Assembly: GCA_930989465.1 (NCBI GenBank)
Contig: CAKNLX010000007.1
Span: forward strand, 1 to 42,885
Length of the DNA stretch: 42,885 nt
Direction of reading: 5' to 3'
DNA from: an uncultured Lactobacillus sp.
GTDB lineage: Bacteria > Bacillota > Bacilli > Lactobacillales > Lactobacillaceae
The position numbers and the translations under genes are program-made. Positions 1 to 42,885 of this stretch are shown in pieces (positions within the stretch are counted from its first letter, which is position 1; the number at the start of each line of letters is the position of its first letter). The notes under the pieces were generated by a model that was not told the origin of the DNA, made no database searches, and was given only the letters and a program-made list of their open reading frames with translations.

Positions 1-83
1 TCATCGTTCTTTTTTCCTGTCTGAGAATTAGTTTTTTCCCAGACACTTTTATTTTGCAAAAAATAAGGTGGTGGTGAAATGTT

Positions 84-599
84 TTGGAATACAAATTAAC
101 AAATAAACAACAGAAATTTGCAGATGAGTATATTCGAACAGGAAACGCCACTAAATCTGCATTGGAAGCAGGATATTCTCCTAAAACTGCTCAACGTATG
201 GGTAGTGAGAACCTCTCAAAACCTCTTATTAAGTCATATATAAACTCAGTGATGGAAAAGCTTGAATCAGCTAAAATTGCTACCGCTAAGGAGACTTTAG
301 AGTATTTAAGTTCAGTTATGAGGGGTGAACAAACGGAAGATGTAGTGACAAATAAAGGGGTATTTCAAAATATTCCGGTTTCAGCAAAAGACAGAATAAC
401 TGCTGCTAAGGAAATATTGAAAAGATACCCATCAGATCCAATATCTAAAGCCCAACTTCGTAAGCTTAATGCTGATGCTGACGTATCAGAAGCTAAGGCA
501 AGACAACTTAAAGAAGGTACAAGCTTGGATGGTGTGACAATTCAGTTTGTAAGATCAGACAGAGAAGAGGAAAAAGACAGTGAAAACGATCAGAGTTGA
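84..599 (+). CDS. terS: phage terminase small subunit
   Basis: A 171-aa protein that should recognise the phage packaging site and load DNA onto the large subunit. Its first ~60 residues (NKQQKFADEYIRTGNATKSA, then an AGYS segment) match the N-terminal helix-turn-helix of the Terminase_2 small-subunit family, which is known to bind DNA. The C-terminal half is charged and helical, as expected for oligomerisation and TerL contact. The start is a TTG placed 12 bases after a strong AAGGTGG ribosome site; no in-frame ATG fits. Its end overlaps the large-subunit gene by 20 bases, the usual translational coupling of terS and terL. It opens the visible late operon. Confidence 0.88.
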   Translation: MEYKLTNKQQKFADEYIRTGNATKSALEAGYSPKTAQRMGSENLSKPLIKSYINSVMEKLESAKIATAKETLEYLSSVMRGEQTEDVVTNKGVFQNIPVSAKDRITAAKEILKRYPSDPISKAQLRKLNADADVSEAKARQLKEGTSLDGVTIQFVRSDREEEKDSENDQS

Positions 600-1890
600 T
601 GTTAATTCACTAATCAGTCCTCATTTTGATAAAGTTCTGTATTCAAATGCATTAAATAAAGTACTTAATGGCGGTCGTGGTTCAACAAAATCGACCGTTA
701 TTTCTTTGCAATTAGTTATGGATTTTCTGAGTGATCCTCAAGCTAATGTCTTGGTATTGCGTAAAGTCGCTAAAGATATTGAGTTGTCAGTTTATGAGCA
801 GATTAAATGGGCTATTGATGCACTACATGCTACTGATCTGTTCATTTACAAGAAATCACCTTACAGAATCATCCATAAAGCAACCGGCACAGCTTTTTAT
901 TTCAGTGGTGTTGATGATCCTAGCAAGTTAAAAGGCATGATCATTGCTAATGGTTATGTTCGTTGGCTCTGGTTTGAAGAACTTGCCGAATTTAAATCAT
1001 GGCAAGAGATAGATACAGTTCGGTTATCTTTCACTCGTAAGAAGTTACCACCTGGTAAGCATGTGGTTTGCTATTACAGTTACAACCCACCTAATAACCC
1101 ATACGATTGGATTAATGAGTGGATTCAAACAGTAGACGGTCAAAAGAACTGGTATGTTGATCATTCCAGTTATAAGGATGTCATGCCAGGAATACTATCT
1201 CAGGATTATCTAGATGAAATTGAGGTAGTTAAAAAGAACGATCCTAACTATTATCGTTGGAACTACCTTGGAGAAGTCGTTGGTTTAGGTACTAATGTCT
1301 ACAACATGGACTTATTCAAGTTGGTTGATAAGGTGCCTGATGATGACTACATAACCAATCTGCTTTTTGGTATGGACGTTGGGTATGAAACTTCAGCAAC
1401 CACAGTAGTAGCAGCTGGATTATCAATTAAAGGGACCGTGTACGTCTTAGATACCTGGTATTACTCACCTGCTGGAAGAGTCAATAAGATGGCTCCATCA
1501 CAATTGGACAAAGCTATTTACCCATTTTTGCTGAAAGTAGCAAAGCAATATCAAGTGAGTCCGACCAAATTAACAATGGATTCAGCTGATGGTGCTTTGC
1601 ATCAACAATTTATTCTTGATTACAACATTAGATGGCACAAAGTTAACAAGAATGAATATAAAAATGTGGGAATGATTGAGTTGGTTCGCTCATTGGCAGC
1701 ACAAGGAAGAATCCGAGTATTAGATATTGAATCTAATCAAATATTTCTTAAACAGCATCAGATGTATCGCTGGGATGAAAATACGCTTGATAGTGATGAT
1801 CCTAAGGTTATTAAAAAAGATGACCATACACCTGATGCTTTCAAATATCTTGTAAGTGATAATGCAAGACTACTAAACCTTAAGCATTAG
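580..1890 (+). CDS. terL: phage terminase large subunit
   Basis: The ATP-driven DNA packaging motor and headful/cos nuclease, 436 aa, of the PBSX/Terminase_3 type. Visible parts: a Walker A-like loop NGGRGSTKST near residues 29-38, an acidic Walker B-like segment WLWFEELAEF near residues 128-137, and a RNase H-fold nuclease domain that starts around FGMDVGYE (D266), followed by LTMDSADG and a C-terminal HTPDAFKY carrying the last metal-binding Asp. Length and order are normal for the family. The start is GTG, with AGAGGAAA upstream, inside the end of terS. The portal gene follows after 12 bases. Confidence 0.95.
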   Translation: MKTIRVDVNSLISPHFDKVLYSNALNKVLNGGRGSTKSTVISLQLVMDFLSDPQANVLVLRKVAKDIELSVYEQIKWAIDALHATDLFIYKKSPYRIIHKATGTAFYFSGVDDPSKLKGMIIANGYVRWLWFEELAEFKSWQEIDTVRLSFTRKKLPPGKHVVCYYSYNPPNNPYDWINEWIQTVDGQKNWYVDHSSYKDVMPGILSQDYLDEIEVVKKNDPNYYRWNYLGEVVGLGTNVYNMDLFKLVDKVPDDDYITNLLFGMDVGYETSATTVVAAGLSIKGTVYVLDTWYYSPAGRVNKMAPSQLDKAIYPFLLKVAKQYQVSPTKLTMDSADGALHQQFILDYNIRWHKVNKNEYKNVGMIELVRSLAAQGRIRVLDIESNQIFLKQHQMYRWDENTLDSDDPKVIKKDDHTPDAFKYLVSDNARLLNLKH

Positions 1891-1902
1891 GAGGTGTAAG
1901 CC

Positions 1903-3495
1903 TTGAACATACTGACTAGAATAAAGAATTTCTTCAAGATAGGAGGTGCAAAGTTAGGTTTGACACAACAATTAGAAAAAGTAACGGATGATCCTAGAGT
2001 TGCTATTCCATCCAGTGAATATGAACGAATTAGAAAGGCTAAAGCTTATTATGCTAATGATTTAAAACGGGTGACTTTTAGGGACGCTAAAGGCAGAGCT
2101 TATAAACGGCAACTCAATTCATTGAATATCACTAAGATGGCATCAAGACGATTAGCCTCGATTATTTTTAATGAAGGCTGTGAAGTATCTGTTGATGATA
2201 AAAAAGCTGACAAGGTAGTTCAGCAAGTCTTACAAGCAAGTGATTTTAACGAGAACTATGAAACATTTCTTGAAAAGTGGATTGCTTTAGGCTCTGGCTG
2301 TATCCGTCCAACCATTAGCAATGGCAAGATCGTTCTTTCATGGGCTGTAGCGGATCAGGTGTATCCATTGAACGTTAATACAAGTGAAGTCAATGAAATT
2401 GCCATAGCATTCAAGTCTCAGCAGGTTGAAAACAGACAAACTGTGTATTATACATTGCTTGAATTCCATCAATGGGATCAAAACACGGGTGATTACACGA
2501 TTACCAATGAGCTTTATCGTTCAACTCAAAAAGATACCGTTGGTATTCAAGTATCATTAGATACCTTGGACGAGTATGCAAGCTTACAGCCATCAGTTAA
2601 GTTTCATAATATTACTAAGCCGTTGTTTGCTTTCTACAAGAATCCAGGTGCCAATAACATCAATTTAGATTCTCCATTAGGTTTAGGAATCGTAGACAAT
2701 GCCAAGACTACAGTTGATGCTATTAACCGTACTCATGATGAATTTGTTGAAGAAGTAATCAAAGGGCGGAGAAAGATTTTAGCACCTGATTACATGTTTC
2801 AAGGTGCATCTGAATCAAATGAGTTAAATCAATTTGCTAACAAGACGCATCCGCCATTGTTACCGGAAGATGAAACAGTATTCCAAATGTACTACGGTAG
2901 TAATAGCGATGAGGACAAGATTGTTGATTTAACAGTTCCTATTCGTGTTGATGATTACACCAAGGCAATGAATTTCTGGCTTGATGAATTTGAACGAGAA
3001 ACAGGTTTGTCACAAGGTACATTTACTTCAACGCCTCAAGGAATTCAGACGGCTACAGAAGTAGTATCAAACAATTCTACAACTTACCAAACTAGATCGT
3101 CTTATTTAACGATGGTTAGAAAGAATATCTATTCTTTGATTTATGCCATTTTAGAGTTAGCTCAGTATACTGACTTGCTTGATCCTGATTATCAATGGAC
3201 AGGGGATATTGATGCGGTTCAGCCAAACTTCAAGCCTAATGATGGTGTGTTTATCGATCAAGACAAGCAAAAGCAAGAAGATCTTCAAGCAGTTGCTGGA
3301 AATGCACTTCCAAAGAGAATCATGTGGATTCGTGATTATGGTATTGATGATGCTACTGCAGATGAATGGTGGAAGATGCTGCAGGAAGAAAGTGGCCAGC
3401 CTGATCCAGATGGTGAAATAGGTTTGTATGCATCTGGTGGTGATGATAACGATGACGAAGAAAACGACACTGAATCAGATGCTGAAGGAAGCTGA
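1903..3495 (+). CDS. phage portal protein (SPP1 gp6-like)
   Basis: A 530-aa portal that would form the dodecameric ring at the head vertex through which DNA enters and leaves. Recognised from position right after terL, length, and segments such as NITKMASRRLASIIFNEG, PLGLGIVDNAKTTVDAINRT and ERETGLSQGTF, typical of SPP1 gp6-like portals in Gram-positive siphophages. The last ~30 residues are a run of Asp/Glu. The TTG start has an AGGAGGTG ribosome site 7 bases upstream. Its 3' end overlaps the minor head gene. Confidence 0.9.
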   Translation: MNILTRIKNFFKIGGAKLGLTQQLEKVTDDPRVAIPSSEYERIRKAKAYYANDLKRVTFRDAKGRAYKRQLNSLNITKMASRRLASIIFNEGCEVSVDDKKADKVVQQVLQASDFNENYETFLEKWIALGSGCIRPTISNGKIVLSWAVADQVYPLNVNTSEVNEIAIAFKSQQVENRQTVYYTLLEFHQWDQNTGDYTITNELYRSTQKDTVGIQVSLDTLDEYASLQPSVKFHNITKPLFAFYKNPGANNINLDSPLGLGIVDNAKTTVDAINRTHDEFVEEVIKGRRKILAPDYMFQGASESNELNQFANKTHPPLLPEDETVFQMYYGSNSDEDKIVDLTVPIRVDDYTKAMNFWLDEFERETGLSQGTFTSTPQGIQTATEVVSNNSTTYQTRSSYLTMVRKNIYSLIYAILELAQYTDLLDPDYQWTGDIDAVQPNFKPNDGVFIDQDKQKQEDLQAVAGNALPKRIMWIRDYGIDDATADEWWKMLQEESGQPDPDGEIGLYASGGDDNDDEENDTESDAEGS

Positions 3496-4957
3496 TTCAA
3501 TAGGTGATTACTATGCCTATTTGCAACAGCAAACCTTTTATTTATTAATCGATGCATTTAAAAGCACTCGTCCTCATCTGGTAAAGCAAAATGACACCAA
3601 ATCTTTATTGGAATGGCGTTTGAGAGCCTTATCAAAGATGGGTGCCTTAACTAAACAAGTTGTAGCTCTTATTTCTAAGTCAACAGGCAGAAGTAAGAGC
3701 TATATTTATGCCTTGATTCATGATAATGGCTTAAAAGTAGCAAGAGAAATGAATCAGGAGCTATCTAAGGCACTTCACAAGCCATTAAAGAATGTTAGTC
3801 AAGATACAATGTTGGTAATTAATAGTTATGCAAGCCAAACATTTAGAGACGTTAACAATTATGTTAATCAAACATTGCTTGATACGAACTATCATCGTAA
3901 TCCAGCATTAAAGGCATATCAGAAGATTATTGATAATACTGTGTTGCAAGTCACAACTGGCTTAAAAACTACACAGCAGGCAATTCAAGACGGCATTTAT
4001 AAGATGTACGATGAAGGTCTTAAAAGTTCCTTTGTTGATAAAGGTGGTCATACCTGGTCAGTGGAAGGTTACACTCGGATGGTTACTCAATCAACTACAA
4101 CACGAACGTTTAATGACGTGCGTATGCAGTCGATGAAAGAGTTTGATTCTGTCTTAGCTACAATGACTAGTCATGCTTGTGCACGTCCAGCATGTGCTCC
4201 AATTCAAGGCAAGGTAGTTAACATAGTTCCAAAGTCAGATCCTAGATTCAATAAAAAGTATCCTACGATTTATGATCATGGTTATGGTGAAAAGTCAGGT
4301 ACATTTGGTATTAACTGTCGTCATATGTTGTATCCATACATCGAAGGTGTTAGTCACAATTTTCAAAAGCAGGTAGATCCTGAACAAGCCATTAAGAATG
4401 GAAAAATTGAAGCTAAGCAACGTGCATATGAACGTAAGATTCGTGCTTTGAAGTATAAAAAATTATCAGCTGAAAGAGTTGGTGATCCTTCTGGTGCATC
4501 TAAGTTTCAGCATCAAATATCTGGTTATCAGGCTAAGTTACGTACTCTTGTTAAGCAGCATAAATTCTTGGCAAGACAATATGGACGTGAAAAGATTTAT
4601 CCAAACATGGAGGAAATCGACAGAAAAGCAGCAAACATTAGATTGGCTGTCAATCCTGATAAGCAAGCACGTCATATCTTTGGTACTCCAGAATATAAGG
4701 CTGCACTCGAAAATAGAAAGACAGAGCCAAGTTACTTCACTATTTCTCCTAAAGAATTGAATGATATAATTCAAAAGGGAGCCGATAGAAAACAAGCTTT
4801 TCAAAGTTATCAATATATAGATGCTAAAAAGATAGTTGGCGTTTATAAAGATAAGGATGGCAATGCAGTCAAGACTGGTCGACTTAAGTTAATGCAGTCT
4901 AAGAACGGTAGTCATGCCGTACCTGCACCGCCTGAATCTAAGGAGAAAAAGAAATGA
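3452..4957 (+). CDS. phage minor head protein (Phage_min_cap2 type)
   Basis: About 501 aa; a head-morphogenesis protein thought to sit in the procapsid and be ejected or stay near the portal. The central motif TSHACARPACAPIQGKVV followed by GTFGINCRHMLYPYI (conserved Cys/His pairs) is the hallmark of the minor-capsid 2 / Mu gpF-like family. The frame is open from 3428 and has ATGs at 3428, 3443, 3452 and 3479. I favour 3452 because GGTGGTG lies 9 bases upstream; 3428 and 3479 have poorer sites. It overlaps portal by about 44 bases and the next gene by 4 (ATGA). The C-terminal ~100 residues are basic and Lys-rich. Confidence 0.85.
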   Translation: MTKKTTLNQMLKEADSIGDYYAYLQQQTFYLLIDAFKSTRPHLVKQNDTKSLLEWRLRALSKMGALTKQVVALISKSTGRSKSYIYALIHDNGLKVAREMNQELSKALHKPLKNVSQDTMLVINSYASQTFRDVNNYVNQTLLDTNYHRNPALKAYQKIIDNTVLQVTTGLKTTQQAIQDGIYKMYDEGLKSSFVDKGGHTWSVEGYTRMVTQSTTTRTFNDVRMQSMKEFDSVLATMTSHACARPACAPIQGKVVNIVPKSDPRFNKKYPTIYDHGYGEKSGTFGINCRHMLYPYIEGVSHNFQKQVDPEQAIKNGKIEAKQRAYERKIRALKYKKLSAERVGDPSGASKFQHQISGYQAKLRTLVKQHKFLARQYGREKIYPNMEEIDRKAANIRLAVNPDKQARHIFGTPEYKAALENRKTEPSYFTISPKELNDIIQKGADRKQAFQSYQYIDAKKIVGVYKDKDGNAVKTGRLKLMQSKNGSHAVPAPPESKEKKK

Positions 4958-5214
4958 AAGTAACTAAGGATACTTCATTGTGGGATATTCATGATTATAC
5001 GTACATGAAAAACGTAATTATTACGTTTAAAGATGGTCATAAGAAGAAATACTTTATTTTAGATACCACTCCAGCAGAAGACGAGCCTGAAAGCGGTAAA
5101 GATGAGATTGTTTACATGACTGATCATGATAAAAGTCCTAACGGTGCTGATCGTTATGCTGGTAACGGTATTCCAATCGAAAAAATTTCAGAGATTCAAG
5201 TTTTAGATAATTAA
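4954..5214 (+). CDS. small phage protein, unknown function
   Basis: An 86-aa acidic/basic mixed protein that I do not recognise. It starts at an ATG overlapping the previous stop (ATGA), so it is translationally coupled to the minor head protein. Predicted mainly beta, with no membrane segment or signal. The central part carries PAEDEPESGKDE. A role in head assembly is suggested only by position between the minor head gene and the scaffold. Confidence 0.7.
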   Translation: MKVTKDTSLWDIHDYTYMKNVIITFKDGHKKKYFILDTTPAEDEPESGKDEIVYMTDHDKSPNGADRYAGNGIPIEKISEIQVLDN

Positions 5215-5219
5215 ATATT

Positions 5220-5251
5220 TCGACCTTAGCATGTCGTTAAAAGGCTTTTTT
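5220..5251 (+). terminator. possible weak terminator before scaffold gene
   Basis: A short imperfect stem (CCTT pairing with AAGG around 5233-5248) runs straight into TTTTTTG. The stem is only 4-5 bp, so termination would be partial at best. It sits between the unknown 86-aa gene and the scaffold/capsid genes. Confidence 0.3.
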
Positions 5252-5288
5252 GTTTTGCTCTTATAAATCTAACGTTAGGAGAAGAAAA

Positions 5289-5855
5289 ATGGACAAAGAT
5301 TTTTTGAAGAAACTCGGTTTGACCGATGAAATCGCTGATAAGGTTATGGATCAGCATGATAAGGATGTTCAGCAACTCAAAGATAATAATGCTGAACTCC
5401 AATCAACCAATGATAGCTTAAATGAGCAAATTACTTCGAATGCTAAGCAATTGAAAGATTTGAAGAAGGTTGCTGGTGACAATGAAGAATTGCAAGCCAA
5501 ACTTGATAAAGCCATGAGTGATAGTCAAGAACGAGAAAAGAAATTAAAGGATCAAATTGCTACTCAAAGAAAGAACTTTGCAGTAAGCAATGCTTTGAGG
5601 GATGCAGGAGCTAAGAATTCTAAGGCCGTTGAAGCATTACTCGATTTAGATAAGGTCTCACTTGATGATAATGGTCAACTCATTGGTATCAGCGATCAAA
5701 TCGACAGTATCAAGAAATCAGACAGCTATTTATTCAATTCCGAATCTAAACCCAATGTTGAGTTTGGTGCTAAAGGAAATCCTAGCAACACTGATAACAA
5801 GGGTGAAAAATCGATTGTTGATATTATTCAAGCGAATATGGAAAAAGGAAAGTAG
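5289..5855 (+). CDS. phage capsid scaffolding protein (GP20 type)
   Basis: About 188 aa, highly charged and almost entirely alpha-helical/coiled coil between residues 15 and 100 (repeated QLKDLKK, NEELQAKLDKAM patterns). This fits the Phage_GP20 scaffold family that guides capsid assembly and is then removed. The N-terminus MDKDFLKKLGLTDEIADKVM is typical of that family. The frame is open from 5250, but the ATG at 5289 has AGGAGAAG 5 bases upstream and gives the usual N-terminus. The capsid gene follows 12 bases later. Confidence 0.85.
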   Translation: MDKDFLKKLGLTDEIADKVMDQHDKDVQQLKDNNAELQSTNDSLNEQITSNAKQLKDLKKVAGDNEELQAKLDKAMSDSQEREKKLKDQIATQRKNFAVSNALRDAGAKNSKAVEALLDLDKVSLDDNGQLIGISDQIDSIKKSDSYLFNSESKPNVEFGAKGNPSNTDNKGEKSIVDIIQANMEKGK

Positions 5856-5867
5856 GTAATCAGATAG

Positions 5868-6773
5868 ATGATTGTTTTAGATAGCAAAGATCTAACCAGA
5901 ATCGATAAAGAATATGCTGCAGATTCACAAATTTGGCAACCATTAACTGCTGGTGCAAAGGGTGTAACTGCTGCCGACTTTGTTGGTGCAAAAGAAGTAA
6001 GAATTAATAAGCTTTCGGGCTTTATGCAACCAACTCAATACAAGAGAAACCAAGATAACACACGTCAAACTATCAATATTGATAAGGAAACTGTTAGGTT
6101 AACCCATGAAGATTGGTTTGCTTACGATCTTGACTCATTTGATATGAGTGAAAATGGTGCCTTACAAGTAGCAAATGTTACTGAAGAACATCACAGATTA
6201 GTTACCGTCCCTCATCGTGATAAGGTAGCAGCACAAGCTTTATATGATGCAGTTAAGGATAATCCTAATAGCAACTTTGTTACTGACACTGTTGATGCTA
6301 CTAATGCATTGGAAGCATATGACACTGCAGATGCATATATGACTGACAATGAAATTCCTGGTGGCTATGTAATGTTTGTTTCAAGCAAGTTCTACAACAA
6401 CTTGAAGAATGCCAAGGGATTAACTCGTACATTTTCAACCAATCAATTGCAAATTCAAGGCATTAACCGTAGTGTTGGTCAATTAGATGGTGGTGTACCA
6501 ATCCTTAAGGTGGCAAAAGACCGTTTAGCTGGTACTGATGATGCTAATAAGCAAATTAACTTCATCTTGACCCCATTAACTGTAATTGCTCCAGTTGTTA
6601 AATACGACAGTGTATCAGTTATTGATCCCTCAACTGACCGTAATGGTAACAGATACACTATTAAGGGCTTGTCTTACTATGATGCTATTATTTTGGACAA
6701 CGCCAAGAAGGGTATCTACATGTCAGTAAGTGATGGTAGTTCAACTACTTCTTCAGTATCAGACAAGAAGTAG
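5868..6773 (+). CDS. major capsid protein
   Basis: A 301-aa capsid protein of the HK97-like fold as inferred from size and order (scaffold immediately before, connectors immediately after). Recognisable features are the N-terminal strand/helix region with [20 protein letters not shown], a central helix [20 protein letters not shown] and a C-terminal beta-rich part ([20 protein letters not shown]). No obvious protease cleavage site or fused protease, consistent with a separate scaffold. Codon use is visibly smoother than in neighbours, as expected for the most abundant virion protein. Confidence 0.85.
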
Positions 6774-6788
6774 AAAGGATGATCTGAA

Positions 6789-7184
6789 ATGATGCTGCTT
6801 AATTTTGAGGATTACAAGGATTTAGGTGGCATTCAGGTCACCGATGAAGATGAGTTTGACAATCTTGAAAAGGCTACTGAGACTTTATTCAATGCATTAA
6901 CTAGAATGTTCTATATTACGCATGATATTGATTCTGATCCGAATGAGTATCGTGTGAAGATGTTCCGAATGGCCATGGTCGTTCAAATCGATTTTGCTAA
7001 AAGCACAGGTGTTATTACTGCTTACGATATTGCCCAACAAAGTATTAAGTCTGTCTCAATTGATGGCACTACCGTAACAACTGACAAGACCTTGAGCGAT
7101 TTAACAAATAATGGTTTATACGACTTGGCCAGACAATATCTTTTTGAAACAGGTTTGCTATATAGAGGTACATGGAGATGTTAA
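6789..7184 (+). CDS. head-tail connector protein
   Basis: A 131-aa mainly helical protein directly after the capsid gene, where siphophages encode the gp6/gp15-type adaptor that docks under the portal. Segment NLEKATETLFNALTRMFY and the following helices fit connector proteins of Lactobacillus phages. ATG start with AGAAAGGATGA upstream. It overlaps the next gene by 13 bases. Confidence 0.75.
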   Translation: MMLLNFEDYKDLGGIQVTDEDEFDNLEKATETLFNALTRMFYITHDIDSDPNEYRVKMFRMAMVVQIDFAKSTGVITAYDIAQQSIKSVSIDGTTVTTDKTLSDLTNNGLYDLARQYLFETGLLYRGTWRC

Positions 7185-7531
7185 AACCACCACTTTTTAG
7201 ATGTAATCAGACGGTTACTGTATATCGAAAAAAGAAAGGCTCTAACAGTCATTATCATTCAGTAAGCTATGAGGATACTGGAACAGTTGTAAATCATGCT
7301 GTGGTAACTTTGAGGAGCCAACTTCAAGCAACTGAAGGTGGAAACAAGGTCGTAGCAAGTGGAATCGTGAAATTTATTCAGGATCGAGCTACTCCGTTTC
7401 TGACTTTCAGCAAGGAAGACATTGGAGCAAAGATTGAATACAACGGTATTTTTTATACGATTCAAACGATCAATGAAGATCGAGATCCGCATAGCAATGA
7501 GCTGTATCAATATAAATTGCTGATTTTGTGA
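7172..7531 (+). CDS. minor capsid protein 1 (head closure)
   Basis: 119 aa, beta-rich, of the Minor_capsid_1 family found in Gram-positive siphophages and equivalent in position to the SPP1 gp16-type head-closure protein. Seen: CNQTVTVYRKKKGSN near the N-terminus and ending in YQYKLLIL, both common in this family. Two ATGs (7172, 7178) are possible; a GAGGT lies just upstream of the first. Followed after 9 bases by minor capsid 2. Confidence 0.75.
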   Translation: MEMLKPPLFRCNQTVTVYRKKKGSNSHYHSVSYEDTGTVVNHAVVTLRSQLQATEGGNKVVASGIVKFIQDRATPFLTFSKEDIGAKIEYNGIFYTIQTINEDRDPHSNELYQYKLLIL

Positions 7532-7540
7532 GGTGAGAAG

Positions 7541-7936
7541 ATGCCTATTAAAGTTAGTATCAATTTGAACAACTTAAACAAGAAATTTAGCAAACAAAAC
7601 CTTGAACATGCTAGAAAACTTGCATTGAACGATGCTCAACAGGCAATGGAGAAGTATGTTCCCAAATTAAGTGGGGATTTGCGTAAAGATTCTGCAATGA
7701 GTATTGATGGTACAAAGATAATGTATATGATGCCTTATGCCAAAGCTCAATTTTATGGCTTTATTACCAATAAGTATGGTGGTCCATTTAGAATTCACCA
7801 CTATACAACAACTGCCGAAACTCCACCTAACTATGTAAATACCAGCAGACGTTGGGATTTACGGTTAAAGGGTAACAAGCAAGATATGAAGAAAGTCAAG
7901 GAGGCATTCATCAATGGTGCAAACTGGCACAAGTGA
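7541..7936 (+). CDS. minor capsid protein 2 (tail completion)
   Basis: 131 aa, Minor_capsid_2 family. The segment KYVPKLSGDLRKDSAM followed by MMPYAKAQFYGF is characteristic of HK97-gp10-like neck/tail-completion proteins. GAGGTGAGAAG ribosome site 4 bases before the ATG. It overlaps minor capsid 3 by 23 bases. Confidence 0.8.
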   Translation: MPIKVSINLNNLNKKFSKQNLEHARKLALNDAQQAMEKYVPKLSGDLRKDSAMSIDGTKIMYMMPYAKAQFYGFITNKYGGPFRIHHYTTTAETPPNYVNTSRRWDLRLKGNKQDMKKVKEAFINGANWHK

Positions 7937-8354
7937 CTTACAAGACCGTTTGATGGACTACATCCAAGATCAAACCGGCTTGCCTATTTATGCTGATCAA
8001 TTGAATGAGGACAATGTTTTGAATTTTACCGTTGATCCACCAAGTTTAGATTGGGAGGAAATGGATAGAACTCAGCATTTGATCTATAATTACTCAATTC
8101 AAGCTAGATCAGTGCAAGAACAACCCAATATGCTTAATGCTGATGCACCTACGGCAGAACAATTATTTAAGAACATGTTCCGAATCCGTGATGCATTGCT
8201 TCAATTAAGCTTCACAAGAGCTTTGTTTAGTCAAAATGGTAGCTTTCAGTTTGAAACTATTGAAGTGCAAGCTCCACATGATGCAGGTCAAGACTTTACA
8301 GGTGCAAGAAATCTAACATTAAGTTTTGCAGTGCATGTTACAGAACGACATTAA
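7914..8354 (+). CDS. minor capsid protein 3 (tail terminator-like)
   Basis: 146 aa, Minor_capsid_3 family. The N-terminal DLQDRLMDYIQDQTGLPIYA and the mixed alpha/beta body with a beta-strand C-terminus (ARNLTLSFAVHVTERH) resemble tail-terminator proteins that cap the tail tube. Last gene before an intrinsic terminator, so it ends the head/neck part of the late operon. Confidence 0.75.
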   Translation: MVQTGTSDLQDRLMDYIQDQTGLPIYADQLNEDNVLNFTVDPPSLDWEEMDRTQHLIYNYSIQARSVQEQPNMLNADAPTAEQLFKNMFRIRDALLQLSFTRALFSQNGSFQFETIEVQAPHDAGQDFTGARNLTLSFAVHVTERH

Positions 8355-8389
8355 CCAGTACTTAAGATTCAACAAGTACTGGTATTTTT
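8354..8389 (+). terminator. intrinsic terminator between neck and tail genes
   Basis: A perfect 10-bp stem (ACCAGTACTT at 8354-8363 with AAGTACTGGT at 8374-8383), a 10-nt loop, then TATTTTT. It lies in the only sizeable gap in the late operon, between minor capsid 3 and the tail tube gene. It would lower expression downstream unless antitermination or a second promoter acts. Confidence 0.75.
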
Positions 8390-8417
8390 ATACCCAAAAT
8401 TAGAAAGGATTAACTAA

Positions 8418-9068
8418 ATGACAGTAAACACTAAAGAAATTAAGGGTACTGGCCCATCAACTACTGGCTACCCTGAACAATATCAAGATTATCTTTTTAT
8501 TGATATCAAGCCTTTGATTGGCAAGAATGGTCAAGCTGATATCAAGGATGCTGCAGGTTCAACATGGGCATGGGTATCAGGTGGTATTTCTAACATCGAT
8601 GAAGCTCGTAATGATACTACTGATTCCACTGCTTACATGGATGGCCATGGCTTTACTGACCACAACGTTACTGGTTCAGATGTTTCTTACTCAGTAACTG
8701 GTAACCGTAAGATGGGTGATGCATTCCAAGAATACTTGCGTAGTATTGCTGACTCACACGGTACCTATCGTAATACCCGTATGATCTATGTCGATGCTGA
8801 CAGAACTCATACAATCATTGCTCAATGCACTATTTCTAATCCTAAGTTGAATGGTGCCGCTGCTAATGCCAAGAAGGGTATTTCATTTACTATTCAACGT
8901 AATAATGCTCCTCGTGAAATTGATGGTGTATTAACTATGAACGCAACTGCAGATGATCCATATATCTTTAATGCTACAGTTACTGCAGCAACTGGTTCAG
9001 ATGAGCCAAAGGCTGTTGTTAACGAAGATGCAGCAACTAACCCAGCCGGTACTGAAGGCAATAAATAA
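8418..9068 (+). CDS. major tail tube protein
   Basis: 216 aa, beta-rich. The position after the tail-terminator-like gene and before tail chaperones, and the body (PLIGKNGQADIKDAAGSTWA, NVTGSDVSYSVTGNRKMGD) fit the phi13/TP901-type tail tube family, whose hexamers stack to form the long flexible tail. The C-terminal ~25 residues (after residue 190) are Ala/Glu-rich and probably a flexible tail. AGAAAGGAT ribosome site upstream of the ATG. Confidence 0.82.
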   Translation: MTVNTKEIKGTGPSTTGYPEQYQDYLFIDIKPLIGKNGQADIKDAAGSTWAWVSGGISNIDEARNDTTDSTAYMDGHGFTDHNVTGSDVSYSVTGNRKMGDAFQEYLRSIADSHGTYRNTRMIYVDADRTHTIIAQCTISNPKLNGAAANAKKGISFTIQRNNAPREIDGVLTMNATADDPYIFNATVTAATGSDEPKAVVNEDAATNPAGTEGNK

Positions 9069-9118
9069 TTTAATGTCACAGAGACGAGTGATATGAGACG
9101 TGAGAGAGGATATTTTAA

Positions 9119-9610
9119 ATGGCTGTAATTAATTTAGGTTCAAGAATCAATATTGATAACAAGAAGACAATCATGTTACCAGGAATCAAGGATAAGAAGT
9201 TCACGATTGTTTTTAATGACCCATACGCAAAGAAGGTTAACCGTGCAATGCTAGAACTTCGTAAGATCGGTCTTAAGTATGATGACAAGACCAGTGATGA
9301 CGCTTTAGCTGCTATGACTCCTGAAGAAGCTACTAAGGTTGTTAATCAAGCCTTTGATGATGCTAGAGATGCTACTGAAAAGCTTGCAGATGATGTGCTT
9401 GGTGAAAAAGGTATTGGTAAGTTGATGTACAAGGTATATAACCACGACACTACAGCAATTGCAGCAGTTATCGGTACATTGAACGATATGGCACAAGAAG
9501 CCATTAAGGATACCAATAACGAGAAGACAAAGCGTAAGATGCAAAATCAATTGAAGAAAGCAGCTAAGCACTTTACACAACCTGCTAGTCAAGATATGAC
9601 TAATTTTTAA
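9119..9610 (+). CDS. tail assembly chaperone (gpG-like)
   Basis: 163 aa, helical and charged, directly between the tail tube and the Gp15/tape-measure genes, the constant place of the first tail-assembly chaperone. It starts MAVINLGSRINIDNKK with GAGAGAGGA upstream. In many phages this gene is extended into the next by a programmed frameshift. Here both shifted frames stop within a few codons after 9605, so the two chaperones appear to be made separately. Confidence 0.7.
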   Translation: MAVINLGSRINIDNKKTIMLPGIKDKKFTIVFNDPYAKKVNRAMLELRKIGLKYDDKTSDDALAAMTPEEATKVVNQAFDDARDATEKLADDVLGEKGIGKLMYKVYNHDTTAIAAVIGTLNDMAQEAIKDTNNEKTKRKMQNQLKKAAKHFTQPASQDMTNF

Positions 9611-9625
9611 TCTAGGTGAGTAAAA

Positions 9626-10261
9626 ATGCTAAGTCTAACAGATAATGGTCGCACTACCGTGGTGTGGGGCGATTTCAAATGTACTCTAGATTTAGCCTTT
9701 GATCGTGTGCTGTCGTTTCTTCAAGTGATTGAGGATGATTCCCTTAGTTCAAATGAAAAAACGCTCAAAGCCGTTCAGTTATTCTTAGGTGAGAGAAATG
9801 AAACCATAGATCATCTTTTAGGAAGATTACCTAAAGATGATTCTTTTTTTACGAAAGTTTTCGAAATAATCACAGCTGAGATTAAGGATGAGCCATATGG
9901 CAAGTATGAAGACAGTGATGATGAAGCTGTCGATAAGGAGCGTATTTTCGATTGGAAGAGGGATGCAGGTGCCATTTATGCCTCATTTTGGCAGGATTAT
10001 GGAATTGATCTGCACAAAGAAGTTGGAAAAATGCAGTGGTGCGAGTTTAAGGCACTATTCAATGGATTAACTTCTAAGACCTACTTCAAGAAGATTGTTG
10101 AGATCAGACAAAAAGAGATCAAGTCTGATATGTCAGCAGAAGAAAAGACTGACATTCTTGATGCTCAAAGATACTTTGCACTTAAAGATCCACGACTCGA
10201 TCAGATGAAGAACAATGCTTCAAGTTTAGCTTCCATGTTTGGATTGAAAGGAGGTAGCTGA
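9626..10261 (+). CDS. phage Gp15-family tail assembly protein
   Basis: 211 aa, Phage_Gp15 family, the second tail-assembly chaperone equivalent. Seen: an N-terminal beta hairpin with LTDNGRTTVVWGDFKCTLDL, then LAFDRVLSFLQVIED, and IYASFWQDYGIDLH, which are typical of the family. The stop codon TGA overlaps the ATG of the tape measure gene by one base, so expression is coupled. GTGAGTAAAA precedes its ATG. Confidence 0.8.
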   Translation: MLSLTDNGRTTVVWGDFKCTLDLAFDRVLSFLQVIEDDSLSSNEKTLKAVQLFLGERNETIDHLLGRLPKDDSFFTKVFEIITAEIKDEPYGKYEDSDDEAVDKERIFDWKRDAGAIYASFWQDYGIDLHKEVGKMQWCEFKALFNGLTSKTYFKKIVEIRQKEIKSDMSAEEKTDILDAQRYFALKDPRLDQMKNNASSLASMFGLKGGS

Positions 10262-13200
10262 TGGCCGATGACGGTACAATAACGATCGGCTTTGATGTTC
10301 CGATTGAAGACCTGGTGTCCGATGTCAAACAGATGAATAAGATTCTGAGTGGCGTTGGCAAGGATACCGGTAAACAAATGGAATCCTCCTTTAAAGAAAG
10401 CAGTGAGAAGGTTAAACAAACAGCCGATAATACTGATCAACATATTAAGAATAAGCTTGGTAAAACCACCAAAGTTAAAGTTGGTGCGGATACTAATGAA
10501 GCTGATGCCAAGATTAAAGACCTTGACGAGAAAAAGAAGAGACTCAGCGGTGAAACTAAGGTAAAGGTTAATGCTGACACCAATGAAGCCAATCGAAAGA
10601 TCAGGGACTTTAACACCAGAACTGCTCATATTCCTAAAGAACACAATACTAAACTCACTGTTACTGATCACATTAGTAACATCTTAGGTACTATCAGAGG
10701 CAAATCTAAAGAAACTGAAAGCAGTGTTGGTCACTTAGGTAGCATTATTAAGGGCACATTCATTGGTAGCTTGGCTTCTAATGCCGTTACTTCGGTATGG
10801 TCTCACTTAACTGGCTGGATTGGTAGAGCAATTAGTGCTGGTAAAGATTATGCGTTAGAACAGCAAACCATGCTTGCATCGTGGACTACATTGACTGGTA
10901 GTGCACGTAAAGGACAGGCTATGGTCGATATGACCAATAAGATGGCCCTTGCTGCTAATAACTCAACCAAGATGGTTGATCAACTTAACCAAAAACTTTA
11001 TGCGGTTACCAACTCAGCAGGTGAAACCGGTAAGTTAACTAAGTCAATCCTTACTTTGCAGGATGCCTTTGGTGTAGATGATGCTGCTATTGCTAACTTC
11101 TCCGTTCAATATTCTCAAATGATTGGTAACGGAAAAGCTCAAGCCATGGACTTAATGAGTATTCAAAACGTATTTCCAAAGTTCAAGCAAGAATTATTGG
11201 AATATATGCAGTTGCAAACTCATAACCATAAGTTATCCATGGAGCAGTTGAACGACATGATATCTCACGGAAAGATTACCTCCGATATCATGAACAACGT
11301 TTTGATCAAGATGGGTAAGAAATATGCTGGTGCTACCGAAAACTTCTCTAAAACCATTCCTGGTATGATCAGAACGATCAAATCAACTGTGCCTGTATTA
11401 TTAGGTCAGCTTACTCAGCCATTTGCTAAAGCAGCAAATCCTATAATTGGTACCATCTCTGATTGGATTACTTCTAAGAAAACCAAGGGAGAATTCGAAA
11501 AGCTTGGTACTACATCTGCAGAAGGAATGAACAAAGTAGTCAGTGCCTTTGCAGGTGAAGGAAGCGACAGCAAGAAGTTAGTAAATAATCTTAATAATGG
11601 GCTTGAGTCACTTAACAAGTGGTTAGAGCGTGTATTTGATTACATTGCCAAACATGCTAAAGACATTAAGCAAGTAAGCTCAGATCTTTGGACCGTTGCT
11701 ACAACGCTAGGTAAAGATGTTTGGAATGATTTTGCTACAATCATTGCTGATATTGCGGAAGCTATCGGATTAACTGGTGATAATTCTGATAAAGCCAAAA
11801 CTCCTTTAAAGCGCTTGGAAGGTGTGCTCCATGCATTAGCCACACACAAGGGAGCTATTCAAGCAATTGCTAATGCTATAGTTGCTATTGCAGCAATTAG
11901 GACCATGAATAAAGTTCTTAGCCCTTTATTTGCATTAGCCAATTTAAAAGTAGGCAAAGGGACGGTTTTAGACTATTTAAAAAGCACAATAAAAAATGGT
12001 TCTATTGATAAGTTTAAAAATATGTCATTGCCACAAAAAGTGGCAGGAATCGCTGCTGGTGGTTATGCTGCATACGATGTAGTTAATAATGGCTATAAAG
12101 GTGTTACACAAAATAATAAAACCAAATTAGCTGGTGCTATTGGTGGAGGTGTAGCAGGTGTAACTGCCTTTGCATTAACTGGCAATCCTTATATTGCTTT
12201 GGCTTCTGAGCAAGGTGGTAAAAAGCTCACTGAATGGGGTGCTGATGCAGCTCAAAAATGGGTTAAAGGCTGGAATGATTACAATTCCAAACACAAACCC
12301 AATCCTATAAAACAACCAATTCAATATCACGCTTATAGTGCACATAAGGTTCTTAATCAGATACTTAATCCTAAAAATAATGAGGGGAAAGGATGGATCC
12401 CTCAGACTCCAAATAGATATTATGATTTTGATTCTAAAAAAGGCCTTTTAGGTAATTTGTTTGTTTTTGGAGCAAATCAAGCTGCTTCATTAGGCCACTT
12501 AGCTGATCCGTCTTTTTATAAAACTCATAATCCTCGTGGCTCTTTATGGGGGAATTTTATGCATTGGGCAACTAACGCTGATATGTCTGGTGTATCTAAT
12601 TTCTTTAAAGGAATTCATAATTGGCAAATGTCAAATCAAAAATTTGAAAATAATGGATTTGAAATACCAAAAGGACCTCAAAATGGACTGCAAAAATGGT
12701 GGAATGGACAAACAAGTTCACTTAAAAAGCAATTTAAACCACTTACTAGTGCAAAAATTGACTGGGGCTGGCTTGATCCGCAAAAGAATGGTCTTAATAA
12801 ATGGTTAGCAGGATTCACGCCACAAGTTCATGGCAAGGCACCATCATTAAAGAATCTCCAAATTAAAAGAAGTTCAATACTTCCAGACCTACACCCTATC
12901 AAATGGATTGAAGATCAGTTTAAAGGATTTCATTGGCCAAAACTTCCAAAGTTCAATTTTCATTTACCTAAGATCGATATAGGTAGTTGGTTTAAAGACA
13001 TCCAAAAGAAAATAGGTGGATTCAAATTCCATTGGCCTAAAATTCATTTACCGAAGTTTAGATGGCCAAAGATTCGCTTGCCTAAATTGGATGTTAAAGG
13101 CTGGCTAGCCAAGATGGGTGCCCACATCCATAAATTCAAGTTTCCGAAGTTAAGAGTACCTAAATGGCCTGGCTGGAATAAACTCAAGCGTAATGTAAGC

Positions 13201-15288
13201 AACACTTGGAATGATATGGTCAGAACTACCAAGAAAAAAGCTGGTAGTCTATGGAGTAATGCCAAGGGTGGCATGGAATCTCTGAGAAAAGGGACAGATA
13301 GTTTCCTCAAATCCATCAAGAATGGCTGGCATTCTATGTGGAATGGTCTGGCTAAATGGTTCGGTGGTGTCTGGGATTCCATTAAGAAGAAGGCATCCGG
13401 TGGTATTAACGGAGTCGTTGATATTATCAATGGCGGTATCGGTGGAATCAATGGATTAATTCATGATTTCGGTGGTAAATCTAATACCATTGGTAAGATT
13501 AGCCACGTTAAGTTAGCAACTGGTACTGGTGCATTTTCTGGTCCTAGAAGACCGATCACACAAAGAACTCTTGCATTATTGAATGATGGTGTTGACTCAC
13601 CTGAGACCAATAACCAAGAAATGATCTGGGACAGGCGCTCTGGATCACTTAGCTTAGTTCCAGGTGTTAATACCTTACGATGGCTCGAACCTGGACAAGA
13701 AGTATTTTCAGCAAAAGAAACTGCAGCTTTGTTAGGAGCTACTCATTTTGCTAAAGGTACTGGTGTAGGTGGCTTTCTTTCAGGTATTGGCAATTGGGCT
13801 AAAGGTGTTTGGAATGGAGCTGTCAATGCTGGTAAAGGCTTGATCAGATGGTTCAAAGAAGCAATGAACATTGTTTCTCATCCAAGCCAGGCATTAGATG
13901 CCATTTTCAAGTTCAAAGACTCAGGATTTAAAGGCTTATTCACTGAGTTAGCACCTGGAATGTTCAAGACAGCCAAGAAGGGTGCTTTATCATGGTGGAA
14001 TCAACTATGGTCTATGGTTCGTGGCAAGTTAAACGATGGCGGTGCTACTGCTAACAGTAAGCTTGTATCAGAAATGATGAAGCTTGGTGAAGGCAAGCCT
14101 TATGTTTGGGGTGCTACTGGTCCAAGCGCATATGACTGTTCCGGTTTGGTAATGGCAGCTGCTAGAAAATTAGGCGTAAGTCTTCCTCACTATTCTGGTT
14201 CACAATATGCTGCAACTGTTCCAGTTAGTCATCCTCAACCTGGGGACCTGGTTTTCTTTGGTAAAGGCGGTAGTGCCCATGTTGGTGGATATATGGGCAA
14301 GGATACATATTATTCTGCTCAAAGTCCTAGTGCTGGTATCGGAGTTGGCAAAATCTCTGCAGTCCATGAAGGACCTGTAAGTTATCGCAGAATTAAGGGC
14401 TTATCTCAAGGGTCATCAAGTAAAGTATCAGCTAAAGGTGTAAGCAACAAGAGAATCTATCAACAAGTTGGTGGTGGCTTCTGGAAATTTATCGGTAAAT
14501 TGGCTGATCTGTTTGGTGACCACATGTCTAATCCGGCTGGTGACGGAGTTGAAAGATGGCGACCAGCTGTAAAGCGTGCTCTTGCCATGTTGCATTTATC
14601 TAGTTCATTGGTAAATCGTGTGCTGAAACAAATGCAAACCGAATCTAATGGTAATCCACATGCAATGGGTGGTACAGATGGCTTAAATGATGGTCATGCT
14701 GAAGGTTTAATGCAGGTTAAGCCAGGTACGTTTGCTGCTTATAAATTGCGTGGCCATAACAATATCTGGAATGGCTTTGACAACTTACTGGCAGGTCTTA
14801 ATTATGCTAAGCATAAATATGGCTCTAGCTTGTATTACTTAGGTCAAGGTCATGGTTACAGAAATGGTGGCAAGGTTTACACGCCTCAAATTGCCGCAAT
14901 TGCAGAGGATGGCGCAGAGTATGTAATTAATCCTAATAAGCCTAGTTTTGAACGGTTAATGAAAGATGCTATTCATGAAAGAGCACAAAAAGATCCAGCT
15001 GGCATGGCTGCCAAACTGGATCATATCCTTAATTTTGATAATTTGAAGTATAGTTCTGCTAATGGTTACAGATACTATTCTGCTAGCTCTAATGGTCAAC
15101 AGGCAGATGGTGGTACACACATTGCTCAAAATGTCACTGATGGAAGCAATCAGGTCAAAGGCAATGTAAATATGATTATTAAATTGGATAGCGATGTGAT
15201 TACACGAAAGGTTTATCCAAAATCTAAGCTTATGCAAGCTAAAGAAATTGATATTGCTCAGATGGGAGGTGCTATTCCAGTTGTCTAG
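10261..15288 (+). CDS. tape measure protein with NlpC/P60 and transglycosylase domains
   Basis: 1675 aa; sets tail length and is ejected into the cell wall ahead of DNA. Layout: residues 1-150 charged coiled coil; ~150-400 the conserved TMP core (MLASWTTLTGSARKGQAMV, LMSIQNVFPKFKQELL); ~540-700 hydrophobic Gly/Ala helices; ~890-970 a repeated W-P-K/L-P-K segment; ~1270-1390 an NlpC/P60 peptidase with YDCSGLV (C1293) and SAHVGGYMG (H1340); ~1440-1530 a lytic-transglycosylase/goose-lysozyme-like domain with MQTESNGNP (E1461) and EGLMQVKPGTF. Two different murein hydrolases suggest local wall digestion during entry. A long tail follows from the length, if the usual ~1.5 angstrom per residue holds (about 250 nm). 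Confidence 0.92.
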   Translation: MADDGTITIGFDVPIEDLVSDVKQMNKILSGVGKDTGKQMESSFKESSEKVKQTADNTDQHIKNKLGKTTKVKVGADTNEADAKIKDLDEKKKRLSGETKVKVNADTNEANRKIRDFNTRTAHIPKEHNTKLTVTDHISNILGTIRGKSKETESSVGHLGSIIKGTFIGSLASNAVTSVWSHLTGWIGRAISAGKDYALEQQTMLASWTTLTGSARKGQAMVDMTNKMALAANNSTKMVDQLNQKLYAVTNSAGETGKLTKSILTLQDAFGVDDAAIANFSVQYSQMIGNGKAQAMDLMSIQNVFPKFKQELLEYMQLQTHNHKLSMEQLNDMISHGKITSDIMNNVLIKMGKKYAGATENFSKTIPGMIRTIKSTVPVLLGQLTQPFAKAANPIIGTISDWITSKKTKGEFEKLGTTSAEGMNKVVSAFAGEGSDSKKLVNNLNNGLESLNKWLERVFDYIAKHAKDIKQVSSDLWTVATTLGKDVWNDFATIIADIAEAIGLTGDNSDKAKTPLKRLEGVLHALATHKGAIQAIANAIVAIAAIRTMNKVLSPLFALANLKVGKGTVLDYLKSTIKNGSIDKFKNMSLPQKVAGIAAGGYAAYDVVNNGYKGVTQNNKTKLAGAIGGGVAGVTAFALTGNPYIALASEQGGKKLTEWGADAAQKWVKGWNDYNSKHKPNPIKQPIQYHAYSAHKVLNQILNPKNNEGKGWIPQTPNRYYDFDSKKGLLGNLFVFGANQAASLGHLADPSFYKTHNPRGSLWGNFMHWATNADMSGVSNFFKGIHNWQMSNQKFENNGFEIPKGPQNGLQKWWNGQTSSLKKQFKPLTSAKIDWGWLDPQKNGLNKWLAGFTPQVHGKAPSLKNLQIKRSSILPDLHPIKWIEDQFKGFHWPKLPKFNFHLPKIDIGSWFKDIQKKIGGFKFHWPKIHLPKFRWPKIRLPKLDVKGWLAKMGAHIHKFKFPKLRVPKWPGWNKLKRNVSNTWNDMVRTTKKKAGSLWSNAKGGMESLRKGTDSFLKSIKNGWHSMWNGLAKWFGGVWDSIKKKASGGINGVVDIINGGIGGINGLIHDFGGKSNTIGKISHVKLATGTGAFSGPRRPITQRTLALLNDGVDSPETNNQEMIWDRRSGSLSLVPGVNTLRWLEPGQEVFSAKETAALLGATHFAKGTGVGGFLSGIGNWAKGVWNGAVNAGKGLIRWFKEAMNIVSHPSQALDAIFKFKDSGFKGLFTELAPGMFKTAKKGALSWWNQLWSMVRGKLNDGGATANSKLVSEMMKLGEGKPYVWGATGPSAYDCSGLVMAAARKLGVSLPHYSGSQYAATVPVSHPQPGDLVFFGKGGSAHVGGYMGKDTYYSAQSPSAGIGVGKISAVHEGPVSYRRIKGLSQGSSSKVSAKGVSNKRIYQQVGGGFWKFIGKLADLFGDHMSNPAGDGVERWRPAVKRALAMLHLSSSLVNRVLKQMQTESNGNPHAMGGTDGLNDGHAEGLMQVKPGTFAAYKLRGHNNIWNGFDNLLAGLNYAKHKYGSSLYYLGQGHGYRNGGKVYTPQIAAIAEDGAEYVINPNKPSFERLMKDAIHERAQKDPAGMAAKLDHILNFDNLKYSSANGYRYYSASSNGQQADGGTHIAQNVTDGSNQVKGNVNMIIKLDSDVITRKVYPKSKLMQAKEIDIAQMGGAIPVV

Positions 15289-16102
15289 TGTTATTGTTCA
15301 GCATAAAAACGGTAAAATCTTTGATTTAGACGCATTAGGTTATCATGTAAAAACTTTTGCTCCTTGGGGTAGTGATTGGACTCAAAGCACAACCTCAATT
15401 AACAAGTATTTATTATTAGATACTTCAAGAAAAGTTCAGGCCAAAACGACAACGCTGGAGTTAAATACAATGGCTAGTGATGTCACTGGACTTCAATTAA
15501 AGTTTCTAGATTTGACCAAAGTATTTAATGGCGAATATGATTTCTGGGTTTATTTTGCAGATATTCCATATATTAGATGGGAAGCAACAGTGAATGGTGC
15601 TCCCACTTTTAATTTAATTGGAAATTCTGGTTTTGGCTCGGCTTCTATACCGCTGTATTTTCCAAAAGGATTTGCAGAAACTACTCACTCAACAGGAGAG
15701 TTACCGACTAATGTGCCAGCTAATCAATATCCGCTAGGATTATTTGGTCTAGGTACACATTTTCCTAATGATGGAGAAAATCCAAGTTATGCCAGTTTTA
15801 ATCCAAGTAATATGCGAATTTTTAATCCTGGAAGTATTGCTCTTAGAGCTAAAGGGTTACATGGAACGATAATTGCAGAAAATGGTTCTGGTTTTTCAAT
15901 TACCAACAATACAAATAAAACTTCTTTTAATTACAAAAAGGGTTTTGGAACGTTAAAACTTGATGGCTACATTTGTACAGTTGATGGTAATTTTGATTTT
16001 ATCAATACAGATCATGGGCATATTGATATTGAGCGTGGTTGGAATGATTTCAGCATTAGTGGAGCGTCAAAAGTGATTTTTGACCTCCATTTTTATTACT
16101 AG
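15281..16102 (+). CDS. distal tail protein (Dit, Sipho_tail)
   Basis: About 274 aa; forms the hexameric hub that joins tail tube to baseplate. The order TMP-Dit-Tal and the N-terminal belt domain (LGYHVKTFAPWGSDWTQS, KVQAKTTTLELN) support it. The frame is open from 15248, but TTG at 15281 has GGGAGGT 10 bases upstream inside the end of the tape measure gene; I chose that start. The C-terminal part (residues ~130-274) is beta-rich and lies where carrier or receptor-binding inserts are found in evolved Dits. The next gene starts 12 bases on. Confidence 0.8.
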   Translation: MSSVIVQHKNGKIFDLDALGYHVKTFAPWGSDWTQSTTSINKYLLLDTSRKVQAKTTTLELNTMASDVTGLQLKFLDLTKVFNGEYDFWVYFADIPYIRWEATVNGAPTFNLIGNSGFGSASIPLYFPKGFAETTHSTGELPTNVPANQYPLGLFGLGTHFPNDGENPSYASFNPSNMRIFNPGSIALRAKGLHGTIIAENGSGFSITNNTNKTSFNYKKGFGTLKLDGYICTVDGNFDFINTDHGHIDIERGWNDFSISGASKVIFDLHFYY

Positions 16103-16114
16103 GAGGTTTTTAGA

Positions 16115-17779
16115 TTGATTTATATAAAAACTCCTAAAGGTGTTGAAGCTCCAATTGTGACACAAGACGTAACCGTGAATGAAACGTTAGGCAGTTTATC
16201 AACGATCAACATTAGTTTTTATGCGGCTACTAATGCTCACAAGGACCGATTACATCAAGTTACTAATGAATTTGTTAATAATCATATTGCTCAGTCATTA
16301 ATCATGCCGTTTGCTGAAATCGTCTGTGAAGGACAACGCTATTACTTACAAGATCCCAAAGTTGATGATTCAACCAATCCTCCAGCTATTACCTTGACTG
16401 GTATTCAGATTGCTAAGCAGCTTCACTGGAAGTACATCGGTAAGTTGCTTCATGGAAAGGTTAAGCATTACACGAAGACAGAAATTATAAAAACTCGTGT
16501 AACGGAGAAAACACCTTATAAGACTAAGTCAGGTAAAACCAAGTTAAAAGACAAGTCGCATATCGAGACAAGTAAAAAACAAGTTCCTGCAACTAAAGTC
16601 GAAGATAAGATTGAGTTGCATAATTGTCTTACTTTTATATCTAAGGATACTAAGATTAAATTTAAATGCGATGATGATAAATTGTTGCAAAGCACCTATT
16701 CTTATCCAGATGGTTTTGGAAAGGGTTATGCCGATGATTTGCTGAAAAAATTGGCAAATGATTTTGGCTTTGAGTACAAGTGGGACAACTTAAACTGCAT
16801 AATTGCTAAAAAACTTGGTCAAAAGGATTCATTCTATTTTGTTGATCAAGTCAATTGTCAAAAAATTGACATGGAACAAAATTATAGCAATATCACAACA
16901 CGTGTGACTGTATACTCTAATCCAGACAAAACTAGAAAAGCTTCGGTTCATAAGTCTAAGAATGAAACTAAGGATTTTAAATCAAAGTCGCATAAGGTTA
17001 AAAGACCAAAGTATAAAAAGGAGCGTAAAACTCGAACTAGTCGTTCAAAGTACAAACATACTTATGAAAAGAAAGTTATCAGTAAAACTATCGATGGGAA
17101 AAAGGTAAGTACTACTAAAAAGAGCAGCAAGGTAACTCATGGTATTCAATACAAGCATCACTTTACTTATACGTCACCTTTAGTTGAAAAAGAAGGATAT
17201 CCAATAATTGATGTTAAAACGGTGTATTACAAGGCTAATTTCACAATGGCTGAATTAAAGAAGAAGGCAAAAAGCTTAGTGCATGATACACCGCTGGTTT
17301 CTTATACGGTAACAGGTACTAATTTTCAAGCTTTCTCGAAAATTCATGGAAAAATTGCGATTGGAAATCAAGGCTTTTTAAAACAATTAAATGGGGACAA
17401 AACGCAAAAAGCTCGCATTACTGCTATTGAAAGTCATCCAGAAAATAATGCAACTGCTGACAAAATTACTTTTGGTAACTTCAGGACAGATCCGATTTCT
17501 TATCAAGTAAGACAACAAAAAGAATGGCAGGAATTGCGTGATGCTTATACAGACTTAAACAATGATGTTTATGATTTGTCTATTAATAGTGATGATTTCC
17601 TTGATTTGGTTAACGATAATGATTCAATGCGCAACCACATCGGTAACTGGCATGTTTTGAACTTAAACAGAATTGAAAAGAACAAGAAGAAAAATAAGAA
17701 GCAAGATGAGCGTATTAGTTCACTAGAAAGTAGATTAGCTGCGTTTGAAGCAAGTTTAGCTTCAAGTGGTAAGAAATGA
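16115..17779 (+). CDS. tail endopeptidase / tail-associated lysin (Tal, Prophage_tail)
   Basis: 554 aa, Prophage_tail endopeptidase family, which forms the trimeric tail tip under Dit. The N-terminal ~380 residues should contain the gp27-like fold (FVNNHIAQSLIMPFAEIVCEG, YYLQDPKVDD). Unusual: two strongly basic, Lys/Thr/Ser-rich stretches at about residues 116-162 and 270-342 interrupt it. The C-terminus (from ~510) is a basic coiled coil (KKNKKQDERISSLESRL) that probably connects to the baseplate proteins. TTG start, GGAGGTTTT ribosome site 6 bases upstream. Confidence 0.8.
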   Translation: MIYIKTPKGVEAPIVTQDVTVNETLGSLSTINISFYAATNAHKDRLHQVTNEFVNNHIAQSLIMPFAEIVCEGQRYYLQDPKVDDSTNPPAITLTGIQIAKQLHWKYIGKLLHGKVKHYTKTEIIKTRVTEKTPYKTKSGKTKLKDKSHIETSKKQVPATKVEDKIELHNCLTFISKDTKIKFKCDDDKLLQSTYSYPDGFGKGYADDLLKKLANDFGFEYKWDNLNCIIAKKLGQKDSFYFVDQVNCQKIDMEQNYSNITTRVTVYSNPDKTRKASVHKSKNETKDFKSKSHKVKRPKYKKERKTRTSRSKYKHTYEKKVISKTIDGKKVSTTKKSSKVTHGIQYKHHFTYTSPLVEKEGYPIIDVKTVYYKANFTMAELKKKAKSLVHDTPLVSYTVTGTNFQAFSKIHGKIAIGNQGFLKQLNGDKTQKARITAIESHPENNATADKITFGNFRTDPISYQVRQQKEWQELRDAYTDLNNDVYDLSINSDDFLDLVNDNDSMRNHIGNWHVLNLNRIEKNKKKNKKQDERISSLESRLAAFEASLASSGKK

Positions 17780-17789
17780 AGGTGATTAA

Positions 17790-18212
17790 ATGGCAGTTTT
17801 TGAACTTGAAGGCAACGCGTCACAAGATGCAAACTATCGTGAACATCTTAATGCCAATTGGCTAAATGGTAATAATGCTTTTGACAACATTTATCAACAG
17901 ATTTCCAATTGGCAAAATTTAATTTCAAGATTAAGCAGTAGAGTTACCACGCTTGAAAGTGAAAATGATAAACGAATTCAAGAAAACATCAATTTACGAA
18001 ATGAGCTAACTCAATATGAAATAAAGACAGACCAGCGACTTCAAAGACTAGAAGCCGCTATTTTTAATGCTGAATACATCAATGATACTAAGTCTGATGT
18101 TGAGGCTAAACCATCAATCACACATGAAATCAATGATACTCATGTTGTTAATGATGATAACGGAATAATTATTCAAGACGAGCATCAAACTTTACCAAAT
18201 GATGTTAATTAG
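17790..18212 (+). CDS. baseplate-linked coiled-coil protein
   Basis: 140 aa. The first ~45 residues are polar (NYREHLNANWLNGNNAFDNI). Residues ~45-95 form a heptad-patterned coiled coil (LISRLSSRVTTLESENDKR, LQRLEAAIF). The C-terminus is acidic. Comparable small proteins lie between Tal and the baseplate upper protein in lactobacillus prophages, and I infer a trimeric linker or baseplate part. Function not shown by sequence. Confidence 0.6.
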   Translation: MAVFELEGNASQDANYREHLNANWLNGNNAFDNIYQQISNWQNLISRLSSRVTTLESENDKRIQENINLRNELTQYEIKTDQRLQRLEAAIFNAEYINDTKSDVEAKPSITHEINDTHVVNDDNGIIIQDEHQTLPNDVN

Positions 18213-18225
18213 AAAGGAATTGTAA

Positions 18226-21200
18226 ATGGATAACATTCAAGTAACTCATAACAATGATAATCATCATTTCAGAATTGCTATGGATATTGCGAAAGAAGGC
18301 TCTAGCCTTTGGGATTTAACGCCTTATGTTAAGGGGCGCGTAGGTGATAATCGTTTTGGCTTACAAGTAACATGGACTTATCAAGGGCAATTAATGAATA
18401 TTGAAGGTATGAAGCCTTATATTGAAGGTAATGTTGGTCAATATTCTGTTGATGATAAGAATAATTTGCAACTTGACCCTAATTCTGGTGTTGTTCGTTA
18501 TGTTGGTGATCCTGCAGATTGTCAAGCAGGCGGTCAAGTAACATACTACTTCCCTGAGCAAATGTTTCCTAAAGAAGGTATTTTCAAAGGATACATTGGT
18601 TTACTTGATGATCGTGATGATTCAAAGAATCCTCATATTTCAGGTGTAACAGTATGGTTCAAAGTCTTGCCTGGTATTGCTGAAATGGGTCATGCTTGTG
18701 ATTACTATATCAGTGATCTTGAAAAAGCAGAAGAAATTTTTAAGGCGAAACTTAGACAACATGAAGCTGATTTTCAAAATGAAACTAACAAGGTTATTTC
18801 TGATGCAAGAAATAGTTATACTACTGAGGTAGCTAACGCACATGATGCTTTATTAGCGTTAGTTTCTCAAATTCAAGCCAATAGAGATGAACAAGCCAAT
18901 TTAAGTCAACACTTAGCAGGAACTGAACAACAAATTGAAACTCATGATGTTGTAACCAGACCAGAATTTCTAGACTTAGGCAATCGCTTAAATCAACAAG
19001 TTGCTAATTTGCGTCAAAACAAAACTTTGTACTTTCAAGATTTAGCAGAATTGCAGACTCAATATCCTAATGGAACTGACAATTTATGTGTTACATTAGA
19101 TGATAAACACTTACATGTATACGATTACGCTAATAGCGTTTGGACTGATGCTGGTGCAACTGATGTTGTGACTGCAGACCCTGCAACCAAAGACGCTATC
19201 TATACTGATTCAGCAAATTTGGCACCTGATCCTGACTTTAAAATCATGGATGGCGAATGGCTCTTTGCCAGTGACTTAGGCACGCCAAATTGGGCTTTTG
19301 AATCTAAAACGATAGATAACTCCAAAGTCATTCAAATGCACGGCTACTATAATCAAGCAACTGAAAATAACTGGAATAATACATGGTGCGTATCTCGTAT
19401 TATTAATATTGCTGGTCAAAAAATAATTAGCTTAGCTTGGGATATTAACGCAAAATCAGCAGGTCAGCCTGCTGATGCACATACGGAATTGCAACTGACT
19501 TTTCTAGATAAAAATCAAAATCAAATTGGTAAATTGGTTAATAATGTTCCTGAAAGTCAAGATGATAAGCTTCATTTATTCAAATGGGAAAAGTTAGTGC
19601 CGCCAGTAAATGCAACATTTGCAACATTTGCTGTTGTAATTCATGGTGCAGGATCAGTAAGATTTGCTCGTCCGAGATTTAATTTCAGTAAAACAGTTCT
19701 GCCATTCAATATTAAGGAACAAGCAAATCATGTTCAACTGATTAATACGCATACTAGTACTAGCAACTTAGTTCCAAATGCAAATTTAACCAATTTGGAT
19801 TTGTGGACAGTAGGTGCTGATGCTGGAAAGACTGATTTTAAACTTCAAGATAAGAAGCTTAACACATCTAATGTCATTAGATTAACGGGTCATACTCCGT
19901 CAGGCGATGCTGACTATGGCAATCAATGGCTCACCAGTTCTGAATTTAAAGTTGGTGGCTTTAAAAATATCAGTTGCAGTTGGATGATTGATAGTCATTT
20001 AGCTGATATAGCAACTGGAAATTTTGCACTAGGCTTTAATTTCTTTGATCAAGACGATAATCCACTTGCCAACGGCCCAAGATACAACATTCCACAAAAC
20101 ACTAATGGCTTCAATTTATTTACTTTTGAAAATGTTCAAGTTCCAGATAATGCCGTTTCAGCTTCAATCTATGTGCTAATTCACGGCGCTGGTTATATTG
20201 ACGTTGCTTATCCGCAAGCTAATCAAGGCGAGAGGGCACTGCCACACTCTGTTAAAATATTTTCTGATAACCATACTGGCGATAACTTGGTACCTAATGC
20301 AGCTTTAACTGACTTAAAAGACTGGCATTATGGAAATGATATTCAGAATGTCAAAATCAATCTGCTTGAGCAAACTTTTAATAATAGCCATATTGCAAGG
20401 CTATATGGTCACAAAAAAGATGAATCTAATTCTAAGGATTTTGGCAATGCCTGGTTTACTTCTGCCAACGTCAATGTGCAAAAATATCTAAAAATGAAAT
20501 CAGAATGGCTTCTGGATATCCACCTAGACGACCAAAATACTGCAGGCGTAAGTATTGCACAACAATTTTTTGATGCCAACAATAAAATTATTAAAACCGC
20601 TATAATATCGTCTCTGGACAATACAGAGACTTTCACATTGTTTAAACAAATCTGTGACGTGCCCACAAATGCTGTATATATGACCATTTATGTACTAATT
20701 AACGGTGCTGGATATGTTGACATTACCGAGCCTAGATTAAGTGGCATTGGTCGTGAGAATTTTATCTGCAAACTCGGGCTAGAATTTACAAACATTGGGA
20801 AGGATTTAGGCGGAACTGTACCATATAGAATCAATAAAGGTGTCTTCTCTTTTGATGGTTTTCATAGCGATCAGACTGAAAACAATTGGAACAATACTTG
20901 GATGTCATTTGGTGGCTTTAAGATCAATAAAAATAGCAGGTTCGTTAGTTTCGATTTATCATTAGCTGTAAAGTTTTTGCAAGGCACAGATGATAATTAT
21001 CTAAGATTGGAATTTTATGCTTATGATAATGCGGGCAATCAACTTGCTGCCCAATTTAAATCAATTAATCCAGCTAAAAATATTGATAAAATGCACCACG
21101 AATACTGGGACGGTCTATGGATACCAGACAATGCTACTAATTTTAATTTATCATTTACTTTACACAACAAAGGTACTGTTTCGATTTCTAATATTAATTA

Positions 21201-22473
21201 CAAAATTAACGATACTTACTGTGGATCTAAAATCCCACAAATATTTATCAATAATTCGAAAGATTTGGATAATAATTGGCAAAATGCTCAATTTAGGTTT
21301 ATTGATGGTTCAAGAACTTTAGATGGTTATCTGCAATTAGCTATTCAAGGCGACAGCTCACGAACGTATCCAAAGAAGAATTTCAAGACAAAATTCTTTA
21401 CAGATAGCAACTGCGAGGAAAAGCTCAAGTGGAAGCCAAAAGCCAACTGGCAAGCTAATAACAAATTCAACTTTAAAGCAAACTGGATTGATGCTACACA
21501 AGCCCGCAACTTAGTTAATGCACAAATGATTGAAAAAGCCACAGCAAGTACGCCAATGGAAAAACTGGATGAGACTAAAGCTCTGCTGGATACACAAGGA
21601 CTTGGTCAGATGGAGGGCTTCCCTGTAGAGGTATATCTAGCAGATGGATATTATGGATTATTTACATTAAACACTAAAAAAGATGATAAAACCTTTGGTA
21701 TGGATAACAATAATCCAAAGCATGAAGTTATATCTGTTGAATTAGCAGATCAAGTTTTTAGAGATCCTAAAGCTACAATCGATGAAAAGAATTATTTAAC
21801 TGAAATCCACGATGCACCTTCAGCAAATGTTAGAAGTAACTTTGAAAAGCTAGTTCAATTCATCAATCAATCTACTCCTGATGATTTTGTAAAGCATTTA
21901 GGAGATTATATTGATGTTAAATCGTGCATCAATACAATGCTTTATGGAATTTTGTCAAAGGAATATGACTACTACAATAAATCTTATTTGCTTTGTACAT
22001 GGAATGATGGTGCATACTTTTACATGGTCCCTTACGACTTAGACAGTACGTGGGGATTATATTGGGACGGATCACGAATTGTAGAGGATGGAAACGATCC
22101 ATTGTTTGACTTTGAAGGATTAGTGAAAGACCCAAATCGAGACAGTTTTATTAGTAATCACGGGCAAAATAGATTGTTTGAACGAATTTATGAACACTTT
22201 AAACCAGAAGTTAAGAAACAATATGATTTGCTGAGATCAACTGTTTGGAAAAATTCGGATATTATTCAAGCCTTTAAACACTTTATTGACGAAATTCCAG
22301 AAACAGCTTTTGAACATGAACAGCAAAAATGGACTGCTTTACCGAGTGCAAAAATTACTGATTTTGCTCAAATTCAAAACTTCATTATTCAGCGTGGAAA
22401 TGCAATGGATGACTTTATGAACAACCATTTTCTAGCACAACCTGTCGAGCCAAAGAAGGATAGTGACAAATAA
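18226..22473 (+). CDS. baseplate/receptor-binding protein: BppU-like N-terminus, four tandem modules, CotH kinase-like C-terminus
   Basis: 1415 aa, likely the host-recognition device. Residues 1-155 resemble the BppU N-terminal domain that anchors baseplate upper proteins on Dit/Tal (FRIAMDIAKEGSSLWDLTPY, GVTVWFKVLPGIAEMG). ~160-250 is coiled coil. ~255-325 is a small collar (LAELQTQYPNGTDNLCVTLD). Then four homologous ~150-aa beta modules start at N331, N514, N687 and N845. Residues ~1000-1400 match the CotH spore-coat kinase fold: RTYPKKNFKTKF (1046-1057, the Lys-rich nucleotide strand), an Asn/Lys-rich segment FKANWIDATQARN, then PYDLDSTWG with D1271 and D1273 as the metal-binding pair. 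CotH proteins are known protein kinases. Kinase action here is inference. Confidence 0.85.
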   Translation: MDNIQVTHNNDNHHFRIAMDIAKEGSSLWDLTPYVKGRVGDNRFGLQVTWTYQGQLMNIEGMKPYIEGNVGQYSVDDKNNLQLDPNSGVVRYVGDPADCQAGGQVTYYFPEQMFPKEGIFKGYIGLLDDRDDSKNPHISGVTVWFKVLPGIAEMGHACDYYISDLEKAEEIFKAKLRQHEADFQNETNKVISDARNSYTTEVANAHDALLALVSQIQANRDEQANLSQHLAGTEQQIETHDVVTRPEFLDLGNRLNQQVANLRQNKTLYFQDLAELQTQYPNGTDNLCVTLDDKHLHVYDYANSVWTDAGATDVVTADPATKDAIYTDSANLAPDPDFKIMDGEWLFASDLGTPNWAFESKTIDNSKVIQMHGYYNQATENNWNNTWCVSRIINIAGQKIISLAWDINAKSAGQPADAHTELQLTFLDKNQNQIGKLVNNVPESQDDKLHLFKWEKLVPPVNATFATFAVVIHGAGSVRFARPRFNFSKTVLPFNIKEQANHVQLINTHTSTSNLVPNANLTNLDLWTVGADAGKTDFKLQDKKLNTSNVIRLTGHTPSGDADYGNQWLTSSEFKVGGFKNISCSWMIDSHLADIATGNFALGFNFFDQDDNPLANGPRYNIPQNTNGFNLFTFENVQVPDNAVSASIYVLIHGAGYIDVAYPQANQGERALPHSVKIFSDNHTGDNLVPNAALTDLKDWHYGNDIQNVKINLLEQTFNNSHIARLYGHKKDESNSKDFGNAWFTSANVNVQKYLKMKSEWLLDIHLDDQNTAGVSIAQQFFDANNKIIKTAIISSLDNTETFTLFKQICDVPTNAVYMTIYVLINGAGYVDITEPRLSGIGRENFICKLGLEFTNIGKDLGGTVPYRINKGVFSFDGFHSDQTENNWNNTWMSFGGFKINKNSRFVSFDLSLAVKFLQGTDDNYLRLEFYAYDNAGNQLAAQFKSINPAKNIDKMHHEYWDGLWIPDNATNFNLSFTLHNKGTVSISNINYKINDTYCGSKIPQIFINNSKDLDNNWQNAQFRFIDGSRTLDGYLQLAIQGDSSRTYPKKNFKTKFFTDSNCEEKLKWKPKANWQANNKFNFKANWIDATQARNLVNAQMIEKATASTPMEKLDETKALLDTQGLGQMEGFPVEVYLADGYYGLFTLNTKKDDKTFGMDNNNPKHEVISVELADQVFRDPKATIDEKNYLTEIHDAPSANVRSNFEKLVQFINQSTPDDFVKHLGDYIDVKSCINTMLYGILSKEYDYYNKSYLLCTWNDGAYFYMVPYDLDSTWGLYWDGSRIVEDGNDPLFDFEGLVKDPNRDSFISNHGQNRLFERIYEHFKPEVKKQYDLLRSTVWKNSDIIQAFKHFIDEIPETAFEHEQQKWTALPSAKITDFAQIQNFIIQRGNAMDDFMNNHFLAQPVEPKKDSDK
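19216..21200 (+). repeat. four tandem protein modules in the baseplate protein
   Basis: The encoded modules share a pattern: an NLxPx start, a central WL/WxS strand (NTWCVSRI, NQWLTSSE, NAWFTSAN, NTWMSFGG), a fluid FxFFDxxxN strand, VPxNA before the last sheet, and a closing VLIHGAGYIDVAxP-like strand (VVIHGAGSVRFARP, VLIHGAGYIDVAYP, VLINGAGYVDITEP, TLHNKGTVSISN). Module 4 is the most diverged. The pattern suggests carbohydrate-binding jelly rolls made by internal duplication. Confidence 0.8.
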
Positions 22474-22874
22474 TGAGGCAAAAGCTAAAAAGTATTTTTC
22501 CTTTATCGCACCCACAACACATCATTCTGGGTCTTGCTTTAATCGGTATAGGCTTAATCCTCATTTGCAATGATTACTATTACTTTTGGCCACCGCAGGT
22601 TGCTTGGGTCTTAAACGATGATCTTTGTGGAGGACTGGGAGTAGTATTCGGAGTCATGACTATTAGATGGGCGTTAAAGGACAGCAATTCAATTAGAGTT
22701 AATCGCAATTTGCTATTTTTTAGTGCATTCTTTTGGTGTTTTGAAGCGACTGCAGAGTTCATTCACGCTTCAGTTAAACCTAACGCCTACATGTTAACTG
22801 CAGGAGTTGCGGAACTGGGATTATTCCTATTCACACTTTCAATCATTGACAAGAGCAAGAAACACAATTACTAG
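22473..22874 (+). CDS. phage membrane protein, four predicted helices
   Basis: 133 aa; its ATG shares one base with the previous stop. Four hydrophobic stretches: residues ~18-34 (ILGLALIGIGLILIC), ~47-66, ~79-98 (NLLFFSAFFWCFEATAEF) and ~107-125. No known catalytic motif. Position at the entry of the lysis cassette suggests an auxiliary lysis or superinfection protein, but I do not recognise a family. Confidence 0.65.
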   Translation: MRQKLKSIFPLSHPQHIILGLALIGIGLILICNDYYYFWPPQVAWVLNDDLCGGLGVVFGVMTIRWALKDSNSIRVNRNLLFFSAFFWCFEATAEFIHASVKPNAYMLTAGVAELGLFLFTLSIIDKSKKHNY

Positions 22875-22889
22875 AGGAGGTGGTGCTTT

Positions 22890-23159
22890 ATCAATGACTT
22901 ATTTAGAGCACTGCCTTACTTGGGTGGTATAGGCGGATTCTTAATTGCAATCTGGAGATGGATCTTCAAGGCCTTGGTTGAGGAGCGAGACCATTATAAA
23001 AACTTAAGCGATAAGAAAGATCAAGAAATTGATCAGTTAAAAGACGAAGTCCTTAAGCTCAAAGAGCTGGACTATCAGCAGAAAATATTAATTAACAATT
23101 TAAAAGCACCTGACGCAAAGTCGGGTGCTTCTTTTAGTGGAAAGGATAATCAAAAATGA
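22890..23159 (+). CDS. small membrane-anchored coiled-coil protein, probable lysis accessory
   Basis: About 89 aa if started at ATC 22890, or 79 aa from TTG 22920. The frame is open from 22875 and a near-perfect AGGAGG sits at 22875-22880, 9 bases before ATC, whereas TTG 22920 is 39 bases away from it. The upstream codons encode NDLFRALPY, which looks like real protein. One membrane helix (LGGIGGFLIAIWRWIF) is followed by a charged coiled coil (ERDHYKNLSDKKDQEIDQLK), similar in layout to XhlA-type lysis accessories but with the membrane segment at the N-terminus. The 3' end carries a terminator-like hairpin. It overlaps the holin gene by 4 bases. Confidence 0.6.
   Translation: MNDLFRALPYLGGIGGFLIAIWRWIFKALVEERDHYKNLSDKKDQEIDQLKDEVLKLKELDYQQKILINNLKAPDAKSGASFSGKDNQK
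23105..23134 (+). terminator. terminator-like hairpin inside the gene before the holin
   Basis: A 10-bp stem with one G-T pair (AGCACCTGAC at 23105-23114 with GTCGGGTGCT at 23120-23129), a 5-nt loop and TTCTTTT. It is translated as part of the small coiled-coil protein. It would attenuate transcription into holin and lysin unless ribosomes or an antiterminator prevent folding. Confidence 0.5.
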
Positions 23160-23602
23160 CAATTAAAGATTGGATTGAAGTGGGCTTTTTAGCTTCATGG
23201 ATTGTATGCTTAATTGGTGTGGGCGTTATGTCGCATCTACACTTTAAAAATAAGAAAGCTGAAAATTATCGTGTTGCTGCGCTTCATGCAATGCAAAAAT
23301 GGGTGGCATTCTATGACAAAGAAGACTTAGACAATCCTGAAAAAGCTAATGGTGCTTTGAATGATGCAGTTAAGGAACTAAATTCCAAGGGCTACAAGGT
23401 AACTGATCAGCAAGCTAGAGACTTAGAAGCTTTACGTGAATGGGTATTAACTCAATTGCGTATGAAGCAAGCTCAATCAGGTGTGGAAGATGTAGGAATT
23501 GCTAAAGATGTGCCAGCTGATGACATCATTAGTCCGGTTGACCAGCTTCCTAAGACTGATACAGCAGCTGTAACCACTGAAGGTGATACTGATGGCAAAT
23601 AG
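23156..23602 (+). CDS. phage holin, LLH family
   Basis: 148 aa. One N-terminal membrane helix (residues ~8-27, VGFLASWIVCLIGVGVM) is followed by a charged helical cytoplasmic domain with the conserved AENYRVAALHAMQKWV and DQQARDLEALREWVLTQL segments of the LLH holin family. It would form membrane lesions that end the lytic cycle and release or activate the lysin encoded next. ATG has AAAGGATAATC upstream. It overlaps the previous gene by 4 bases and the lysin by 11. Confidence 0.85.
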   Translation: MTIKDWIEVGFLASWIVCLIGVGVMSHLHFKNKKAENYRVAALHAMQKWVAFYDKEDLDNPEKANGALNDAVKELNSKGYKVTDQQARDLEALREWVLTQLRMKQAQSGVEDVGIAKDVPADDIISPVDQLPKTDTAAVTTEGDTDGK

Positions 23603-24479
23603 AGAATATCTGGTTGATGTTGCAGCATATCAACCTAGTTCAATGACGGTTTATCATAAAGCTGGTGCAAAGGGCATCATTGCTAAATTAACTGAAGGCA
23701 CTTGGTATAAAAGTCCTGTAGCATTAGCACAGATTAAGTCAGCACATGCTAATCATATGTATGTCCATGCTTATCACTATGCAGAGTTTGGGCACTCAGT
23801 AAGTAAAGCTAAGGCTGAAGGCAAAGTGTTTGTTCGACGCGCTGAATATGTCGGAATTAGCAAAAAAAGATTCCTTGGTTGTGATTGGGAAACAGGCAGT
23901 GGCAATAATGTAAATGGCAGTAAATCTGCTAATACTAAGGCCATTTTGGCTTTTATGGATGTATGTGCTAAAGCAGGCTATAAAGTTTTACTTTACTCAG
24001 GCGCTAGCTTGCTTAGAAACAACATTGATACTAAGCAAATTGTAAAGAAGTATGGTACCTGCATCTGGGTAGCATCTTATCCAACTGATTATGCTACTGA
24101 GCCTAACCTTAACTATTTTCCTTCAATGGATGGTGTAGCTATTTGGCAATTTTGTGATAATTGGAGAGGTCTCAATGTTGACGGAAATATCAGCTTGATT
24201 GATCTCCACAAAGAAACTACGACTGTGCATAAGACAATCAAGCCGATTGAAAAGCCTAAGCCAAAGCCAGAAAAGAAAACTGGTGTAGTATATGCGCCTG
24301 TGATTAACCATAATCCTAACTGGATGATCCAGTTGATGGATGGTACTGGTCATTATACTGGTAAGTACATCAAGACAAATACGAGATGGAAATATTTCGA
24401 CGTGAAGACGATTAAAGGTATGAAATGTTATAAGCTAGGCACCGACAAGCAATGGGTACCAGCTAAGTTTTGTAAATAA
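23592..24479 (+). CDS. phage lysin, GH25 lysozyme with C-terminal SLAP-like domain
   Basis: 295 aa endolysin cutting the glycan strand (N-acetylmuramidase). The GH25 domain spans residues ~5-200, with catalytic D9 (LVDVAAYQ) and the D98-W99-E100 motif (GCDWETGSGN). A Pro/Lys linker (PIEKPKPKPEKK) leads to a C-terminal ~65-residue module ending CYKLGTDKQWVPAKFC, which resembles the SLAP cell-wall-binding domain of lactobacilli. No signal peptide, so export depends on the holin. ATG 23592 with GAAGGTGAT upstream is preferred to GTG 23583. The catalytic domain closely resembles the host lysozyme at 39,899-41,056. Confidence 0.93.
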   Translation: MANREYLVDVAAYQPSSMTVYHKAGAKGIIAKLTEGTWYKSPVALAQIKSAHANHMYVHAYHYAEFGHSVSKAKAEGKVFVRRAEYVGISKKRFLGCDWETGSGNNVNGSKSANTKAILAFMDVCAKAGYKVLLYSGASLLRNNIDTKQIVKKYGTCIWVASYPTDYATEPNLNYFPSMDGVAIWQFCDNWRGLNVDGNISLIDLHKETTTVHKTIKPIEKPKPKPEKKTGVVYAPVINHNPNWMIQLMDGTGHYTGKYIKTNTRWKYFDVKTIKGMKCYKLGTDKQWVPAKFCK

Positions 24480-24560
24480 TGATATACTAGTGGTACTGGG
24501 GAGAAAGTCCCTTTATTTATATCTTCTAAGCTTCTAAAGAAGCGAATTAAAATGCATTTT

Positions 24561-24604
24561 AAGAGCCACTCTGGAGGATTTGTCCTCTGGGGTGGCTCTT
24601 TTTG
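24561..24604 (+). terminator. terminator of the prophage late operon
   Basis: A strong GC-rich stem: AAGAGCCAC at 24561-24569 with GTGGCTCTT at 24592-24600, extended inside by GGAGGA/TCCTC, then TTTTTG. It lies 82 bases after the lysin stop and should end late transcription. Confidence 0.85.
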
Positions 24605-24686
24605 TGTCTTAAATTGTATAAATATAGTGTTGAGACGTGGATTCTACGGTCTTCTAATTATTTTTTATGTATGATGGGGTAAGGAT

Positions 24687-24845
24687 ATTGTTTTTGATGA
24701 TGATTATTATGTAGTCGACTATGTTAATTCCGTGTACGTAGAGATCGTCCAAGATAGTTTAGGTAGAAAACTATTAGAAAATGAATTCGATATTGCTAAT
24801 GACGTTCTATTGTGTGCTGGGTTAAAAGTGGTAAAATTAAGTTAG
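24687..24845 (+). pseudogene. short acidic reading frame lacking a standard start
   Basis: 52 codons reading FDDDYYVVDYVNSVYVEIV and ending DVLLCAGLKVVKLS. The frame has no ATG/GTG/TTG; its first possible start is ATT after GGGGTAAGGAT. In the adjacent frame an ATG at 24667 encodes MYDGVRILF and meets it at a run of five T (24691-24695), so one base change in that run would join them into a ~60-aa protein. Either a frameshifted small gene or a remnant left at the prophage junction. Family unknown. Confidence 0.35.
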
Positions 24846-24867
24846 TCGAGGAAGACGATATACAAAA

Positions 24868-24896
24868 AGCTCATCCTGAAAAGGGTGGGCTTTTTT
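24868..24896 (+). terminator. intrinsic terminator
   Basis: Nine-pair stem with two G-T pairs (AGCTCATCC at 24868-24876 with GGGTGGGCT at 24883-24891), loop TGAAAA, then TTTTTT. It follows the short acidic frame at once, which supports that frame having once been, or being, a transcribed gene. Confidence 0.75.
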
Positions 24897-25055
24897 ACGT
24901 AAAAAATACGTAAATTTTCTGATATTGAGTGATGTTATATGATACTATAATTTCTAAAAATGCTGATTTGAAAGTGCATAAAAGTGCATGAAATCAGTAT
25001 GTTAGACACCAGTGATCATAGTAATTTACAAGTAAAAATAAAATATTGATAAATA

Positions 25056-25090
25056 AAGAGAGTATGATTTATTTCGTACTCTCTTATTTT
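25056..25090 (+). terminator. intrinsic terminator before the host operon
   Basis: Perfect 9-bp stem AAGAGAGTA (25056-25064) with TACTCTCTT (25077-25085), extended by three inner pairs, followed by ATTTT. It probably served the gene that stood left of the host operon before prophage insertion, or shields the operon from prophage transcription. Confidence 0.7.
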
Positions 25091-25099
25091 GATGGTTTT

Positions 25100-25108
25100 T
25101 GATACAAT
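25100..25108 (+). promoter_or_regulatory. extended -10 promoter of the fhs-lspA-rluD-carAB operon
   Basis: TG at 25100-25101, one base, then TACAAT at 25103-25108. No good -35 is visible at the expected distance, which extended -10 promoters can tolerate. It is the first promoter-like signal after the last terminator and precedes the EbsA-like gene by 37 bases. Confidence 0.55.
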
Positions 25109-25145
25109 AAGAAAAGGAATAAATGATATGTAGGGTGTGATCTAA

Positions 25146-25508
25146 ATTCTAAAATCTAAACGGCATTTTATATTTTTAGGAACAATTGGAGTAATTTATT
25201 ACTCATGGCTTTTAATCGTTCTGTTGACAGCTTTTATTTTGGGTTATGAAGGAAATAAAGCAATTAATATTCCTGGAATGGTAGTCGGATTCATTTTTAT
25301 TGTTTTGTTAGTGTATACATGGTTGTATTCATTTTTCGAAAATAGTAAAAATAAATATTTACTTAAATTGCCATACAGAACTCAAATTAAGGTAAGTAAA
25401 CCAGTTTTAATTGCAAAATGGCGTATATTTGAAATTTATCGATTAAAAAGTGAATTTCAAAGCTATTCTGTTTTAGTTTTTTCAAGAAAGAAGAATAAGC
25501 ATAGATGA
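25146..25508 (+). CDS. EbsA-like small membrane protein, apparent ATT start
   Basis: 120 aa if read from ATT 25146. The frame is closed by TAA at 25143, and the next standard start (TTG 25224) would cut off [19 protein letters not shown], which is half of the first membrane helix. AGGGTGTG lies 6 bases before the ATT, a good ribosome site. Two membrane helices (~residues 8-32 and 42-62) are followed by a basic C-terminal domain ([14 protein letters not shown]). The IIYWSW-like IYYSW motif and size suggest the EbsA family of lactic acid bacteria; this is a tentative match. Its stop overlaps the fhs start (ATGA), so it leads the operon. Confidence 0.6.
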
Positions 25509-27181
25509 AATCAGATATTGAAATTGCACAAGAAACTAAAGAGTTACCAATTAATGAAATTGCCGCAAAGGTTAATTTAAAAGAAGATGATCTAGAACCA
25601 TATGGTTATGATAAGGCTAAGATCAATTGGCAAGCTATTAATCGCATTTCCCAAAACAAAAAATTAGGAAAGTTAATTTTAGTAACTTCTATCTCGCCAA
25701 CACCAGCTGGAGAAGGAAAATCTACTATTACTATTGGTTTAGGTGATGCTATCAATAATCAATTGCATAAAAATACAATGATTGCTCTGCGTGAACCATC
25801 AATGGGTCCTGTTTTTGGACTTAAAGGTGGTGCAACCGGTGGTGGTATGGCACAAATTATTCCGATGGAAGACATTAATTTACACTTTACTGGTGATATG
25901 CACGCTTTAACTGCAGCGATTGATACATTAGCTGCATTAGTAGATAACTATATTTATCAGGATAATAGTTTAAATATTGATCCAGAACGAATTCTTTTGA
26001 AACGCGGTTTAGATGTTAATGATCGTGCTTTGAGAAATATTACAGTTGGGCAAGGCTCTAAGTTTAATGGCGTTGAGCATAAATCAAGTTTTGCAATCAC
26101 TGTAGCCAATGAATTGATGGCTATTTTATGTTTAGCAACAGATATTGATGATTTGAAAGCTAGAATTGGTGATATGCTTGTTGGTTATACCAAAGATGAT
26201 CAACCAGTTTATGTTAAGCAACTCGGTTTTCAAGGTGCAATTGCTGCATTACTTTCTAATGCATTAAAGCCAAATTTAGTTCAAACGCTTGAGCATACTC
26301 CTGCACTAGTTCATGGTGGTCCGTTTGCAAATATTGCACATGGGGCTAACTCGGTTATTGCTACTAATCTTGCCCTACATTTAAGCGATTATGTTTTAAC
26401 TGAGGCAGGCTTTGGTAGTGATCTCGGTGGTCAAAAGTTTATGGATTTTGTATCTAACCACTTGGACAAAAAGCCAGATGCAGCGGTTGTTGTTGCAACT
26501 GTTCGTGCGCTTAAATATCAAGCTTTAGGAAAGACCGACAATCTGGATGAAGAAAATCTTGCTGCTTTGAAGGCTGGATTTAAGAATTTAGAGCGTCATA
26601 TGAATAATATGCGTTCATATAATGTGCCGGTGGTTGTGTTAATTAATCAATTTGCAACAGATACTGAGGCAGAACTTGATTTGCTTAAAAAGTTAGTTGA
26701 AGAACAAGATATTCCAGCTGAGGTAGTTACTTACCATGATGATGGCTCTAAAGGCGGAATTGAAGCTGCACAAACAGTAATTGATTTAGCCGATTCTGGT
26801 AAGGCTAAAGTAGTATCAACTTATGATGAAGATGATGATGTCAAAACCAAAATTGAAAAGGTAGCTACTAAAATTTATCATGCTAGCGGAGTGGAATATA
26901 CAGAAAAGGCTGATAAACAAATTAATGAGCTAACCAAGTTAGGCAAGGAAAAGTTGCCAGTAATTATTGCTAAGACACAATATTCGTTTAGCGATGATAA
27001 GAAGCAATTAGGTGCTCCAACTGATTTCAAGTTGCATGTGAAAGGAATCAGTTTGAAAAATGGAGCTCGTTTTATTGTTGTAACTACGGGACATGTATTG
27101 GATATGCCAGGCTTGCCTAAGCATCCTGCAGCTTTGGATATCGATGTTGATAATAATGGCAAGATTAGTGGGTTATTTTAA
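25505..27181 (+). CDS. fhs: formate-tetrahydrofolate ligase
   Basis: 558 aa, normal length. Makes 10-formyl-tetrahydrofolate from formate, THF and ATP in the cytoplasm, feeding purine synthesis and fMet formation. The ATP loop TPAGEGKST is at residues 66-74. Next comes [20 protein letters not shown] (~98-117) and the conserved [15 protein letters not shown]. The C-terminal part ([26 protein letters not shown]) is also conserved and all key motifs are present. Coupled to the EbsA-like gene by an ATGA overlap; lspA follows after 6 bases. Confidence 0.97.
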
Positions 27182-27187
27182 TAAAAG

Positions 27188-27652
27188 ATGCAATTTTTAT
27201 ATTTATTTATTTCATTATTTGTAGTTTTAGCAGATCAAGGATTAAAAAATTATATTGTAAGCAATTATACCGTTGGTGAAGTTCATCAGATTATTCCGGG
27301 AATTTTATCATTTAATTATTTACAAAATGATGGTGCAGCTTGGAATATTTTAACTGGTCAAATGTGGCTATTTTACGCTATCAGCGTTATTGCCATTGCA
27401 GTTTGTTTATATTTTTTGTTCAATAAAAAGTATAAAAATGCATTGTTTGACGTGGGATTAGCCTTAGTATTAGGTGGTATTATCGGTAATTTCATTGATC
27501 GACTTCATTTAAAGTATGTAGTTGATATGCTTCAACTTGATTTCATTAATTTTAACATCTTTAATATTGCTGATTCTGCTATTACCACTGGTGTGCTCAT
27601 TATATTTATTTACTTAATTTTCTTTGCAGATAAGGATGATAAAAATGCCTAA
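27188..27652 (+). CDS. lspA: lipoprotein signal peptidase (signal peptidase II)
   Basis: 154 aa integral membrane aspartyl protease that cleaves lipoprotein signal peptides after lipid attachment, for instance that of the lipoprotein at 38,596-39,204. Four membrane helices. The catalytic Asp pair is D113 (RLHLKYVVDMLQ) and D129 (FNIFNIADSAI), and the GNFIDR motif is intact. The 8-base overlap with rluD repeats the common lspA-rluD pairing of Firmicutes. The ribosome site before the ATG is weak, so it is probably translated by coupling from fhs. Confidence 0.96.
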   Translation: MQFLYLFISLFVVLADQGLKNYIVSNYTVGEVHQIIPGILSFNYLQNDGAAWNILTGQMWLFYAISVIAIAVCLYFLFNKKYKNALFDVGLALVLGGIIGNFIDRLHLKYVVDMLQLDFINFNIFNIADSAITTGVLIIFIYLIFFADKDDKNA

Positions 27653-28556
27653 AAAATATTTATTACAAGTTAAAGATGAGCACGGACGTTTAGATAAATT
27701 TATCTCAGAGCAAGTACCTGATTTGTCTAGAACTAGAGTAAAAGAATTAGTTAAAGAAAAAGAAATCCTAGTTAATCAAAAAGCAGAGAAAGTATCTTAT
27801 AAAATTCAAGCAGGCGACAAAATTGAAATTAATGTTCCAGCGGTAAAACCATTGGATATTGTTCCAGAAAATATTCCACTTGATATTGTTTATGAAGATG
27901 ACGATGTAATTGTAGTAAATAAACCACAGGGCATGGTGGTGCATCCCGCACCAGGACATCCTGATCATACTTTGGTGAATGCACTTCTTTATCACACAAA
28001 AGATTTGGCACAATCTCCCGAAGGTTTTAGACCTGGGATTGTACATCGAATTGATAAGGATACTTCAGGTTTGTTGATGATTGCTAAGAATGCTCAAGCA
28101 AGAGAATCACTTGAAGATCAGTTAGCTCATAAGACAAACAAAAGAATATATTGGGCCATTGTTCATGGTAATTTTAGTGAAGAAAATGGTGTCATTGATG
28201 CTCCAATTGGCCGCAATCCATATGATCGCAAGAAGATGGCAGTGGTAGAAAATGGTAAAAAAGCTATTACACATTTTAAGGTACTCAAACAATTCAAAGG
28301 CTATAGTTTAATTCAATGTCAACTCGAGACAGGACGAACTCATCAAATCAGAGTACATTTAGATTATATTGGACATGCAGTTGCGGGAGATCCATTATAT
28401 GGTCCACGCAAAACTTTAAAAGGGAACGGCCAGTTTTTGCATGCTAAAGTTTTAGGCTTTAAGCATCCCCGGACAGGAGAATGGCTAGAATTCACTGTTG
28501 AACCACCTAAGATATTTCAGGATATGTTAGCCCAATTAGAAAAAGCAAGTGAATAA
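27645..28556 (+). CDS. rluD: 23S rRNA pseudouridine synthase RluD-like
   Basis: 303 aa. An S4 RNA-binding domain (residues ~12-70, GRLDKFISEQVPDLSRTRVK) precedes the RluA-type catalytic domain with D137 in GIVHRIDKDTSGLLMIAKN. In Bacillus the equivalent is YlyB, next to lspA. Substrate (23S rRNA helix 69 uridines) is inferred from the family. The ATG at 27645 has AAGGATGAT just upstream and is better than 27624. carA starts 2 bases after the stop. Confidence 0.93.
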   Translation: MPKKYLLQVKDEHGRLDKFISEQVPDLSRTRVKELVKEKEILVNQKAEKVSYKIQAGDKIEINVPAVKPLDIVPENIPLDIVYEDDDVIVVNKPQGMVVHPAPGHPDHTLVNALLYHTKDLAQSPEGFRPGIVHRIDKDTSGLLMIAKNAQARESLEDQLAHKTNKRIYWAIVHGNFSEENGVIDAPIGRNPYDRKKMAVVENGKKAITHFKVLKQFKGYSLIQCQLETGRTHQIRVHLDYIGHAVAGDPLYGPRKTLKGNGQFLHAKVLGFKHPRTGEWLEFTVEPPKIFQDMLAQLEKASE

Positions 28557-28558
28557 AA

Positions 28559-29614
28559 ATGAAACGTTATTTGATATTAGAAGATGGCAGCTCTTTTGCT
28601 GGTGAAGGTATTGGCGCAAGTATTATTTCCACCGGAGAATTAGCAATTCAAACTACTAATTTTGGCTATCAAGAAGCATTAACTGATCCTACTAATGCTG
28701 GAAAAATTCTAGTTTTTACATCGCCAATGATCGGCAATAATGGGATCAATGCAATTGACTATGAAAGTATTGATCCTACTGTTAAGGGAATAATTGCTAA
28801 TGATATTGCTTTGAATATTTCTGATAGTGAAAATTTTGAAGATCTTAGTTCGTTTTTAAAAGAAAAAAAGATACCTGCTATTTTTAAGGTAGACACCCGT
28901 GCGCTTGTTCATCGTTTGATGGAAGAAGGAACTATTAAGGCCTCAATCATGGATACTAATGATGAACACGCTTTTGATCAAATTAAAGCATTAGTTCTGC
29001 CTAAAAATAAATCGGCAATGGTTTCAACTAAAAATGCTTATGCATCCCCAAATGTAGGTAAAACAGTTGCAGTTTTAGATTTAGGATTAAAGCACTCTAT
29101 GCTCAGAGCCTTGTCTCTTAGAAAAGTAAACACAACCGTTTTACCTTATAATGTTAGTCCGCTGAATGTTGAGAACTTACGTCCTGAAGGAATCATTATT
29201 TCAAATGGACCAGGTAAGCCGGAGGAAATAGTTGATAAAATTGCTCCGATTTTAGATCATTTTTATGGCAAATATCCAATCTTAGGAATTGGATTAGGTT
29301 TCTTAGTGTTAAGTGATTATTTAGACTTTGAATTGGTTCAGTTGCCTCAGGAATTCAATGGAATTAATTATCCAGTAATTGAGCAAAATACTAATGCAAT
29401 TTGGCAGACTTCAATGAATATTGATCAATTAGTATTACCTGATAGCGTAAAAATGAATATGAATCGTGAATATTTTGATCTTCATAGTGAATTGAATGCA
29501 GGATTTTGGAATATCAAAGACAAGATAGTAGCAACCGCTTTTAATCCAGAGGGAGCTCCAGGATCCCACGATGCAGATGAAATTTTCGATTATTTTTTAC
29601 AAATGATGGAGTAA
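28559..29614 (+). CDS. carA: carbamoyl-phosphate synthase small subunit, glutaminase-dead by residues
   Basis: 351 aa, full length. The N-terminal CPSase_sm_chain domain (residues 1-130, LEDGSSFAGEGIG, FGYQEALTDPTNAG) and the class I amidotransferase domain (~165-350, SNGPGKPEE) are both present. Normally it hydrolyses glutamine and passes ammonia to CarB. Here the nucleophile motif GxCLGHQ reads GIGLGFL (Gly245 in place of Cys) and the HPE motif reads NPE (Asn329 in place of His; Glu331 kept). Residues around the glutamine pocket are also changed (EFNGINYP). So no glutaminase activity is expected. Reading frame is clean, so this is not ordinary decay. carB starts 3 bases later. Confidence 0.88.
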   Translation: MKRYLILEDGSSFAGEGIGASIISTGELAIQTTNFGYQEALTDPTNAGKILVFTSPMIGNNGINAIDYESIDPTVKGIIANDIALNISDSENFEDLSSFLKEKKIPAIFKVDTRALVHRLMEEGTIKASIMDTNDEHAFDQIKALVLPKNKSAMVSTKNAYASPNVGKTVAVLDLGLKHSMLRALSLRKVNTTVLPYNVSPLNVENLRPEGIIISNGPGKPEEIVDKIAPILDHFYGKYPILGIGLGFLVLSDYLDFELVQLPQEFNGINYPVIEQNTNAIWQTSMNIDQLVLPDSVKMNMNREYFDLHSELNAGFWNIKDKIVATAFNPEGAPGSHDADEIFDYFLQMME

Positions 29615-29617
29615 ATT

Positions 29618-32600
29618 ATGCCGTTAGAAAATGATTTAGATAAAGTATTAATTATCGGATCAGGTCCTACTTTGATTGGTAGCGTAGCTGAGATGGACTT
29701 AATGGCTACAGAAGCTATTGATGCCTTAACCGAAGAAGGAATACAAGTTATATTGGTTAATCCTAATCCAGCAACTATCTCCACGGATAAAAAGTCCAAT
29801 GTTACCGTATATCTAGAGCCGATGACATTAGATTTTCTTAAGCGAATTTTACGTATGGAAGAACCAGATGCGATTATTACTGCGTATGGTTCAACTAATG
29901 GATTAAAAGTTGCTCATAAATTATTGCAAGATGGAATTTTAGAGCAAATGGGCATTCAGTTGCTAACTTTGAATTCTCGTCTCTTGCAGATGGGTAATCA
30001 GCAAAAAAGAACAGAGCTTTTAAATAAATTAGGAATTGATACTAGTGAGTCTTGGGAATTAAATCAAAATGCTCAAGACAATATGAATGGTGCTATGGAT
30101 AATTTACTTTCCAAAGTTACTTTTCCAGTATTAGTTACTAAGTATAATCGTTATGTTCATAATGAACATTTACGATTTAAGACTAAAGAAGCTTTAGTGA
30201 CCTATTTTAAAGAAGAAAGACAAACTGATAATTTTACATGGAAAAATTATCGATTAACGGAGGATCTTTCAGCTTGGGAAGAAGTTATTGTTGATGTAAT
30301 ACGTGATAAGGATGGCAATTTAGTATTTACTAACTTTGCTGGTTCGATAGAGCCAGTGGGAATAAATTCTGGTGATTCAGCTATAGTAATGCCGTCTTTA
30401 ACTTTAAATAATGATCATATTCAAGAATTGAGAGAATCAGTTAGACGAATTGTAGATAATTTGGAAATTGTTGGTTTTACTAGTTTTCATTTTGCTATTA
30501 AACATCATGGCACCCAAATTAAGTCAAAATTATTGACGATCCGTCCTCGTTTAACTCGTAGTTCTGTTTGGGCTCAACGAATTGGCATGTATGATGTGGG
30601 TTATGTAGTAAGTAAAGTAGCTATTGGCTATCGACTAAATGAAATAACCGATCCATTATCAGGATTAAATGCTTCTATTGAACCTACTTTAGATGCAATA
30701 GCGATTAAAATACCTTATTGGTCATTTACTGGTTCAGGTTATAACCATTATCAGTTGAATAATCGAATGCAAGCCAGTGGCGAAGCAATGGGCGTAGGAC
30801 GTAATTTTGAAACAGCGTTTTTGAAAGGTTTAGATGCAACTACTAATCTTGACTTGGGCTGGGCTGCTTTTGTAGAAGAGAGTCGGAAAACATATGAAGA
30901 AATAATTGAAGATCTTAAGCATCCCGATGAATTACATCTAATTAAATTACTAGCAGCTATTAAAGAAAATATTCCTTTTAGTGAATTACAAGAAATTACA
31001 GGCCTTCATCCAATTTATTATCAAAAGCTTCTTCATATTGTCACAATCATTAATAAACTAGTGCAAAATAAGGAGCATTTAACTTTAGATTTAGTAAGAG
31101 AAGCTAAAGATTACGGCTTTTTTAATCCATTACTTGCTAAGGTATTAAATATTTCTGTAGAGGAAGTACGATCATTAATTAGTAAATATAATTTAGAACC
31201 ATCATTTTTAAAGATAGACGGTTCGGCTGGAGTTTATCGGCCTAATGTGTGTGCTTACTATGGCGCATATGATGTTCAAAATGAAGCTAAAGATTTAGCG
31301 GCAGATAAAAAGATATTAATTTTAGGTATGTTGCCTTTACAAGTATCTGTGACTAGTGAATTTGACTATATGATTGCTCATGCAGCAAAGACTTTACATA
31401 ATAATGGCTATGTTACAGTTTTGCTTTCAAATAATGATGAATCTGTTTCTTCTAGATATAAGGATATCGATCGAGTATATTTTGAATCAATTACATTAGA
31501 AAATATTTTAACTATTGCTAAAAGAGAAAATATTAAAGATGTACTTTTACAATTTTCAGGTAAAAGAGTAAGTGCATTAAGTAAGCAATTGGAAGAAAAT
31601 GGTCTTCATATAATAGGTCAATGGGAGACTAAAGATCCTCGTGATATGATTACGGAATTATTAAATCATCCCCTGACCGATTTAAAACGAGTACCATCTC
31701 TGAAAACTACAAATCCTAATGCTGTATTTGAATTTGTTGATCAATATGATTTTCCAATTTTAATTGGGGGCATGAATAAAGAGAATAAATTAAAATCCGC
31801 TGTAGTTTATGATATTCCAGCAATTAAAAGATATTTAGCTGAAAATCAGGTAGATCAAATCACCGTGTCTCAGTTTATTGAAGGGAATAAGTATGAAGTA
31901 ACAGCTATTTCGGATGGTAAGAATGTCACTTTACCTGGTATTATTGAACATTTAGAGCAAACAGGTTCACATGCATCAGATTCAATAGCGGTTATTAAAC
32001 CTCAAAATTTATCATTAGAACAACAAAAAAAGATTGAACAACAATCGATTAAATTGATAAAAGTATTACAAACAAGAGGAATCTTTAACTTACATTATTT
32101 GTTGGTAAATGATGAATTATATTTATTACAAATTAAGCCATATGCAGGTCATAACGTAGCGTTTTTGTCTAAGTCTTTGAATAAAGATATTACTGCCTGC
32201 GCTACGGAAGTCTTGATAGGTCATAACCTTCAAGATTTGGGCTATCCCAATGGACTATGGCATACAAGTAACTTTATTCATATTAAAATGCCAGTATTTT
32301 CTTTCCTTAATTATAGTAGTGGCAATACATTTGATTCTAATATGAAATCATCTGGTTCAGTAATGGGGCGAGATACTCATTTAGCTAAGGCATTATACAA
32401 AGGATACGAAGCTAGTGATTTACACATCCCTAGTTATGGGACAATTTTTATTTCAGTTAGAGATGAAGATAAAAATCGAGTGACAGAATTGGCTCGTCGA
32501 TTTGATAGATTGGGCTTTAAGTTAATTGCAACCGAAGGAACTGCGAATATGTTTGCGGAAGCTGGGATTACTACAGGAGTTGTAGAAAAAGTCCATAATA

Positions 32601-32809
32601 ATCCTCGCAATTTACTAGAAAAAATCCGACAACATAAAATTGTAATGGTAGTAAATATTACTAATCTTTCTGATGCGGCTAGTGAAGATGCATTACGAAT
32701 AAGAGATGAGGCTTTGTATACTCATATTCCGGTATTTTCAAGTATTGAAACCGCTGAATTAATTTTAGATGTATTAGAATCACTAGCGTTAACTACACAA
32801 CCAATTTAA
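29618..32809 (+). CDS. carB: carbamoyl-phosphate synthase large subunit, ATP-grasp sites degenerate
   Basis: 1063 aa, normal length and domain order: ATP-grasp half 1 (~1-400), oligomerisation domain (~400-545), ATP-grasp half 2 (~550-930), MGS-like allosteric domain (~935-1063, TEGTANMFAEAGI kept). The catalytic parts are worn away. The loop RPSFTMGGSGGG is replaced by TKYNRYVHNEH (~174-184). The metal motif E-x-N-x-R is replaced by TIRPR (307-311). GGQTALN is replaced by GSTNGLK. In half 2 RPSYVLGGRAM is replaced by GGMNKENK (from 717), and E-V-N-P-R by QIKPY (838-842). The H in GSHASDS is kept. Synthesis of carbamoyl phosphate looks impossible; a sensory or structural role is open. Confidence 0.88.
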   Translation: MPLENDLDKVLIIGSGPTLIGSVAEMDLMATEAIDALTEEGIQVILVNPNPATISTDKKSNVTVYLEPMTLDFLKRILRMEEPDAIITAYGSTNGLKVAHKLLQDGILEQMGIQLLTLNSRLLQMGNQQKRTELLNKLGIDTSESWELNQNAQDNMNGAMDNLLSKVTFPVLVTKYNRYVHNEHLRFKTKEALVTYFKEERQTDNFTWKNYRLTEDLSAWEEVIVDVIRDKDGNLVFTNFAGSIEPVGINSGDSAIVMPSLTLNNDHIQELRESVRRIVDNLEIVGFTSFHFAIKHHGTQIKSKLLTIRPRLTRSSVWAQRIGMYDVGYVVSKVAIGYRLNEITDPLSGLNASIEPTLDAIAIKIPYWSFTGSGYNHYQLNNRMQASGEAMGVGRNFETAFLKGLDATTNLDLGWAAFVEESRKTYEEIIEDLKHPDELHLIKLLAAIKENIPFSELQEITGLHPIYYQKLLHIVTIINKLVQNKEHLTLDLVREAKDYGFFNPLLAKVLNISVEEVRSLISKYNLEPSFLKIDGSAGVYRPNVCAYYGAYDVQNEAKDLAADKKILILGMLPLQVSVTSEFDYMIAHAAKTLHNNGYVTVLLSNNDESVSSRYKDIDRVYFESITLENILTIAKRENIKDVLLQFSGKRVSALSKQLEENGLHIIGQWETKDPRDMITELLNHPLTDLKRVPSLKTTNPNAVFEFVDQYDFPILIGGMNKENKLKSAVVYDIPAIKRYLAENQVDQITVSQFIEGNKYEVTAISDGKNVTLPGIIEHLEQTGSHASDSIAVIKPQNLSLEQQKKIEQQSIKLIKVLQTRGIFNLHYLLVNDELYLLQIKPYAGHNVAFLSKSLNKDITACATEVLIGHNLQDLGYPNGLWHTSNFIHIKMPVFSFLNYSSGNTFDSNMKSSGSVMGRDTHLAKALYKGYEASDLHIPSYGTIFISVRDEDKNRVTELARRFDRLGFKLIATEGTANMFAEAGITTGVVEKVHNNPRNLLEKIRQHKIVMVVNITNLSDAASEDALRIRDEALYTHIPVFSSIETAELILDVLESLALTTQPI

Positions 32810-32810
32810 A

Positions 32811-32846
32811 ATAAAAAAGCTAAGTTTATTCAAATAACTTAGCTTT
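32811..32846 (-). terminator. rqcH terminator
   Basis: Stem AAAGCTAAGTT (32816-32826) with AACTTAGCTTT (32836-32846). On the - strand it is followed by a T run (complement of 32811-32818). It ends rqcH transcription. Confidence 0.75.
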
Positions 32847-32849
32847 CGC

Positions 32850-32882
32850 AATAAGCATGTTTAAGAGGCATGCTTATTTTTT
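32850..32882 (+). terminator. carB operon terminator
   Basis: Perfect 10-bp stem AATAAGCATG (32850-32859) with CATGCTTATT (32869-32878), then TTTT. It ends the fhs-carB operon and extends into the last codons of convergent rqcH. Confidence 0.8.
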
Positions 32883-34568
32883 ATTGACTTTCATTGCCAT
32901 AATTTCTTTCTCTACTGGAGTGACTTCAATAGAGTTTTGACCAGTATAAATTACAAATCCGGGTTTAGCACCATTAGGCTTTTTAACACGTTTGTCTTGT
33001 ACATAATCTACTTGAACATGGGCAGAGTCTTTGCCCTTAGAAAAGAATGCTGCGATTTCAGCTGCTTCTTTAATATCGTCTTCAGATGGTTGATCATCTC
33101 GTAAAATCACGTGAGATCCTGGCATATTTTTAACATGGAACCAGTAATCAGATTTGTTAGCCTTTTTTAAAGTTAACCAATCATTTTGATAATTGTTTTT
33201 ACCAACTAAAACATGTTTACCAGAAGAAAGTTTAAATTCATTCAGATTACGTTCTGTAATTTTATTTTTTCGTTTATTCTTCTTTTGTTTTCGAATATAT
33301 CCTTGATTGATTAACTCATCATTAATTTGATCAATATCCTGCGGATCCGCATTATCGATAGCAGTTTGAATAGAATCAAAATAGCGCAAATTTTCTTCGG
33401 CTATTTTGATTTGCTGATTAACATGTTTAATGGAATCGCGCAATTTTTTATATCGAGTAAAATATTTTTGAGCATTGCGTGCTGGTGAAAGGGCAGGGTC
33501 TAATTTTATTGCAATAGGTGCATTGTTTTCATAGTAGTTAGGCAGGGAAACTGTAGTCATTCCTGGCTTCACTTGATTTAAATTTGCGTTTAAAATTTCA
33601 CCCTTAATACGATATCCTTCTGAGTTTTCAGCAAGATTGAGTTGTTTCTTTAATTTCTTGATTTTCTTGCTTAGCTTTTTTTGCTCATTCTTAACCACGC
33701 GTTCTACTTGACTAGCGCGTTGTTTTACCCAATCACGATTAGCTTGATATTCATAAAATTCATCAAGTCCTTTGTTAAGGTCAGGATTAGAGCTTTCCTT
33801 TTCAAGATCTAGATGATAAGGCAAATAACAAAAGATTTTTCTCTTATTATTAGGAGTCTTTAAAACAAATGCGCGTGGATTGTCGAACTGATTGAAAAAC
33901 GTTTTAAAGGAAGAATAGCTGTATTCATCTTCTAAGTACCCCAATAGTTCACTTCGATCATCTTTATCTAAACCATCCATTTGCTTAGCTAAACTTTTAG
34001 CATCATTTTCATTGCTAAAGTGCTTAAATTCAGTTTCAGACAAAGTTAATCCATTTATTCCTGGCTTCAATGGAGGTAACTTATATTTTGCTTTTGGTAA
34101 TAAAATACGAGCTCTATTTTCATCAGGATTAATTCTCTTTAATAAGTCGATGATATGATTATCTTTTTGATTGTAGAGAATCACGTTACTGTGACGACCC
34201 ATTAATTCTACGGAAAGAACTAATTCGATTTCATCACCCAATTCATTGCGATTACTAAAATGGAAATTAGTAATTCGATCTAAACCTACTTGATCAATAG
34301 ATTGTAAAACAGAGCCCTCTAAGTATTTACGTAATACCATTACAAAAATAGGAGCTTTATCAGGGTTGTTAATTGTTTGTCCAGTTAAATACATCCTTGG
34401 ATATTGTGCATTAGCTGAAATTAAAAATTGGTAGTTTTTTCGATTTTTTCTAAAGATTAAAACTAAGTCTTGATCAAAGGGTTGGTAAATTTTTGATAAA
34501 CGACTTCCTACTAGAGTAGGGGTTAAATCTTGTAATAAACTATGGATAAATAATCCATCAAATGCCAT
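32874..34568 (-). CDS. rqcH: RqcH ribosome rescue factor (NFACT / FbpA)
   Basis: 564 aa. In Bacillus, RqcH binds stalled 50S subunits and adds C-terminal alanine tails that mark broken proteins for ClpXP; it is also known as fibronectin-binding protein FbpA. NFACT-N covers residues 1-~265 with the essential D97-R98 pair in QVGLDRITNF. A coiled-coil arm follows (~270-430, NEQKKLSKKIKKLKKQLN). The NFACT-R domain (~440-545) has SGKHVLVGKNNYQNDWLTL and the GSHVIL segment. No signal peptide. Start ATG with GAGGTGATG upstream. It converges on carB and diverges from the MarR-like gene. Confidence 0.95.
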   Translation of the reverse strand: MAFDGLFIHSLLQDLTPTLVGSRLSKIYQPFDQDLVLIFRKNRKNYQFLISANAQYPRMYLTGQTINNPDKAPIFVMVLRKYLEGSVLQSIDQVGLDRITNFHFSNRNELGDEIELVLSVELMGRHSNVILYNQKDNHIIDLLKRINPDENRARILLPKAKYKLPPLKPGINGLTLSETEFKHFSNENDAKSLAKQMDGLDKDDRSELLGYLEDEYSYSSFKTFFNQFDNPRAFVLKTPNNKRKIFCYLPYHLDLEKESSNPDLNKGLDEFYEYQANRDWVKQRASQVERVVKNEQKKLSKKIKKLKKQLNLAENSEGYRIKGEILNANLNQVKPGMTTVSLPNYYENNAPIAIKLDPALSPARNAQKYFTRYKKLRDSIKHVNQQIKIAEENLRYFDSIQTAIDNADPQDIDQINDELINQGYIRKQKKNKRKNKITERNLNEFKLSSGKHVLVGKNNYQNDWLTLKKANKSDYWFHVKNMPGSHVILRDDQPSEDDIKEAAEIAAFFSKGKDSAHVQVDYVQDKRVKKPNGAKPGFVIYTGQNSIEVTPVEKEIMAMKVNKK

Positions 34569-34595
34569 AATACATCACCTCAAAATACGTTTAAT

Positions 34596-34624
34596 ATTAT
34601 AACAATAAAATTCAATATTCTAAA
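34596..34624 (-). promoter_or_regulatory. rqcH promoter
   Basis: On the - strand: TTTAGA (complement of 34619-34624), 17-base spacer, then TATAAT (complement of 34596-34601) preceded by an extended TG. The transcript would begin about 20 bases before the ribosome site. Confidence 0.7.
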
Positions 34625-34751
34625 ATTATTAGAGTTATCAACTATAAGTTAAAAATAATACATATTAATAATTAGGTAAAACTAATATAAATACAAAATG
34701 ACATATTAAAGTTATAATTAACATTAGTATTAAAGTTTTAATATTTAATGT

Positions 34752-34780
34752 TTCACACAACACCATATATCTAATATAGT
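34752..34780 (+). promoter_or_regulatory. promoter and candidate operator of the MarR-like gene
   Basis: TTCACA at 34752-34757, 17-base spacer, TATAGT at 34775-34780. A perfect interrupted palindrome TATATCTAATATA (34766-34778) overlaps the -10, the usual place of a self-repression site in MarR genes. Promoter call is fair; operator is inference. Confidence 0.5.
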
Positions 34781-34862
34781 TTGGAAACGGTATTATCAAA
34801 TAGATTATTAAATGATAAAATACAGTTATAGTAATCTAATTTGGAGAAAAAGGACTTTGTAT

Positions 34863-35279
34863 ATGGATGTATTATTTTTTAGCACTATTGCAGATCAAAT
34901 AAAAAAAGAAATAAATCACAAGTGTGGCCTGAATATTTCACAAACTAGAATTTTGCTTTTTTTTGATGACACAAATAATAAAGCTTTAGCCATGGGAAAA
35001 TTAGCTAAAGCACTTAATATTTCTTTATCTACCTTAAGTCGTCAGCTTCAACAAAAAAAGACAAAGAGCCTTATAGAAATTATACGATCTGAAAAAGATT
35101 CAAGTAAGATTGTGAAATTAAGTTCAGAAGGTATAAAGAAAGCAGAAGAACTAAAGAATACACTTAGTAAAATTGAAAGTCTTCTTTTTATATCTTTGGA
35201 TTCTGATGCTTCTAGTCTGTTTGTTAAGCAACTTTACGAAATTGCACAAGCCTCTTCCTCATTAGACGACTTGCAATAG
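34863..35279 (+). CDS. MarR-like winged-helix transcription regulator
   Basis: 138 aa from ATG 34863 (GGAGAAAAAGGA lies upstream; the frame is open back to an ATG at 34812 with a poor site). The middle holds a winged helix: ISQTRILLFFDDTNNKA, then MGKLAKALNISLSTLSRQLQ as helix-turn-helix and a basic wing. Flanking helices would form the dimer. The order dimer helix-HTH-wing-helix fits MarR, though identity is weak and the wing RSEKDSSKIVKLSSEG is shorter than usual. Regulates itself and possibly the divergent or downstream genes; ligand unknown. Confidence 0.7.
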   Translation: MDVLFFSTIADQIKKEINHKCGLNISQTRILLFFDDTNNKALAMGKLAKALNISLSTLSRQLQQKKTKSLIEIIRSEKDSSKIVKLSSEGIKKAEELKNTLSKIESLLFISLDSDASSLFVKQLYEIAQASSSLDDLQ

Positions 35280-35299
35280 GTGTGTAATTAATGGTTTTA

Positions 35300-35308
35300 T
35301 GCTATAAT
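35300..35308 (+). promoter_or_regulatory. extended -10 promoter of degV gene
   Basis: TG at 35300-35301 then TATAAT at 35303-35308, 45 bases before the TTG start of the DegV protein. No convincing -35. Confidence 0.65.
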
Positions 35309-35352
35309 TCTTCTGTATTATATAATTAAAGAAATTGAGAAGGGGAAATAAA

Positions 35353-36234
35353 TTGAAAATCGCATTAGTTACTGACAGTACTAGTGTCTTAACTGAACAA
35401 GAAGTTAAGGACAATAATATTAATGTGGTTCCGATTCCCGTCATCGTTGGCGACAAGGAATACTTAGAAGGAGTTAATATTACTTCTGCGCAACTTTTTG
35501 AACTACAAAAACAAGGCGCAGCTTTTCCTAAGACTTCACAACCAAGCATGGGTCAAATGATTGAATTATGCAATAAGCTTCATGGAGAAGGCTATGAGGC
35601 TATCATTGCTATTACTTTATCGAGTGGTATTTCTGGATTTTATCAAAACATGGTAAACATGGCTCATAATAATCCGGAATATAATCTATATCCTTATGAT
35701 TCTAAAATGACCGTAAGATTACAAGGTTATTTGGTATTAGCTGCTGCTAGAATGATTAAGAATGGTATGGAACCAGAAGCTATTTTAAAGAAACTGGACG
35801 AAATTCGAAAGACAATCGATGAATATTTTGTAGTTGATGATCTTAAGAACTTAAGCAGAGGCGGTCGTTTAAGCAACGCAGGTGCGTTTATTGGTACTAT
35901 GCTGCAAATAAAACCATTATTAACATTTAATGATGATGGTAAAATTGTTGCTTTTGATAAAATCAGATCTTTAAAGCGTGCTGTTGCCAAGGTTAAGAAA
36001 CTTACTTTAGAAAAAACTGCGGAATTACCTTATAAGGATAGATTACGTTTATTCGTATTTCATTCTAATGACCTCAAACAAGCAGAAGACATAAAAGAGT
36101 TTATTAATACTAACTTCCCAGATAAGCCGGTGGATGTGGCTGAATTCAGTCCTGTAATTGCTACACACTTAGGTGAAAAGTCTATTGCGATTGCATGGAT
36201 GATAGACTTTGATAAATTAGATTTAACTAAATAA
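35353..36234 (+). CDS. DegV family fatty-acid-binding protein
   Basis: 293 aa. DegV/FakB proteins bind a fatty acid and present it to the kinase FakA for phosphorylation. Seen: N-terminal LVTDSTSVLTEQEV, FPKTSQPSMGQM (ligand Thr/Ser), ITLSSGISGFYQN, and the LSRGGRLSNAGAFIGTML segment, all standard. TTG 35353 with AGGGGAAA upstream gives the usual MKIALVTDS N-terminus. Single gene with its own promoter and terminator. Which of the FakB-type ligands it prefers cannot be read from sequence. Confidence 0.92.
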   Translation: MKIALVTDSTSVLTEQEVKDNNINVVPIPVIVGDKEYLEGVNITSAQLFELQKQGAAFPKTSQPSMGQMIELCNKLHGEGYEAIIAITLSSGISGFYQNMVNMAHNNPEYNLYPYDSKMTVRLQGYLVLAAARMIKNGMEPEAILKKLDEIRKTIDEYFVVDDLKNLSRGGRLSNAGAFIGTMLQIKPLLTFNDDGKIVAFDKIRSLKRAVAKVKKLTLEKTAELPYKDRLRLFVFHSNDLKQAEDIKEFINTNFPDKPVDVAEFSPVIATHLGEKSIAIAWMIDFDKLDLTK

Positions 36235-36238
36235 TAAA

Positions 36239-36277
36239 AGAGGCGCTGTTAAACTAAAAAACAGTGTCTTTTTTATT
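36239..36277 (+). terminator. degV terminator
   Basis: Stem AGGCGCTGTT with AACAGTGTCTT (two G-T pairs) around 36241-36271, followed by TTTTTT. Right after the degV stop. Confidence 0.75.
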
Positions 36278-36389
36278 ATTTAATATTAATAGTAAAACTG
36301 TTATAGTTGTGGTTATGGATATAATAATAAATTTACTATTATTTATGTGGTGATCAGCAATAACACTTTTATTATTGCTAGACATATTA

Positions 36390-36426
36390 AAAACAGCACC
36401 ATTTTTATATAGTTTGGTGCTGTTTT
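36390..36426 (-). terminator. xerS terminator (bidirectional)
   Basis: Perfect 12-bp stem AAAACAGCACCA with TGGTGCTGTTTT, adjacent to the xerS stop, with T runs on either strand. A second hairpin AGCAATAA/TTATTGCT (36356-36379) without a T run lies between it and the degV terminator. Confidence 0.75.
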
Positions 36427-36427
36427 A

Positions 36428-37510
36428 TTATTTAGTTTCATTTAAATTTTGATGATCATTAGAAATTGCATCTAATGCTGCTCGCTGCTTCTTTTGATCT
36501 ACGTGAGTATATAAATCTGTGGCAGTTGTTCCTTTTTGACCTAATTGCTGTGCTACTAAAACTTGATCTTTAGTAACAGCATACAATTCAGAAGCTAATG
36601 TATGGCGCAATTTATGAGGGGTAAGAGGATGACCAAAGCTGGATGAATATTTGCTAACCATTTTTTCAATTGCATTAGTAGTCATGCGTTTTGTTTTATT
36701 GTGCCATCTTGTTAGAAAGAAAGCCGTTTGCTTAGAATCGGCCATATAACGCTCAGCTCGGATTTTTTTATAATTTTTAATATAGTTTAGAGTCCATTCA
36801 GCAATAGGGACACTATCCTTTTGTCCGCCTTTACGCGTGACATCTAAAACTGCGTCCTTTATATTCAAATCTTGCATATCTACGCCAGCACACTCAGAAA
36901 CTCGAATTCCTGTCCCTAAAATTAAAGCAATAATGGCCATATCTCTTTCTTTATTCATCTTGAAACCAGGTTTAGCTTGCTTATTGCATTTATTTTCATA
37001 GTCATGATCAATAAATTTAAGAAATTCGAATTTGAGGTTTCCAGTGTACATGTGTGATTCTAAAACGTGAGCACGATAATTTAATGTTTTAGTATCATTT
37101 AAAGACTCAATTTTGAGCATTACGTTGCGCTCAAAATAGGGCTCACCATTATTATTATCTGATGTAATGGTCAAAAATTTAAATAAAGAGCGTAGGGCAT
37201 TAATAGAACGATTAATAGTAGTGGGGGAGTTCAAGTGTCCTTGCTTATTCTTAGTGTGGCCTAAGTTATCAATGTACAACATGATATCATTTCGCCGTAA
37301 ATTTGCTAAAGTATCTGGTAATATATGTTGATTATCTTTTGCAGTAGAGATGCCTTCTTGACGTAACCAATTAAAAAAACGACGTATCTCGGTTAAATAT
37401 TGATAGGTGGTTGTTAATGAGTGATTAGTACCTAAATTATATTGTTTAACAAAGTCTGGCATATTATCTAGTTCAGTTTTAATTAAGCTAAGATACTTAG
37501 TAGATTCCAT
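36428..37510 (-). CDS. xerS: tyrosine recombinase XerS
   Basis: 360 aa. Matches XerS, the single Xer recombinase that resolves chromosome dimers at difSL in streptococci and related bacteria: LTTTYQYLTEIRRFFNWL, INRSINALRSLFKFLT, the long linker FIDHDYENKCNKQAKPGF, NKERDMAIIALILGTGIRVSE (catalytic Arg), TRKGGQKDSVPI (Lys), PHKLRHTLASELY (H299, R302) and nucleophile Y334 in DLYTHV. The usual His of the LGH motif is Gln (Q325, LGQKGTT). AAGGAGA ribosome site before the ATG. Its host-like sequence and distance of ~12 kb from the prophage argue that it is not the prophage integrase. Confidence 0.9.
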   Translation of the reverse strand: MESTKYLSLIKTELDNMPDFVKQYNLGTNHSLTTTYQYLTEIRRFFNWLRQEGISTAKDNQHILPDTLANLRRNDIMLYIDNLGHTKNKQGHLNSPTTINRSINALRSLFKFLTITSDNNNGEPYFERNVMLKIESLNDTKTLNYRAHVLESHMYTGNLKFEFLKFIDHDYENKCNKQAKPGFKMNKERDMAIIALILGTGIRVSECAGVDMQDLNIKDAVLDVTRKGGQKDSVPIAEWTLNYIKNYKKIRAERYMADSKQTAFFLTRWHNKTKRMTTNAIEKMVSKYSSSFGHPLTPHKLRHTLASELYAVTKDQVLVAQQLGQKGTTATDLYTHVDQKKQRAALDAISNDHQNLNETK

Positions 37511-37542
37511 ATTTTCTCCTTACTCGAACAAGTGTTTAAATA

Positions 37543-37548
37543 ATTGTA
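37543..37548 (-). promoter_or_regulatory. extended -10 promoter of xerS
   Basis: On the - strand TG-A-TACAAT (complement of 37543-37548 plus the preceding TG), 32 bases before the xerS ATG. -35 region is a T run and weak. Confidence 0.5.
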
Positions 37549-37583
37549 TCATAGAAAAAGGCAAAAAAAAACACAATAAAAAA

Positions 37584-37605
37584 CACCTATCTTTGGAGAT
37601 AGGTG
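37584..37605 (-). terminator. intrinsic terminator of the candidate small RNA
   Basis: Perfect 9-bp stem CACCTATCT/AGATAGGTG with a 4-nt loop. On the - strand it is followed by TTTTTTATTG and another T run; on the + strand no T run follows. Confidence 0.8.
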
Positions 37606-37712
37606 AATATTAAAAATCCCAGCTTTAATTACTTTTCCCAACTCAAACGATAATATCTATAGTATTATTGTAAAAAATTGTTCATAAGTATTTAAAGAAT
37701 GGAATAAACCAC

Positions 37713-37775
37713 GTCACTATAACTGGAATACTAGCAACGCCGGTAGCAACCCTTCAGCATTCCAGTTATAGTAAC
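37713..37775 (-). repeat. long inverted repeat (hairpin)
   Basis: Arms 37713-37729 and 37759-37775 pair over 16 of 17 positions. The loop has a direct repeat TAGCAAC-GCCGG-TAGCAAC on the + strand. It is GC-richer than the surrounding DNA and is not followed by a T run on either strand, so it is not itself a terminator. Confidence 0.8.
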
Positions 37776-37974
37776 TTTGATTATGTTTATCTATATAATA
37801 TAGGCATTTAACATCAAGCTAAACAATCTGTATTATTAGACAGTGTTGTTTGTATGGTACAACTTACCTTTCAAGTATTTATTTTAAGATGATTAAATCT
37901 AATGATCAAGTCTTAAACGCCAAATTTTCAAAAAATATTTATATTTAATGTTAATTTAGTTTAAAATATTGTTT

Positions 37975-38004
37975 TTGAAATTTCATGTATAAAAATTGTA
38001 CAAT
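37975..38004 (+). promoter_or_regulatory. promoter of the acidic unknown protein gene
   Basis: TTGAAA at 37975-37980, 18-base spacer, TACAAT at 37999-38004; ATG of the gene at 38038. Confidence 0.65.
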
Positions 38005-38037
38005 AAAGACGAAGATTATATAAGACGAGGAAAAATT

Positions 38038-38493
38038 ATGACAGAAGAAATTGATGTAAATTTTCAAGCTAAGAATCCAAGTGGTATTAAATTATTAAAT
38101 CGTTTGTATGATGGTCATTTAGTATTAAATGATATCGGTGTTCGTTTGGATGAGCAGCTTAATAATGAAAATGAAGAATTAACTGTACCAACTCAAGAAG
38201 ACGTTAATAATTTGAACGATACTTTTGGCAAGATGGTACAAACTTTTAGTGATATCACAGATGCTTATGGTAACGTTGATACCTTTGCGGATAATTTTGC
38301 CGGTACAACTAAAGATTTTGCAGAAAGATTAATCACTGAAATGGTAGACTTTAATAATGGTATTGCTGATATTGGAGATACTGAGGGTGGTCTTGAAAAC
38401 TATGATAACGATAAACTCAACGATTGGGTTAACCAGGTTATGGGTGATATTGTAGCTACTAATGAAGCTTTCAATACTTTAATTAAGGAATAA
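38038..38493 (+). CDS. acidic protein of unknown function
   Basis: 151 aa from ATG 38038, which has GACGAGGAAA upstream; an earlier in-frame start at 37996 would fall inside the promoter. Strongly acidic (many Asp/Glu, few Lys), no signal peptide, no membrane segment, no Cys. Predicted helical with Asn-rich turns (DVNNLNDTFGKMVQTFSDI, DTFADNFAGTTKDFAER). I know no family for it. Behind the stop are two minute frames (MLEDPI at 38,496 and a 16-codon one at 38,528 that ends in the terminator), which may be spurious. Confidence 0.75.
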   Translation: MTEEIDVNFQAKNPSGIKLLNRLYDGHLVLNDIGVRLDEQLNNENEELTVPTQEDVNNLNDTFGKMVQTFSDITDAYGNVDTFADNFAGTTKDFAERLITEMVDFNNGIADIGDTEGGLENYDNDKLNDWVNQVMGDIVATNEAFNTLIKE

Positions 38494-38558
38494 TAATGCT
38501 TGAAGATCCAATTTAATAAAAGGCAAAATGGCTTTACAATCTTTAGATGGATCAATTA

Positions 38559-38588
38559 AAAAGGCGTCTCATGTGTGAGGCGCTTTTT
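38559..38588 (+). terminator. terminator shared by convergent genes
   Basis: Stem AAGGCGTCTCA with TGAGGCGCTT and TTTTTT on the + side and an A run on the left, so it can also act for the - strand lipoprotein gene. Confidence 0.75.
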
Positions 38589-38595
38589 TAATATA

Positions 38596-39204
38596 TTATT
38601 TCTTTAAACTAGCTATTGGATAAATAGTGTAATCAGCTCTATAAGCAACAAGACGATGACCATCAATTACAAACTGGGTAGCATTCTTCATATCACTTTT
38701 ATGGATAGAAACGTTTTTACCAGTGAATACAGCAATTGGCATCCCTAGTTGGCTTCTAATCATAACTACTTTAGCATCACCATTCCAGTCATTTTTAAAA
38801 TTTTGATACATAGTATTTAATAGTGGAACAGCCTTGTTTTGATCATTGATATTAACATGCTTATTAAATTCATCTTCGTAATTCTTTAGTCCTTCATAGG
38901 CAATAAGAGTGGAGCCTACGTGAATCATTCTGTTGTGACCGTAATCAATGTCAATTACGCTAGATTTTTCGTTACCATTGCTGTCTTTTTGAGACATCTT
39001 TTTATCTGTATGAATATTAACAGATTTTGCCTTAATTTGATCGATCTTTTGTCCATTTGAATCATAAGTGGAAACTGTCAATGGTAAAGCACCGATTTTA
39101 GAGCGCATAGACAGCTCCCAATTTTCAAAATTGCTACAGCCAGAAAGTAAAGCTACGCTTAAAATACTTAAGCTTAACAATGAAATAAGTTTCTTTTTAC
39201 GCAT
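38596..39204 (-). CDS. lipoprotein, DUF5052-like
   Basis: 202 aa from ATG 39204 (TGAGGAA upstream; the TTG at 39222 overlaps that ribosome site). Signal peptide MRKKKLISLLSLSILSVAL with lipobox LLSGC, Cys at residue 23, so it is lipidated and anchored outside the membrane, then processed by LspA. The body is a small beta domain: FENW just after the Cys, TVSTYDSNGQKI, VIDIDYGHNRMIHVGSTLIA, then a mixed C-terminal half. The N-terminal half resembles the DUF5052 lipoproteins of lactobacilli; function unknown. On the - strand TTGCAT and GATAAA about 50-80 bases upstream could be its promoter. Confidence 0.75.
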   Translation of the reverse strand: MRKKKLISLLSLSILSVALLSGCSNFENWELSMRSKIGALPLTVSTYDSNGQKIDQIKAKSVNIHTDKKMSQKDSNGNEKSSVIDIDYGHNRMIHVGSTLIAYEGLKNYEDEFNKHVNINDQNKAVPLLNTMYQNFKNDWNGDAKVVMIRSQLGMPIAVFTGKNVSIHKSDMKNATQFVIDGHRLVAYRADYTIYPIASLKK

Positions 39205-39319
39205 ATGTTTTAAATTCCTCAATTCATACTTAATAGTGATGAGTTTAATTTTATCATATTTGTACTTAAGGGATGCAAAAAGGCGGGGAGTATTATTAAA
39301 TTAAGCTATTGATAGTTAA

Positions 39320-39369
39320 TAAAAAAACAAAAAAGTGAATTGATCTTTTCTAATAATCAATCCACTCTT
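39320..39369 (-). terminator. terminator of the small membrane protein gene
   Basis: Stem AAGTGAATTGAT (39333-39344) with ATCAATCCACT (39356-39366), one mismatch, followed on the - strand by TTTTTTG and another T run. Confidence 0.65.
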
Positions 39370-39390
39370 ATATATTTTGAATATCTTTTT

Positions 39391-39746
39391 CTAATCATCA
39401 GTACCAATTATACGATGCCAAATGTAAAATCCAAATCCGATTACTAATGCAATAGCCGCATACAAAAACATCCAGGCATATATAAAACCACCAAATATTC
39501 CTAGAACGCCTGCGATAATCATCAAAATTAGGCCGGTTATATCTCCACCTAAGTAAGGACTTTTTCTAAGCAAATATAGACAATTCCAGCGCCAATAAAC
39601 AGGCCAGCTATGATTATTTCAAGAATACCACCAACTATACTTTTAGTTGCGTATATGCCTAGTAATTGACCTAACAGTCCGTCTAGAAATAGCCATACTG
39701 ACAAAACAATCATTAAAATTCCAATAACTAACTTAGTAACTCTCAT
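39391..39746 (-). pseudogene. small membrane protein split by a -1 frameshift
   Basis: Two frames, 39549-39746 (65 aa, ATG start, two membrane helices: LVIGILMIVLSVWLFLDG and GGILEIIIAGLFIGAGIVYI) and 39391-39573 (60 aa, TTG start, two helices), overlap by 25 bases. At the join the first frame reads L-E-K-V-L-T-stop while the second reads R-K-S-P-Y-L-G-G. One more A in the run of five A would give a continuous ~115-aa protein with L-E-K-S-P-Y-L-G-G, the four-helix layout common in lactobacillus membrane proteins that start MRxxKLVIGI. The second frame has no ribosome site. Alternatives: programmed -1 shift on GAAAAA, phase variation, sequencing error. Confidence 0.6.
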
Positions 39747-39861
39747 CTTTTTTAGCCTACATATCTGTATATATTATCTATGCAAGATGCTAAAAAATTC
39801 AAAAATAATTTACTAAATTAATTTTGAAACATAAGCTTAAATCTGATAATTGATTTATAAC

Positions 39862-39895
39862 AAAAAGGACTAAACTATTACGTCTAGTCCTTTTT
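39862..39895 (-). terminator. terminator of the host lysozyme gene
   Basis: Perfect 11-bp stem AAAAAGGACTA (39862-39872) with TAGTCCTTTTT (39885-39895), right after the stop codon. Confidence 0.85.
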
Positions 39896-39898
39896 CAA

Positions 39899-41056
39899 TT
39901 ATTTAAAATTTTCAGCCTTTACGTATGCATTTTTACCAACTCTATAGTAGGCTTCATTGTTAATATAATGTTTTGGTCCATATGTCTTAATAGGTGAACC
40001 TTGCTTTAATGTTTTCCACTCGGTGTTAAGTGATCCATTGCTTTGGTAAACATCGGCATCAGTCTTAAATATACGTGAGTTACCTAAGATATTGCTTGCC
40101 ATGATGTATTTATTATCGCCAATTTTAACGGCTGATTTACCATTGCTTAATTTTGTCTTGCCACCATAGTAATTGACTGATGTATAAGCTTTATAAACTT
40201 CGCCGGTACGCTTGCCATTGCCATCATATACGTAGGACTTATACATTATTGTGCCAGTATGTTTGGCATTAGAGTTAGAAGGTGCTTGGGAAACTGCAGA
40301 GCCTGAAATAGATAATGGGAGAATAGTTACATTACCGTCTGTAGACATTCCTTTCCAATTATCAGTGTATTGCCAGATAGCTACGCCGTCCATTGAAGGG
40401 AAGTATTTAAAATTAGGCTTATCTACTCGTCCAGATATAGCATATGCTGCTACCCATAAGGAATTAGGATATTTTTTGATAATAGATGGTGTATTAATGT
40501 TATTTTGTAACACAGAAGAACTAGCGTAAAGTAGTGGCTGATAGCCAGCTGCTTTAATTTCATCCATAAAGGCTAAGATTGCCTTAGCGGTGACGTTCTT
40601 ACCGTTAGTAATTATATTGCCGCTGCCAGTTTCATAATCACAAGCTAAGTAGGATCCTTTAGGAAGGCCAAGGGCTTTAGCAGATGCTACAGCATATTTA
40701 GCTTCACTTTTAGCTATAGAAGCATTAGAACTAAATGTAGCAAAGTGATAACCCATCGGCATCATGTCGTTAGCAATGGCAGATTTGATTTGAGCGGCAG
40801 CCTTTGGATTACGATAGCTAGTACCTTCACTAACTTTGACTATTGCAAATTGAGATCCGGCTTTGGCATGAGCTGTTAAATCCGCACTTTGATAACTAGC
40901 AACATCAATCCCTAGTTCTCTTGCTGCTACGGAAGTTGCTGAAGCTTGTACATGGGAAGGATTAATAGGAGAGAGGGATGCAGGTAGGAGACTCATCCCA
41001 GTGTTTACTAACATAGTTGCACAAGCTAATTTTACGAATGTTTTCTTTTTTAACAA
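39899..41056 (-). CDS. secreted GH25 lysozyme with SLAP domains
   Basis: 385 aa. Signal peptide MLKKKTFVKLACATMLV... with a likely cut after HVQA (~residue 38). The GH25 muramidase domain is at ~45-245, with D51 (LGIDVASYQ) and D140-Y141-E142 (ACDYETGSGN). Two C-terminal SLAP-like repeats follow (~268-325, ending NKYIMASNI, and ~328-385, ending NAYVKAENF), known to hold proteins in the lactobacillus wall. Likely a peptidoglycan remodelling or daughter-cell separation enzyme. TTG start with GGAGG 6-7 bases upstream. Its catalytic domain is clearly related to the prophage lysin 15 kb away. Confidence 0.93.
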   Translation of the reverse strand: MLKKKTFVKLACATMLVNTGMSLLPASLSPINPSHVQASATSVAARELGIDVASYQSADLTAHAKAGSQFAIVKVSEGTSYRNPKAAAQIKSAIANDMMPMGYHFATFSSNASIAKSEAKYAVASAKALGLPKGSYLACDYETGSGNIITNGKNVTAKAILAFMDEIKAAGYQPLLYASSSVLQNNINTPSIIKKYPNSLWVAAYAISGRVDKPNFKYFPSMDGVAIWQYTDNWKGMSTDGNVTILPLSISGSAVSQAPSNSNAKHTGTIMYKSYVYDGNGKRTGEVYKAYTSVNYYGGKTKLSNGKSAVKIGDNKYIMASNILGNSRIFKTDADVYQSNGSLNTEWKTLKQGSPIKTYGPKHYINNEAYYRVGKNAYVKAENFK

Positions 41057-41130
41057 ATTAATTCCTCCATAATTGGTGGAGAGAGTTAATAATCTATATC
41101 TCTCACTTTTAATATATTTAAAACTTATAT

Positions 41131-41157
41131 ATTATAGATTACATTGGTAGGTACCAA
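41131..41157 (-). promoter_or_regulatory. promoter and palindrome upstream of the host lysozyme
   Basis: On the - strand TTGGTA (complement of 41152-41157), 15-base spacer, TATAAT (complement of 41131-41136). The -35 is half of a 6+2+6 inverted repeat TTGGTACCTACCAA (41144-41157), a possible repressor or activator site. The spacer is shorter than the ideal 17. Confidence 0.5.
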
Positions 41158-41619
41158 AATGCAATAGTTGAGATTAAATATTAATATTGTAGTAATCAGA
41201 TAGAAATAATTGCAATAAAATTGGGATAATAATTGAGAGTCGAGCATGGAATGATTATTAAATGTCATTCTTTTTGGTTTATGCTTCCTTAGAGGGATGC
41301 ACGTTCAAAAGGCCTAGCAAACAGTAAAAAAGTGCTAGTACTTAGCCAAGTATGATAATAGACGTGGTGAAGAAATTTGAATGAAAATAAATAGATACTG
41401 ATATTACAATTAGAATATTATGCTTTTTAGACACTTTTAATTTTTAAATGTCAAGAATAATACTTAAAACCTAAAGAAATGTATAAGGAGGGCTATTTCG
41501 TATATTACTTTAATGACAAAAATATTGTAATTATATAAAATATAGATAGTTAAGAAAAGCGCTTAATTAGCTAAATAAAGTATATAGATGTTTCTTTAAT
41601 GAAAGCAAAGGTGATCAAA
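41158..41619. other. non-coding AT-rich stretch
   Basis: About 460 bases between lysozyme promoter and the next gene. Contains an inverted repeat CTAGCA/TGCTAG near 41,313-41,336 and a 19-codon frame at 41,478 (MYKEGYFVYYFNDKNIVII) around an AAGGAGG, possibly a gene remnant. No RNA gene or larger frame seen. Confidence 0.4.
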
Positions 41620-41874
41620 ATGCTACATTGGATTTGGGTATTAATTGTTGGAGGAGTTATTGGTTTGATTGCTGGAGCTCTTACAGGGCATGGCAGATCA
41701 ATGAACTGGATTGCTAATATCTTAGCAGGGTTAATTGGTTCCTCATTAGGTCAAGCTTTATTGGGTGCCTGGGGGCCACAAGTTGCTGGCATGGCAATTG
41801 TACCGTCAATTTTAGGTGCAGTAATTTTGGTAATCATTGTTGCCTTCGTTGTCAGCAAATTTAGAACTGCATAA
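41620..41874 (+). CDS. GlsB/YeaQ/YmgE family membrane protein
   Basis: 84 aa from ATG 41620 (AAGGTGATC upstream; the frame is open to 41599). Three hydrophobic Gly-rich helices: WIWVLIVGGVIGLIAGAL, NWIANILAGLIGSSLGQALLG and SILGAVILVIIVAFVV. The GxxxGxxxG pattern and size define the transglycosylase-associated/GlsB family, often stress induced; biochemical role not established. Single gene with a terminator behind. Confidence 0.88.
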   Translation: MLHWIWVLIVGGVIGLIAGALTGHGRSMNWIANILAGLIGSSLGQALLGAWGPQVAGMAIVPSILGAVILVIIVAFVVSKFRTA

Positions 41875-41914
41875 CGTTTATATGAGTAAAAATTTTTAGT
41901 ACGTACTACAAACG

Positions 41915-41957
41915 AAAAGGCTAAAATAAGGATTTTATCCTAGATTTAGCCTTTTTT
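41915..41957 (+). terminator. terminator of the GlsB-like gene
   Basis: Outer stem AAAAGGCTAAA (41915-41925) with TTTAGCCTTTT (41945-41955), inner stem AGGAT/ATCCT, then T run. A perfect palindrome TAGTACGTACTA lies just before it (41897-41908). Confidence 0.85.
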
Positions 41958-42885
41958 GTTGCCCTATTCTCTTGGGAGAGGGGAGAGAAATAAAAGCATT
42001 AAAGACAGTGATGCTACAAATTGATAAAAATAAATAGATTTTGAAACAATGAATTGAAGATAATCTGGCTGTTTTGAATAGAATTTTGGGCTCTCATTGT
42101 CAACTGAAGCCAATTATGTTTAGGTTTCAGTTGATTAATAATGACTTACTTTAAAAGAATTTATGATTGTTCAAATAAAAAGTTATTTTTTATTCATTAT
42201 GTAATACGTAATTATGTAATTACGTAATTGTTAAAAATCAAACGCTGAATATTAAAAATAGAAAGATGATTAGCAAGTGTACTGTGGAGTAATAAAAGAA
42301 AAAAGCTTAGAAAAGCTATGAGACGTAGAGATTCTTTATAATATAAGGATTTTTATAAAGAATGAATGAAAATTAAAACAAAATATAAAATTTGTTCGAA
42401 CTTTATAAATCAGCAAAAATAGCTGTTTTGATAGGAACTTAGTTCTTGCTATCATTAAAATTATTGTTTTAAGTAATGCATAGCAAATATAATTTATCTA
42501 ATTAATTACCATTTATAGAAAACAAGTATAAAGAATATGGTCGTTAAAGGGATTATTTCATTAATAATGATTCAGCAAAATTTATATGACGAATTGCCTA
42601 TCCCTAAAATCATTATTAAATCAGCTGATCATGCCATTTTACTATGAATATCCCTATAATCAGCATGAAATTAGACCGATTTTTAGTCTGAGAATCTGTA
42701 TTAAATCTATTTATTATTATGGTAAAAATATCAGCGTATTAGCTTGATTAGCTAGTTATTGAATGTATATGGTATTTCACTTAAGCCTTTAAATTTTGTT
42801 AGAAATTAATCAATAGATCCATTGATTTAATTTTTTCGCCGATTGTAAAATCAAATTGAACACTTTAGAAAAATAAAAAGTCCAT
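41958..42885. other. gene-free AT-rich region
   Basis: About 930 bases with stops in all frames and no frame of 60 codons on either strand. Visible structure: a 12-bp stem TCAACTGAAGCC (42100-42111) with GGTTTCAGTTGA (42123-42134), an 8-base-period repeat at 42,199-42,229, and short frames such as MIQQNLYDELPIPKIIIKSA at 42,567 that look like decayed coding DNA. Source of the remnants not recognised. Confidence 0.5.
42199..42229. repeat. short tandem AYGTAATT repeats
   Basis: Four near copies of an 8-base unit (ATGTAAT, ACGTAATT, ATGTAATT, ACGTAATT). The last overlaps the 12-base palindrome AATTACGTAATT (42218-42229). Confidence 0.6.

Follow-up and report, generated by a model that had tools for sequence, protein, structure and literature searches.

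Among the closest described systems, the carbamoyl phosphate synthetase (CPSase; EC 6.3.5.5) of E. coli, CarAB or PyrAaAb, is encoded by two adjacent genes, and its large subunit, for which a structure is available (1bxr), ends in an MGS-like allosteric domain. In carbamoyl-phosphate synthase I of urea-cycle animals, the glutaminase cysteine has been lost, both ATP sites are kept and the enzyme is active. Degenerate CarAB pairs also occur in other Lactobacillaceae, of which pyrAa2/pyrAb2 beside pyrR2 in L. plantarum is presumably an example. Searching the open-licence literature by title and abstract, we found no description of a dead CPSase pair; the sequence-only reading of this DNA knew of no precedent. 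The portions available of PMC5453994, PMC5712122, PMC5918772, PMC9963975, PMC6854853 and PMC10609543 likewise make no mention of one. A carbamoyl phosphate synthetase gene lies near the terminus in several Lactobacillus genomes, its activity passing without comment in the accessible part of the paper (PMC6099100), and a table in another partly available paper lists pyrR1 and pyrR2 separately (PMC7911632).

The pair described here, which we denote carA' and carB', lies in a window of 42,885 nucleotides from an uncultured Lactobacillus sp., the whole stretch of DNA that was analysed, corresponding to contig C7 of assembly G000 (57.6% complete). Its CarB' is 99.9% identical to that of Lactobacillus gallinarum DSM 10532, and a canonical CarB with 32% identity to CarB' is present on contig C4 of the same assembly. 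The assembly also holds two PyrR copies, 94% alike and on separate contigs (C4:35475-36056; C37:198-776), which suggests that it is of mixed strains. For comparison, we assembled 70 intact Lactobacillus CarA'/CarB' pairs, the window's included, from the 74 genomes with a CarB' by setting aside G032, G016, G040 and G062, in which a gene was cut or split as fetched; ten named loci were excluded from this set as duplicates. The genes of the locus are as follows, the names lspA, rluD and rqcH/fbpA being assigned tentatively from their context.

27188..27652, plus strand: lspA, upstream neighbour, kept in 70/70 loci
27624..28556, plus strand: rluD-type pseudouridine synthase gene adjoining carA', start codon uncertain, 70/70 loci
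28559..29614, plus strand: carA', pseudo small subunit of 351 aa (ORF list, profile search, alignment)
29618..32809, plus strand: carB', pseudo large subunit of 1063 aa in an open frame (ORF list, profiles, solved-structure match, alignment)
32874..34568, minus strand: rqcH/fbpA-type gene, downstream and convergent, found in 61/70 loci as fetched

The carA' gene stands directly upstream of carB', and the gap between rluD and carA' has a median of 3 nt over the 70 loci. An RNase P class B RNA was seen upstream of the pair at 2635-3004 of stretch L001, as well as on stretches L176, L180 and L181, and at one locus a membrane-like ORF of 619 aa (L086, 5968-7827) sits between rluD and carA'.

CarA' and CarB' are homologous to CPSase across all domains of both subunits, and CarB' aligns with CarB along its full length, E. 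coli CarB being its closest solved relative. General profiles disagree on its status: CarB' exceeds the cut-off of PRK05294 (NF003671; 690 against 599 bits, 6e-207) and falls under that of TIGR01369 (665 against 1027 bits). Its mean identity to canonical CarB is 0.30, and to E. coli CarB it averages 27%, compared with 50% for canonical Lactobacillus CarB. The pair resembles E. coli CarAB in the adjacency of its genes and in retaining every large-subunit domain including MGS, and differs from it in the replacement of the glutaminase Cys and His and of the metal ligands in both ATP-grasp sites. With carbamoyl-phosphate synthase I, which we take 5dot, among the solved relatives of CarB', to represent, it shares the loss of the cysteine, but in CarB' the ATP sites are lost too. 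The positions that matter are listed here; the roles given to the catalytic, ATP-site and effector residues are those assigned in the published structures of E. coli CarA and CarB.

29291..29293, plus strand: CarA' Gly245, aligned with Cys269, the glutaminase nucleophile; all 70 copies have Gly
29543..29545, plus strand: CarA' Asn329, aligned with the catalytic His353; all 70 copies have Asn
30137..30139, plus strand: CarB' Thr174, at the Arg169 position (alignment to E. coli, codons checked)
30536..30550, plus strand: CarB' TIRPR 307-311, in place of the ATP-grasp 1 metal motif (alignment, codons checked)
31889..31891, plus strand: CarB' Lys758, at the Glu761 position; Lys in 70/70
32129..32143, plus strand: CarB' QIKPY 838-842, in place of the ATP-grasp 2 metal motif; Gln and Lys in 70/70
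32423..32806, plus strand: MGS-like allosteric domain, residues 936-1063 of CarB' (Pfam MGS 3.3e-19, effector residues kept)

First, the losses extend over the whole pair. The Cys-His pair of the EC 6.3.5.5 glutaminase is absent from CarA' in every one of the 70, and His272-Gln273 is replaced by Phe-Leu just as uniformly. In the second half of the window's CarB', E841, N843 and R845 of E. coli have become Q838, K840 and Y842; over the 70 copies, the Gln and the Lys are invariant, R845 is Tyr (68) or Phe (2), E761 is always Lys, D753 is always Ser, and Q829 is His (68) or Asn (2). The first half is eroded in a less uniform manner: E299 and N301, which are T307 and R309 in the window, have been exchanged mostly for Ser (34) or Thr (25), with a single Asp, and for Lys (56) or Arg (10), with Asn kept once, while Q285 has given way to His (69) or Arg (1), the Gly-rich loop is no longer present and its sequence varies, and of the ATP-site residues two are left, E215 (68/70) and R303 (69/70). 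CarB' therefore lacks the metal ligands that EC 6.3.5.5 calls for in both ATP-grasp sites. By comparison, all of the 30 canonical Lactobacillus pairs used (from 51, alongside E. coli) retain the catalytic residues scored. Since the losses in CarA' and in the second half are common to 70/70 pairs, they are not an artefact of one genome. These alignments bear out the earlier description of a whole pseudo-CPSase pair with its E-x-N-x-R motifs replaced, an Arg169-type position occupied by Thr174 and 1063 codons open; the further claim that Gly717 stands at the R715-type position holds in so far as the arginine is absent, and whether Gly717 or a small deletion takes its place depends on the alignment, two of which differ. 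Loss at catalytic residues was not enriched over that at other conserved residues of the same domain, whether in ATP-grasp 1 (P = 0.68), ATP-grasp 2 (P = 0.66) or the GATase domain (P = 0.39).

Second, the pair is under strong constraint. Over genome pairs with usable dS, which are not independent of each other, carA' and carB' have median dN/dS values of 0.036 and 0.056 (29 pairs each), similar values being found for the neighbours rluD (0.053, 29 pairs), lspA (0.059, 28 pairs) and rqcH (0.042, 27 pairs). At 56 columns of CarB and 19 of CarA, the 30 canonical copies all share one letter and the 70 pseudo copies all share another. Catalytic residues lost under purifying selection, the combination that defines a pseudoenzyme, are thus both found in CarA'/CarB'. 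A mean identity of 0.30 to canonical CarB and the split frame of one copy might be taken as signs of a decaying relic, but the dN/dS of about 0.05 and the fixed replacement residues argue against decay; the companion idea, that the CPSase is still active by way of unusual residues, conflicts with known CPSase chemistry given that both metal sites, the Cys and the His are gone, and we regard either version as scarcely credible. The split copy itself (G016, L109 1263-4447) is read in frames of 966 and 99 aa, through a frameshift or an assembly error in a draft genome.

Constraint is unevenly spread over CarB'. Mean pairwise identity is 0.71 in the MGS domain (canonical 0.81), and is loose in ATP-grasp 1 (0.54, canonical 0.93) and in the oligomerisation domain (0.45, canonical 0.78). 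ATP-grasp 2 holds 64 columns invariant among the 70 copies, 33 of which differ from the canonical majority. One could suppose from these columns that the protein is a repurposed enzyme which carries out a different reaction with its new invariant ATP-grasp 2 residues; however, the metal ligands have become Gln and Lys in 70/70, we know of no metal-free ATP-grasp chemistry, and we consider this reading unlikely. The MGS domain was said beforehand to be well kept, and it is: besides the Pfam match, the six effector positions K954, T974, T977, K993, N1015 and D1025 are identical in 70/70 CarB', so that the protein has both the fold profile and the nucleotide-contact residues of an MGS-like domain, the roles of these residues being taken from E. 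coli CarB. They are kept above the background of the domain only at p = 0.023 (6/6 against 13/22).

Third, this condition of the pair holds throughout the genus, with related forms across Lactobacillaceae, which goes beyond what had been noticed in the window. A survey with TIGR01369 found the divergent CarB' in 74/75 Lactobacillus genomes, whole or nearly so in 72 and partial in two; the sole genome without a match, G046, is 59% complete. Canonical CarB exceeds the cut-off in 51 genomes, in all of which the two kinds occur together, as would suit a regulatory subunit of canonical CarAB acting in mixed or decoy complexes. In the remaining 24 genomes, canonical CarB does not exceed the cut-off, and the 15 of these that are at least 90% complete all keep CarB', with a split CarB' frame in one (G016) and a broken canonical copy in another (G056); such a role is very improbable, and as the sole function of the pair it is largely refuted. 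In G008, canonical PyrB and CarB are fragments and CarA'B' is intact. Matches to PyrR (63/75) and PyrB (54/75) at E <= 1e-25, and to the uracil permease (45/75) at E <= 1e-60, are similarly incomplete in their distribution. PyrR, PyrB and canonical CarB are all unmatched in seven genomes at least 90% complete (G022, G036, G038, G039, G044, G045 and G074), and G038, G039, G044 and G074, the last two being single contigs, have no uracil permease match at that threshold either, yet CarB' is kept. The persistence of CarA'B' where these matches are lacking indicates that in Lactobacillus the pair is independent of pyrimidine synthesis, of PyrR and of the canonical enzyme.

Beyond the genus, a CarA' profile search of 397 family genomes found three genomes outside Lactobacillus, from two other genera, whose pairs show the same kind of losses at 44-49% CarB identity. 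More distant degenerate forms are common: of 61 genomes sampled from the family, 43 carry a CarB-like match below the cut-off, full-length in nine and short in 34. The 20 short-type loci fetched from the 34 encode CarB proteins cut down to about 840 aa (818-901 aa) that have lost the ATP-grasp 2 lid and the MGS domain. E299 is matched in these proteins by Lys (17) or Arg (3), and Gly occupies the nucleophile position of CarA in 20/20. A further seven full-length loci are of intermediate type; G107 and G084 exceed the cut-off and the other five do not, and the nucleophile Cys has become Gly in six and is kept in G107. Two stretches of genus g22 (L192, L193) show an intact-looking ATP-grasp 1, a dead second half and a CarA without the Cys, and their CarB is possibly a candidate bicarbonate-dependent half-enzyme, judging from its residues. 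At one locus (L121, 2173-3969), a membrane-like ORF of 598 aa lies between degenerate carB and rqcH. Among 98 genomes sampled across the order, of which 85 belong to other families, no TIGR01369 match of 300-1027 bits fell outside Lactobacillaceae. Proteins of about 583 aa in genus g43 of family f4 (e.g., G464, G449) score 278-293 bits over TIGR01369 positions 57-480 only and are possibly another cut-down CarB relative.

The degenerate pairs share one site. The rluD gene lies upstream at 20/20 short-type, 6/7 intermediate (the seventh being cut by the contig) and 2/2 near-relative loci, and rqcH downstream at 11/20, 7/7 and 2/2. PyrB is found at 0/29 of these loci, UraA at none of the short-type, six of the intermediate and two of the near-relative ones, and PyrR at 17/20, 5/7 and 1/2, respectively. 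Of the 16 intact-CarAB loci fetched, seven (L138-L141, L198, L200 and L202) carry PyrR, UraA, PyrB and PyrC at this site, and the intact pyr operon of Lactobacillus lies away from the CarA'B' site. In the Lactobacillus loci, the unbroken presence of lspA-rluD upstream and the frequent presence of rqcH downstream could suggest that the pair works with RluD or RqcH, in keeping with the RNA/ribosome link that the sequence-only reading had proposed. But in other genera these genes also border complete pyr operons whose CarAB is intact, rluD being upstream at 7/7 of them, so that the adjacency is an inherited position of the pyr operon, and a ribosome link is quite improbable. In the CarA tree, the Lactobacillus-type degenerate copies group in a single clade (100/100), whose placement with the intact copies of the same site, and not with the canonical Lactobacillus copies, is moderately supported; the short type separates from the full-length type, although a single clade is not rejected (AU p = 0.196). 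A quick tree of the CarB N-terminal half sets every intact copy on one side (SH-aLRT 99); long branches play into these comparisons. The likely order would be that an intact pyr operon lost pyrB and pyrC as its CarAB died, and that uraA and pyrR then left the site in Lactobacillus. The other degenerate CarAB pairs thus resemble CarA'B' in their site after rluD and in the CarA Cys to Gly exchange, and the short type differs in having pyrR beside it at most loci and in the domains that it has lost.

Considering this frequent company of PyrR, a dead CPSase could act as a PyrR partner that senses inorganic carbon or UMP and modulates PyrR attenuation of pyrimidine genes. Upstream of the pair, L120, L121 and L197 have PyrR attenuators (RF00515), with matches below threshold in L190 and L170, and the L. 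plantarum PyrR2 is cited as an inorganic-carbon regulator in the accessible part of one paper (PMC3582564). Against this, PyrR is not at the Lactobacillus locus, and the seven nearly complete genomes without a PyrR match keep the pair. No RF00515 reaches the gathering score in L001, an absence that weighs little, as none was found in the canonical-operon stretch L209 either. On balance, we think a PyrR partner rather unlikely.

The reading that we prefer, and which in our judgement stands about evenly between right and wrong, is that CarA'-CarB' is a non-catalytic, sensor-like descendant of the resident pyr-operon CPSase, kept by selection for another job. The case for such a sensor is built on the shared losses, the intact pairing, the purifying selection and the persistence without pyrimidine-pathway genes, and a dead pair with a kept effector domain makes nucleotide sensing plausible. 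CarAB would have stayed in place after pyrR, uraA, pyrB and pyrC left the site, and CarA' and CarB' would still form a CPSase-like complex. Its MGS domain may still bind a nucleotide effector of the UMP/IMP type, and ATP-grasp 2, with Gln and Lys where Mg2+ sat, may hold an anionic ligand with no metal present, and the ligand state would be relayed to a partner. Metal-free binding is suggested by a basic residue that occupies the place of a metal ligand, in each half of the Lactobacillus protein and, in the short type, in the first, as though it substituted for Mg2+. Since the short type is without MGS, sensing through MGS cannot account for the wider family as a whole, in which either the function has diverged or a shared one would lie in CarA and the first half. 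Somewhat more tentatively, and a little short of an even chance, the pair might be a pure sensor, in which anions are bound without metal, MGS reads UMP or IMP, and a process is controlled that outlasts the loss of pyrimidine synthesis, PyrR and the permease, with complementarily degenerated dead CPSases serving across Lactobacillaceae.

A pair that is nearly universal in Lactobacillus and enzyme-like by general profiles such as NF003671 is almost certainly not that enzyme. Metabolic models in which it passes for CarAB would attribute pyrimidine or arginine synthesis to species that have lost it. The pair may also bear on the CO2 dependence reported for lactobacilli, L. johnsonii requiring CO2 according to the portion available of the source (PMC3582564). 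Finally, the site preserves a series that begins with an intact pyr operon and leads to degenerate CPSases of several kinds, and thereby a record of how a multi-site enzyme becomes a non-enzyme.
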